Positions 1 to 50,427 of a stretch of 50,427 nt of DNA are shown here, in pieces (position 1 is the stretch's first letter; each line of letters opens with the position of its first letter). Where the stretch lies: the NCBI GenBank assembly GCA_902766825.1, contig CACXFB010000074.1:1-50427 (forward strand), given 5' to 3'. The position numbers and the translations under genes were made by a program. The DNA is from an uncultured Lachnospiraceae bacterium (GTDB lineage: Bacteria; Bacillota; Clostridia; Lachnospirales; Lachnospiraceae). Below the pieces are notes generated by a model that worked only from the letters and a program-made list of their open reading frames with translations, was not told the DNA's origin and did no database searches.

Positions 1-290
1 GGAAAGCCGTGACAGGTGAAAAAGAGAAGGAAGGAGATGACAGAAAAGCGCAAGAAATTCACCTTAGAAGCAAGGAAAGCCGTGACAGGTGAAAAATAGA
101 AAGAAGGAGAAAGTGGAAGAAAGTAAGAAATTCACCTTAGAAGCGAGGAAAGCCGTGACAGGTGAAAAAGAGAAGAAAGGAGATGACAGAAAAGCGCAAG
201 AAATTCACCTTAGAAGCGAGGGAAGCCGTGACAGGTGAAAAAGAGAAGCAGGCAGAAGAATAAAGAGTACTAAGAATTCACCTAAGAAGA
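1..290. repeat. 73-bp-period tandem repeat with inverted-repeat core
   Basis: A 36-bp unit begins with TTCACCT and ends with AGGTGAA. Complete copies lie at 58-93, 131-166 and 204-239, a right half-copy at 1-20, and a degenerate copy starts at 277. Starts are exactly 73 bp apart. The 36-bp units differ by only one or two bases. The 37-bp intervals are purine-rich; those at 21-57 and 167-203 differ by one base, while 94-130 and 240-276 diverge more. The geometry recalls a CRISPR array, but the near-identical intervals argue against acquired spacers. The array runs off the left edge. No convincing gene is seen in positions 1-352. Confidence 0.85.
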
Positions 291-352
291 GTTGCAAGCC
301 ATATTACGTCAAAAAGATGAAAAAGTAAAACTTAAAGAAAGTGGGAGAAAAA

Positions 353-1156
353 ATGAATAGGTTAGAAAAAGAAATAATTAAAGAAAAGAAGAAATCAGAA
401 GTATTATTACAAAAAGTTAATACAGAACTTGATCAACTTAATTCTGAACATGCAAGAATTAAAGTATCAGCAAAAGGTAAATTCCTTCAATTGTACATAT
501 GGGATGAAGGTTATGATGGAACTAATGGACGTTATTTATCAAAAGTAGAAAAAGGTAGAGCTGTTAATATTGTGCAAGGTGAATACTATAGAAAGCTGAA
601 AGTCATTCTTGAAAAGAGATTAAGATTAATGGACAGAACACTATTGGGCTTAAAAAACTCAAGCATATCAGATGCTTATAAGCTTCTTGGTAAAGGAAAA
701 CAAAGACTTGTGGATCCAATAGAAGTTTATGATGAGAGGTATAGAAAGGAGTGGGAACAGTGTGAGTATATCGGCAAACAATTTGAAGAAAATGCTGCTG
801 AAATATATACAGACAGAGGTGAAAGAGTTCGTTCAAAATCAGAAAAAATAATTGCAGATAAATTATTCAAAGAGAATATTGCTTACAGATATGAATATCC
901 ACTGGATGTTGTGCAGCTTGGAACATTCTATCCGGATTTTACGATATTAGACGAGGTAAATAGAAGAAATATTATTTTTGAGCACTTTGGTCTGATGGAT
1001 AATGAAGAATATGCAAATAATGCAGTGTCAAAAATACAAATTTATTCGAGAGCAGGATATATATTGGGAGATAATTTGTATATTACAATGGAAACATCAA
1101 CAAAACCTTTAGACAGCAGAATATTGGATGGAATTATTAAGCAGATAAAAAGATAA
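353..1156 (+). CDS. PD-(D/E)XK-type nuclease-like protein with N-terminal coiled coil
   Basis: The protein has 267 residues. The ATG at 353 is preceded by GGGAG at 343-347 with good spacing, so it is preferred to the in-frame GTG at 341. Residues 1-40 are rich in Lys, Glu and Leu and look like a coiled coil. The C-terminal part has a restriction-endonuclease-like pattern: Glu164 in RSKSEK, Asp195 in YPDF, and Glu210-x-His212 in IIFEHFG, followed by a predicted helix and a GYILGDNLYIT strand. That resembles PD-(D/E)XK folds with His in place of the usual Lys. No substrate can be named. The gene lies between the 73-bp repeat and a Cas12f/TnpB-like gene, close enough to be cotranscribed with it. 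A role in a mobile or defence module is inference. Confidence 0.6.
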   Translation: MNRLEKEIIKEKKKSEVLLQKVNTELDQLNSEHARIKVSAKGKFLQLYIWDEGYDGTNGRYLSKVEKGRAVNIVQGEYYRKLKVILEKRLRLMDRTLLGLKNSSISDAYKLLGKGKQRLVDPIEVYDERYRKEWEQCEYIGKQFEENAAEIYTDRGERVRSKSEKIIADKLFKENIAYRYEYPLDVVQLGTFYPDFTILDEVNRRNIIFEHFGLMDNEEYANNAVSKIQIYSRAGYILGDNLYITMETSTKPLDSRILDGIIKQIKR

Positions 1157-1217
1157 TATATGGAAGAATTGATTGTCTGGAAAAAGATTTGTTGCTTTAT
1201 ACAATGTGTAATGTATG

Positions 1218-1234
1218 ATACAATAGTATTGTAT
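1218..1234. promoter_or_regulatory. 17-bp perfect palindrome upstream of the Cas12f/TnpB-like gene
   Basis: ATACAATA and TATTGTAT are separated by one base. The palindrome lies in the AT-rich stretch between the nuclease-like gene and the preferred start of the Cas12f/TnpB-like gene. It could be an operator, a promoter-associated site or the sub-terminal palindrome of an insertion element. Only the symmetry is seen directly. Confidence 0.4.
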
Positions 1235-1267
1235 ATAGTGAAACGAATGTTTGAGATGGGGTTGAAA

Positions 1268-2518
1268 ATGTCAAATACAATTTCGATGTTACGAAAAATA
1301 AAACTTTATCCTGTTGGAGATAAAGAGGAAATTGATAGAGTATACGAATTCATTAGAAATGGACAATATGCTCAATATCAGGCACAGAATCTGTTAATGG
1401 GACAATTAATAGGAAAATACTATGAGTGTGGTAGAGATATTAAGTCGGATTTGTTTAAAAAAGCACAAAAGGAGATTTTGTGTAATTCAAATCCTTTGTT
1501 AAGTAATATAGAATTTGCAAAAGGAGTTGATACGAAATCTTCTGCTATCAGAAAAGTAAGTCAAGATTTTTCTGTTGCATTGAAGAATGGATTGGCAAGA
1601 GGAGAAAGAACTGTAACAAATTATAAACGTACTGTTCCACTAAGTACAAGAAGCAGAGATTTGAAGTTTAGTCATCATTATAAAAGTTACCAGGAATTTT
1701 TAGATAATATAATGAATCCTGATTTGAAAATATATATTGATTGGGTCAATCATATTAGATTCGAGGTGGTATTGGGAAATCCACATAATTCTGAATACCT
1801 AAGGAAAGAAATACAAAATATATTTGAAGAAAGATACAAGGTTCAAGGAAGTAGTATTCAGATTAATGAAAAAAGTATCATTCTTAATCTTACTATTCAA
1901 GTACCAAAAAACAAAAATGAATTAAATGAGAAAAATGTTGTTGGTGTAGATTTAGGACTTGCTATTCCAGCCGTATGCTCGCTTAATAACAGTGAATATG
2001 TACGTATGAATATTGGACATTATGAGGATTTTGTTCGTGTTAGAACGCAAATGCAGCAACAACGAAGAAGGATTCAAGGAAACTTGAAATATTCAAAAGG
2101 TGGGCATGGAAGAAAAAAGAAATTGGCTGCTCTTGAGAAGTATAAAAATTATGAACATAATTTTGTGCAGAGCTATAATCATATGATTAGCAAAAATGTT
2201 ATAGAGTTTGCGTTGAAAAATCATGCAAAATATATAAACATAGAGGATTTGTCCGGATATAATGCAGATGATTTTGTGTTACGAAATTGGTCCTATTATC
2301 AATTGCAGAATTATATAACATATAAGGCAGAAAAGGAAGGAATTATTGTACGTAAAGTAAAACCATATTATACATCTCAAAGATGTTAGAGATGTGGTAA
2401 TATTGAAAAAGGACAAAGGACTACACAAGAGAAGTTTAAATGTATAAAATGTGGATATGAAGAGAATGCAGATTTTAATGCAAGTAGGAATATAGCACTT
2501 TCAAATGATTTTGTTTAG
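1268..2518 (+). pseudogene. Cas12f/TnpB-family RuvC nuclease interrupted by one TAG codon
   Basis: Read through the TAG at 2387-2389, this encodes 416 codons, the size of small Cas12f or TnpB proteins. RuvC-I is Asp228 in GVDLGLA, RuvC-II is Glu326 in INIEDLSG, and RuvC-III is Asp402 in ENADFNAS. Zinc-finger cysteines are 373, 376, 392 and 395. Other hallmarks are GGHGR, NWSYYQLQ, YKAEKEG and TSQRC. From memory, the C-terminal half resembles miniature Cas12f1 more than a typical IS605 OrfB. The amber codon replaces residue 374, between the first two cysteines. Without readthrough the product has 373 residues and lacks RuvC-III and most of the finger. Nothing else is broken downstream, so the lesion is recent, suppressed or selected. 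The frame is open back to an ATG at 1160, but the family N-terminus fits 1268 or 1256. It is not certain whether this is a Cas12f or a transposon TnpB. Confidence 0.8.
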
Positions 2519-2529
2519 ATGCTATTTTA

Positions 2530-2640
2530 CGGGCAACCTTGTGTCCGAAACGTTAGGTATGGTATGTTTACATTCCAATTTGCACTCACGAAAATCCATG
2601 TGTTTGAGGTTCTGGAACCCTATGAAATAACATGGGCGAA
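2530..2640 (+). ncRNA. candidate guide-RNA-like structured region (omega RNA or tracr-like)
   Basis: This non-coding stretch starts just after the Cas12f/TnpB-like frame closes. It contains a near-perfect hairpin at 2560-2577 (TGGTATGT against ACATTCCA, one mismatch). It also has a nested structure at 2596-2635, with outer stem CCATGT/ACATGG and inner stem GGTTC/GAACC. TnpB guide RNAs are encoded at the 3' end of the gene and transposon end, so the position fits. Transcription and partnership are inference. No target-site motif or element boundary was established. Nothing else was recognised between 2519 and 2700. Confidence 0.3.
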
Positions 2641-2700
2641 TAAAATACTATTAAAAGCGTATATGGCGTTAAGATTAAAAATTTCAGAGAGGATAAAACT

Positions 2701-3231
2701 ATGGAAAACAAATCAGAGAACATGGATAATACAGTTACTAATAAACACGATAAAGAGGAACATAAAGAAAAAGTGCATCAAATGGGTAATTTTCAGTTTC
2801 AAAAAGCAGATAGAGATCTTCTGCCGGCAGGGACCTCTAAAATTTTTGGAGTATATGATGACGTGGCACATGATTCGTCGTATCATAGTCTGTACATTGG
2901 ACAACTACTCACACTTTTTGGCAACTCAGATTACATAACAGATAACAATGAGGATTTGCTTTCATATGTTATTGAGGCTAAAAGAGACGATGGAACTACT
3001 ATATATCTGGAGGCGTATTATGGACCTTCCGGTCCTGCAATTGGCGGAATTTCGAATGAAGAGATTTATGAGAAAGCAGCAAATGAACTTGCGAAGCTGA
3101 TTAGGGATGCTAAACCGACAGATTATGAGGTAAGAAGTGATTATGAAGATATGGGAGTGACTATTATAATGGGCGTTAAGAATGGTAAAGCGTATTATGA
3201 AACAGAGTTTCCGGATGGGTTTGAGTGGTAA
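2701..3231 (+). CDS. hypothetical acidic cytoplasmic protein
   Basis: I do not recognise this 176-residue protein. The ATG at 2701 has GAGAGGAT at 2687-2694. The first 35 residues are charged and probably disordered. Residues 36-176 look like one small alpha/beta domain, with alternating strands (TIYLEAYYG, GVTIIMGV, KAYYETEF) and a helix around NEEIYEKAANELAKLI. There is no signal peptide, membrane segment or cysteine. Its position after a broken mobile-element gene and before another orphan suggests accessory cargo, perhaps an immunity- or stress-type protein, but nothing in the sequence proves a role. Confidence 0.6.
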   Translation: MENKSENMDNTVTNKHDKEEHKEKVHQMGNFQFQKADRDLLPAGTSKIFGVYDDVAHDSSYHSLYIGQLLTLFGNSDYITDNNEDLLSYVIEAKRDDGTTIYLEAYYGPSGPAIGGISNEEIYEKAANELAKLIRDAKPTDYEVRSDYEDMGVTIIMGVKNGKAYYETEFPDGFEW

Positions 3232-3294
3232 GCGCATAAATATATAAAACGGTCAGAATAATGATTAAAAAAATAACGAAAGAGAAGTAACTAT

Positions 3295-4206
3295 ATGAAA
3301 TTCAAATTATTTATGCGTATTATGAAATATTTTTTAAGTCTGATGCATTTTTTCTATGTAGGATTTATTGCAATCATTTTGCTTTTGATTGGGATATTTA
3401 GTCCGTTTATTCATAATTTGGGATTAGTGGTTCTTCTATTGTGGTTTGTTTTGGCAGCAATCGATCAGATAGTTCTTAACAACGCAATGAATAAAAATCC
3501 TGAACTTCAGGAGTATATAAATTCCGTAATGGCAAATGAAACAAATCTTGGAAGAGTACCTGTTGGAAGTGAAGTAACATTTTGCAACATTGAGGGTGAA
3601 GATTTATCGCTTGTTGGAAGGTGTCTTGATTCAGAAACAGGAAAATGGAACACCAGATTATTATATAATGGCACTTATCAGATGTTTTCATGGAATTTAG
3701 TATATAATGAGCAGTTTTTGCCACAGATGAAGCTTCTTAGTGATATGCCGGGACACGAGGAAGATATTCTTGTAAAGTGTTATTCAAGACTTTCGGATGG
3801 AAAGGCCAGATGGCAGCTTCATTTATTAAAAAAGGATGGTGCAATATATAAGGACATTGCGCTGGATACGATAAAACTCATTGAGGCAGTCGGACAGGCA
3901 TATAAAATGGAGTGTGTCAAGGAAGAGTCCAAGGTTTGGCTCGAATGTGCAGATGATGAAAATTCGATGTTTACCAATCAGAGAATAGCGATAGATAATA
4001 AATTGACGTGTGGCACTTTTCCTGTTTCCATGGTATATGGTGATGTTATTATGATAGATATGGAACAGATGAAGATTAAACTGTCGGTTGGTGCTAAATG
4101 TGAAGATATGAGTATCGGACAGATTTCTGACTTTAATGTTATCGGGGATATTGTAATTGGGGATGATGACATCGCAGTGGATGGGGTTTGCATTGCAAGA
4201 ATGTAA
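3295..4206 (+). CDS. hypothetical membrane-anchored protein
   Basis: The protein has 303 residues; the ATG at 3295 follows GAGAAG. Two hydrophobic segments at about residues 12-35 and 40-60 form a hairpin anchor. The remaining 240 residues are soluble and probably cytoplasmic. They are mostly beta-rich with recurring Gly-Asp turns, and end in a repetitive stretch around VIGDIVIGDDDIAVDGV. No known catalytic motif is visible. It stands alone, about 60 bp after the previous orphan gene and upstream of a chemoreceptor that appears to have its own promoter region. Function unknown. Confidence 0.6.
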   Translation: MKFKLFMRIMKYFLSLMHFFYVGFIAIILLLIGIFSPFIHNLGLVVLLLWFVLAAIDQIVLNNAMNKNPELQEYINSVMANETNLGRVPVGSEVTFCNIEGEDLSLVGRCLDSETGKWNTRLLYNGTYQMFSWNLVYNEQFLPQMKLLSDMPGHEEDILVKCYSRLSDGKARWQLHLLKKDGAIYKDIALDTIKLIEAVGQAYKMECVKEESKVWLECADDENSMFTNQRIAIDNKLTCGTFPVSMVYGDVIMIDMEQMKIKLSVGAKCEDMSIGQISDFNVIGDIVIGDDDIAVDGVCIARM

Positions 4207-4353
4207 AATGCAAAAAAGAGGAAGAAATACAGCGCAATAATTCACAAAAGTCTATATTTTAATCACAAAAAGTGGTATAATTAATCTTACGATGGACAAG
4301 GCAGATGGGTGTGTCTTGTAGTAAAAACTAATGACTGTAAGTGAGGGTTGCGA

Positions 4354-6009
4354 ATGAAGAAAATTGGATATTTAACTCAGTTAATGTTGATTACATTGCT
4401 GCCATTGGTGATTACGGCAGTAGTTCTTTGTGTTTTTTCTGCTTTCAGATTGAAAGCCAGTCTTGAAGGAGGTGCGTACGATCGGCTTAAGGTTGCAGCT
4501 GAAGGGTTAGACCAGTATTATGCATGGGATATTATTTTTGCCGGTGAACCAACCTATGAGCACAGTTATGTAGACAGTCTTAAGGATCAGGATATAGAAT
4601 TAACGCTCTTTATGGGAGATACAAGATTTATTACTTCCATTGTTGATGAGAATAATGAGAGAATTGAAGGTACAAAGGCTAACGAAGATATATATAAGAA
4701 AGTGTTTGAGGGCGAGGATTATTACAGTTCCGGTGTGAAGATAGGGGATACAGAATATTATGTATATTATACTCCAGTAAGAAATGCTAATGACAAAGTG
4801 GTTGGAATGGCATTTGCAGGTATGCCACAGAGCGTAGTTAACAAGCATGTAGACAAATCTTTAAGAGGATTGTTCTTAGTAAGTCTTATAATTCTTGTTA
4901 TAAGTTCAGTTACGGTAATCGTGGTATCAATTAGAATTAAGAAGCCTATTGCAAAGATTTCTAAGACTACCAATGAACTTGCTAATGGTAATCTTGGTGT
5001 TGAGGTAGATGCTCATAGTGCCATTAAAGAAATTGATGTGCTGATTAAAGCAGACGAAGAACTTAAGAATAATTTTAATGATGTTATATCACTTGTTAAC
5101 GGTAAATCCGAGGAACTTGCAGGTAATGTTGCAGATATTACAGAGGGAATAGGTGCTTCTACTACAGCTGCAGGTGAGATTGTTAAGGTAGTCGGAGATC
5201 TTGCCGGAAGTACTGAAAGTATGGCACAATCGGTGCAAAATACTGTTGTAACCATGAATGATTTCGGAAGAGATATTACAAGTATAAGTGAGCTTGTTGA
5301 AAGTGCAGATAAGTCTTCGGAGGAGGGACTTAATATCAGCAGAGAAGCCAAGAATAATCTTGACAGCCTTATCAGGGCCAATAAGAACACATATTCAATT
5401 TCAAATGATATTATAAAGGGAATTAATGAATCAAGTCAGGCTGTAGATGAGATAAGCAAGGCGATAGAAGCAATTTCGAATATTGCAAGTCAGACCAACC
5501 TGTTAAGTCTTAATGCATCAATTGAGGCAGCAAGAGCAGGAGAGGCCGGAAAAGGATTTGCAGTAGTTGCATCAAGCATTCAGGACCTTGCAGATCAGTC
5601 AGATAAATCAACAAAGGAAATACAGATAGTTATAGAGAATATAGTAAGAAAATCTGAGCATAATGTTACTTTAGCGGGTCTTATTAAAGAAGCGGTTGAT
5701 AACGAAGGAACGGTATTAGAGGAAGTAAGTACAAGTTTTGAGGATGTTGACAGCAAGATAAATGAGACTGCGCATGCAGTAGAAAATATTAAGATTAAGG
5801 CAGAAGAGCTTGATAAAAATAAAGATGTTGTATTAGATGAGATTAATAACTTGTCAGCACTTTCGCAGGAAAATGCAACAAGCTGTGAAGAGACAACAGC
5901 ATCAATGGAAGATCTTAATGAAAACATTGAGATAATTAATAAAAAGATAGGCAATGCTAAGAAGATTGCACAGTCATTGCAGGAATCGGTTACATATTTC
6001 AAACTATAA
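4354..6009 (+). CDS. methyl-accepting chemotaxis protein, single Cache sensor
   Basis: This 551-residue transmembrane chemoreceptor would signal to CheA/CheW. The ATG at 4354 has GAGGG at 4343-4347, better than the in-frame TTG at 4348. Segments in order: TM1 at about 7-28, an extracellular Cache-like domain at about 30-168 (ending [19 protein letters not shown]), TM2 at about 174-195, HAMP at about 196-250, then a long coiled-coil signalling domain. The hairpin tip is the conserved stretch around [19 protein letters not shown], about residues 384-402. No CheR-tethering pentapeptide is seen at the C-terminus. The ligand is unknown. A TATAAT box at 4276-4281 is a possible promoter element. A strong terminator follows, so it is probably monocistronic. 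Confidence 0.93.
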
Positions 6010-6030
6010 ACAGTTTAATAAAGATAATTA

Positions 6031-6080
6031 AACCTCTGTTTAAGCCAGATAGAAAATACAGACTTAAACAGAGGTTTTTT
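6031..6080 (+). terminator. rho-independent terminator after the chemoreceptor gene
   Basis: A perfect 14-bp stem pairs 6031-6044 with 6061-6074 and has a 16-nt loop. Six T residues follow at 6075-6080. It separates the chemoreceptor from the teichoic acid operon. Confidence 0.9.
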
Positions 6081-6097
6081 GGTGAAAGGAGTTAGAA

Positions 6098-6126
6098 TTG
6101 CTTTTTAAGGGCAATGGTGTTATACT
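6098..6126 (+). promoter_or_regulatory. sigma-A promoter for the teichoic acid operon
   Basis: TTGCTT at 6098-6103, a 17-bp spacer and TATACT at 6121-6126 with an extended TG immediately upstream. It lies after the terminator and about 60 bp before the cytidylyltransferase gene, giving a leader of roughly 57 nt. Confidence 0.6.
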
Positions 6127-6189
6127 TGACATACGTATGCATAAAAAGTAACAGATGAAAATGTATATTGGTAAAGGAGAAAAGATAGA

Positions 6190-6582
6190 ATGAAGCGAGT
6201 AATAACATATGGTACATTTGACCTTTTACACTATGGTCACATTAACTTATTAAAAAGAGCAAAGGCACTTGGAGATTATCTTGTTGTAGTTTTATCTACA
6301 GATGAATTTAACTGGAACATGAAACAGAAAAAGTGCTATTTTACTTACGAGCAGAGAAAAGCTTTACTTGAGGCGATAAGATACGTTGATCTTGTTATTC
6401 CGGAAGAGAACTGGGAACAGAAAAAGACTGACGTGAAAGAATATCATATAGACACTTTTGTAATGGGAGACGACTGGGTAGGAAAGTTTGATTTCCTTAA
6501 AGAAGAAGGTGTGGAGGTTGTGTACCTTCCTAGAACTCCGGAGATAAGCACTACACAGATAAAACAGGATCTTAACAAATAA
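6190..6582 (+). CDS. tagD: glycerol-3-phosphate cytidylyltransferase
   Basis: The enzyme makes CDP-glycerol from CTP and glycerol 3-phosphate, the activated donor for poly(glycerol phosphate) teichoic acid. At 130 residues it matches the family length. The nucleotidyltransferase signature GTFDLLHYGH is at residues 8-17. The second signature RTPEISTTQIK is near the C-terminus, and RYVDLVIPE lies between them. The ATG has a good AAAGGAG site. It is the first gene of an operon with three large transferases, the first only 18 bp downstream, so it probably supplies their donor substrate. Confidence 0.95.
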   Translation: MKRVITYGTFDLLHYGHINLLKRAKALGDYLVVVLSTDEFNWNMKQKKCYFTYEQRKALLEAIRYVDLVIPEENWEQKKTDVKEYHIDTFVMGDDWVGKFDFLKEEGVEVVYLPRTPEISTTQIKQDLNK

Positions 6583-6600
6583 TATCAGGAGATTTGAAGA

Positions 6601-9132
6601 ATGAGTGCAAATGATAATGATTATAGTTATTATTTAAAAAAGGCAGAATATAACTACAAGAACAGATACGAGTTTAAGCAAAGAGTTGATTATGCCAATA
6701 TAAGAAAAAAGACAAGTGTTGACCCTCATACAATAATGTATACATCGTTCTATGGAAGAGGTATGTGTTGTAATCCTTATGCGGTATTTTTGTACCTGCT
6801 TGGAAAAGAAGAGTACAAAGATTATAAGCATATTTGGGTACTTGATGTTCTTGACGATCATCCTGTTGAGAAAAAGTTGTACAGTAAATATTCCAATGTA
6901 AGTTTTGTTGAGTTTGGTTCAACAGAGTATATGGAAGCGTTAAGTACGTCAAAATATATTTTTGATAATTCAACAGGACCAAGATATTTTATAAAAAAAC
7001 CGGAACAGGTGATGATTAATACCTGGCATGGTATACCACTTAAAATGATGGGATTTGATATCCCGGGATATGCAGGTGATATAGGTAATACTTTGCGTAA
7101 CTTCTTTATGCATGATTACATTCTATCGGCGGATTCATTTATGACTCAGGAGATGTATACCAAAGCATATAAGCTTAAGAATATATACGAAGGTAAGATT
7201 GTTGAAGCCGGATATCCGCGATTTGATACAATTGGTAACACTGACAGGGATGAGTTTATTGACAGACTTGCCATGTACGGAGTTGATGTAAGCAAGGATA
7301 AAAAGATTGTGCTTTATGCACCTACATGGAAGGGTAATGATTTTGGTAACCCTAACATCGATGTGGATAGCAATCTTGAATTTATAGATGAATTATATAA
7401 ATACGTTGATCCGGATAAGTATCAGATTTTGTTTAAGCCGCATCAGGCTGTATACAACGCAATGAAGAAAAACGGAGTTTTGAATCCGAATTGTGTGCCG
7501 GGCAATATTGATGCAAATGAACTTTTGTCTGTTACGGATATTCTGATTGGTGATTATTCAAGTATTTTCTTTGATTATCTTGTTACAGGAAGACCTATAC
7601 TTTTCTATATTCCAGATCTTGAAAATTATATGGAAGAAAGAGGTCTGTATTTTTCGGTAAATGAATTGCCGGGACCGGTATCGGAGAAAGTGTCTGATAT
7701 TGGCGAGTGGTTAGGTAAACTGGCTAATGATATTGACAGTTATAAAGATATGTTTGAGTATGAAAAATATCAAAGAGCTGTTGATAAGTTTATAGCACCG
7801 TATGATGGTAAATCATGTGAGAAGGTTGTTGATGCCATATTTAACGGAAACGAAGAATATGCAATAAGCTTAAAGACTGATAAGCCAAAGATCCTGATAC
7901 ATGTTGATGTGCTGAAACCTAACGGAATAACTACATCTGTTCTTAATCTTCTTAATAATATAGATTATGACAAGTATGATGTGACGCTTAATACAATTGC
8001 TGCACCGGGAGACAAGACCATATATTTTAAGATTAATGAAAATGTACGTGCTTTAGCAAGAAAAGGAACTGTGGTTGTTACCCTTGAGGAAAGTGCCAAA
8101 GTAGAATATTGCAAGGAATATAACATAATAGAGGCAGATAATGATCCGATGTTTCCTAAAGAAGTATTTGAACTTGAATACAAGCGCTGTTATGGTGATG
8201 TTCATTTTGATTACATTATTAATTTCTCGGGATACAGTGGTTTCTTTTCAAATATATTCAGCGTGGAGAAAAATGCAAAGCATTTGATGTGGATGCATAA
8301 TGACCTTAAGGCTGAACTTGAAGAGCGAATTGTTGATGGAGAGCAGATTTTTGCTCACAGTCTGCCACAGGTATTTAAGCATTATCACAATGTTGACAAA
8401 ATTGTCGGATGTTCGCAGTCTACAATGATGGTTAATCGTGAAAAACTCGGAGAACCTGATACAATGGATAAGTTTGCATATATGCATAACGTTATGGACA
8501 TTGACAGAATAAAAACGCGAATAGATGATGAAGAAATTATGGAAATTGATGGCCATAAATATTTTGTAACTACACCTGTTATAAATGTTCACGGATGCAA
8601 TAATAATAAATTTATTCATGTGCCTGATGACAACACAATTAATTTTGTAACGGTTGCAAGATTGTCTGTGGAGAAAAATCAGGAGGCTCTGATTAAGGCC
8701 TTTTCAAAGTTATATGAGGAGAACACTAATATAAGATTATATATTATGGGAGACGGTCCTCTTCGTAAAACGCTGGGTGCTCTTATAACAAAGTTAAAAC
8801 TTCAGGGAAAAGTATTTCTGCTTGGAAATATAGATAATCCTTTTTCGGTTATGGAAAGATGCCATTGCTTTATTCTGCCTTCTCATCATGAGGGAATGCC
8901 AATGGTTTTATTGGAGGCAAGAACTCTTAAGATGCCTATTATAGTTTCTGACTTTTCAACTGTAAAAGACAGCCTGCTTGATAACGGACAGCTGCTTATA
9001 AAGACTGGCGTTGATGATATATATGAAGGTCTTAAGGCATTTGTTGCAGGAGAAGTACCGTCGGATTATAAGTTTGATCCTATTGAATACAACTCAAATT
9101 GCATGAAAGAGTTTGAGCAGTTGCTCAATTGA
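6601..9132 (+). CDS. CDP-glycerol glycerophosphotransferase fused to a GT4 glycosyltransferase
   Basis: The protein has 843 residues. Residues about 30-410 form a TagB/TagF-like glycerophosphotransferase domain with TWHGIPLK near 140, LYAPTWKG, LFKPH and the GDYSSIFFDY motif. The His of WHG and the second His match residues needed for catalysis in TagF-type enzymes. From about 426, PKILIHVDVLKPNGITTSVL starts a second GT-B module. It has MGDGPLR and the EX7E motif EGMPMVLLE, typical of family GT4. One chain may therefore add both a glycerol phosphate unit and a sugar. AGGAG precedes the ATG. The membrane-peripheral location and exact acceptor are inference. The stop is followed 17 bp later by the next gene. 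Confidence 0.88.
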   Translation: MSANDNDYSYYLKKAEYNYKNRYEFKQRVDYANIRKKTSVDPHTIMYTSFYGRGMCCNPYAVFLYLLGKEEYKDYKHIWVLDVLDDHPVEKKLYSKYSNVSFVEFGSTEYMEALSTSKYIFDNSTGPRYFIKKPEQVMINTWHGIPLKMMGFDIPGYAGDIGNTLRNFFMHDYILSADSFMTQEMYTKAYKLKNIYEGKIVEAGYPRFDTIGNTDRDEFIDRLAMYGVDVSKDKKIVLYAPTWKGNDFGNPNIDVDSNLEFIDELYKYVDPDKYQILFKPHQAVYNAMKKNGVLNPNCVPGNIDANELLSVTDILIGDYSSIFFDYLVTGRPILFYIPDLENYMEERGLYFSVNELPGPVSEKVSDIGEWLGKLANDIDSYKDMFEYEKYQRAVDKFIAPYDGKSCEKVVDAIFNGNEEYAISLKTDKPKILIHVDVLKPNGITTSVLNLLNNIDYDKYDVTLNTIAAPGDKTIYFKINENVRALARKGTVVVTLEESAKVEYCKEYNIIEADNDPMFPKEVFELEYKRCYGDVHFDYIINFSGYSGFFSNIFSVEKNAKHLMWMHNDLKAELEERIVDGEQIFAHSLPQVFKHYHNVDKIVGCSQSTMMVNREKLGEPDTMDKFAYMHNVMDIDRIKTRIDDEEIMEIDGHKYFVTTPVINVHGCNNNKFIHVPDDNTINFVTVARLSVEKNQEALIKAFSKLYEENTNIRLYIMGDGPLRKTLGALITKLKLQGKVFLLGNIDNPFSVMERCHCFILPSHHEGMPMVLLEARTLKMPIIVSDFSTVKDSLLDNGQLLIKTGVDDIYEGLKAFVAGEVPSDYKFDPIEYNSNCMKEFEQLLN

Positions 9133-9149
9133 TCCTTGGAGGTAGTAAG

Positions 9150-10706
9150 ATGATTTTTCGAAATCAGTTTAAATCAATAAAAGGAACTAAATTTGGAGAT
9201 TATATTTCAGGTAAAGCCATAGAAGTACATCCGTATTATGAAGCAATGTGTGCTGCGAAGATTGTTTCTGATAAGACAATTTTTATCAGTGGCGGTGTGT
9301 CGGGTACTAATGCAAAAAAGCTGAAAAAGCTTGCTCAAAAGGCACTTGACATGAACTATAAAGTTACTATGTCGTTTGGCTGGAAAAAAGAATTTCCAAA
9401 GAAAAAGAATATTGAATTTTTTAAAGATAACACTAAAGAATATTATACTGCGCTTCTTAGTTCAAAGTATGTATATGCCGGTTCGAGTCTTACATGCTAT
9501 TATAACAAACCAAAGGGGCAGTTTCTTGCTGTGGATCTGGCTGACCGAGACAGAGACAAAGTGGCTGCAAGAATAGTTATGGATTTTATGTATCCTGAGG
9601 CTGATCTGATTGTGCCGGATAATGATTCGGACAGAGAAAAAGTATGGGAAAATATTTTGAACGGTAAGGTAAAAGAAGAAAGAATATCTGATAATAAGCC
9701 TAAGATTCTTATAGTAGTTAATACAAAGTATTATTTTACATTTGAGTTAGCAAGAAAGATGCTTACACAGGTTGATTATGATAAATATGATGTAACTATG
9801 CTTATTCCTAATTCAAGTGTGAGCAAATATCAGACTCAGTTGTCACTTATTGATAACAGGGCACATTTGCTGGTGTATAAAGGTTCGCCGTTATGTAATG
9901 AAAAGCAGGCAAAAAGATTGAACTATTTGAATGCGGCTAAAGCATTTGGTTATTCTTTGAAAAAAATAGATCAATTTGTTGATTCTAAGGTTTTTGAGCT
10001 CGAATGTAAAAGAGTATTAAGATCGACGGAGTTTGATTATGTATATAATCTTGCCTATAATTCCGTGGATTACAGACTGTTTATGTATCATGTAAAAGGT
10101 CATAAGATTCTTCTGTCTTTTGATGATTACAGTAAAGAAAATTCATATGAAGGCAGGGAAAAGGCACAGAGAGATTACCTTAAGATGTATAGCGAAATCT
10201 GGATGAAAAATGATACTTTACTGGAGGCTGCAAAGAATTATGATGCACAAACTTTCAACAAGAAAGGGCGCTTGATTCCTGAATTCAAAAGAGATTTATG
10301 TTATCCTAAACATGGTTTAATCGGAAAAGAATTTACACGCAATAATGAAAAGTATCTTATTACAGATTACTTTAGAGGAGAGTGTCTTGACGCTGTTTCG
10401 ATAGTGAGTGTTCTTGTTCCTAAAGATAAATATTCTTATATTGTGCCGGGACATATTAAAAGTGACAAGAAGATTGAATTTTTAGAGTGGCTTAGAAAAC
10501 AGTTGCATGAAAAGAAGACTATATATATATTTGATTATTTCGGGGTGTTGTCTGAAGGTGATATAGATAATATGAAATATGACGGAACAATAGTAAGACA
10601 TGACGGCTATTCATCATATTGCTATCTCAAATCTTATCTTGGGGAAGAGATAAAGGTGGATATTTCTTTCTTATGTTCAGAGGATAAGAAGACTATCTTT
10701 GAATAA
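9150..10706 (+). CDS. degenerate TagB/GT4-like protein, wall polymer operon
   Basis: The protein has 518 residues. The ATG at 9150 has GGAGG about 9 bases upstream; an earlier ATG at 9129 overlaps the previous stop and lacks such a site. Residues 1-190 resemble the N-terminal region of TagB-like glycerophosphotransferases (LLSSKYVYAGSSL, KPKGQFLAVDL) but lack the WHG and DYSS motifs. Residues 190-340 resemble the start of the GT4 module in the preceding gene: compare DYDKYDVTMLIP and VFELECKRVL with DYDKYDVTL and VFELEYKRCY. No EX7E motif is seen. It looks like a decayed paralogue that may have a non-catalytic or altered role in the same polymer pathway. Not recognised as a named enzyme. Confidence 0.6.
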   Translation: MIFRNQFKSIKGTKFGDYISGKAIEVHPYYEAMCAAKIVSDKTIFISGGVSGTNAKKLKKLAQKALDMNYKVTMSFGWKKEFPKKKNIEFFKDNTKEYYTALLSSKYVYAGSSLTCYYNKPKGQFLAVDLADRDRDKVAARIVMDFMYPEADLIVPDNDSDREKVWENILNGKVKEERISDNKPKILIVVNTKYYFTFELARKMLTQVDYDKYDVTMLIPNSSVSKYQTQLSLIDNRAHLLVYKGSPLCNEKQAKRLNYLNAAKAFGYSLKKIDQFVDSKVFELECKRVLRSTEFDYVYNLAYNSVDYRLFMYHVKGHKILLSFDDYSKENSYEGREKAQRDYLKMYSEIWMKNDTLLEAAKNYDAQTFNKKGRLIPEFKRDLCYPKHGLIGKEFTRNNEKYLITDYFRGECLDAVSIVSVLVPKDKYSYIVPGHIKSDKKIEFLEWLRKQLHEKKTIYIFDYFGVLSEGDIDNMKYDGTIVRHDGYSSYCYLKSYLGEEIKVDISFLCSEDKKTIFE

Positions 10707-10751
10707 TCAGAATAATTACGGTTAAAACTACATTGACAGAGGCGAATTGAA

Positions 10752-13232
10752 ATGAAAATATCCTTTTTAATAAATATTTTTGATGAAGAAATAAAAAAAA
10801 GAATGAAAAGAAACATAAAGCAGGTTATGGCTGAAAGCGGATGGGAATATGAGACTGTACTTTTAAACAGAAATGATGTTAATGGTAATATTTTTGCCAA
10901 GGTATCCGGTGAGTATTTTATGTTTCTTGATGAAGAATATATTTTTGGTTCGCATTGGACAAAAAGAGAGCTTACAGATGATATCTATATGGTAGAAGGT
11001 CTGTCTAAAAACCGTACACAGGTTCCGGCTGATATTGTCAGTGGAAAAATTGATAATACAAGCAGATTTTTGATTAAAAAAGCAGCAATCAGTAAACTGG
11101 AAATCGTGTCAAAAGGCGCATTGTGGCAGGTTAAAGAGGCTGTATTAAGACTTGTTGTCGGACTTGCTTCTATTAATGTCATAACTGATATGACAATGGA
11201 GCTGGTAAATGTTGATGAAGTAAAGAAAAGCTGTTTTGAAGAAGTTGAACCGGCATTTGAATTTGCTTCAAAAGTGTTATGTCCTCTTGGAGAGTACAAT
11301 CTTGTCTCAAAAAATTATACCTGGGTTAAGATGACTTTGAATGATTATTTAAATTATCTTAAAAAACCTCTATTGAAATTAACAGGTGAAAATGCCCCAA
11401 TATGTGACAAGATTATTACAAGACTTGTTAAATGTCTGAATGAAGATATTATTGTTACTTCAAAAAAATATTCTGCTCAGGAAAAGGTTTATTGGTTAAA
11501 TAAGATGGAAAGTACAAAACTTAAAAAAGTTGTTGAAGGAAACAATATTATGTATTTCCATGATAATAAACTCCTTTATGCAGAAGGTAATACAGCACTG
11601 CCAATTTTATTTTCCAAGCTTGAAAGCGATCATATCGAGATTGAAGGTTATGTCCCTTATATCGATAAGAATAATAAACCGGAGGTTGTGGCTTATCTTA
11701 ATGGTGAGATTTTCGAGGCAGAAAGCCTTTCCTATAATCTTAATTTAATGTTAGGAGAAGAGGCGATGGTATTAAGACAGGGATTTAAGATACGCCTTAA
11801 TCTTGATAGTAACGAAACGGATTATGAAATTTCATTTGCAATGAGAATGGAAGGATTGACAATCCCGATAACAACACTTCAGTTTAATAAGTATGCACCG
11901 ATATACGGTGGAAGCACTGGAGTGTATTATGAGAAGGACGGATGGATAATGAAAAGTGATACGAGAGCCGGATTTATCTATCTTACAAAAACTACTCCAC
12001 AAAAGTTGAAAGCCTGCAAAAAGATGTTTGATGCAGAACTTATGTCCCAGGGATTTAAGATGGGACTTAAGCTTAGAATGGTATATAAATATGCACATCT
12101 GATGAAGAAACTTGACAGGAAGAAAATATGGCTTGTGTCTGACAGAACCAACAGAACGGATGATAACGGAGAGTGCTTTTTCAAATACCTTTCAAAGAAC
12201 AAAAAGAAGATAAAAGGTGTCAAGATTTACTTTGTGCTTGATAAGAAGTGTGAAGCTGCAAAGGATATGAAAAAATACGGTAAACTTGTGCAACCAATGT
12301 CGTTTAGACATAAGATGCTTCATTTGAGAAGTGAATATGTTATATCATCGCAGGCAAATGACCCTGTTGTTAATCCGTTTCTTAAGATGCAGAAAATGTA
12401 CAGACCATTGCTTCAGGATACAAAGTTTGTATTCTTGCAGCATGGAGTAATTAAGGATGATTTGTCGGGATGGCTTAACCGTTATAACAGAGATATGTAT
12501 GGATTTGTTGTATCAACTAAACCTGAGTATGATTCGATTCTTGAGTACGATTACAGATTTACTCCAAAGGAGGTTTGGCTTACCGGACTTCCAAGATATG
12601 ATTTCCTGTATCATGATGAGAAGAAGTATATCACGATTATGCCTACGTGGAGAAAGACACTTATGGCAGGAACGGATTCAACTACTGGATTGTGGCTTAA
12701 AGGTGATAATTTTGATGACAGTTCTTTTGTGAAGTTTTATAACAGACTTTTGAATGATGAAGCTCTTATTGGATATTGTAAAGAAAGAGGATACACATTG
12801 TGCTTTATGCCGCATCCGATTATTGCGCCATATGTAGAGGAAAGTTTTAATCATCATCCTGATGTAAAGTTTGTGGATGCGGATATGAAATATCGTAACG
12901 TATTTGCGGAGTCGGATCTTATACTTACTGATTATTCTTCGGTTGCGTTTGATTTTGCATATCTTAGAAAGCCTATACTTTATGCTCAGTTTGATAGAGA
13001 AGAATTCTTTGGCGGTGGTCATTCATATGTGGAAGGATACTTTGACTATGAAAAAGACGGATTTGGAAAAGTGTGTACAACTTATGATGATACGGTAAAT
13101 GAAATAAAGAAAGCAATTGATAACAATTGTGTTCTTGAAGATGAATATAGAAAGAGAATAGACAATACATTTGCTTTTGATGATAAGAATTGTTCAGCCA
13201 GAATATTGGAAAAGATGCTTGCAAGACAATAG
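10752..13232 (+). CDS. CDP-glycerol:poly(glycerophosphate) glycerophosphotransferase
   Basis: The protein has 826 residues. The C-terminal half, from about 455, is a TagF-like domain: KIWLVSDRTNRTDDNGECFF, the catalytic His in FVFLQHGVIKDD, TGLPRYDFL, MPTWRKTL, a second His in CFMPHP, and the LTDYSSVAFDFAYLRKP donor-site motif. It polymerises glycerol phosphate from CDP-glycerol on a membrane-linked acceptor. The first 450 residues begin with a shortened GT2-like stretch (FLINIFDEEIKKRM, FMFLDEEYIF) and then beta-rich sequence, as in multi-domain wall polymer polymerases. GAGGCG precedes the ATG. It is the last gene of the operon, before a terminator. The symbol tagF would fit the C-terminal domain, but the N-terminus differs, so none is given. 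Confidence 0.88.
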   Translation: MKISFLINIFDEEIKKRMKRNIKQVMAESGWEYETVLLNRNDVNGNIFAKVSGEYFMFLDEEYIFGSHWTKRELTDDIYMVEGLSKNRTQVPADIVSGKIDNTSRFLIKKAAISKLEIVSKGALWQVKEAVLRLVVGLASINVITDMTMELVNVDEVKKSCFEEVEPAFEFASKVLCPLGEYNLVSKNYTWVKMTLNDYLNYLKKPLLKLTGENAPICDKIITRLVKCLNEDIIVTSKKYSAQEKVYWLNKMESTKLKKVVEGNNIMYFHDNKLLYAEGNTALPILFSKLESDHIEIEGYVPYIDKNNKPEVVAYLNGEIFEAESLSYNLNLMLGEEAMVLRQGFKIRLNLDSNETDYEISFAMRMEGLTIPITTLQFNKYAPIYGGSTGVYYEKDGWIMKSDTRAGFIYLTKTTPQKLKACKKMFDAELMSQGFKMGLKLRMVYKYAHLMKKLDRKKIWLVSDRTNRTDDNGECFFKYLSKNKKKIKGVKIYFVLDKKCEAAKDMKKYGKLVQPMSFRHKMLHLRSEYVISSQANDPVVNPFLKMQKMYRPLLQDTKFVFLQHGVIKDDLSGWLNRYNRDMYGFVVSTKPEYDSILEYDYRFTPKEVWLTGLPRYDFLYHDEKKYITIMPTWRKTLMAGTDSTTGLWLKGDNFDDSSFVKFYNRLLNDEALIGYCKERGYTLCFMPHPIIAPYVEESFNHHPDVKFVDADMKYRNVFAESDLILTDYSSVAFDFAYLRKPILYAQFDREEFFGGGHSYVEGYFDYEKDGFGKVCTTYDDTVNEIKKAIDNNCVLEDEYRKRIDNTFAFDDKNCSARILEKMLARQ

Positions 13233-13237
13233 AAAAG

Positions 13238-13279
13238 CAGGCGGTGACATTAACCTGATTGATGCCATCGCCTGTTTTT
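13238..13279 (+). terminator. terminator of the teichoic acid operon
   Basis: CAGGCG at 13238-13243 pairs with CGCCTG at 13269-13274. The stem extends inward with GTGACAT against ATGCCAT, and five T residues follow. It sits between convergent genes. Confidence 0.8.
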
Positions 13280-13284
13280 GTTTT

Positions 13285-14664
13285 TTATATACCTTCTGCT
13301 ATAATCTCATCATTCTTGCAATAATACTTAACACTCTTAAAGCTCTCGGTTACTGAGAGAGGAGCATCTCCGATTCGAATTCTTGTACCCGCATAAGCCA
13401 CACCGGTTATTGTAACAGATGCTGCGGCTATTGCTTCGTTTATAAATGAGCTGAGTGTTGTAAGCTCGTCCGAGACAGTTTTTCGTTGTGATGATACAAC
13501 AATCTTTGCACGGAATAATTTGGTTCGTATTTCTTCCGTCTTTGAACTTCTTTTCTCGGGTGGTATTATCTCGATATCTTCGAGTTTATCTTCAAATTGG
13601 AGGATTTCCTTTGTTAGCCTGTGATATTGTTCCGTAAGTTCATACATGCGGTTGATATCTTCCTTTGAAGGGCCGGCACATACAACAGTTAAAGCCTCTG
13701 TTTCGTTACCGCAGGTTCTTGCTGTGACGCCCATCTTGCCGGTAGTTACTCCACCAAGCAGAATTCCCATTCTGGAAGTTACAATTACCTGGTTGTTGGC
13801 AGTTACCTGCGAATCAAGAATTGAGTCGGCATAAATATTACCTTTTGCGGTAATACAACATCTTTCAACAAATTTGCATACAACATCTCCGCCGGCAGCA
13901 ATAATGCATTTGTCTCGCCCCTGAATTCCTTTACATACGGTTATGTTTTTCCCTGCTGCTATCTGGCAGGCGCCAACATGTCCACTTATAAATACGGAAC
14001 CTTCGGCATTGATTGACAGACCGCTTCGAACGTCACCGTGAATCTGGACGTCGCCATTGAAATTAATGTTACCTTTATCGATATCAAGATCACCTGAAAC
14101 AACGTATACATTTTCAATTGAAACATGGTTTCCGAAATGTTTGATGTGACCGGAATATAGAGCAGTATATTCGCCGGTATCTTCATCAAATTTAAAGCCG
14201 TTGCCCTTAAGGTGCTTTGCTTCTTTTCCGGGAACCGCATTGACTATTTCAGAAAAAATATTGAGTCCTGATTTGCCGGCAGTCGGTTTGACATAGGTTG
14301 CAAATACCTGATTTTCATTAACCATTGCAAGCTTAAATGAATTGAGATAGTCAACACTTCCGTCCTCGTTGATAACCGGCTTTTTTGAATCTTCAACAGG
14401 GATATGGAAATCAACATATCCGTCAACGCCTTCAACCGGAGGAGAACCGCTTGCAACTATAATCTCGTTGCCATAACGCACCACATTAATAAGCAACTCA
14501 ATGGCGGCTTCGTTAATGCCAAAAGAGATGCCCTGTAATTTTAAGAAACGCTCCACGTAAAACGGCGTCAGAAAAAAGTTGTCATTGTTAGAAGGGACCT
14601 TGAGGGTCATTCTGGCATTCATTTTATCATCATCTATGGTAAGTATACACCATTCGTTTTCCAT
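13285..14664 (-). CDS. FapA/DUF342-family beta-helix protein
   Basis: The protein has 459 residues; the ATG at 14664 has GGGGTGA upstream, so it is preferred to the ATG 33 bases earlier. Residues about 60-150 form the FapA N-terminal region. Residues about 165-330 form a right-handed beta-helix with repeated GDVxIxGDVxxG steps (NINFNGDVQIHGDVRSG, NAEGSVFISGHVG, AAGKNITV, AAGGDVV). A coiled-coil segment (about 340-400) and a small beta tail follow. FapA-family proteins have been linked to flagellar assembly and, in other bacteria, to polar localisation; molecular function is poorly known. It is divergent from a receiver-like protein, with promoters for both in between. Confidence 0.85.
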   Translation of the reverse strand: MENEWCILTIDDDKMNARMTLKVPSNNDNFFLTPFYVERFLKLQGISFGINEAAIELLINVVRYGNEIIVASGSPPVEGVDGYVDFHIPVEDSKKPVINEDGSVDYLNSFKLAMVNENQVFATYVKPTAGKSGLNIFSEIVNAVPGKEAKHLKGNGFKFDEDTGEYTALYSGHIKHFGNHVSIENVYVVSGDLDIDKGNINFNGDVQIHGDVRSGLSINAEGSVFISGHVGACQIAAGKNITVCKGIQGRDKCIIAAGGDVVCKFVERCCITAKGNIYADSILDSQVTANNQVIVTSRMGILLGGVTTGKMGVTARTCGNETEALTVVCAGPSKEDINRMYELTEQYHRLTKEILQFEDKLEDIEIIPPEKRSSKTEEIRTKLFRAKIVVSSQRKTVSDELTTLSSFINEAIAAASVTITGVAYAGTRIRIGDAPLSVTESFKSVKYYCKNDEIIAEGI

Positions 14665-14704
14665 AAAGCTCACCCCGCTTCCGATAACATTAAACACACT
14701 TAAC

Positions 14705-14734
14705 AGTATACCATATTATTGCAGGTAAACACAA
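14705..14734 (-). promoter_or_regulatory. promoter for the FapA-family gene
   Basis: On the minus strand, TTGTGT (14734-14729), an 18-bp spacer and TATACT (14710-14705) with an extended TGG upstream. The -35 is weak; the extended -10 makes it plausible. Confidence 0.45.
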
Positions 14735-14773
14735 ATTTTTATTGACTTTTTGCGGATTAATACACTGTTATTA

Positions 14774-14802
14774 TTGATTATTTCGGTATATGTATATATA
14801 AT
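14774..14802 (+). promoter_or_regulatory. promoter for the pseudo-receiver gene
   Basis: TTGATT at 14774-14779, a 17-bp spacer and a consensus TATAAT at 14797-14802. A second, weaker candidate is TTGACT at 14742-14747 with TGTTAT at 14766-14771. Confidence 0.6.
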
Positions 14803-14883
14803 CTAAAGTAACTATATTGGTACGTGAAAATAATTTTGAAAATAGTGTTTTTGGTTATGGAAAGAATAAGGTACGGGTGACAT

Positions 14884-15738
14884 ATGAACAAGAAAGAAAC
14901 AATACTTTTAGTAAGTAATCATACGGAGGATATAAGCAGAATCGAAAGTATTCTGGGAGACGAATACGATATAAATGTTGTGTCGGGAACAATGGAAGCA
15001 CGTGAAATTTTAGAGAGGTCTGTTGAACTCATTTCAATGATTATTATCGGCTCTGAGATTGTATCGGAAGCAAGGAATGATTTCATGAATACATATAACA
15101 GACACGGCTGGAATCATCACATTCCTGTGCTTCTTATTACGGACGACATAGAAGATGAGATACTTGTCAATGCGTTTGATTACGGAATAGATGACGCGAT
15201 TGTAACAGGTATTAATCCTGCGATAATTAAGAACAGGATAAGTAATTATATTTTCTCCTATAAGCAAAGAAGCAGACTTCACATCGAGAGTGTTAAGGCA
15301 AAGGAAGCACAGAATGCCGTGAAGATTTCGCAGAAAGATTTAAGGAGAAAGAATCAGGTTGTACAGATACTTGGAAGTATGTATACCTGTGTTTTATATG
15401 TAAATGTAAATGATGGAAGATATCTTACAATGGAATGCCTGCCACATGTCTTGAAAGTAATCGGTCCGGAAGGGATTGTCTGTGAACAGATTATTCAGGC
15501 TGCAAAAGCATTTTCGGAAGAATCCGATTGGGACAGACTTGTTTCATTTGCGGACAGTTCAACACTTAAGGACAGACTTAAGAAGAGAGAAATGATTGAT
15601 ATGGAGTTTGAAGGAAAGATAAGCGGAAAGGTAAGAGCAACTATTGTTGCTGCCGATCGTGACATTGACGGTAACGTGGTTCATGTTATATATCTGCTCC
15701 AGAGTATCGGAGGAGAAGAACCGGAAGATAATGAATAA
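14884..15738 (+). CDS. pseudo-receiver plus PAS-like signalling protein
   Basis: The protein has 284 residues. Residues 5-130 follow the response-regulator receiver pattern: ILLVSNHTEDISRIESIL at the start, PVLLITD in the middle, and AFDYGIDDAI before the last helix. The phospho-acceptor Asp is missing: the strand that should end in Asp reads SMIIIGSEI. Residues 130-165 are a coiled-coil helix. Residues 165-280 look PAS-like (MYTCVLYVNVNDGRYLTMEC to VVHVIYLLQS). There is no output such as GGDEF, EAL or a DNA-binding domain. GGGTGA precedes the ATG. It is divergent from a FapA-family gene. It may act as a phosphorylation-independent protein-interaction module, which is inference. Confidence 0.65.
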   Translation: MNKKETILLVSNHTEDISRIESILGDEYDINVVSGTMEAREILERSVELISMIIIGSEIVSEARNDFMNTYNRHGWNHHIPVLLITDDIEDEILVNAFDYGIDDAIVTGINPAIIKNRISNYIFSYKQRSRLHIESVKAKEAQNAVKISQKDLRRKNQVVQILGSMYTCVLYVNVNDGRYLTMECLPHVLKVIGPEGIVCEQIIQAAKAFSEESDWDRLVSFADSSTLKDRLKKREMIDMEFEGKISGKVRATIVAADRDIDGNVVHVIYLLQSIGGEEPEDNE

Positions 15739-15818
15739 CTTGACTAATAGCTTGACTTTTTTTGATGATAAGGTAAAATCTTAGTTAATTGTATCATTAA
15801 GGTCAGGAGGAAATACGT

Positions 15819-17045
15819 TTGAAGATTTATGACGAGCTTGTTGCAAGAGGACTTATTGCACAGGTAACAGACGAAAAAGAAATAAAAGAATTAGTTAACG
15901 AAGGTAAGGCAACTTTTTATATAGGATTTGACCCTACAGCAGATTCACTTCATGTAGGACATTTCATGGCACTTTGTCTTATGAAGAGACTTCAGATGGC
16001 AGGTAACAAGCCTATAGTTCTTATAGGCGGAGGAACAGGTTATATCGGCGATCCTACAGGACGTTCGGATTTAAGACAGATGCTGACACCGGAGATTATA
16101 CAGCATAACTGTGACTGCTTTAAGAAGCAGATGGAGAACTTTATCGAGTTCGGTGAAGACAAGGCAATTATGGTTAACAATGCAGACTGGATTTTGGATC
16201 TTAACTACATTGATGTGCTTCGCGAAATCGGACCTCATTTTTCAGTTAATAACATGCTTAGAGCAGAGTGCTACAAGCAGAGAATGGAAAAGGGATTATC
16301 ATTCCTTGAGTTTAACTATATGATAATGCAGTCATATGACTTTTATCATCTTTTCAATGAATACGGATGTAATATGCAGTTTGGTGGAGATGACCAGTGG
16401 TCTAACATGCTTGGCGGTACTGAGCTTATCAGAAAGAAGCTTGGTAAAGACGCTTATGCCATGACAATAACACTTCTTCTTAACTCAGAAGGAAAGAAGA
16501 TGGGTAAGACTGCTAAGGGAGCTGTATGGCTTGATCCTAATAAGACATCACCATTTGAGTTCTTCCAGTATTGGAGAAATGTTGCTGATGCAGATGTTCT
16601 TAAATGTATTAGAATGCTTACATTCCTTCCTCTTGAAGAGATTGATAAGATGGATGCATGGGAGGGCAGCCAGCTTAACGAAGCTAAGGAGATTCTTGCA
16701 TATGAGCTTACAAAGCTTGTTCATGGACAGGAGGAAGCTGAGAAAGCAAAGACAGCTTCACATGCGCTTTTTGCAGGCGGTGCTGATGATTCCAATATGC
16801 CACAGGCAGCACTTAGCGAAGCTGATTTTACAGATGGTAATATAGGAATACTTGACCTTCTCGTTAAGGCAGGTCTTGCGCCTACAAAGAGTGAAGCAAG
16901 ACGTCTTGTAACACAGGGTGGAGTAAGTGTTGATGAAGTTAAGATTGATGCCATCGACAAGAGCTTCACTAAAGATGAAGTCGCAGCAGGACTTAAGGTT
17001 CGTAAGGGTAAAAAGGTTTATAAGAGAGTTGTTTTGGAGCAGTAA
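15819..17045 (+). CDS. tyrS: tyrosyl-tRNA synthetase
   Basis: The enzyme charges tRNA-Tyr with tyrosine. Its 408 residues match bacterial TyrS. The class I signature HVGH is at 45-48 and the second signature KMGKT (variant of KMSKS) at about 229. Tyrosine-pocket motifs include QSYDFYHLF and [10 protein letters not shown]. The C-terminal S4 RNA-binding domain covers about 345-408. The start is TTG at 15819, supported by AGGAGG 8 bases upstream; no ATG fits. The 80-bp upstream gap holds no T-box leader. The stop overlaps the next start by one base (TAATG), so the HAD phosphatase is translationally coupled. Confidence 0.98.
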
Positions 17046-17773
17046 TGAACAAATATAAGAATATTACATTTATTCGAGATATATATGAGAGAGAGAACAA
17101 CAGCACCGAGTTTTTTAATTTGGTGCTGTTTGACCTTGATGGGACAATAATTGACTCAGGCAGAGGAATAATGAATACTCTTGAATATGTTTTTGAAACT
17201 ATGCAAAGACAGTGCCCGGACAGGGATACATTAAGAAAGTTTATCGGACCGCCTCTTGTGTGGTCGTTTAAGAACCTTTGCGGGTTTGATGATGAAGCAA
17301 CACGCGAAGGTGTGGCAATATACAGAGAGCATTATCCAAAGGGAGAAATGTATAATAACGACGTCTATGACGGTGTAAAAGAGCTTATTAAATTCATAAA
17401 GGAGCAGGGCGCGGTGCTTGAGGTTGCAACTTCAAAGCCGGAGCCTTTTGCCAAGAAGATAATTGAGCATATCGGTCTAACTGAATATTTTGATGCTGTT
17501 ATAGGAAGCGGTATGGATAATACAAGATCAACAAAGTCAGAGGTTGTGGCATATGCCCTTAAGACAGGTAAAGATATTTTAAAAAATGACACAACGATTG
17601 TTAATCCGCTGATGATAGGGGACAGACATCATGATATTGACGGTGCACATGAGAATAATATTAAATGTGCGGCAGTGCTTAGCGGATATGGTAATACACA
17701 GGAGTTTGAAAAAGCGGGTGCGGATTATATATTATCCGACATGAGAGATAAACGGTGGTTTGCAGGCGTATAG
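17045..17773 (+). CDS. HAD-family phosphatase, phosphoglycolate phosphatase-like
   Basis: The protein has 242 residues. HAD motif I is LFDLDGTIIDSG at about 28-39; motif II is EVATSKP at about 127-133; the Lys before motif IV is in TRSTKSEVV; and motif IV is MIGDRHHDIDGA near 190-201. The cap is of the Gph type. It probably dephosphorylates small phosphoesters; substrate not determinable. About 25 residues precede the HAD core, more than usual. GGAG inside the end of tyrS is the likely ribosome site for the overlapping ATG. Confidence 0.9.
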   Translation: MNKYKNITFIRDIYERENNSTEFFNLVLFDLDGTIIDSGRGIMNTLEYVFETMQRQCPDRDTLRKFIGPPLVWSFKNLCGFDDEATREGVAIYREHYPKGEMYNNDVYDGVKELIKFIKEQGAVLEVATSKPEPFAKKIIEHIGLTEYFDAVIGSGMDNTRSTKSEVVAYALKTGKDILKNDTTIVNPLMIGDRHHDIDGAHENNIKCAAVLSGYGNTQEFEKAGADYILSDMRDKRWFAGV

Positions 17774-17806
17774 AGATAACGTATGTGAATCGCGAGGAGG
17801 ACGGTT

Positions 17807-18796
17807 GTGACAGACGAAGAGATAAAGCAGCGCATAGCTAACAGGCGGCTGGAAAAGAAGAAGCAGCAAAGGGCAAGACACAGGCGAAAGATTTATATAA
17901 GACGCGGTGTTGCGATTGCGGTAGTTTTGCTGGTGGTATGTCTTATTGTGAAAGGCATGTCTATGGTTGTTGCCGGAATAAAGAATCATTTTTCAGGTGA
18001 CGGAAAGACTGTAACTGAAGAAGTTGCACAGGTTGATTACGATGGTATAGACCTTGATGAATATCTTATTAAGGCATCAAAGATTAATATTGACGACATA
18101 GTTATTGATGAGGAGGATGAGGTTGGTAATAAACTTCTTGATTATGTGGATGACTATCCGAAAGTAAAGATTATTTTAGCGGACAGAAGTTCATATCCGG
18201 ATGAAATTGTATCCATGCTTTTTAACAATATGGAGACAATTGATTTTGTGCTCGATTATCCTGAGTGTCATAATATTGATTATGATATTGAAGTGGATGA
18301 GCCACAAGACGGGCAGATCATTCACTACATGCAATGGGATAAAAGATGGGGCTATAAAGCTTACGGTGACAGCATAATTGCTGTTGGCGGATGCGGACCT
18401 ACATCACTTGCAATGGTAGCTACATCATTGCTGAAAGACACAATGTATACGCCGGATTATATTGCAAAGTTCAGTGAGGAAAACGGATACAGAATAAGTG
18501 TCGGAACCGACTGGAGACTTATGAGCGAGGGCGCAGCGATACTTGGACTTCAATCACAGACAGTCAATCTTGATGAGGTTCCGCTTAAAAATGAGCTTGA
18601 GAGCGGACATCCTGTTATATGCAGTATGGGACCGGGAGACTTTACACGTCAGGGACATTTCATAGTCATGACAGATTATAGCGACGGGCTGATTACAATT
18701 AACGACCCTTTCAGTTACAGTAACTCTGAGAAGAAATGGAAGTTTGATGATATAAAAAGCCAGATTAAAAATATGTGGGCATTTACGGTGGAATAA
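17807..18796 (+). CDS. membrane-anchored C39-like cysteine peptidase
   Basis: The protein has 329 residues. The start is GTG at 17807 with GAGGAGG upstream. A basic cytoplasmic tail (1-33) is followed by one membrane helix (about 34-57), a linker, and an extracellular C39_2-type papain-like domain (about 165-329). The catalytic Cys196 lies in AVGGCGPTSLAM, His284 in RQGHFIVM, and an Asn299-Asp300 pair in ITINDPF. These proteins are thought to cleave peptide or cell-surface substrates; no target is evident. It follows the HAD gene by 33 bp. Its stop codon lies inside a terminator hairpin. Confidence 0.85.
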   Translation: MTDEEIKQRIANRRLEKKKQQRARHRRKIYIRRGVAIAVVLLVVCLIVKGMSMVVAGIKNHFSGDGKTVTEEVAQVDYDGIDLDEYLIKASKINIDDIVIDEEDEVGNKLLDYVDDYPKVKIILADRSSYPDEIVSMLFNNMETIDFVLDYPECHNIDYDIEVDEPQDGQIIHYMQWDKRWGYKAYGDSIIAVGGCGPTSLAMVATSLLKDTMYTPDYIAKFSEENGYRISVGTDWRLMSEGAAILGLQSQTVNLDEVPLKNELESGHPVICSMGPGDFTRQGHFIVMTDYSDGLITINDPFSYSNSEKKWKFDDIKSQIKNMWAFTVE

Positions 18797-18818
18797 CATC
18801 CACTGTAAATGCCTTTTT
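18778..18818 (+). terminator. terminator overlapping the C39-like peptidase stop codon
   Basis: A 15-bp stem pairs 18778-18792 with 18799-18813 with one wobble, followed by five T residues. The last four codons and the stop of the peptidase gene are in the left arm and loop. It lies just before the convergent amidase gene. Confidence 0.85.
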
Positions 18819-18821
18819 GTG

Positions 18822-19607
18822 TTAAGGAGTCCTAATGTAGGCTGAATATACATAGCCTACAATTCCTTGAGTAAAACTTCCGTTATACAGACTGTCTTCA
18901 TCAGGAACAGGGAAATTAACAATTAGCCAGTCGCCGGTTCTGCCAAGGACAAGTACTTTTGAATTATCGGGCAGACGGTAGATGACGGGTGCGGACATAT
19001 CCGGACGGCTCCTTAGATTGAGAGTGGAGCCATTTACATCAACAGAAGCAACGTATGGAGCAAAGACGTTGTCGTTAAAAGGAATGCCAAAGTAGATTGT
19101 AAGACTTTGTACGATGTTCTTAGCTATGTTATAAAGGTTATTCTTAATCCATAAAGCATCGGACAGATTATCGTGATAGGCGGTTTCAATCAGAACGGCA
19201 GGTGCTTTTGTGAGGTTGAGTTCGCTTAGTTCTGAAGTTGCAATGGCATTAACAAGGTTTGGCGTGGGTGATATTTTTCTGAAGTTGTCGGCAATTATCT
19301 CGGCGGCCCTGGCACCTTTGCTACTGCCGGTGCGGTAATATACATCTGTTCCGCGAAGAGTTCCTGCCATGGATGGGGCAGAAGCGTTGGAGTGAAGGGC
19401 GAGGTGAAGGTCATAGTTGCCACTGTTGGATTCATTTATAGAAGTCCGAAGATTGGTATCAATGTTGTTGCGCTTATATTGGATGCCGTTAGCTATAAGA
19501 AGAGGCTCCATGTAATCGGCAATACGGTTCATGTAAAACTGCTCGTTGCCTCCGCCGGCATATTCGTTAAAGGGCTGGAGGGAAGGACTAAGAAATAAAA
19601 AAGGCAT
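18822..19607 (-). CDS. N-acetylmuramoyl-L-alanine amidase with SH3-like domain
   Basis: The protein has 261 residues. Residues 5-175 are an Amidase_3-type domain, with SPSLQPFNEY, GGGNEQFYMNRIADYM, LALHSNAS (zinc His) and the catalytic Glu in LIETAYHDN. The N-terminal zinc His of classic Amidase_3 is replaced by the SPSLQ motif, which I recall as characteristic of a clostridial branch. Residues about 185-261 are a bacterial SH3 domain (STLNLRSRPDMSAPV, DWLIVNF). No signal peptide is seen. It would cut the bond between muramic acid and the stem peptide. The ATG lies in the stem of the terminator hairpin after the glycerate kinase gene; the only ribosome-site candidate, AAAGAG, is in its loop. 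Confidence 0.85.
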   Translation of the reverse strand: MPFLFLSPSLQPFNEYAGGGNEQFYMNRIADYMEPLLIANGIQYKRNNIDTNLRTSINESNSGNYDLHLALHSNASAPSMAGTLRGTDVYYRTGSSKGARAAEIIADNFRKISPTPNLVNAIATSELSELNLTKAPAVLIETAYHDNLSDALWIKNNLYNIAKNIVQSLTIYFGIPFNDNVFAPYVASVDVNGSTLNLRSRPDMSAPVIYRLPDNSKVLVLGRTGDWLIVNFPVPDEDSLYNGSFTQGIVGYVYSAYIRTP

Positions 19608-19640
19608 AGTATAAACTCTTTTTGTTTTATACTATGCCTT
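19597..19640 (-). terminator. terminator of glycerate kinase that encloses the amidase start codon
   Basis: A perfect 15-bp inverted repeat (19601-19615 with 19626-19640) is followed on the minus strand by a run of six U. The amidase ATG (19607-19605) lies in the 3' arm and the weak AAAGAG ribosome site is in the 10-nt loop. The same RNA could terminate transcription or hide the amidase start. Confidence 0.8.
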
Positions 19641-19658
19641 AAGTGTCATTATGTTACA

Positions 19659-20798
19659 TTATATTGGACAATATCTTGACAATATCAGTCTTGTTATGGC
19701 GTTGCGTAGGTTGGTAGCACAATGAAGTTTGGATTCTTCATACTGCATATAAGTCGGTGTGATGGGAACCACAGAGCTTATTCCGGCTTTTGCGATTGTC
19801 TCAAAATCCAGTTTGTTGGTGCCGACAACTGCAACAACAGGAGTGTGAAGACCAAGCTGTTTTACTCTTGAGGCTATGCCATATACGGTTTTACCGCGAA
19901 GACTTCGATAATCAAGGCAGCCCTCACCTGTTATAATCATGTCTGAATTCTGACACAGTTCATCAAAATTCATGATGTCGAGCATATAGTTAATTCCGGA
20001 ACCAAGGTTTGCATTAAATACAGCAAGCAGCATTGCGCCGAGTCCGCCACAGGCACCGCTTCCATTGATGCCGGATACATCTTTGCCAAGCTCTGATTTT
20101 AATATACTGTCAAGATGTACAAGGTTGCGGTCTAACATTGCAACCATATTAATGTCAGCACCCTTTTGAGGAGAGTATATACTTGCTGTTCCGTTAGGAC
20201 CGTGCATGAGACTTAAAATATCACACATTGCACCGATGGTACATCCTTCAATCAGTTTGTCACATTCGCTGGTGTCTATCTTTGTTACGTGATTCAAAGT
20301 AGCACCGACAGGTGTGAACAGGTTGTCAAATTCATCATAAAATCTTACACCGAGTGCGGTAGCAAAACCGGCACCGCCATCGTTAGAACAACTTCCGCCA
20401 AGTGCAAGAATTATATTTTTATAACCGCGGGATATTGCATCTTTAACTATAACACCTATGCCATATGTAGATGCCTTAGATGGATCAAGACGTCCATAGG
20501 CAAGAGCCAATCCGACAGCCTGTGCTGATTCTATAATGGCAGTATTGCCATCAGGGTGGACAGCATACCTTGCTTTAACCGGATCGTTGAATGGCCCAAG
20601 TGTATTAACTTCTATAGTGTCCCAGTGAAGCACGTCACGTATACAGTCTATTGTGCCGGCTGAACCATCGGCAATCGGTAACGACAAAACTTCACATTCG
20701 GGGAATAATTTGCGTATCTCTGAGGAAATAATAGAAGCTACTTCGGAGGATGACATGAATCCCTTAAAAGAGTCGGGAATAACAATACATTTTTTCAA
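19659..20798 (-). CDS. glxK: glycerate kinase
   Basis: The enzyme phosphorylates D-glycerate, feeding it into glycolysis. The 379 residues match the glycerate kinase type 1 family (GarK/GlxK). Motifs seen are IPDSFKGFMSSSE at the N-terminus, PIADGSAGTIDC, LALGGSCSNDGGAGFATALG, GACGGLGAML and ITGEGCLDYRSLRGKTVYG. The start is TTG at 20798 with AGGAGG 7 bases upstream. A good promoter and an 8-bp-arm inverted repeat precede it, so it probably has its own regulator. A terminator follows. The choice of product position (2- or 3-phosphoglycerate) cannot be read from sequence. Confidence 0.95.
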   Translation of the reverse strand: MKKCIVIPDSFKGFMSSSEVASIISSEIRKLFPECEVLSLPIADGSAGTIDCIRDVLHWDTIEVNTLGPFNDPVKARYAVHPDGNTAIIESAQAVGLALAYGRLDPSKASTYGIGVIVKDAISRGYKNIILALGGSCSNDGGAGFATALGVRFYDEFDNLFTPVGATLNHVTKIDTSECDKLIEGCTIGAMCDILSLMHGPNGTASIYSPQKGADINMVAMLDRNLVHLDSILKSELGKDVSGINGSGACGGLGAMLLAVFNANLGSGINYMLDIMNFDELCQNSDMIITGEGCLDYRSLRGKTVYGIASRVKQLGLHTPVVAVVGTNKLDFETIAKAGISSVVPITPTYMQYEESKLHCATNLRNAITRLILSRYCPI

Positions 20799-20824
20799 TG
20801 GGAAACCTCCTTGTTTACGTACTA

Positions 20825-20879
20825 AAAGTGAAAACCATTCACTTTAGTTCAGTATACTTTATTATTGGTATTTTTACAA
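20825..20879 (-). promoter_or_regulatory. glycerate kinase promoter with operator-like palindrome
   Basis: On the minus strand, TTGTAA (20879-20874), a 17-bp spacer and TATACT (20856-20851). The inverted repeat AAAGTGAA/TTCACTTT (20825-20832 and 20838-20845) lies across the expected transcription start, a typical repressor position. The regulator is not in this window. Confidence 0.55.
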
Positions 20880-20926
20880 GATTTTGCGCTATAAAGCACG
20901 GTGTGTTTTTATAAAAAAATTATAAA

Positions 20927-20955
20927 TTGAAAAGTTTTGAAAAATATAGTAATAT
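20927..20955 (+). promoter_or_regulatory. promoter for the zinc-ribbon/MORN protein gene
   Basis: TTGAAA at 20927-20932, a 17-bp spacer and TAATAT at 20950-20955, about 75 bp before the TTG start codon. Confidence 0.4.
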
Positions 20956-21028
20956 GAAAGTGGGTATGCATGTTATGCAAATGTTTTGAGATATATTTGG
21001 GCAAACACATCATAAGGAGGATACAAAT

Positions 21029-22969
21029 TTGATTTGTAAAAACTGTGGCACTACGTTGCCGGATATAGCAAAGTTTTGTTTTATTTGTGGTAAAACAATT
21101 ACTCCGCTAGATGATAACTCAGATGAAAAGAACATTGACGATAATGCAGATAGCGATGCGGTCAGCACAGAGAATAATGATTCTGCAGATGAACACTCAG
21201 CTGATAAAGAGCGTGAAGATGTAGCTGAGAGTGAAGCTAAAGAAGAACAGGAATCTGCACCTAAAGAAGTTGATGGTGAAGAAAATGTAGAAGAAGAGGC
21301 AGATGAAGTCGTTGAAGATAATGTTGCCAATGAAGAAGCTGTAGCAGAGCAGACAACGGAAACTGGAACTTCACAAAGTGATTCTTCAGAAGATAATAAA
21401 GATTCTAAAGAATCTAACGATTCTAAAGAAGATAAATCGTCGAATGATAAAAAAGATTCTGCGACTCAGGATGACGAAGAAAAAGAGGAAGAAAAGAAAG
21501 ATACCAATACGGGCGGATACCGTATTATGGTTAATCCTGATTATGTTCCTCCGGAAATTCCGGAAGAAAAGCCTTTGTTTGTTGAACACATAGATTATCA
21601 GTCTATCTATGCAAAAAAGGCTGAAAAGATAGAAAAGATATTGTTGCGTGTGGGTACTGTTGTAGGTATTCTGGCAGTAGCGGCAGGTATAGGTTTTGCC
21701 GGATATAAGTTATATAATTCGCATCAGTTTAATTCTGTTATGGATACTGCAAGGAATCAGTATAATGCCGGTAACTATGAACAGGCAATAACAACTCTTA
21801 ACGATGCAAAGCAGATGAAGGGCGCTGACGAGAATGAAGTTGTTTCTTTACTTGCTGATGTATATGTTGATATGGATGACTATGATACTGCAATGCAGGA
21901 GATACTTAAGGTATATAACCAGACAGGTGATGCGGATCTTTATAAGAAGTATCAGTCAATTAAGGAAGATGCCGATGCTTACAATTTTGATGAAGAAGAT
22001 ATTGTTTATAAGGATGAGGGAAGCGATGAATTCCAGGAATTAATCAGTCAGGCACGTGAGCTGGTTAGCAGTGGGGATTATGATGGTGCAATTGAGAAGT
22101 GTAAAGAAGCCGGAAAGATGGATGATACACTTGAGGCTGTATATCTGGTTTATGCTTCAGCATATGCAAAGAAAAATGATTATGAAATGGCAGTTACAAT
22201 TCTCGATAAAGGTATAACTATTCTTAATGAAAAAGCAGGAAAGAGTGTGTCTGATGATTACAACAAGCTGCTTAAAAAGTACAAGAGTGTCGGAGAACGT
22301 CTTGAGGAGTATGCAGATTTAATGAATAATCTGTATAAATCCATGGATGAAGTATTTGCCATTAGTTCGGTAAAGAATGCCATTGATATTTTGACAGGTG
22401 ATGATTTTTCTGATGCATCAGCAATTTCTGAGGTTACATACTATACTGAAGAAAACGGATTTATAAACAGTATAAGCGCCGGAAAGGGATTGGCTGTATA
22501 TAAGAACGGATATGTTTACTACGGAGAGTTTAAGAACGGCAAGAGAGAAGGAAATGGTGTTCTTATGGCCGCAAGTAATGAAGATGACAACATTAAGTAC
22601 AATTTGTACAAGGGAGAATGGAGTAATGATCTTCCTGAAGGAAAAGGTTCGATAATCTATGTTGAGAATTTCTCTACAGATGATATGGCAATGAGTGCAA
22701 CTGCAGGTACATTTAAAGCCGGATATGAGGATGGCAAAATGAGCAGAAACAAGACTGTTGCGGGAACCAAGTGGGGAACCATGGAGTATTCTGTTAAACA
22801 GGGAGTGCCTGTTCCGCTTAGGGATTATAAAGGCCAAATTGTTACCAACAAAGATGGTAAAGAAGTGTTAGGATATCATTATTTCAATGACAAACAGACA
22901 CATGTTGTTACCATAGTTGAAGGTTCACTCTTTGGAGTTGAAGGTTTAGGACTAAGTATGACACAGTAA
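21029..22969 (+). CDS. zinc-ribbon, TPR and MORN-repeat membrane protein
   Basis: The protein has 646 residues. The start is TTG at 21029 after AAGGAGG. Residues 3-21 form a zinc ribbon (CKNCG, CFICG). Residues about 30-165 are an extremely acidic Asp/Glu/Ser linker. One membrane helix lies at about 204-225. TPR-like helices (about 235-430) include YNAGNYEQAITTLNDAKQ and SSGDYDGAIEKCKEAG. The C-terminal part has MORN-like repeats (YYGEFKNGKREGNGVL, YKGEWSNDLPEGKGSIIY). With the ribbon inside, the TPR and MORN regions would face outside. Function unknown; a surface scaffold or envelope sensor is plausible. The acidic linker is low-complexity and likely disordered. Confidence 0.75.
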   Translation: MICKNCGTTLPDIAKFCFICGKTITPLDDNSDEKNIDDNADSDAVSTENNDSADEHSADKEREDVAESEAKEEQESAPKEVDGEENVEEEADEVVEDNVANEEAVAEQTTETGTSQSDSSEDNKDSKESNDSKEDKSSNDKKDSATQDDEEKEEEKKDTNTGGYRIMVNPDYVPPEIPEEKPLFVEHIDYQSIYAKKAEKIEKILLRVGTVVGILAVAAGIGFAGYKLYNSHQFNSVMDTARNQYNAGNYEQAITTLNDAKQMKGADENEVVSLLADVYVDMDDYDTAMQEILKVYNQTGDADLYKKYQSIKEDADAYNFDEEDIVYKDEGSDEFQELISQARELVSSGDYDGAIEKCKEAGKMDDTLEAVYLVYASAYAKKNDYEMAVTILDKGITILNEKAGKSVSDDYNKLLKKYKSVGERLEEYADLMNNLYKSMDEVFAISSVKNAIDILTGDDFSDASAISEVTYYTEENGFINSISAGKGLAVYKNGYVYYGEFKNGKREGNGVLMAASNEDDNIKYNLYKGEWSNDLPEGKGSIIYVENFSTDDMAMSATAGTFKAGYEDGKMSRNKTVAGTKWGTMEYSVKQGVPVPLRDYKGQIVTNKDGKEVLGYHYFNDKQTHVVTIVEGSLFGVEGLGLSMTQ

Positions 22970-22993
22970 AGTGTTAAGATATGTTTTTATAAT

Positions 22994-23027
22994 AAAGGAT
23001 AGCCCGTCACTTTAGGGGCTATCCTTT
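22994..23027 (+). terminator. likely terminator between the MORN protein gene and pth
   Basis: A perfect 12-bp stem pairs 22994-23005 with 23016-23027. The T run after it is short, so strength is uncertain. Confidence 0.55.
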
Positions 23028-23071
23028 GCGTTATATGAGAAAAAACTGTTTTTAAGGAAGGATAAATAAAA

Positions 23072-23647
23072 ATGTATATTATAGTTGGACTCGGTAATCC
23101 GGGAAGCAAATATGCGGATACAAGACACAATGTCGGATATAACAGTGCCATGTGTCTTGCAAAGAACTACAATATTTCTATAGATTTTTCTAAACATGAT
23201 GCAATGTGTGGCAAGGGTGTTATTGAGGCAAACAAGGTTATTATTGCAATGCCGATAACGTATATGAATCTTAGCGGAGTAAGTGTCAGCAAACTTATGA
23301 ATTATTACAAAGCCGACAGGGATGAACTGATAGTGATTTATGATGACATAAGTTTGGAACCGGGGCAGCTTAGGATAAGAAAAAAAGGCAGTGCCGGAGG
23401 TCATAACGGAATAAAGAATATAATACAGATGCTTGGCAGTGATGAATTTACCCGCATAAAAGTCGGTGTGGGAAGCAAGCCTAAAGGATGGGACCTTGCA
23501 GATTATGTTCTTGGACATTTCTCAAAAGAAGAGGAGCCTGTCATGAATGAGGCATTTGAACAGGCAGCAAATGCATGTGTTGACATTATGAACAACGGGG
23601 CAGATTATGCAATGAATAAGTATAATGCAAAGGCGAGTGGTAAATGA
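23072..23647 (+). CDS. pth: peptidyl-tRNA hydrolase
   Basis: The enzyme releases tRNA from prematurely dropped peptidyl-tRNA. It has 191 residues, the usual size. It shows GLGNPGSKYADTRHNVGY at residues 6-23 with the catalytic His19, MNLSG with its Asn near 67, DDISLEPGQLRIRKKGSAGGHNGI with the catalytic Asp, and FTRIKVGVG. AAGGAAGG precedes the ATG. The stop overlaps the mfd start (ATGA). Pth-Mfd coupling is common in Firmicutes. Confidence 0.98.
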   Translation: MYIIVGLGNPGSKYADTRHNVGYNSAMCLAKNYNISIDFSKHDAMCGKGVIEANKVIIAMPITYMNLSGVSVSKLMNYYKADRDELIVIYDDISLEPGQLRIRKKGSAGGHNGIKNIIQMLGSDEFTRIKVGVGSKPKGWDLADYVLGHFSKEEEPVMNEAFEQAANACVDIMNNGADYAMNKYNAKASGK

Positions 23648-26600
23648 AAACTTTTTTTGAACCATTAAGTGAAATAAAAGAATATGAAGATGTGGTGGAT
23701 GCGGTCAAAAAACATAACACACCGGTTCATGTAAGCGGTTGTGTGGAAGGCAGCAAAGCCCATATGCTGATGGGAATCGGTGAACAGTATGATTACAGAC
23801 TTGTTGTTACTACCGATGAGATAAGGGCAAAGAAAATTGTAGATGACCTTAAACTCTACAGTCATGATGTATACTATTATCCTGCAAAGGACATAATATT
23901 TTTCAGTGCAGACATTCACGGTAATGCCATAGTAAGAGAGAGAATGAAGGTTATTAGAAATCTTGTGGAAGGTAAGTCGTGTACAATTGTTACCACAATA
24001 GAAGCCGGCATGGATAAGCTTCTCCCTCTAGAGGAGATAGTTAACTATGTATATGACATCAAACCTGATGATGAGATAGATCTTACAAAGCTTGCTACTA
24101 CACTTACAGAGATAGGGTATACAAGAACACAACAGGTTGAGGAACCGGGGGATTTTAGCATACGGGGTGGAATTGTTGATATTTTTGACCTTACAAGTGA
24201 AGCGCCTGTAAGAATAGAAATGTGGGATACGGTAGTTGATACGATTCGTATGTTTGATGTTATGAGTCAGCGCTCAATTGAACAGTTAGACAGCGTTACG
24301 ATATATCCTGCATCTGAATATATATTGTCTGAAGACAGAATTAAGAGCGGTTTTAAAAAGATTGAGAATGAGTGCAAAAAACATTCAAAGAAACTAAGAG
24401 ATAAAATGATGTCTTCCCAGGCGGCAAATATAGAGCGCAATATAGGCGAGCTTATAGAAAATATTGAAATATATAAAGGGGCAGCAGGGGTAGAAGGAAC
24501 AATTAATTATTTTTATGAGGGGACAGTGGACTTTACAAGTTATTTTCAGGGCAGGGATACAATCTGTTTTATGGATGAGCCGGCTCGTATCGAGGAAAAG
24601 ATTCTTGCAGTAGGTGCCCAGTTTGACGAGGCGATGAAAAATCGTCTTGAGGACGGATATATTCTGCCGGGACAGATTAAATGCTTTAATACATTTAAAA
24701 GTGCAATCAGTTCATTTGCAGGGATGAATATGGTTTCACTTAGCGTAATGGATTACAATGTGACATCCATTAAATACAAAGCAAAGTATACTATGACAAC
24801 TAAGACTGCTACAAGCTACGGTAATAATTTTTCGGAGCTTGTAGAAGATTTGAAAAAATATAAAAAGAACGGCTACAGAGCAATACTTGTATGCGGTTCG
24901 CACACGAGGGCGGCAAGACTTTGCCAGGATCTTATCGATGAGGAGCTTAATGCTTTTGAAAGTGATGATATGGACAGAGAGGTTATGGCAAGGGAGATCA
25001 TGATTGTTCATGGGTCTATGTCAGCCGGGTTTGAATATCCGCTTATAAAATTTGTTGTCATTTCCGATACGGATATTTTCGGTAAGACAAGAAAGGTCAG
25101 AAAAAAGAAAAAATACAGTGGAAAAGAGATTTCTGCATTTTCGGATCTTAAAGTCGGAGATTATGTTGTTCATGAAAACCATGGACTTGGAGTGTATAAG
25201 GGAATAGAAAAAATAGAAGTTGACCACGTTGTTAAGGATTATATCAAAATTGAGTATGCCGACGGAGGCAATCTGTATGTGCTGGCATCAGGACTTGATG
25301 TGATTCAAAAATATGCAGGTGCGGATGCTAAGACGCCAAAGCTTAATAAACTTGGAACTTCAGAGTGGAAAAAGACAAAGACAAAGGTTAAAACTGCAGT
25401 GGATGACATTGCAAAAGACCTTGTTGAATTATATGCAAAAAGACGGGAGAAGAAGGGCTTTTCTTTCTCAGAGGATAATCTGTGGCAGCATGAATTTGAG
25501 GAGCTTTTTCCGTTCGATGAGACACAGGACCAGTTAGAAGCCATAGAGGCGACTAAGAAAGATATGGAGAGCACCTGTATAATGGACAGGCTGGTATGCG
25601 GAGATGTAGGTTATGGAAAGACGGAGATTGCAATCAGGGCAGCATTTAAGGCGGTTCAGGATAATAAGCAGGTAGTCTTTCTAGTTCCTACCACAATACT
25701 TGCACAGCAGCATTACAATACCTTTGTACAGCGTATGAAGGATTATCCGATTAACATTGACATGCTCTCGAGATTTCGTACCGGTGCAATGCAAAAAAAG
25801 ACCGTAGAAGATTTAAAAAGCGGACGTGCCGATATTGTAATCGGAACACACAGACTGTTGTCTGCTGATGTCGAGTTTAAAAGACTCGGACTTTTGATAA
25901 TAGATGAGGAGCAGCGTTTTGGCGTTGCCCACAAGGAAAAGATTAAGAAGATGAAAGAGGACGTGGATGTGCTGGCATTGTCGGCAACTCCGATTCCAAG
26001 AACTCTTCACATGTCATTGGTTGGTATAAGGGATATGAGTGTGTTAGAGGAGCCGCCTGTAGACAGACTGCCTATTCAGACGTTTGTGTTGGAACGCAAT
26101 GATGAGATGATACGCGAGGCAATAATGAGAGAGGCTTCCCGTGACGGACAGGTCTATTATGTGTATAACAGAGTTAATTCCATTGCTGACATGGCTAATC
26201 ATATTGCATCGCTTGTGCCGGAGCTTAATGTTGAATTTGCGCACGGACAGATGAGCCCGAGAGAACTTGAAAAGATAATGTTTTCATTTATCAACGGGGA
26301 GATAGATGTTCTTGTTGCTACAACAATTGTCGAGACGGGACTTGATATCTCTAATGTCAATACAATAATAATCGATGACGCGGACAGACTCGGTCTCAGT
26401 CAGCTCTATCAGCTTAGGGGAAGAGTCGGAAGAAGTAACAGAACTTCTTATGCATTTCTTATGTACAGCAAAAATAAAGTGTTAAGGGAAGAAGCACAAA
26501 AGAGACTTCAGGCAATAAGAGAATTTACTGAGCTTGGTTCAGGATTTAAGATTGCCATGAAGGATTTGGAGATAAGAGGAGCCGGTAATATTCTTGGTGA

Positions 26601-27165
26601 GCGTCAGCACGGTCATATGGCAGCAGTCGGATATGATCTGTATTGCAAGATGTTAAATGAAGCGGTTTTGGAACTTAAAGGAGTTAAAAAGACCGGAAGT
26701 TTCGATACTGCAGTTGAACTTAATATCAGTGCATTTATTCCGGCAACGTACATTAAAAGCGAATATATTAAGCTTGGAATGTACAAAAGAATTGCTGACA
26801 TTGAGTCGGCGGAAGAATATGAGACCATGATTGATGAGATGGTGGACAGATTCGGTGATATGCCGGACAGCGTCGTTAATCTTATAGATATAGCTTTGAT
26901 TAAAGCATATGCCCATGGTTGTGACATGACCAAGGTTAAGCAAAAAGGTGATGTAATAAGGCTTGATATGTATGAGAGGGCAAGAGTGGATGTAGAAAAG
27001 ATACCTGAGTATATAAAAAAGAACAATGGTACAGTGTCGTTTGTGCCCGGTAACAGTCCTTATTTTTCATTTAAACCAAGAGGTGTAAAGGGGCAGGATA
27101 ATCTGTTAAAGACTCTTAAGGAATTCCTTTTGGATTTTAAGGATAACATAATAATGGAGGAGTAG
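23644..27165 (+). CDS. mfd: transcription-repair coupling factor
   Basis: Mfd is an ATP-driven translocase that displaces RNA polymerase stalled at DNA damage and recruits UvrA. It has 1173 residues, full family length. The N-terminal UvrB-like module includes PAKDIIFFSADIHGNAIVRERM and DFSIRGGIVDIF. The RNA-polymerase-interacting domain is near 500-560 (KVGDYVVHENHGLGVYKGIE). The RecG-like motor has Walker A CGDVGYGKTEIA at about 650, the DEEQ box in IIDEEQRFGV at about 750, SATPIPRTLHMSL, and TTIVETGLDI with QLRGRVGRS. The TRCF C-terminal domain starts near 1000. Its ATG overlaps pth, and a parvulin-like lipoprotein gene begins 7 bp downstream. Confidence 0.98.
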   Translation: MKTFFEPLSEIKEYEDVVDAVKKHNTPVHVSGCVEGSKAHMLMGIGEQYDYRLVVTTDEIRAKKIVDDLKLYSHDVYYYPAKDIIFFSADIHGNAIVRERMKVIRNLVEGKSCTIVTTIEAGMDKLLPLEEIVNYVYDIKPDDEIDLTKLATTLTEIGYTRTQQVEEPGDFSIRGGIVDIFDLTSEAPVRIEMWDTVVDTIRMFDVMSQRSIEQLDSVTIYPASEYILSEDRIKSGFKKIENECKKHSKKLRDKMMSSQAANIERNIGELIENIEIYKGAAGVEGTINYFYEGTVDFTSYFQGRDTICFMDEPARIEEKILAVGAQFDEAMKNRLEDGYILPGQIKCFNTFKSAISSFAGMNMVSLSVMDYNVTSIKYKAKYTMTTKTATSYGNNFSELVEDLKKYKKNGYRAILVCGSHTRAARLCQDLIDEELNAFESDDMDREVMAREIMIVHGSMSAGFEYPLIKFVVISDTDIFGKTRKVRKKKKYSGKEISAFSDLKVGDYVVHENHGLGVYKGIEKIEVDHVVKDYIKIEYADGGNLYVLASGLDVIQKYAGADAKTPKLNKLGTSEWKKTKTKVKTAVDDIAKDLVELYAKRREKKGFSFSEDNLWQHEFEELFPFDETQDQLEAIEATKKDMESTCIMDRLVCGDVGYGKTEIAIRAAFKAVQDNKQVVFLVPTTILAQQHYNTFVQRMKDYPINIDMLSRFRTGAMQKKTVEDLKSGRADIVIGTHRLLSADVEFKRLGLLIIDEEQRFGVAHKEKIKKMKEDVDVLALSATPIPRTLHMSLVGIRDMSVLEEPPVDRLPIQTFVLERNDEMIREAIMREASRDGQVYYVYNRVNSIADMANHIASLVPELNVEFAHGQMSPRELEKIMFSFINGEIDVLVATTIVETGLDISNVNTIIIDDADRLGLSQLYQLRGRVGRSNRTSYAFLMYSKNKVLREEAQKRLQAIREFTELGSGFKIAMKDLEIRGAGNILGERQHGHMAAVGYDLYCKMLNEAVLELKGVKKTGSFDTAVELNISAFIPATYIKSEYIKLGMYKRIADIESAEEYETMIDEMVDRFGDMPDSVVNLIDIALIKAYAHGCDMTKVKQKGDVIRLDMYERARVDVEKIPEYIKKNNGTVSFVPGNSPYFSFKPRGVKGQDNLLKTLKEFLLDFKDNIIMEE

Positions 27166-27171
27166 TGCAAA

Positions 27172-28227
27172 GTGAAAAAATACTTGATGATTTTTCTGAC
27201 CCTGGGTGCACTGATTTGTACTGCGGGTTGTACAGGTAAAAAAGAATCCGGTAACGAGGATGTAAAGGATGCGACAGGTGTTGCAAAAAATATTGAACAG
27301 CAAAAGGACGACGTTGAGGATAATAAAATCAAAAATGATGCCGTAATAATGGTTGTGGGTGATTCTAAGATTACTTACAGCGAGGTTGTGGTATACATTA
27401 AGATGTTAAAACAACAATATGAGTCGACTTTTACATCAAAGGTATGGGACTTCCCTGTGTCTGATGATAAGACTTTTGAAGATATGGCTAAAGATGAGAT
27501 TATCAATCAGATTGCAAGATTAAAGATAATGGGATTTGAAGCTGAGGACATGGATGTTTCTCTCAATGCAGACGAAAAGCTTGATATCGAAGACGATGCG
27601 GTTAAGTTTTTGCAGGGAATAAATATGGATGATCAAAAGGAATATGGTATCAACCAGAATATTGTGGAGAAGATATATAAAGACAATTACCTTGCTCAAA
27701 AGGTATTTGATGTGGTAACGGCAGCTGTTGATACCAATGTATCCGATGATGAAGCTACTGCTGTTGATGTGAAGTATATTAAGATGGTATTTGACGGGAC
27801 AGACAGGAAAGGAAAAACTTATTCCGGAACGTCACAGGACAAAGAAGAAGTCCGAAAAAAGATGGATGTGTTATTTGATGAGGTTGTGACTAAAGGCAAG
27901 GATTTTGATTATTATGCACAAAAGTATTCCGATGATGAAGAGATTGCAAAAAGTTTAACAAGTGCAGATGTTGAAGAGAAAGTTTATGAAGAAGCACGCA
28001 GGCTTTCTGACAAGCAATACAGCAGCATTGTTGAAGGAAAGGATGCATTTTATCTGATGTACTGCACTAACAGCAAGGATACGTCGAATCTGGAAGAAAA
28101 CAAGGAGAAGATAATAGCTAAGAGACAGGATGATGTTTTTAATGATTTGTACGTTAAGTGGCTCGGAAAATATGATACTTTTATAGTAACTGATTTATGG
28201 AACATGATTCATATAGCACAGATTTAG
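27172..28227 (+). CDS. PrsA/SurA-like lipoprotein, probable foldase
   Basis: The protein has 351 residues. GTG start at 27172 with GGAGG upstream. A lipoprotein signal ends at Cys20 (LICTAGC). Residues 55-190 resemble the SurA/PrsA N-terminal chaperone domain (DSKITYSEVVVYIKMLKQQYE, EIINQIARLKIMGFEAED). Residues about 200-310 look like a weak parvulin-type rotamase domain (DVKYIKMVF, KGKDFDYYAQKYSDDEE, AFYLMYC). Classic parvulin active-site His residues are not evident, so it may be only a holdase. It probably helps exported proteins fold at the outer face of the membrane. It sits in the pth-mfd operon, just before a secreted amylase gene. Confidence 0.75.
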   Translation: MKKYLMIFLTLGALICTAGCTGKKESGNEDVKDATGVAKNIEQQKDDVEDNKIKNDAVIMVVGDSKITYSEVVVYIKMLKQQYESTFTSKVWDFPVSDDKTFEDMAKDEIINQIARLKIMGFEAEDMDVSLNADEKLDIEDDAVKFLQGINMDDQKEYGINQNIVEKIYKDNYLAQKVFDVVTAAVDTNVSDDEATAVDVKYIKMVFDGTDRKGKTYSGTSQDKEEVRKKMDVLFDEVVTKGKDFDYYAQKYSDDEEIAKSLTSADVEEKVYEEARRLSDKQYSSIVEGKDAFYLMYCTNSKDTSNLEENKEKIIAKRQDDVFNDLYVKWLGKYDTFIVTDLWNMIHIAQI

Positions 28228-28254
28228 TTGTAAATAATGCAAAGGAGATAATGT

Positions 28255-29961
28255 ATGGTAAGAAAAAAATTATTGTGTATGGTGATAGCAGGCACCTTGT
28301 TGGTTTCCGGACTATCATTTGCAGGTTGCAGTAACTCTTGTGATAGTGTAAATGATACGGAAAATACCACATCGGAGGATACAACAAAAGATACGGCAGA
28401 TGATGGTGATTTATCAAAACAGGATGAATCGGGTGAAAGTGAGGCGTTGCAACCTGCAACGGATCCTTCGTGGGCTGAGAATGCAGTTTTTTATCAGCTT
28501 TTTGTAAGAAGTTTTTATGACAGTGATAATGATGGAATAGGTGATTTTAACGGGGTTGCAAAAAAGGTTGATTATCTTAAGGAACTTGGTGTGGATGCCG
28601 TGTGGTTAATGCCTATTATGGAAGCTGAATCTTATCACGGATATGATATTACTGATTATCGCAAAGTTGAACCGGATTACGGAACAATGGAAGATTTTCA
28701 GAATATGCTTAACGTTCTTCATGAGAATGGAATCAGAGTAATACTTGATTTGGTTGTAAATCATACTTCCAGAGAGTGTGAGTGGTTTAAGGAAGCGATA
28801 AATGATGAGAATTCAAAGTACAGGGATTATTATTTCATTTACACACAAAGACCGGAGTCAACAAGCGGTATTACATATAAAAAGGATCTTGGAATATATT
28901 ATTATGCAAATTATTCTGCAACAATGCCGGATCTTGATTATTCGAATACACAGGTAAGGGAAGAGATAAAAGATATAACAGGATACTGGCTTGATATGGG
29001 AATAGATGGATTCAGACTTGACGGAGCAAAGGAGATAGATGTTAATCCTGAAATTACACATGACTGGTGGAAAGAATTTACCACGTATGTGTCACAGAAA
29101 AGTCCCGGTGCGTTTGTAGTCGGTGAGAGCTGGATTCCTAATACAAAAAGACTTGCCGAATACTATAGCGATATGAATTCTTCTTTTAATTTCTGGTTCG
29201 AATATGTAGTTGAACAGAGTCTTAAGGATGGGAAGAAAACAGATTTTGTAGCTGGATTGAATGAAGCAAAGCAAATGTATCAGGAAGCAGCGAATGCGGA
29301 TGAAAGTGTGAATAAATACCCTATTGATTCTACGATGATTGGCAATCATGATTTTTACAGATTTGCATCAAGAGTTGATGGTGATATCGCAAAGATTAAA
29401 ATGGGAGCTGCACTCCTTCTTACATTGCCGGGTACGCCGTTTATATATTACGGAGATGAGTTAGGACAGCTTGGAATCGGCGGAGATCAATACAAGAGGG
29501 AAGGCTTTGACTGGAATAAATCAGCTGCAGGTGAGGGCGTGATAGACCTTTATACAGCAACAGGAGGAGCAAAAGTAAGATTTATGCTTCCGGATGACGG
29601 AATATCTTATGAAGAAGAGTCTGCTGATGACAACAGTGTGTTTAGCTATTATAAGAAGCTTATATCCATAAGAAAAGACAATAAGATTATGTTTACCGGG
29701 GATTACAAAACCATAGGATATAAGGGCGATTTGTATGCGTATACAATATCGGGTGAAGGTGTCGGTGACAAACTTTTGGTTGTGCATAATATGGGCGATG
29801 GGGCAGCTTCATTTTCCGTAAAATGTGCCGGTGAAAACCTTATGGATAATACGTCTTACAATGCGACAGATGAATGCAGCCTTTCAGAATATGAGACTTT
29901 TATCTTTAAGTATACAGCAGATGAGATGCCGGTTGATGAAAATGAATTTATATTAGAATAG
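28255..29961 (+). CDS. GH13 alpha-amylase-type lipoprotein
   Basis: The protein has 568 residues. A lipoprotein signal ends in FAGC with Cys25. An acidic linker (about 30-65) leads to a GH13 barrel: FYQLFVRSFYDSDNDGIGDF, DAVWLMPI, DLVVNHTSRECEWF, nucleophile Asp256 in GFRLDGAKEI, acid/base Glu291 in VVGESW, and Asp366 in MIGNHD. A C-terminal beta domain follows. The aspartate-rich DSDNDGIGD loop is a typical calcium site. It would act on alpha-glucans at the outer membrane face; specificity (alpha-1,4 endo, cyclodextrin, or oligo) cannot be settled. AAGGAG is 7 bases before the ATG. The preceding foldase-like lipoprotein may assist it. Confidence 0.93.
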   Translation: MVRKKLLCMVIAGTLLVSGLSFAGCSNSCDSVNDTENTTSEDTTKDTADDGDLSKQDESGESEALQPATDPSWAENAVFYQLFVRSFYDSDNDGIGDFNGVAKKVDYLKELGVDAVWLMPIMEAESYHGYDITDYRKVEPDYGTMEDFQNMLNVLHENGIRVILDLVVNHTSRECEWFKEAINDENSKYRDYYFIYTQRPESTSGITYKKDLGIYYYANYSATMPDLDYSNTQVREEIKDITGYWLDMGIDGFRLDGAKEIDVNPEITHDWWKEFTTYVSQKSPGAFVVGESWIPNTKRLAEYYSDMNSSFNFWFEYVVEQSLKDGKKTDFVAGLNEAKQMYQEAANADESVNKYPIDSTMIGNHDFYRFASRVDGDIAKIKMGAALLLTLPGTPFIYYGDELGQLGIGGDQYKREGFDWNKSAAGEGVIDLYTATGGAKVRFMLPDDGISYEEESADDNSVFSYYKKLISIRKDNKIMFTGDYKTIGYKGDLYAYTISGEGVGDKLLVVHNMGDGAASFSVKCAGENLMDNTSYNATDECSLSEYETFIFKYTADEMPVDENEFILE

Positions 29962-29971
29962 GAGAAGTGGT

Positions 29972-30976
29972 ATGGAGAAGACAGGACTTGTATTATCGGG
30001 TGGAGGAGGAAAAGGAGCATTTCAGGTTGGAGCTCTTAAGGCTTTAGAAGAAGCGGGAATGCTTGACTTTGTAACTGCAGTTTCGGGGGCATCCATCGGA
30101 ACACTTAATGCGTGTATGTTTGTGGAGCACAGACTGGACCAGATGGAGAAGGTGTGGAAAAGCATTAATCCTTCAATGTTTTTGGAACCGGATATTGAGG
30201 ATATAGCCGATATAACGGGAGAAGCACTGTTTGATCGTGACAGCATTATAAAAAGAGTAGTTGATAAGTATCAGACAGCTTTAAATGAAAAGAAATATGA
30301 ACTCTTTTCAAGAAGCAGAGAGGGAGCATTTTCTACAGACGGAATTAGAAAGATACTTGATGAAAATGTGGATTTTGAAAAAGTATCATCTGCAAGTGTT
30401 GAGTTTTATACTGACGTATGCTACTGTCATGATGATATTTTAGAGCTTGAATACATAAAGCTTAACAATAAACCGGTGTCGGATATTAAGACGTTGGTAC
30501 GTGCAGCCTGTGCACTGCCGTTTGTGTATGACAGTGTTGAGTATCAGGGCAAGGTGTACAGGGACGGCGGAATACTTGATAATGTTCCGATAAAGCCGTT
30601 ATATGATGCGGGTTACAGAAATATTATAGTTATAGGTTTAAAGAGAGATTACGGTATTGATTATTCAGTATATAAGGATTGTAAATTCACAATCATTATG
30701 CCATCTCACAGCATAGGTGAATTTATGGACGGAACACTTGACTTTACGGCTAACGGTGCAAAATTCAGAATGGCACTCGGATACCGTAATGCAGCCAGAA
30801 TAGCGCAGGCTGTAAAAAGCGGTAAAATACATGAGCCTGACTATCAGGAGTGGCTTGCACAGATGTCCGAACTGGATTATGAAGCCGCTAAAACAGATGT
30901 CAGGCAGGAAAAACTGTTTGATAAGAAAGATGAGCATATGGATAAACTGCTCAGTATATATAATAAATACATGTAA
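29972..30976 (+). CDS. patatin-like phospholipase
   Basis: The protein has 334 residues. The oxyanion motif SGGGGKGAFQVGAL is at 9-22. The catalytic Ser41 is in SGASIGTLNA and the catalytic Asp198 in YRDGGILDNVP, giving the Ser-Asp dyad of patatins. No signal peptide or membrane helix is seen, so it is probably a cytoplasmic acyl hydrolase acting on phospholipids or related esters. GGAG lies 7 bases before the ATG, and the gene follows the amylase stop by 10 bp. Convergent with the PilZ gene with no clear terminator between. Confidence 0.93.
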   Translation: MEKTGLVLSGGGGKGAFQVGALKALEEAGMLDFVTAVSGASIGTLNACMFVEHRLDQMEKVWKSINPSMFLEPDIEDIADITGEALFDRDSIIKRVVDKYQTALNEKKYELFSRSREGAFSTDGIRKILDENVDFEKVSSASVEFYTDVCYCHDDILELEYIKLNNKPVSDIKTLVRAACALPFVYDSVEYQGKVYRDGGILDNVPIKPLYDAGYRNIIVIGLKRDYGIDYSVYKDCKFTIIMPSHSIGEFMDGTLDFTANGAKFRMALGYRNAARIAQAVKSGKIHEPDYQEWLAQMSELDYEAAKTDVRQEKLFDKKDEHMDKLLSIYNKYM

Positions 30977-30982
30977 ATAGAT

Positions 30983-31351
30983 TTATGAATTGTTATTCTG
31001 ATAATAGTTAGGATCGTTTTCTAAAAGCAAAGTATATATATCGATTCTGTACTGGTCTGTCGGTGGCAGGGATATGAATTCAGCGCCATAAGTGTATGAA
31101 CCTGTTCCGATGCCGCGGACAACTTTGATGGTGCAGTTGAATTTCTCACCGTTAAGGAGTTCTATGCTGGCGTCGTAAAAGGAATCTAACGGTAACAGTC
31201 TGTTACAGTGAAAACCGATTCCACCTGCGGAGATATCAAATATATCGATTACAAAGTAATCATCACTTGGAACCACACCGATTTCTCCAACGGATTTGGC
31301 ACTTATTGATGTGTTCATAACGACTCTTTTGTGTTTTCTTCTCTCGACCAT
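30983..31351 (-). CDS. PilZ-domain c-di-GMP binding protein
   Basis: The protein has 122 residues and is a single PilZ domain. The N-terminal arginine loop is ERRKHKRV, matching RxxxR. The second binding motif is DISAGGIGF, matching (D/N)xSxxG. The remainder has the alternating beta strands of the fold (NCTIKVVRGI, SYTYGAEFISLP). Both ligand motifs are intact, so c-di-GMP binding is likely. Its target may be motility or surface polymer synthesis. AGAAGG precedes the ATG. An HD-GYP protein that could degrade c-di-GMP is encoded 8 kb away. Confidence 0.9.
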   Translation of the reverse strand: MVERRKHKRVVMNTSISAKSVGEIGVVPSDDYFVIDIFDISAGGIGFHCNRLLPLDSFYDASIELLNGEKFNCTIKVVRGIGTGSYTYGAEFISLPPTDQYRIDIYTLLLENDPNYYQNNNS

Positions 31352-31520
31352 AAATATACCTTCTTTCCTGAATTATCAGATATGAGATAATTTTACCACA
31401 TAGGATTAATTAATTAAACTGTAAGTAATGCCAAAATTAATTTTATATGTCATAATGAAAATAATTATGCTAAAATGAAATACATAATGATGTTAAAAAG
31501 AAATGTTAGGGAGCCTTAGG

Positions 31521-32360
31521 ATGATGCAATGGACAACACATATTAAATCCAAACGCGGTTTTTTTGATATCAACCTGCGTGAAGTGGTGGAGTACAGGGA
31601 TCTTATTGTAATGTTTGTTAAAAGGTATTTTACCTTGTCGTACAAACAGACGATACTTGGACCGTTATGGCTCATTTTAAAGCCGGTTATATCTGCGGCG
31701 ATCTATACAATGGTTTTTACAGGGATAGCACATATTTCAACAGACGGAGCACCGGCGTTGTTGTTTTACATGACAGGTAATGCGGTATGGACGTTTTTTG
31801 CTTCGTGCGTTACTTCTAATGCAGGAACATTTACCGATAACGCCGATATATTCGGAAAGGTTTATTTCCCGAGACTGGTTATGCCGATATCCAATGTTGT
31901 TGTCGGTGCAATTAATCTGCTTATTTCATCGGTACTTATAACAATAACTGCTGTTGTATATGCGGTTATGGGTAAAGGTGTTCACGTTAATCCTATGATA
32001 GTATTTTTACCGGTGCTTATTCTGCTTGCGGGAATGGCAGGTATGGGCGTTGGTATAATTGTATCTTCTGTTACAACAAAGTACAGGGATCTTACGGTAA
32101 TGGTAGGATTTGGTATGCAACTTTGGATGTATGCAACACCGGTTGTGTATCCGGTGTCACAGATTCCGCAGAAGTTTCGTATTTTGATGATGTTTAATCC
32201 ATGTGCACCTCTGCTTGAAGGAGTCCGTTACCTTTGCTTTGGAATGGGAACGATAGAGCCTGTCGGAATAATTGTCAGCACAGTTTTTTCAATAGGTGTT
32301 TTTGTGTTTGGTGTGCTTTTATTTAATAGAGTAGAAAAGACATTTATGGATGTTGTTTAA
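31521..32360 (+). CDS. ABC-2 polysaccharide/teichoic acid export permease
   Basis: The protein has 279 residues. AGGGAG at 31508-31513 selects the ATG at 31521 over the ATG at 31503. It has the Wzm/TagG arrangement: an amphipathic N-terminal segment (FFDINLREVVEYRDLIVMFVKRYFTLSYKQTILGPLW), then six hydrophobic segments. Its pair is the ATPase gene 3 kb downstream in the same operon. It would move an undecaprenyl-linked glycopolymer across the membrane. The 9-bp gap to the next gene points to one transcript through the acyl carrier protein gene at 38191. Confidence 0.93.
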   Translation: MMQWTTHIKSKRGFFDINLREVVEYRDLIVMFVKRYFTLSYKQTILGPLWLILKPVISAAIYTMVFTGIAHISTDGAPALLFYMTGNAVWTFFASCVTSNAGTFTDNADIFGKVYFPRLVMPISNVVVGAINLLISSVLITITAVVYAVMGKGVHVNPMIVFLPVLILLAGMAGMGVGIIVSSVTTKYRDLTVMVGFGMQLWMYATPVVYPVSQIPQKFRILMMFNPCAPLLEGVRYLCFGMGTIEPVGIIVSTVFSIGVFVFGVLLFNRVEKTFMDVV

Positions 32361-32369
32361 GGAGTTGCC

Positions 32370-34430
32370 ATGTGTAAAGTGAGCATTATTGTACCTGTGT
32401 ACAATGTGGAAAAATTCATAGAACGCACGGTCAAAAGCATTCTTTCTCAAAGTTATTCCGATTGGGAGATGCTTTTGATAGACGATGGTTCCACGGATTC
32501 ATCAGGTGAAATATGCAATAAACTGGCATCTGAATGTGAAAAAATTAAAGTTATTCACAAGCCTAACGGCGGGCTTTCAAGTGCACGTAATGAAGGACTC
32601 TGTCACGCAAAAGGCGAGATAATATGTTTTCTTGACAGTGATGATTATGTCAGTAAAGATTATCTTGAATGTATTGTGCACCAGATGAAGGATAATGACC
32701 TTATATATTTTAATGCAAAAAGAGTAGATGAAGCCGGACAGTTCCTTTATGACATAAAATACAAAACAGACAGCTATAATCTTTTGGATAACAAAGCAAG
32801 ATTTGAATATATAATCGGGGTATTAGTTAATTACATTAACGGCTGGGAGGTGTGCTTTCGCGCTTTTTTAAGATCCGTTATCGATGAGGCGAAGCTAAGG
32901 TTTGAGAGTGAACGACAGGTGTTTGCGGAGGACTTTCTGTTTACGTTGTCTTATGTGATGCATTGTAAGAAAATACAGGGAGTGGACAGGCAGATATATT
33001 ATTACACAAGGCGTGAGAATTCTCTTATGGAGAGCAGCGTAAATGACCAGGCATCGAGGATACTTCGTCTTCCTGCCTTTGGCAAAAAGGTGGCAGCGGC
33101 AGCAGATAATGCAGGCAATAAGCTTATATCAGACAACATTTCATTAATTTATTATCTGATATATGAGTGGCACATGAAGGAATTTTGCAGAAATAATTCC
33201 GAAAGTGCCGGCAGACAGTTAGATGATAAGATGATGGAAGATGAATTTCATGCAGCCTGTATGAAAAAGTATGAAGATAATTACAGGGATTATATTGACA
33301 GTTATGGTAAAATGTGTGCGTATACAAGTGTTATTGTAGCTGTTTACAATATAGAAGATTACATTGATAAATGTATTCGCTCGATTGTATCCCAGTCATC
33401 GACAAGAATACAGATTATTCTTGTTGACGACGGCTCTACGGATGCAAGCGGAAAGATATGCGATGAATGGGCGAAAATGGATTACAGGATAAGCGTAATC
33501 CATAAGCGTAACGGAGGGCTTTCAAGTGCCAGAAATGCAGGTATTGCCAAGTCTCTTGGAAAGTATATTTACTTTGTTGACGGAGATGATTACATTGACA
33601 GGCAGTTAATAACCGTGGCTGTTGGAGCAATGTTAAGAGAAGGCTGCGATATATGCACATTCAGAGCAAGAAAGATATCAGGAGATAATGAGGAAAAGTT
33701 CGGGGAGGATTATGAATACGGTTTAAGAGAAATCGGTAATGATACAGATAAATACAGATTTCTATATGAAGATTTCTTTTTGTATCGAATCGGCTGGGAG
33801 GCATGGAAGAATATTTATCTGGCTGATATAATTAAAGAATACAAGCTTGAGTTTGTAAGCGAGAGAGAAGTGTTTGCTGAGGATTTGTTGTTTACATCCT
33901 GCTATATGCTTCATGCACGCAGCGTCCTTTGTATAACTGATGTGTTATATAATTATGTCTTTCGCGAAAATTCCCTTATGGATGCGAAGAAAGATAAAAT
34001 AATGATTGTTGAATTTAATACAATTGCGTACTATATTTATAATGAATTGATAAAATGCAATCTTGACTATTGCAAGGAACATTTTTACAGACTGTATGAA
34101 AGAATAATGTTCTGGCATGTGGCATATCTTATGTGGAATGTGGACATTTCAAGTATGAAAGACGGTATTGATAAGATACGGCAGACGGATATCTGTCTTG
34201 ACAACATAAAGCTTCTTGATGCCCGCAAAGAAGAATCCATACAAACATATGGTTATGAAGAGTATCTTCGTAATCATGCATTTATCCGTTATGTTCTTGA
34301 TAACGATGAAAAAGAATACGAGAAGAATTTTAATAAAATGCTTCGATACAGAAGCAGGAGTATGTTAAAGAATAAGGTGTTTGGAAAGTTGTCGGCAATT
34401 CGTAGAAAAATTAAAAGGTGGACGTCGTGA
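32370..34430 (+). CDS. tandem two-domain GT2 glycosyltransferase
   Basis: The protein has 686 residues and contains two full GT2 domains. The first (about 1-310) has VSIIVPVYNVEKF, LLIDDGSTDSSGEICN and the DXD-type FLDSDDYV. The second (about 315-650) has TSVIVAVYNIEDYI, ILVDDGSTDASGKICDEW and FVDGDDYI. Each domain also carries GWEVCFRAF or GWEAWKNIY and VFAEDFLF or VFAEDLLF, so the two halves arose by internal duplication. Both active sites look intact; it may add two sugars in turn. A basic C-terminal tail may bind the membrane. AAGGAG precedes the ATG. Its stop overlaps the next GTG start. Confidence 0.92.
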   Translation: MCKVSIIVPVYNVEKFIERTVKSILSQSYSDWEMLLIDDGSTDSSGEICNKLASECEKIKVIHKPNGGLSSARNEGLCHAKGEIICFLDSDDYVSKDYLECIVHQMKDNDLIYFNAKRVDEAGQFLYDIKYKTDSYNLLDNKARFEYIIGVLVNYINGWEVCFRAFLRSVIDEAKLRFESERQVFAEDFLFTLSYVMHCKKIQGVDRQIYYYTRRENSLMESSVNDQASRILRLPAFGKKVAAAADNAGNKLISDNISLIYYLIYEWHMKEFCRNNSESAGRQLDDKMMEDEFHAACMKKYEDNYRDYIDSYGKMCAYTSVIVAVYNIEDYIDKCIRSIVSQSSTRIQIILVDDGSTDASGKICDEWAKMDYRISVIHKRNGGLSSARNAGIAKSLGKYIYFVDGDDYIDRQLITVAVGAMLREGCDICTFRARKISGDNEEKFGEDYEYGLREIGNDTDKYRFLYEDFFLYRIGWEAWKNIYLADIIKEYKLEFVSEREVFAEDLLFTSCYMLHARSVLCITDVLYNYVFRENSLMDAKKDKIMIVEFNTIAYYIYNELIKCNLDYCKEHFYRLYERIMFWHVAYLMWNVDISSMKDGIDKIRQTDICLDNIKLLDARKEESIQTYGYEEYLRNHAFIRYVLDNDEKEYEKNFNKMLRYRSRSMLKNKVFGKLSAIRRKIKRWTS

Positions 34431-35575
34431 AAAAGAAAATGCTTATTCTTAATGACACGGTATTCAGTGGTGGCGTTGAGAAATTAATGTACGATCTTGT
34501 AATGAGATGGTATAAGGATTATGACATAACCATACTTACCGAGTATGGCAGCAAAAGCTTTTATAATGAGTACCCGATGGAAGTAAAGAGCCTTACATAC
34601 GGAACACGAATAAGCCTTAAGAATGTGAAGGGCCTTCGCAAGTACAATGATATGTTTTGTGAGTATATGCTTGATAAGAAGTTCAAGAAGATTAACAAAG
34701 GCAATTACGATTATGTTCTTGCAATGAAAGAGGGAATAATTACTGCCTTAGGTCAAAAGTTAGATGCGAAAGTCAAGCTTGCATGGGTGCATCTTGATTA
34801 TAAGAATGCTTATTGGACAAGAGCGGCATTTGTCAGTGCCAACGATGAGGTTTCGTGCATGAAAACCTACAAGAACATTATATGTGTTTCAAGGTTTATT
34901 ATGGAGACCATTAAAGAGAGAATAGGGGATCCGGGGAATCTTGTTGTAAGATATAATCCTATAGATGAGAAGCTGATACTCAAAAAGTCTAAGGAAACGG
35001 TTGATGATTTGTGGGATAAGCAATCAAAAATTAGATTCCTCAGTGTCGGAAGACTTCACTACCAGAAGGGATATGATTTGTTGGTTAAAGCCTGCAGTCT
35101 GCTTAATTATGAAGGTTACAAGGAACGGTTTGAGGTTGTTGTAATCGGAGAGGGAGAGATGGAAGCTGATCTTAAAAAGCAGTGCGTTGCGCAGGATGTT
35201 GATAATATTTCATTTATAGGATACAGGGATAACCCATACAAATATTTAAAAGATGCTGATTGGTTTATTTCTTCTTCGAGGTATGAAGGATATTCTCTTG
35301 TAAGTCAGGAAGCAGCAATACTTGATGTGCCGGTTATGGCAACTAACGTATCCGGTGTGCCGGAGCTTTTGGGAGATAATTTTGAATACGGAATAGTAAT
35401 TAAGGATATATCAGCGCAGGAAATAGCCGCGAACATGAAAAAAGTTATTGATGATCCTTCATTACAGGAAAAATACAAGAATCTTATAATGCAACGCAAG
35501 GCCATCATTAATTTTGATGACCGAATTAAAGCGATTACAAGATTGTTTGATGAAAGTTATAATCCGGAGGAATAA
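34427..35575 (+). CDS. GT4-family glycosyltransferase
   Basis: The protein has 382 residues. The GTG at 34427 overlaps the previous stop (GTGA) and has AAAGGTGG upstream; an in-frame GTG at 34418 is less well placed. It is a GT-B enzyme: acceptor-side loop VFSGGVEKLMYDL near the start, FLSVGRLHYQKGYDLL in the donor domain, VVIGEGEMEADL, FIGYRDNPYKYL, and the EX7E motif in RYEGYSLVSQEA. It probably extends the glycan carried by the neighbouring ABC exporter, using a nucleotide sugar; identity of the sugar is unknown. Confidence 0.92.
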   Translation: MKKKMLILNDTVFSGGVEKLMYDLVMRWYKDYDITILTEYGSKSFYNEYPMEVKSLTYGTRISLKNVKGLRKYNDMFCEYMLDKKFKKINKGNYDYVLAMKEGIITALGQKLDAKVKLAWVHLDYKNAYWTRAAFVSANDEVSCMKTYKNIICVSRFIMETIKERIGDPGNLVVRYNPIDEKLILKKSKETVDDLWDKQSKIRFLSVGRLHYQKGYDLLVKACSLLNYEGYKERFEVVVIGEGEMEADLKKQCVAQDVDNISFIGYRDNPYKYLKDADWFISSSRYEGYSLVSQEAAILDVPVMATNVSGVPELLGDNFEYGIVIKDISAQEIAANMKKVIDDPSLQEKYKNLIMQRKAIINFDDRIKAITRLFDESYNPEE

Positions 35576-35577
35576 TT

Positions 35578-36834
35578 TTGCCACACACTAACAATGTTCA
35601 GGGCGCAGAGCCTGTAATTGAGATAGAGAATTTAAAAAAACAATACCGACTAGGAAGCATCGGGGGTAGAACACTTCGTGAAGATGTTCATTCCTGGTGG
35701 GAGAGAAAACATGGCAGGGATGACGGCTCAGGCGATACATTTATGGCGCTTGACGGAATTGATCTTACCGTATACAAAGCGGATGCTCTTGGAATAGTCG
35801 GTTCTAACGGAGCGGGCAAATCCACTCTGTTAAAGATTCTTTCAAGAATTACTGCGCCTACTGAAGGAGAGGTAAGAATAAAGGGAAGAATTGCAAGTAT
35901 GCTTGAGGTAGGTACCGGATTTCACAAGGAGCTTACCGGGCGCGAGAACATTTACCTTAACGGTGCGATTCTCGGTATGAGCAAGGCTGAGATTGACAGG
36001 AAGATGGATGATATTATAAGCTTTTCCGAGTGTGAGAAATTTATCGACACGCCGGTTAAGAGATATTCATCGGGTATGTATGTAAAGCTAGCGTTTTCAG
36101 TGGCGGCACATCTTGATTCCGAGATACTTATCATGGATGAAGTTCTTGCCGTAGGTGATATGAAATTTCAGAAAAAATGTATCGACAAGATGACGGAGAT
36201 TTCAAAAAAAGAGGGACGTACAATTCTTTATGTCAGCCACAATATGGCGACTATAAAGAGCCTTTGTAACAGATGTATAGTTCTTGATAAAGGAAAACTT
36301 GTTTTTAACGGGGATACGCAGGATGCGGTAAGGCTGTATCTTGATAATGTCCCATCAGATAAAATGTCAGTGGATTATGATAATATATTAAGACCAAGCT
36401 GGCTTTGCCGTGATGATGTAAGAATTAAAAGAGCATGGTATGAGAACAGGGAGTCATCGATATTTAAATCGGGTGAGCCATTGCTTGTCAATGCAGAGTG
36501 GGAGAATATTAAGGATGTACAGAAACTGTGTTTCAGAATTGAGATAACAGGAAGTGATGATAATCCTTGTGCCACGGCATGTGTATATGATTTTTATGAT
36601 GGCAGCAGTGGTGACAAGGCAAACCGAGGTTTTAAGGTTGACACATCGATGCTTGCTCCCGGAAGATACAGAACAATGTATACTTTCTTTTTGAGAGGTA
36701 ATCTTAATGAAAGCATTGATGTTGACTGCATGCAGGGACTCGATTTTGAGATAGAGGCGGATGGTATACAGAGATTAAAATGGGTAAATAAAAACTGGGG
36801 AGACTGTATTCTTCCTGATATCGAGGTGATGTGA
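35578..36834 (+). CDS. ABC polysaccharide exporter ATPase, Wzt/TagH-like
   Basis: The protein has 418 residues. TTG start at 35578 with GGAGG. The nucleotide-binding domain (about 12-255) has Walker A GSNGAGKST at 75-83, the signature YSSGMY at 163-168, Walker B ILIMDE at 183-188 and the His switch in YVSHN. Residues about 270-418 form an added beta domain like the Wzt C-terminal domain that recognises the end of the glycan (RIKRAWYENRESSIFKSGEPL, FEIEADGIQRLKWVNKNWGDCIL). Works with the permease at 31521. The stop overlaps the acyltransferase start (TGATG). Confidence 0.94.
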   Translation: MPHTNNVQGAEPVIEIENLKKQYRLGSIGGRTLREDVHSWWERKHGRDDGSGDTFMALDGIDLTVYKADALGIVGSNGAGKSTLLKILSRITAPTEGEVRIKGRIASMLEVGTGFHKELTGRENIYLNGAILGMSKAEIDRKMDDIISFSECEKFIDTPVKRYSSGMYVKLAFSVAAHLDSEILIMDEVLAVGDMKFQKKCIDKMTEISKKEGRTILYVSHNMATIKSLCNRCIVLDKGKLVFNGDTQDAVRLYLDNVPSDKMSVDYDNILRPSWLCRDDVRIKRAWYENRESSIFKSGEPLLVNAEWENIKDVQKLCFRIEITGSDDNPCATACVYDFYDGSSGDKANRGFKVDTSMLAPGRYRTMYTFFLRGNLNESIDVDCMQGLDFEIEADGIQRLKWVNKNWGDCILPDIEVM

Positions 36835-37925
36835 TGGGAAGTGCTAAAGGTGTCAACAAGCTCGGAATGTTTGACCTTCTTAAGGGATTTGGAATGTGTG
36901 TTATCGTAATAACTCACATAGTGGGTTATTACCGTATAAAATTTATAGGAGCGACACTGTTCTTTCCTTTATGGTATATAGGTTATGGGCTTATGCCGAT
37001 GTTCTTTTTGATGAGCGGATATAATTTTAGAAGAAAATCTTTTGAAAAATGTATAAAACAACAGGCGGGGTTTTATATAGCTCCTTACATAAAACTTGCA
37101 ATCGTAACGGTTCCGGTGTACTGTGTGCTTCATTATCTGACTTTCAGATATAAAGCAGGTGCCATTTATGAGACCAAGAATATGGCAATGTGTTTTTTGT
37201 TTGGAATGAGCGGACCTACAACATTTGCAGGATATACGTTTAATTATGGCGTGGTTGCAGTGTGGTTTTTTTTGGCCATGTTTATAGGATGGGTGTTGCT
37301 TAATCAGATAATGAGCATTAAGAACCCCAAAGCAGCAGGTGTGGTAGTTGCAGCAGTTTCCGTAGCCGGAGTGCTGCTTGGACAGTTTTGTGACAAGATT
37401 CCATACTGCGGTGAGATTGTTCCGTGGTGTATCCCACAGGGAATGGTGGCAACAGGATTTATTTATCTTGGACATCTTATGAAAAAGAAAAACTGGTTAA
37501 GCAGGAAGATTCCGATATCGATTATTATTGCAATGTTTGTTTTCTCGGCAGTATGTTCAGCGTTTGGTAATCTTGGTATGACCAACGCAAGATGGAATCA
37601 TGGTATAATTGATGTCGTGGCATCTGGAATTGCGGGATTTTTGTGTATAAAAGCAGGCATCGGACTGAATAAATACAGTGGTAAGGCAGTAATGTTTTTA
37701 CGAAAAGTAGGTAAATATAATTACTGGATCATATCATTACATTGTTTTGAGATTATGGCTTTTCACTGGACGGAATTTGCTCTTAAGATGATGGACAAAG
37801 GACTTGGAGTTGTTGCGTTTATTATTCAGTTTGTTATATGCGTGCTTGTGATTGTTGGCGGAATAATGCTGTTTGAATATATTAATAAAATTAAGGTTAA
37901 GAGAAAAATCAAAAATAAAATATAA
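36834..37925 (+). CDS. membrane acyltransferase, family 3
   Basis: The protein has 363 residues with about ten hydrophobic segments. The ATG at 36834 overlaps the stop of the ATPase gene. The family 3 signature is present at the N-terminus: KLGMFDLLKGFGMCVIVITHI, with the His of THI expected to take part in acyl transfer. MFFLMSGYNFRRKSF follows. Such enzymes O-acylate surface glycans. An acyl carrier protein gene starts 27 bp downstream, which is suggestive of an unusual acyl donor, but these enzymes usually use acyl-CoA. Confidence 0.85.
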   Translation: MGSAKGVNKLGMFDLLKGFGMCVIVITHIVGYYRIKFIGATLFFPLWYIGYGLMPMFFLMSGYNFRRKSFEKCIKQQAGFYIAPYIKLAIVTVPVYCVLHYLTFRYKAGAIYETKNMAMCFLFGMSGPTTFAGYTFNYGVVAVWFFLAMFIGWVLLNQIMSIKNPKAAGVVVAAVSVAGVLLGQFCDKIPYCGEIVPWCIPQGMVATGFIYLGHLMKKKNWLSRKIPISIIIAMFVFSAVCSAFGNLGMTNARWNHGIIDVVASGIAGFLCIKAGIGLNKYSGKAVMFLRKVGKYNYWIISLHCFEIMAFHWTEFALKMMDKGLGVVAFIIQFVICVLVIVGGIMLFEYINKIKVKRKIKNKI

Positions 37926-37951
37926 TGTATTTAAAGCAGGAGGTTTAAAGA

Positions 37952-38191
37952 ATGGACGAGAAAGAAATATTAAATGAAGTTGCAGTGGCAATAAAAGATG
38001 TACTTGATGATGATTCGCTCGAGATTACTATGGAAACAAGTTTTGTGGAAGATTTGGATATCATGTCCATTGAGATTTTTCAGCTTGTAATGATTCTTGA
38101 AGAAAAATACGGTATCAAGATGGATGAAAATGAGATAAGCGAATTTGAAACTGTTGAGGATATAGTAGAGTATATTAAACGTCTGAAGTAA
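37952..38191 (+). CDS. acyl carrier protein, non-canonical prosthetic site
   Basis: The protein has 79 residues, strongly acidic, with AGGAGG before the ATG. It aligns along its full length with AcpP-type carriers. The phosphopantetheine Ser is present, but the usual DSL motif reads MSI within EDLDIMSIEIFQLV. The following helix LVMILEEKYGIKM is typical. It ends the surface-polymer operon, directly after the acyltransferase, so a dedicated role in surface-glycan acylation or D-alanyl-type loading is more likely than general fatty acid synthesis. This is inference. Confidence 0.88.
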   Translation: MDEKEILNEVAVAIKDVLDDDSLEITMETSFVEDLDIMSIEIFQLVMILEEKYGIKMDENEISEFETVEDIVEYIKRLK

Positions 38192-38210
38192 TCCTATAAT
38201 TTATTAAAAA

Positions 38211-38233
38211 AGGAGCACATAGCTCCTTTTTTT
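38211..38233. terminator. bidirectional terminator between ACP and DegV genes
   Basis: AGGAGC (38211-38216) pairs with GCTCCT (38222-38227), followed by a T run to 38233 and preceded by an A run, so it can serve both convergent genes. Confidence 0.85.
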
Positions 38234-38236
38234 GCG

Positions 38237-39124
38237 TCAGTCCTGTCTTTTGTCTCCCATGAAAAACAGTGCTACAGTTCCCGGACCTGTATGTGAACCA
38301 ATAACAGTTCCGATGCTGGTGATAACTATTTTTCCTTTAAGCTTTGGAAAGAGTTCTTCAATCTCAGCGGCTACTGCCTTGGCGTCATCTAAACAATCAG
38401 ATTCTGAAATAAAGCATTTGCCGTCGTAATTGATTCCGTTCTTGGCATGTTCCACCATGTTAAGAACAATCTGGTGCATTGCTTTTTTCTTACCACGGGC
38501 TTTTGATCTTGGAATGAGTTTACCTTCGCTGTTGATATCAATAACAGGACATATGTTAAGTGCAGTCCCGAATATTGCAGAAGATCTTGATATCCTTCCG
38601 CCTCTGAAAAAGCTTGTTAAATCTGTTGAGAAAAAGTGACTTTGTACATTAAGTCTGTGATTCATAATCCATTCAACGTTATCATCGTAATCCATACGAT
38701 TATCAAGATTATCTTTTGCATATGCAACAAGCAGGCCATACCCGGCAGAAGCACTAAGTGAGTCGATGATTGTTAACTGCTGTTTTGGATACTTGTCCTT
38801 AAGATTATCGGCAGCAATAAGAGCGCTGTTGTATGTGCCTGAAATTCCGCTTGATAATGTTATGTGGATAATATCTAACCCTTGATCCAGATATTTTTTG
38901 AAAAAGCGCTCATAGTCTTCTGAATTAATCTGTGAAGTTGTTGGAGTAGCTCCGTCCGATATTTTTTTATAGAACTCTTTATATGAAACAGTAACACCTA
39001 AATCGTCGGGATATTCTACCCCGTCCATTGTGAAGTGGAAGCATACATAAGGAATATTTCTTGAATCCAGATATTCTTTGCTTAAATCGGCTGTTGAAGA
39101 GCATGTAATAATATATTTATTCAT
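38237..39124 (-). CDS. DegV-family fatty-acid-binding protein
   Basis: The protein has 295 residues. The ATG at 39124 has GGAGGTG; the in-frame ATG 27 bases earlier is less well placed. It shows DegV features: ITCSSTADLSKEY at the start, GATPTTSQINSEDY near 60, ITLSSGISGTYNSA near 95, STDLTSFFRGGRIS, and GTVIGSHTGPGTVALFF at the C-terminus. DegV/FakB proteins hold a fatty acid; in organisms with FakA they present it for phosphorylation. No kinase partner is in the window. It stands alone, convergent with the ACP gene. Confidence 0.93.
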   Translation of the reverse strand: MNKYIITCSSTADLSKEYLDSRNIPYVCFHFTMDGVEYPDDLGVTVSYKEFYKKISDGATPTTSQINSEDYERFFKKYLDQGLDIIHITLSSGISGTYNSALIAADNLKDKYPKQQLTIIDSLSASAGYGLLVAYAKDNLDNRMDYDDNVEWIMNHRLNVQSHFFSTDLTSFFRGGRISRSSAIFGTALNICPVIDINSEGKLIPRSKARGKKKAMHQIVLNMVEHAKNGINYDGKCFISESDCLDDAKAVAAEIEELFPKLKGKIVITSIGTVIGSHTGPGTVALFFMGDKRQD

Positions 39125-39286
39125 AAAACACCTCCAAAAAATATATAGCATAATTATATACTAATAAAGCAGATAAATAAAGGCGCAATACCAAATGCAA
39201 AGTAGTAAAACAGCCTGTTTTATGGTAAAATATACTTATGTTTTTATGGGATTTACAATCATTTTAAGATGAGGAAGGTATTGGGT

Positions 39287-42200
39287 ATGGAAGAGAAGAA
39301 AGAAGATATAAATGGTGATGGAAAATCGTTTCTTTTATTGGGGAAAATAGCAAAAGTAGCGATTGTTATTGTAATGTGCATTGTGGTAAATTATGCAGGT
39401 AAGTTTATTGGTGAAAAGTATGCTTTACCATTGTGGATGGATTCGCTCGGAACAGTTGTTGCGGCATATATAACCGGACCTATAGGCGGAGCTTTTGCGG
39501 GTTTTACCGCTAATGTTTTGTATGGAAAAGTAAGTCCTGAGTCATTTGCTTACGGAATAACAAGTATCTGTATTGGTATAAGTGTTGGTCTTATGGCGAG
39601 AAAGAGATGGTTTGACACTTTTCTTAATACGGTAATGGCAATATTTGTTGTGGTTGCGTTGGCTATGGCTGTGTCTGTACCTCTCAATTTTTCGTTATAT
39701 GATGGTGGAACCGGAAATGTTTGGGGAGACGGTGTGATGTACTATCTCGAGGATCGTGGAATAGGGCATTATATCGCAGCCGTAATAGGAGAGTTTTATA
39801 TTGATTTTGTGGACAAGACAATTACTCTTGTATTGTTGTTTGTGCTTGTACATCTTAGAAATACAATTAAGAGGGGAATAAAGTACGGTAATGCATACAG
39901 GATGCTTATGTTTACCGGGGCTGTTTTATTTTTTGGAAGTATTATTACTTCTCCTGTACAATGCAGTGCGGACATCAAGGATGAAGAGGATATCTCGTAT
40001 ATTCAGACAGTGTATAACAGTGATAGCGGACTGCCTTGTGGCAATGCTAATGATATAGCACAGACTAAGGACGGAATACTGTGGATTGGTACTTATGCGG
40101 GACTGTTTCGTTACAGTGGCGGGGAGTTCAAGCTTATGCATGAATACAATTCTGTCAGAAATGTTAACTGCATGTATGTTGACAGTGAGGACAGAATATG
40201 GGTTGGAACCAATGACAGTGGTGTTGTTGTTATTAAGGATGAGAAAATAGTAGGTGAGGTCTCGGGTAAAGATGGTTTGCAATCGGATTCCATAAGAAGT
40301 ATCATACAAAGCCAGGACGGATATTATTATATCGGAACGTCTGACGGAATGGCAGTGGTGAGCTTTGATAAAGATATTGTATTTGAAGGGTCTGTTGGTG
40401 AAGTAAACTATGCTTATGATATAGCCGCAAACAGTAAGGGCTACGTAGCGGCTATTACCTATGAAGGCGGTTTGTATGTACTTAAGAATAAAAAAGTAGT
40501 AGATACATATACATTGCCTGAGAAGGATGGAAAATATACAAGTGTTTTATTTGAAAATGATAATGTTATATGCATGGGGACTTCAAAAGGAGTATTGATA
40601 AAAGGATCATTTAATGCAGGAACGATTAAGACGGCAGAAAAGATTCAATGTGCCGATTACAGTATGGTTAATCGAATCTGCAAGAAAGATAATGGTATCA
40701 TATATGTGTGTACGGATAACGGAATCGGATATTTAAAAGATGACGGAAGTTTTGCAAAGACAGAGACTGGAACATTTAACCGTTCCATTCAGAATATGGA
40801 GACGGACTATCAGGGAAATCTTTGGTTTGCTTCATCAAGACACGGCCTTCTTAAGATGACGTTGTCGCCTTTTGAAGATTTGTACAGTGAAGCTGGAATT
40901 GAAGAAAAGGTTGTCAATGCTACGGCGTTGTGGAACGGCTTGTTGTATGTGGGAACCGATGTGGGGTTAGATATTATTGATTTGTCGGACAAGACACAAA
41001 TTGAAAATGAACTGACAAAGAGTCTTGATAGTGTAAGAATAAGATGCGTAATGGCAGACTCGCAGGATCATTTATGGATTTGTACCTATGGAATGGGCCT
41101 TATTGAAGTTGATAAAGACGGCAACAAAAAATCTTATGATTTAATGGCAGATGGTGTCGGCAACCGAGTAAGAGTTTGCATGGAGTTGTCTGATGGCTCA
41201 GTTGTTGTAGGAAGTGATAATGGTCTTACATTCATCAAAGATGATAAGGTGACAGGTCATATACCTTTTGGAGATGATATTGGATTTGCGCAGATATTAA
41301 GTCTGTTGGAATTATCGGATGGAAGACTGCTTGTTGGAACGGACGGTAACGGAATTATAGTGATCAAGGACAAGAAGATTGTGAAGAAAATCACAAGCGA
41401 AGATGGTCTTACTTCAGGCGTAATACTTAGAATGGTTGCGGATTCTGATAGAAATAATGTGTTTGTTGTAACAAGTAACAGTCTTTGTTATATGGATGAC
41501 GGCAAGGCCAATATAATGTCAAACTTCCCGTACTACAATAATTACGATGTATATCTTGACGATGACGGGGAAATGTTTGTTCTTGGAAGTGCAGGATGTT
41601 ATGTAATCGATAAAGAGGAATTATTATCACACCAGGATCCTGATTATAGAATTCTTAACTCCAAGATGGGACTTGCAGGTGCACTTACCGCTAATGCCTG
41701 GCATACAGTGGATGAAAATAAAAACATGTACCTGTGTACTGAAAAAGGTGTATTTGTTGTTAATGCAGATAAGTATGTTCTTGACAGTGAAATTTACAAA
41801 GTAAATATTTCATCAATTGAGATTGACGGAAATTTATATAATAAAAATTCTGAAAATGCCAATGCGGTTATAAAGCTAAGCAGGGAGACATCAAAGATAG
41901 AAATTGTGCCTGAGGTGGTAAACTACACAAAGGAAGATCCGATGGTAACGTACTATCTTGAAGGGCTTGAAGAATCTACAAGAACAATGCACGCAAGTGA
42001 GTTATCGAGTGTAGTATATACAAATCTTGATCCCGGTCAATATGTGTTCCATCTCCTTATTGAATCATCGGACACGGGAGCAGATATTGACGAGGAAATA
42101 ATTTCATTTGAAAAAGAAAAAGCGATTTATGATAACAAGGGCTTCTTGGTGTATCTGATTTTTGTAGGTGCACTGTTTGTGATTATGGTATCATGGCTTG

Positions 42201-42907
42201 TTACTACAAAGTACAATGAGCAAAGACTTAGTTATGCGATGAAACAGATTGAAATGGGTAATCAGACCATTCTTGCAATCGCAAAGACTGTCGATGCCAA
42301 AGATGTCAGAACAAGTAAGCATTCCCAGAGAGTATCTATGTATTCCGTGCTTATTGCAAAGGAACTTGGCTTTACAAAGGATGAACTTGAAAATCTCAGG
42401 AAGGCAGCGCTGTTACATGATATCGGCAAGATAGGAATTCCTGATTCCATACTTAATAAGCCGGGACGTCTGACTGATGAAGAATATGCGATAATGAAGA
42501 CACATGTTACAAGAGGTGCGGAGATACTTAAAGACTTTACTATTGTGGATCATGTTGTTGAGGGTGCCAGATATCATCATGAGAGATATGACGGCAAAGG
42601 ATATCCTGACGGACTTAAGGGAGAAGAGATTCCGTTGTATGGCAGAATAATAGCCGTAGCGGATGCATTTGATGCAATGACGGCAAACCGTGTGTACAGA
42701 AACAAGATTCCATTTGAGCAGGTTCTTGAAGAGTTAAGGAGGTGCAGCGGAAGTCAGTTTGATCCGCAGTTTGCGGGAATCTTCCTTAAGCTTATAGAGA
42801 ATGGAACCATAGACGTTGATGCATTGTACAGCGATGTTAAAGAAAGTACAGAATCAAATGAAGAAACAAAAAAGGATGAGGATAATAAAGAGGATGGTAA
42901 AAAATAA
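39287..42907 (+). CDS. membrane sensor with beta-propeller and HD-GYP domain
   Basis: The protein has 1206 residues from the ATG at 39287, chosen because GAGGAAGG lies 8 bases upstream. Residues about 20-220 form a multi-helix membrane domain resembling ECF-transporter-type substrate-binding subunits (LPLWMDSLGTVVAAYITGPIGGAFAGF). Residues about 225-840 carry many two-component-regulator propeller repeats (GILWIGTYAGLFRY, RIWVGTNDSGVVVI, HLWICTYGMGLIEV). A Y_Y_Y-like beta domain (about 845-940), a membrane helix (about 952-972) and an HD-GYP domain follow, with HDIGKIGIPD (His1044-Asp1045), ARYHHERYDGKGYPDGL and ADAFDAMTANRVYR. All HD-GYP metal and GYP residues look intact, so it should hydrolyse c-di-GMP inside the cell on an outside signal. 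Confidence 0.9.
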   Translation: MEEKKEDINGDGKSFLLLGKIAKVAIVIVMCIVVNYAGKFIGEKYALPLWMDSLGTVVAAYITGPIGGAFAGFTANVLYGKVSPESFAYGITSICIGISVGLMARKRWFDTFLNTVMAIFVVVALAMAVSVPLNFSLYDGGTGNVWGDGVMYYLEDRGIGHYIAAVIGEFYIDFVDKTITLVLLFVLVHLRNTIKRGIKYGNAYRMLMFTGAVLFFGSIITSPVQCSADIKDEEDISYIQTVYNSDSGLPCGNANDIAQTKDGILWIGTYAGLFRYSGGEFKLMHEYNSVRNVNCMYVDSEDRIWVGTNDSGVVVIKDEKIVGEVSGKDGLQSDSIRSIIQSQDGYYYIGTSDGMAVVSFDKDIVFEGSVGEVNYAYDIAANSKGYVAAITYEGGLYVLKNKKVVDTYTLPEKDGKYTSVLFENDNVICMGTSKGVLIKGSFNAGTIKTAEKIQCADYSMVNRICKKDNGIIYVCTDNGIGYLKDDGSFAKTETGTFNRSIQNMETDYQGNLWFASSRHGLLKMTLSPFEDLYSEAGIEEKVVNATALWNGLLYVGTDVGLDIIDLSDKTQIENELTKSLDSVRIRCVMADSQDHLWICTYGMGLIEVDKDGNKKSYDLMADGVGNRVRVCMELSDGSVVVGSDNGLTFIKDDKVTGHIPFGDDIGFAQILSLLELSDGRLLVGTDGNGIIVIKDKKIVKKITSEDGLTSGVILRMVADSDRNNVFVVTSNSLCYMDDGKANIMSNFPYYNNYDVYLDDDGEMFVLGSAGCYVIDKEELLSHQDPDYRILNSKMGLAGALTANAWHTVDENKNMYLCTEKGVFVVNADKYVLDSEIYKVNISSIEIDGNLYNKNSENANAVIKLSRETSKIEIVPEVVNYTKEDPMVTYYLEGLEESTRTMHASELSSVVYTNLDPGQYVFHLLIESSDTGADIDEEIISFEKEKAIYDNKGFLVYLIFVGALFVIMVSWLVTTKYNEQRLSYAMKQIEMGNQTILAIAKTVDAKDVRTSKHSQRVSMYSVLIAKELGFTKDELENLRKAALLHDIGKIGIPDSILNKPGRLTDEEYAIMKTHVTRGAEILKDFTIVDHVVEGARYHHERYDGKGYPDGLKGEEIPLYGRIIAVADAFDAMTANRVYRNKIPFEQVLEELRRCSGSQFDPQFAGIFLKLIENGTIDVDALYSDVKESTESNEETKKDEDNKEDGKK

Positions 42908-42915
42908 TCATGAAA

Positions 42916-42935
42916 AATGATTGAAATCAATCATT
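42916..42935 (+). other. small hairpin after the HD-GYP gene
   Basis: AATGATTG and CAATCATT form a perfect 8-bp stem with a four-base loop. CATGA and TCATG on either side can extend the structure. It lies directly before the larger terminator-like hairpin. It lacks its own T run. Confidence 0.5.
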
Positions 42936-42942
42936 CTCATGT

Positions 42943-43016
42943 AGCCTTTATGGTGGTAATATTAATAAAAATCAATTCACATGATTAAATATTACCACTA
43001 TGAAGGCTCTTTTTTT
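42943..43016 (+). terminator. long terminator or attenuator upstream of leuA
   Basis: A 21-bp stem with few mismatches pairs 42943-42963 with 42988-43008, followed by CT and a T run to 43016. It ends the HD-GYP transcript. No clear promoter is seen between it and the leuA start at 43078, so leuA expression may depend on reading through it. Confidence 0.75.
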
Positions 43017-43077
43017 ACGTCTGTTTGGATATGGGCCTGATGATGGAGAAAATATAACAGGAAAAGAGGTAATGAAC

Positions 43078-45063
43078 ATGAAAGGTTATGACAAGTATGA
43101 GAGAGCATATTTTATGCCGCCGGTATGTACATATGACTGGGTAAAGAAGGATTATATAGACAAGGCCCCTATATGGTGTTCGGTTGATTTACGTGATGGT
43201 AATCAGGCACTTATTGAGCCTATGAGTCTTGAGGAGAAACTTGAGTTCTTTAAGGTGCTTGTAGATATAGGGTTTAAGGAGATTGAAGTTGGATTTCCGG
43301 CAGCATCTTCAACGGAATACAATTTTATGAGAGCTTTAATAGAGCGCAATATGATTCCTGATGATGTTACGGTGCAGGTATTAACCCAGGCAAGAGAGCA
43401 CATTATCAAGAAGACTTTTGAGGCAGTTAAGGGCGCACCTCATGCAGTTATTCACCTTTACAACTCTACTTCAGTTGCACAGCGTGAGCAGGTGTTTAAA
43501 AAGAGCAGGGAAGAGGTTAAGCAGATTGCAATAGACGGAGCAAAGCTTTTATGGGAGCTTGCTAATGAGACGGAAGGTAATTTTTCATTTGAGTACAGCC
43601 CTGAGAGTTTCCCTGGAACAGAAGTGGATTATGCGGTGGAAGTGTGTAATGCAGTCTTAGATATATGGAAGCCTACAAAGGATAAAAAGGTAATTATCAA
43701 TATTCCTACAACAGTTGAGATAGCTATGCCACACGTTTTTGCAACACAGGTTGAATATATAAGCAAGAACCTTAAGTATCGTGACGGAGTTGTTTTAAGC
43801 CTTCATCCTCACAATGACAGAGGAAGCGGCGTAAGTGATGCCGAGCTTGGACTTTTAGCGGGAGCTGACAGAATAGAAGGTACACTGTTTGGCAACGGAG
43901 AGAGAACAGGTAATGTGGATATTGTTACACTTGCAATGAACATGTTCTCACACGGAGTTGACCCACAGCTTGATTTTTCTTCTATGTCAAAGATAAGAGA
44001 ATGTTACGAGAGACTTACGAGAATGACTGTTCCGCCAAGAAGTCCTTATGCGGGAGACCTTGTATTTACTGCATTTTCAGGTTCGCATCAGGATGCTATC
44101 TCAAAGGGAATGACGTTCCGTGATGACAATAAACTTTACAAATGGTCAGTGCCATATCTTCCGGTAGATCCAAAGGATGTCGGAAGAGCATATGAGTCTG
44201 ATGTCATAAGAATTAACAGCCAGTCAGGTAAGGGCGGTGTAAGTTATATTCTCAAACAGAATTTTGGTATTACAATTCCTGATAAGATGAGAGAGGAACT
44301 TGGATATACCGTTAAGCAGGTGTCGGATGATACGCACAAGGAACTTGATGCGCAGGTAGTGTATGATATTCTTCTTGATAATTACGTAAATAATCAGGTT
44401 CATTTTCAGATTCCTGAGTGTCATTTTAGACAGGAAAATGGAATTACAGCCAGCGCAAGTATTGCCCATAACAATCAGATTCATGTGATTGATGCATCCG
44501 GTAACGGAAGACTTGATGCAGTCTCTAACACAATAAAACAGTATTTTGACATAAGTTACGAACTGAGTGTTTATGAGGAACATGCATTGTCTAAGGGGTC
44601 ATCTTCAAAAGCCATGTCATTTGTGGGAATAACCTGTGACGGCAAGATGTACTGGGGCGTCGGAATAGATGAAGATATTATCAAATCTTCAATAAGCGCA
44701 CTTGTTGTAGCTGTCAACAAACTTCCGGCAGTTAATCAGGCAGGTGCCAAGGACGATGAAAGACTCATTGCCATTAAGAACTTTATACAGGCTAATTACC
44801 AGACGGTATCTTTAGATGATGTCGCAGAAAAGTTTGGAATGTCAAGCGGATATGTTTCAAGATATTTTAAAGCAAAATCCGGCATAAGCTTTATGGATTA
44901 TGTACAGCAGATAAAGATGAAGAAAGCAAAGACGCTTTTAAAGAACAGCACACTGTCGATAGAAAAGATTGCAGAGAATACGGGCTATCCTAATGTGGAA
45001 CATTTCAGTCGTATGTTTAAGAAAAAATATGGAATAGCGCCGAAAGAATATAGGAATAAATAG
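43078..45063 (+). CDS. leuA: 2-isopropylmalate synthase fused to an AraC-type DNA-binding domain
   Basis: The protein has 661 residues. LeuA condenses acetyl-CoA with 2-ketoisovalerate, the first committed step to leucine. AAGAGG at 43064-43069 supports the ATG at 43078; the frame is open from an ATG at 43000 inside the terminator. The catalytic barrel (about 1-350) has [22 protein letters not shown] and [13 protein letters not shown] leucine-type regulatory domain spans about 420-550 ([32 protein letters not shown]). Residues 565-661 are a complete AraC domain with two helix-turn-helix motifs: [20 protein letters not shown], and [21 protein letters not shown] followed by [12 protein letters not shown]. 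The frame is continuous. Bacterial LeuA is usually about 510-560 residues without such a tail. A leucine-responsive DNA-binding role is inference. Confidence 0.95.
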
Positions 45064-45117
45064 TGACTTCTTACTATTGTTGTGTTAGAATACTCCTTGG
45101 CTAAAAATGAAAGGAGT
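45064..45117 (+). promoter_or_regulatory. promoter and ribosome-site hairpin for the CBM25 protein gene
   Basis: TGACTT at 45064-45069, a 16-bp spacer and TAGAAT at 45086-45091 preceded by TGTGT form a possible promoter. ACTCCTT (45092-45098) is perfectly complementary to AAGGAGT (45111-45117), which contains the ribosome site. If transcription begins at about 45098 the hairpin would not form; from an upstream start it would. Confidence 0.4.
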
Positions 45118-45123
45118 AATGAG

Positions 45124-47040
45124 ATGTTAAAGACAAAAAGAGCATTAGCTCTTATGCTGCTTGCATTTATGTTCAGTTTCGTAATTTCGAACGCGGACAA
45201 TGCAGATGCAGCTACGGTAACACAGAGTGGGCAGTCAGAAGAATTAAATGTAACTATTAAGTCGGTAACAAGCGGAAATCCTTACAGCTATCTTTATATA
45301 GATGTTGAAGGAGGAACTGCGCCATATACATACAGTTATGTATATACAAGAAAGAGTAACGGTGAGCAGTTGGATAAAAGATCCGATGTGGCAGTTTATC
45401 TGAGCGGCAATGGAAATGAATTTGGATTAAGTGTCAATACAGATGCTTATGCAACAAATTGTGGCGCATATCCTACACAGGGATTTAGCGGTATAGGAAC
45501 AAATCATCTTGATATTACAGTCAAGGATTCTACAGGTGCTACATGTAATGTAGGAACTGATATCGAAGTTGAGCCGTTTGAGGTAACAGGTGTTTATGCT
45601 AATCTTGCCTCAGGTCAGAAGATTGGAACACAGATTACATTAACAGTTGAATCAAAGAACAGATTTAACGGATATTGTTCAAGAATTCCGCTTACATATT
45701 CTTGGAAAGCAACGAATCTTTCTACTGGAAAGACAGAGAAAATATACGGTATATCTGCTTCTAATACATGTTATTGGACACCAACAGTTGGCGGAAAATA
45801 CATAATTGAGGCAAGTACGAATGATGTTAATTATTCATCAAATACGATGGAATTCGAGGTGCTTGCAAATAATAAGATATCTGTTTACTATGCAAACAGT
45901 AACTGGAACGATGCGTATATTCATTTTAAGACACAAAACGGTGAGTGGACAGATGTGCCGGGACTTAAGATGGAAGAAAGCGACATGGAAGGATACACAT
46001 GGAAGTTTGATATCCAGCTTGATGGAGATAACAGCAACAGTGCATTAGTATGCTTTAACAACGGTAATGGTGATTGGGACAGCAGAAACGGACAGAACTA
46101 TTATCTTAATAAAGGAGCATACGGAATCAAGAATGATAACATAGAAACATTAGGTTTCAAAGTTAAATATTTCACAGTAGGAAAGACATCACCGGTAGGA
46201 CTGAGTGATATCAACTTGAATTTCAGCGCAAAGGCGGATTTTGGAAGTGGAGATTACTCTTACAGATTTGGAACAATCTTTAATGGACAAAGAGCATATT
46301 GCACAGAAGAATTTAATGAGTATGATACACACTATGAATGGCTTAGCTCAATACTTAAAGTAGAGGCAAAAAAGGTGCTTGGTACACATACATTATTTGT
46401 TGAAGCAAAGGATAATATTACAGGCCAGATTGCAACAAAGACTATCGAGAATTTTGTTGTTAAGCCACTTAGAATTACATCATTTACATCAGATGCACCA
46501 TCATCTGTGATAAGTGTTGGAACACCCGTTGTTCTTAGTGCTGAGACTGAGTATGAAGTTGGATATCGTTACAACTCATATGTATTTACAATTATTAAAG
46601 ATGGCGTAAGAACAACACTGGAGCCTTGGAATTACTGGTCTCACTATTCTAAGACATGGACACCTACAGAAGCAGGAGAATACACTGTAGAATATTACGT
46701 AAGAGACGGTTACGATCAGGAAGCAGTTGCAACACTTAACTTTAAGGTAATTGAGAGTAATAAAACTACTCTTTACTATAACAATAACAACTGGTCACAG
46801 GCATATGTACATTATTGCATTAACGGTCAGTGGACAGCTGTACCTGGAGTAAAGATGGCTGATTCAGATAAAGACGGATACAGATGGAAATTTGATTTTG
46901 ACTTGGGAGAAGCAGAAGGTGTAACAGTATGCTTTACAGATGGTAACGGTAACTGGGACAGCAGAAATGCTTCGAACTATTACATCGGAACCGGAAAATA
47001 TGGTATTAAAGACGGTTCGATTTATGAATTGAATGATTAG
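45124..47040 (+). CDS. secreted protein with two CBM25-like starch-binding modules
   Basis: The protein has 638 residues. AGGAG at 45112-45116 supports the ATG at 45124. A Sec signal peptide (about 1-30) ends NADAA. Two similar halves follow, each with beta-sandwich repeats like triple-Tyr or PKD-type domains (TAPYTYSYVYTRKSNGEQ, CYWTPTVGGKYIIEAST, TWTPTEAGEYTVEYYV), then a CBM25-like module. Modules lie at about 252-340 (YYANSNWNDAYIHF, FNNGNGDWDSRNGQNYY) and 548-636 (YYNNNNWSQAYVHY, FTDGNGNWDSRNASNYY). No catalytic domain or sortase signal is visible. It probably binds starch outside the cell and may help the GH13 lipoprotein. The repeats suggest internal duplication. Confidence 0.85.
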   Translation: MLKTKRALALMLLAFMFSFVISNADNADAATVTQSGQSEELNVTIKSVTSGNPYSYLYIDVEGGTAPYTYSYVYTRKSNGEQLDKRSDVAVYLSGNGNEFGLSVNTDAYATNCGAYPTQGFSGIGTNHLDITVKDSTGATCNVGTDIEVEPFEVTGVYANLASGQKIGTQITLTVESKNRFNGYCSRIPLTYSWKATNLSTGKTEKIYGISASNTCYWTPTVGGKYIIEASTNDVNYSSNTMEFEVLANNKISVYYANSNWNDAYIHFKTQNGEWTDVPGLKMEESDMEGYTWKFDIQLDGDNSNSALVCFNNGNGDWDSRNGQNYYLNKGAYGIKNDNIETLGFKVKYFTVGKTSPVGLSDINLNFSAKADFGSGDYSYRFGTIFNGQRAYCTEEFNEYDTHYEWLSSILKVEAKKVLGTHTLFVEAKDNITGQIATKTIENFVVKPLRITSFTSDAPSSVISVGTPVVLSAETEYEVGYRYNSYVFTIIKDGVRTTLEPWNYWSHYSKTWTPTEAGEYTVEYYVRDGYDQEAVATLNFKVIESNKTTLYYNNNNWSQAYVHYCINGQWTAVPGVKMADSDKDGYRWKFDFDLGEAEGVTVCFTDGNGNWDSRNASNYYIGTGKYGIKDGSIYELND

Positions 47041-47099
47041 ATTGATAACAAGATAGAATATAAAGAAGAGAATTATAAGAAGATTTTTAGCCAATATTC

Positions 47100-47134
47100 C
47101 CCCTGCGCATTTGTAGTGCGCAGGGGATTTTTTT
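47100..47134 (+). terminator. terminator after the CBM25 protein gene
   Basis: CCCCTGCGCA (47100-47109) pairs perfectly with TGCGCAGGGG (47117-47126), loop of seven bases, followed by A and seven T residues. Confidence 0.92.
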
Positions 47135-47371
47135 CTAGAGTTCTTCCATTTTTCGTTTTGTCATTTGTTTTGACTGGTCTCTGCCGATATAGATTACAGC
47201 ATTAATTTTTACTGTCATTTCTTTATCATCAACAAGAAAATAAATATAATAATTTTTTACTCTTGTTTTGCGAATGCCAACATCTTTCCATGGTTGCTCG
47301 TCAAGAGGTTTAATTCGTTTTGGATTAAATTTTAGCGAATTGATTTCTTTTTCAAGGTAATATCTCCTCCT
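47135..47371 (-). pseudogene. N-terminally truncated RelE/ParE-family toxin
   Basis: This open stretch encodes the last 78 residues of a RelE/ParE-type toxin: EKEINSLKFNPKRIKPLDE, QPWKDVGIRKTRVKNYYIYF, KINAVIYIGRDQSKQM, then EEL and TAG. The frame is closed by TAA just upstream, and the first 30-40 residues expected for this family are absent; no ATG, GTG or TTG suits a full-length start. It overlaps the end of the antitoxin gene in another frame. The fragment keeps the catalytic core strands, but the missing N-terminal helices make activity unlikely. Confidence 0.75.
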
Positions 47372-47660
47372 TTAGAGACGTGAAGAATTCGTCAGCAGGT
47401 ATGCCTTCACTGTTTTCAGCCTGTTTGAGACTTCGTGTCATTTTGGTATCAAATTCTTCTTTGGTCATTTCATCAAGAGATGCAGGTTTGCTTGATGGAA
47501 TAGACGGACGGAAAGGAAGTCCTCTCCAAAGAATGATTTGTCTGTAGAACATATTTATACCATTAGATGCGGAAATGCCAAGTTGCGATAGAATTGCTTC
47601 TGCCTCTTCTTTTATCTCTGGCTCTACGCGTGCCATTACATTTGAACTTTTAACTGCCAT
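47352..47660 (-). CDS. RelB/DinJ-family antitoxin
   Basis: The protein has 102 residues. The ATG at 47660 has GGTGGGA upstream. The N-terminal ribbon-helix-helix DNA-binding and dimer domain reads SSNVMARVEPEIKEEAEAILSQLGISASNGINMFYRQII. The C-terminal part, LPFRPSIPSSKPASLDEMTKEEFDTKMTRSLKQAE, is the usual toxin-wrapping segment. It should bind its own promoter and neutralise a RelE toxin, but the adjacent toxin is truncated, leaving it as an orphan antitoxin. Confidence 0.9.
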   Translation of the reverse strand: MAVKSSNVMARVEPEIKEEAEAILSQLGISASNGINMFYRQIILWRGLPFRPSIPSSKPASLDEMTKEEFDTKMTRSLKQAENSEGIPADEFFTSLKEEILP

Positions 47661-47676
47661 AATTAGTCCCACCTTT

Positions 47677-47715
47677 CTTTGTATATAATATATCACTTTG
47701 TATATCAGGGTGCAA
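47677..47715 (-). promoter_or_regulatory. antitoxin promoter with direct-repeat operator
   Basis: On the minus strand, TTGCAC (47715-47710), a 17-bp spacer and TATATT (47692-47687). The 10-bp direct repeat CTTTGTATAT occurs at 47677-47686 and 47696-47705, overlapping the -10 and spacer. That position suits autorepression by the ribbon-helix-helix antitoxin. Confidence 0.55.
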
Positions 47716-47848
47716 TACGTTGTTTTGTGATGTTTTGCGGGAAAAATACCGATATGCATGAGAAGGGGTGCTGAAAATTATTGAGAAATACAGTATAATT
47801 ATATACATTAGGATAACGTCTGGTTTGTGACCGGACAGGGAGGTGAAA

Positions 47849-48682
47849 ATGAAGAGTAAATGTTTTTTCAGTCATGAGGATATATCGAAGAAAATAATTC
47901 GTATAACAGGTATATCCGGAGAAATGATGTATCTGATTAAGGGAAGCAAAAGAAATGTATTGATTGATTGTGGTGTGGGTATAGGACATTTAAGAGAGTA
48001 TATAAACAACAGTATTGGTATAGATGCAGACAGTGTAATACTTACACACGGTCATATAGACCACATAGGTGGTGCAGCGGAGTTTGAACATGTGTATATT
48101 AATCCTTTGGATAATGAACTTGCACGAAGTTATATGACTAAGGAAAAACAGCTTGCCCATCTTTATATGTGCGGGATAGACAGTAAAAATTTTGAGGTTG
48201 AAGATTATTGTGAGTTTAAAGGAATACATTTTGAAGATATAATACCGGGACAGTTAATTGATTTAGGTGATGTTAAGTTACATGTACTTGATGCACATGG
48301 ACACACTAAAGGTCAGGTTGCAATACTGATACCGGATGAGAGAGTTTTAATTGCCGGAGATTCATGTAACAGTTTTGTGTTTCTGTTTCTTCAGGAAGCA
48401 ACTACTGTGAAAGAGTACAAGGAAATGCTTGAGGAAATGAGAAGAAAAACAAACGGATCATATGACAGGGTTTTAGTATGTCATGGCAGTGGAGAAGAGG
48501 ATAAAGATATTATATCAAAGGTTATAGATGTATGTGATGATATTATGGGTGGCAGATCGGATGATATTCCTTTTTCGTTGTTTGGGCAGAGTGGATATAT
48601 TGCAAAAGCTGTGGGAGAAAATAATGTGAGACTGGACGGGGGTAGTGGAAACATTGTGTATAATGGTGTCGCAACTGTATAA
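47849..48682 (+). CDS. metallo-beta-lactamase-fold hydrolase
   Basis: The protein has 277 residues. GGGAGG precedes; the ATG at 47849 is preferred to the GTG at 47843. The metal motif THGHIDHIGG is near residue 70. A second metal His lies in DAHGHTKGQ, the bridging Asp in IAGDSCN, and a last His in VCHGSG. This is the glyoxalase-II-like branch of the fold; substrate unknown. A TATAAT at 47794-47799 with CTGAAA 17 bp upstream is a possible promoter. No partner gene identifies its pathway. Confidence 0.9.
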   Translation: MKSKCFFSHEDISKKIIRITGISGEMMYLIKGSKRNVLIDCGVGIGHLREYINNSIGIDADSVILTHGHIDHIGGAAEFEHVYINPLDNELARSYMTKEKQLAHLYMCGIDSKNFEVEDYCEFKGIHFEDIIPGQLIDLGDVKLHVLDAHGHTKGQVAILIPDERVLIAGDSCNSFVFLFLQEATTVKEYKEMLEEMRRKTNGSYDRVLVCHGSGEEDKDIISKVIDVCDDIMGGRSDDIPFSLFGQSGYIAKAVGENNVRLDGGSGNIVYNGVATV

Positions 48683-48769
48683 AAATCATTTAATGGAGGA
48701 ATTACTAATTTAAGGGAAATGTAGGTAAGCATTATGATAACACTAAAGGATTACGTATAACAGAAAGGT

Positions 48770-49195
48770 ATGGTGCATTATTTTATGATTAGTAAAAAAA
48801 CAAAAGCTGGCATTGCTGTTGTATCGATAGTTGCAGCAAGTGCTATTGGAGTAGGAGTTTGGAGTGCCTATGGTGGCAATCATAATAATTCGCAAAATCA
48901 GAGTTCAAATGATAAAGGAACTGTAGAGGATTGTCAGACAAGTGAGTTGGGTAATAGTGAAGATTATGATACGAATGAGTCGGGAGACGGTGAAGATTTT
49001 GAGAGAGTAGGTTATAAAAATCCCGATAAACCTGAAGAATATTATTGGAATAAAAAAGGTTTAAGCCTGACTAAAGAAGAGTATGAAAAAGCGATAGAGG
49101 TTATTGATAAAGATGACTTAATATTTTTTGCAGACAAAACTGAGGTTGAGAATGCAATAAATAATTCACAAAAGAATAAAGAAGATAACGAATAA
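48770..49195 (+). CDS. small anchored or secreted hypothetical protein
   Basis: The protein has 141 residues, or 136 from the ATG at 48785. AGAAAGG is very close to the first ATG and far from the second, so the start is uncertain. A basic segment and one hydrophobic helix (about 12-33) anchor or export it. Next come an Asn/Ser/Gln-rich and acidic linker with two similar blocks (TSELGNSEDYDTN, ESGDGEDFE) and a small charged C-terminal region (EYYWNKKGLSLTKEEYEKAIEVI). No family recognised. It ends at a strong terminator. Confidence 0.65.
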   Translation: MVHYFMISKKTKAGIAVVSIVAASAIGVGVWSAYGGNHNNSQNQSSNDKGTVEDCQTSELGNSEDYDTNESGDGEDFERVGYKNPDKPEEYYWNKKGLSLTKEEYEKAIEVIDKDDLIFFADKTEVENAINNSQKNKEDNE

Positions 49196-49203
49196 TATAA
49201 TAA

Positions 49204-49241
49204 GCGGCGGTACACATTTAGAATGTGACCGCCGCTGTTTT
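49204..49241. terminator. bidirectional terminator before the symporter gene
   Basis: GCGGCGGT (49204-49211) pairs with ACCGCCGC, and the stem continues with CACATT/AATGTG; total arms span 49204-49235. T residues follow on the plus strand. It separates convergent genes. Confidence 0.85.
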
Positions 49242-49249
49242 TATTTCAT

Positions 49250-50427
49250 TTATTCATAACATGCAAATGCGTTGTCTGAGATTTTCTTTTCTGTCTCCGG
49301 TGTGAATAAGCTTACAACCGGTACGATTACAAGACCGGCAACCATTGCGATAACACCACAGTTGATTGGTGACTGGATGATTGCAGGGAAGTGAGGGCGC
49401 ATGAATATGTTTGCTACCATCAGAACACTGCTGAATGTAAAGCATACAAAGCATGAAACCTTTGTAACACGTTTTGAGTAAAGGGCGAAGAGGAATGGTG
49501 CGAGGAATGATCCTGCAAGTGCTCCCCATGAAACACCCATAAGCTGTGCGATAAATGTTACGTTCTGCTTGTACTGTATCAAAGCAATGAATGCTGAGAT
49601 TGCTATAAATACAACGATAAGAACTCTTATGTAGAGAACCTGTTTCTTATCATCCATTTTCTTAATAAAGTTATCTTTCAAAAAGTCTATTGTCAGAGTT
49701 GAGCTTGAAGCTATAACAAGTGACGACAATGTTGACATTGAAGCCGAAAGAACAAGTATTACTACAAGTGCGATAAGAACCGGTGAAAGGTTAGAAAGCA
49801 TTGTAGGAATAATTGAATCAAATCCGTTCTTTGCGATATCAATCTGGTCTGAGAAAAGTCTTCCGAAACCACCGAGGAAATAGCATCCGCCGGCAACAAC
49901 AAGTGCGAATACTGTTGAAATAATGGTTCCTTTCTTGATTGCAGTCTCATCTTTGATTGCATAGAATTTCTGAACCATCTGTGGAAGGCCCCATGTTCCA
50001 AGTGATGTAAGAATTACAACGAAGAACAGATTAAGAGGATCCGGTCCAAAAAGCGATGCAAATACACCTGACTGTGAAGAAACTGCAGGGTCGCTTACTT
50101 TTGCAAGATCATGAATTGCAGTTGAAAGTCCACCTTTGCTGTTAATAACAGCGGCAATAATAATTACAATTCCAAAAAGCATTATTATACCCTGAATGAA
50201 ATCGTTAATTGCTGTAGCCATGTAACCGCCGGCAATAACATATATTGCTGTAAGAACAGCCATAATCACGATACATACAGAATAATCAATATCAAATGCC
50301 ATGTTAAACAATCTTGAAAGTCCGTTGTAAAGTGATGCAGTATACGGAATAAGGAAAACGAAGATTATAACAGATGCGTATATTTTAAGCGCAGGGCTGT
50401 TAAATCTCTTTTCAAAAAACTGTGGCA
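49250..50427 (-). CDS. sodium:solute symporter (SSF family), partial
   Basis: The gene is cut by the window end; 392 C-terminal residues are visible. Reading continues upstream of the internal TTG at 50311 without a stop: PQFFEKRFNSPALKIYASVI, then LSRLFNMAF. About ten hydrophobic segments are seen. The family-type stretch IVLVLSASMSTLSSLVIASSSTL contains the Ser/Thr cluster linked to sodium binding in LeuT-fold SSF transporters. Also seen: GGYMATAINDFIQGIIMLFG and GVSWGALAGSFLAPFLFALY. It imports a small solute with sodium; PutP- or PanF-like substrates are possible, but the specificity region cannot be judged. Confidence 0.92.
   Translation of the reverse strand, partial: PQFFEKRFNSPALKIYASVIIFVFLIPYTASLYNGLSRLFNMAFDIDYSVCIVIMAVLTAIYVIAGGYMATAINDFIQGIIMLFGIVIIIAAVINSKGGLSTAIHDLAKVSDPAVSSQSGVFASLFGPDPLNLFFVVILTSLGTWGLPQMVQKFYAIKDETAIKKGTIISTVFALVVAGGCYFLGGFGRLFSDQIDIAKNGFDSIIPTMLSNLSPVLIALVVILVLSASMSTLSSLVIASSSTLTIDFLKDNFIKKMDDKKQVLYIRVLIVVFIAISAFIALIQYKQNVTFIAQLMGVSWGALAGSFLAPFLFALYSKRVTKVSCFVCFTFSSVLMVANIFMRPHFPAIIQSPINCGVIAMVAGLVIVPVVSLFTPETEKKISDNAFACYE

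Follow-up and report, generated by a model that had tools for sequence, protein, structure and literature searches.

Enzymes that carry a DNA-binding domain include PutA, BirA, NadR and Ada, the domain of Ada also being of the AraC type. AraC itself, at araBAD I1-I2, binds paired half-sites with a spacing of 21 bp and activates near the -35 region. For the LeuA family the homodimer is the known state, and leucine binding to the regulatory domain inhibits known LeuA proteins. The LeuA of Mycobacterium tuberculosis (3fig, leucine-bound; the yeast-like subfamily, PRK03739/NF002991) is the best PDB match, both by sequence and by fold, of a protein encoded in the window, i.e. the whole 50,427-nt stretch of DNA analysed here. 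The two proteins share the barrel, post-catalytic and regulatory domains. M. tuberculosis LeuA stops after the regulatory domain, whereas the protein of the window continues into an AraC-type DNA-binding domain.

No description of a LeuA-AraC fusion was found in searches of an open-access library, in line with the initial annotation, which knew of no characterised example. No mention of one was seen in passages of PMC9026213 and PMC3602430; the term "trigger enzyme" occurs in a reference of the latter. An enzyme with a DNA-binding domain is of a known kind, while the combination of LeuA and AraC appears to be new. Based on the comparisons below we suggest that the fusion is a working 2-isopropylmalate synthase and, in addition, a dedicated one-component regulator of its own gene, a reading to which we assign a probability of about 0.7.

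The fusion gene and its product

A reading frame on the forward strand of the window is open from an ATG at 43000 to the stop at 45063. The ATG at 43078 is favoured as the start because of the homologue alignment and a ribosome binding site 8 nt upstream (GAAAAGAGG, 43061-43069), giving a leuA-araC fusion gene at 43078..45063 (+) with a product of 661 aa. All five Pfam matches of this product are above cut-off. The 2-isopropylmalate synthase TIM barrel (HMGL-like, PF00682, E 1.6e-67; 43168..44001) is followed by the post-catalytic domain (IPMS_D2, PF22615, E 8.9e-33; 44056..44256) and the regulatory, leucine-binding and dimerisation domain (LeuA_dimer, PF08502, E 5.4e-22; 44359..44724). A short variable linker (44722..44763), recognized by low conservation in 81 sequences, leads into the AraC-type DNA-binding domain (44758..45057), with seven predicted helices and matches to HTH_18 (PF12833, E 4e-24, 85.1 bits, cut-off 33.6) and HTH_AraC (PF00165, E 7.9e-17, 61.4 bits, cut-off 26.6). 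Helix prediction and alignment place the recognition helices of the first and second helix-turn-helix at residues 590-601 (44845..44880) and 640-651 (44995..45030); all of these features are on the forward strand. The initial annotation had proposed a single uninterrupted frame at 43078-45063 joining LeuA, its regulatory domain and an AraC module with both helix-turn-helix motifs, and the frame, the coordinates, the order of domains and both motifs are confirmed by these matches and the predicted helices.

Over residues 5-548 the protein scores 796.8 bits against NF002991 (PRK03739 LeuA subfamily; curated cut-off 455). By this family it would be named simply 2-isopropylmalate synthase, so that the regulator is easily overlooked. 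An AlphaFold model made with 41 sequences had an overall mean pLDDT of 74.3 and a pTM of 0.53; because of these values only the local folds of the AraC domain and the regulatory domain were taken from it, and the arrangement of the domains was left unused. In the model the PF08502 domain has block pLDDT values of 80-92, with one block at 56, and the AraC domain shows the standard seven-helix fold behind the regulatory domain (block pLDDT 80-88).

No other leu gene was seen by eye near the fusion in the annotated part of the window (38-50 kb), which agrees with the initial annotation. Neighbours of the fusion are not conserved: over stretches of up to 6 kb, shorter for several of the 81 loci, the commonest one occurs in 13, and the idea of an operon partner was therefore dropped. 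The upstream gene (39269-42907) encodes a 1212-residue protein with two-component-regulator propeller repeats, an HD_5 (HD-GYP-like) domain and a Y_Y_Y match just under the Pfam cut-off; it looks like an unusual sensor whose output is likely to be a phosphodiesterase. Downstream, 45082-47040 encodes a secreted-looking protein with starch-binding CBM25 domains and a likely start at ATG 45124. An extended -10-like sequence, TGTGTTAGAAT, is found after the fusion stop, just upstream of this ATG.

Conservation of the fusion

Relatives of the protein were found in 200 cases in named genome contigs, and the best 80 of these were kept. They are 71-85% identical to it, and their titles are mostly Lachnospiraceae, Eubacterium, Roseburia and similar. 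Residues 1 or 4 to 659-661 are matched by 79 of the best 80, the remaining one (L071) being truncated by the end of its own contig, and none of the 80 has an internal stop in the match.

Amongst 396 genomes of the GTDB family of the window, at least 94 have a match in one frame to residue 659-661. Among the matches listed in this search, the other family rows are orthologues, most of them stopping at around residue 550; many further genomes have a best E near 1e-175, which is the level of a more distant paralogue, and some have matches at AraC level only. In an order-wide sample (295 genomes, E up to 1e-200) the full-length matches all fall within the family. A phylum-wide sample (398 genomes, E up to 1e-150) contained one fusion outside it, in G966, which is 70% identical. 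Two other long matches of this sample with internal stops (G982 and G925) are without an AraC match. One metagenome-assembled genome (CANOFO01) carries two fusion copies, L035 and L047, on separate contigs.

An artefact of assembly or a frameshift is ruled out by the full-length relatives, by the family genomes with the fusion in one frame, and by the lack of stops. The initial annotation had asked whether the domain order is conserved in several genomes, and had named a stop or frameshift between the domains, absence of the fusion from all relatives, and loss of DNA-contact residues as grounds for giving it up. Neither stop nor frameshift was seen in the 80 loci, the fusion and its domain order are conserved in many genomes of the family, and so are the recognition helices (see section on the AraC half).

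A candidate operator upstream of fusion genes

What is new here is a candidate target for the AraC part, a paired site of ~38 bp at a fixed distance from an extended -10. The consensus of 61 aligned sites is TTAAAATAAATCAATAAAAATGATTAAATTTA, in which TCAA and TGATT are invariant. Of 80 loci, the 61 with at most 5 mismatches to a first consensus served to build a model (R1) and a 33-column matrix; the window was excluded. The matrix scan covered 900 bp upstream of each gene, and the fusion genes missed in it were rescanned over longer upstream sequence.

Sites of at least 12 bits were found upstream of 90 of 101 fusion genes, a count that is partly circular as it includes the training loci; the 20 later loci and the window are independent, and 14 of 20 fusion loci outside the training set pass 12 bits. 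By comparison, none of 26 unfused orthologues has such a site within 900 bp (best 2.6 bits), and the maximum in shuffled upstream regions was -5.6. The two split genes described below (G049 and G062) have a promoter site of at least 12 bits. Three of the 11 misses (L010, L013, L024) have a site of 44-47 bits further away, at 1.3-1.6 kb upstream, and it is followed by a T-box core and then by an inserted gene. The gene lying between site and T-box core on one side and the fusion on the other was named by eye as a GNAT-like acetyltransferase in L010 and a methyltransferase in L013 and L024; these inserted genes are perhaps under the promoter of the fusion too. This leaves 8 of 101 fusion promoters without a site of 12 bits even in the longer scan. 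Inspected by eye, five of the eight show a degenerate copy where the site would be expected, two, which are near-identical loci, have a TGAC variant, and one has nothing.

Half-sites repeat at 22-23 bp in 54 of the 61 sites. The best extended -10 (TGN-TANNAT) within a 32-nt range begins 55-56 nt after the start of the site in 76 of 88 promoters (at exactly 56 nt in 70) and elsewhere in 12. Counted from the transcription start predicted in this way, the site would span about -71 to -34. Comparative genomics finds paired half-sites of AraC/XylS type near -35 at fusion promoters, and the site is kept at its fixed spacing across proteins of 63-85% identity. The -35 hexamers are weak: over 84 promoters they agree with TTGACA at a mean of 3.6 of the 6 positions, compared with 2.6 for shuffled sequence. 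Because they are weak yet better than shuffled, repression is possible and the polarity of control is uncertain.

Promoter of the fusion gene in the window

The window contains two candidate operator sites, both on the forward strand. Site 1 (42898..42935) scores 16.4 bits by the matrix and is unreported by R1; it abuts the -35 region and shares its first 10 bases with the end of the gene upstream. The extended -10, TGG-TAATAT (42954..42962 (+)), was read in the sequence; in line with the spacing rule, TGGTAATAT stands exactly 56 nt after site 1 begins. Site 2 (42962..42999; 22.8 bits by the matrix, 17.2 by R1) covers the predicted transcription start at about 42969. The sites of the window are weak for R1, site 2 being nonetheless its best match in the genome (E 0.019), with the next, of 13.2 bits, elsewhere.

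Second copies of the site were looked for 63-80 nt downstream of the first, with the 95% shuffle level as threshold. Of 47 promoters that lack a T-box, a group that includes both split genes, 19 have such a copy; of 51 with a T-box 9 do, weakly, about 2.5 being expected by chance in each group. A T-box in the window itself was considered and ruled out, as Rfam reports none at its gathering threshold; here the protein sites may have replaced it.

Distribution of the site across genomes

Genomes were scanned with R1, scoring the best 150 first-look candidates per genome in 30 fusion genomes and, with stricter filters, the best 92 in 73 further genomes. A single match of 20.6-37.3 bits, always at the fusion gene, was obtained in 26 of the 30 fusion genomes. 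Among the matches listed for all 30, the highest score at any other place was 19.0 bits; one match of 19.7 bits is the same, partly palindromic fusion-gene site on the other strand. The remaining four are without a match of 20 bits. Three of these (the genome of the window, G403 and G397) have their best match at the fusion gene, and one (G424) has it away from the gene. In the further genomes, 22 of 33 that are fused have a match of at least 20 bits just upstream of the fusion, 4 have a weaker match there and 7 have none there.

Forty of the further genomes had been listed as unfused. A strong match at leuA is present in just one of them, G049, while six have matches of 16-18 bits elsewhere in the genome. 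In G049 (L154, 2721-4749) the AraC part is found in an overlapping frame directly after LeuA. In G062 (L193) LeuA and AraC are split at a run of eight A, again in overlapping frames, and a site of 21.7 bits by the matrix is present, with no R1 match. These splits could be an assembly error, a real split, or a frameshift or slippage site. None of the other 38 genomes has an R1 match at leuA; the absence of AraC after LeuA was read in the DNA for 21 of them. The fusion outside the family (G966) has a site of 34.5 bits at the gene, a -10 at the same offset and a T-box core, and a second, partial match of 20.2 bits in this genome lies inside a gene. No site was found in G1012, an unfused relative of 73% identity.

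Since a matching site lies at its own promoter and hardly anywhere else in the genome, the fusion enzyme probably controls its own production. The initial annotation had suggested that it reports leucine state to promoters and may act in trans. Action at a promoter gains strong support from the site, which is present at fusion genes and absent from unfused leuA; action at several promoters in trans has at best weak support, with no off-locus match above 19.0 bits in the 30 genomes.

A wider leucine regulon, with weaker sites at ilv, leu and transporter genes that the model mostly misses, is rather unlikely. AraC proteins often tolerate degenerate sites, and matches of 12-17 bits occur in all 30 fusion genomes. 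The best case is in Roseburia porci (L161/G399:C54:145882-145904 (-)), where a partial site about 140 nt upstream of azlC (PF03591, 127.1 bits, cut-off 32.1) scores 19.0 bits by R1 (model positions 12-34), but only 8.7 by the full matrix. An azlD-like gene follows azlC. AzlCD exports branched-chain amino acids, and this azlC is a possible second target of the fusion. However, none of the 29 other azlC loci of fusion genomes (26 genomes have one) reaches 12 bits upstream, the best being -9.7. Eight second-tier places were inspected; apart from the one before azlC, five fall within genes, another is a palindrome where a gene ends, and the last is intergenic without the -10 spacing. Nor is any neighbour of the fusion conserved, and 20 kb with the leu/ilv operon in the genome of the window contain no site, so that the shared motif for which the initial annotation wanted leu, ilv and the fusion gene compared was not found there. 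With no second target of comparable strength in the R1 scan of 30 genomes or in local scans, a regulon at leu/ilv genes was rejected.

It is distinctly unlikely that a separate regulator reads the promoter site and that the AraC part has another DNA target or none. In favour, part of the site is a palindrome (TGATTAAATTTAATCA), a less usual feature for targets of AraC proteins. Against this, the site follows the AraC part over 101 fused, 26 unfused and two split loci, over whole genomes, and in the fusion outside the family; its spacing and position suit an AraC dimer, and a separate regulator would need to be lost and gained in step with the AraC part. A tree-aware test of domain against site yielded three pairs on supported branches, too few for significance.

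The enzyme half

Catalytic sequence motifs, namely a stretch of 21 residues and FSGSHQDA, are invariant in 41 aligned sequences. The same is true of D40, H243, H245, N279, H337 and Y372 (aligned to 1sr9), which we take to be metal and substrate residues with roles as in M. tuberculosis LeuA. The GNG, YxEHA and WGVGI motifs of the regulatory domain also align with that protein, and this region may contain the leucine pocket. Of 11 pairs run for dN/dS, 8 had a measurable dS for the LeuA part and gave values of 0.004-0.032; pairs including the window were saturated. On these grounds the enzyme appears intact.

A search of the 30 fusion genomes for proteins with a PF08502 domain recovered the fusion and no other in 24. 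A frame of the aconitase family and of LeuC size (415-495 codons) is present in all 30. Because of these two results the fusion is probably the synthase of the leucine pathway in the 24 genomes with a single PF08502 protein. The other six (that of the window and 5 of the 29 others) have a second PF08502 protein, in all cases unfused and 48-50% identical. In the genome of the window this second LeuA (L163, 8138-9814, contig C19) is unfused, isolated and of about 50% identity; it falls in a separate clade of the LeuA tree and has neither an operator site nor a T-box.

Alternatively, the fusion might be a pure regulator, with the synthase part serving only as a sensor of leucine or ketoacid while another LeuA catalyses. 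The six genomes with a second protein would fit, but the invariant catalytic motifs, the low dN/dS of the LeuA part and the 24 genomes without another PF08502 protein, together with the LeuC-size frame in all 30, make this very unlikely.

Contig C10 of the genome of the window carries two leuDC-like pairs, leuB, ilvD and ilvB together, identified by eye and, for the two LeuC, by PF00330. No leuA is found beside this cluster in the 20 kb read. The two leuDC-type dehydratase pairs stand in tandem before leuB, ilvD and ilvB (L223, 12828-16380; names by eye), and one of them may serve another acid.

The AraC half and its history

In the first recognition helix Y592, S594, K600 and S601 are present in 81 of 81 sequences. 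E641, F643, R645 and F647 of the second are present in all 80 sequences that reach this region, and H642 in 77 of the 80. The dN/dS of the AraC part is 0-0.034 in the 6 of 11 pairs with a measurable dS, which points to strong purifying selection in these pairs and, with the conserved helices, to an intact domain. In L078 and L080 the site variant GTCAATAAAACTTGAC lies about 80-130 nt upstream of the fusion, alongside T591 and N642. This might reflect a changed DNA specificity, in one lineage only. Covariation of helix and site is weak: the TGAC variant occurs with T591 and N642 in this one lineage, and L041 has N642 yet an ordinary site.

A LeuA tree (quick method, 96 rows) has unfused proteins at the base, and above them the three kinds of row (fused, unfused, split) are intermingled. 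To explain the fused label 8 changes are required, of which starred branches force at least 5, or 6 changes if split rows are counted as fused, and a single clade of fused plus split rows is rejected (p-AU 0.0005). The simplest reading would be one gain and repeated losses of the AraC part. It is most improbable that some lineages carry the AraC part merely as a passenger in decay, with the site as inherited baggage; the several losses or gains that the tree needs and the AraC part split by a frame change in two genomes would suit such decay, but the strong purifying selection seen for this part wherever dS could be measured and the fixed spacing of the site over proteins of 63-85% identity argue against it.

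T-box leaders

With one mismatch allowed, a T-box core was counted in 51 of 101 fused upstream regions versus 22 of 26 unfused ones. All 51 fused regions with the core also carry the site; in 3 of them the core is upstream of the site, which is probably chance. Rfam finds the T-box (RF00230) in 5 of the 8 fused loci given to it, and also in one fused locus (L179) and in 2 of 3 unfused loci (L155, L204); it finds none in the two split loci.

The specifier could be read with a neutral pattern in 5 of the 51 fused regions (CTC 3, CTG 1, AAG 1) and 10 of the 22 unfused ones (CTC 5, CTG 3, GAT 1, AAG 1), respectively. A second pattern, which takes CTN for granted, gave a reading for 36 of the 51 and 17 of the 22, with CTG or CTC as the leucine codon. 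The Rfam alignment of L017 has a leucine codon at the place of the specifier. Because the CTN pattern presupposes the result and the neutral pattern read few leaders, leucine specificity of these T-box leaders is only likely.

Proposed mechanism

As a working synthase and dedicated regulator of its own gene, the fusion might act as follows. The synthase homodimer would present two AraC-type domains, which would bind the two half-sites of its own promoter, separated by about two turns of the helix, in the region from about -71 to -34. The fusion is then most likely an activator that contacts RNA polymerase beside a weak -35 and an extended -10, the sign of regulation being inferred. Leucine is a plausible signal. 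Its binding at the regulatory domain might also switch the arrangement of the DNA-binding domains, so that one binding event would turn off both activity and synthesis: the leucine-free form would activate and the leucine-bound form would not, combining feedback inhibition and gene control in one switch.

When leucine or the protein is plentiful, activation would be lost, or repression would set in via site 2. At some promoters without a T-box, including that of the window, the operator over the transcription start probably represses at high levels of the protein. In about half of the fusions the T-box kept between promoter and gene would provide a second leucine check. More specifically, a one-component transcription factor might have recruited the leucine feedback site of the enzyme as its sensor, with its own gene as the main target or the only one; in the lineage of the window and others like it two operators, at the -35 region and over the transcription start, would replace the T-box, closing a loop of activity, amount and leucine. 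We consider the chances of this fuller scheme to be slightly better than even.

If true, this would be a natural and widespread biosynthetic enzyme of gut bacteria that doubles as a dedicated regulator of its own gene. Inside one bacterial family the circuit would have been gained, lost together with the operator that it uses, and exchanged for or against an RNA switch. The fusion may also offer a ready-made leucine-sensing regulator for engineering.

Comparison with known systems

The fusion resembles regulators of the AraC/XylS family in having two helix-turn-helix units, in a C-terminal DNA-binding domain behind a presumably dimeric ligand-binding domain, and in the paired half-sites about two turns apart that end near -35. 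It differs from AraC in that its sensor is a complete biosynthetic enzyme and its strong site is at its own gene. The spacing of half-sites is also different, mostly 22-23 bp compared with 21 for AraC.

Leucine T-box leaders (RF00230) precede about half of the fusion genes and most of the unfused orthologues read. The window differs from a leuA with such a leader in that the T-box is absent.

With the trigger enzymes PutA, BirA, NadR and Ada the fusion would share a plan in which an enzyme of metabolism or repair also governs transcription, its own gene included. Judged from sequence, its catalytic residues, its status as sole copy in most of the 30 fusion genomes and its association with a promoter fit this class. 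The known trigger enzymes are different enzymes, however; an AraC-type domain is found only in Ada, and none of them has a leucine allosteric site or is coupled to a T-box.
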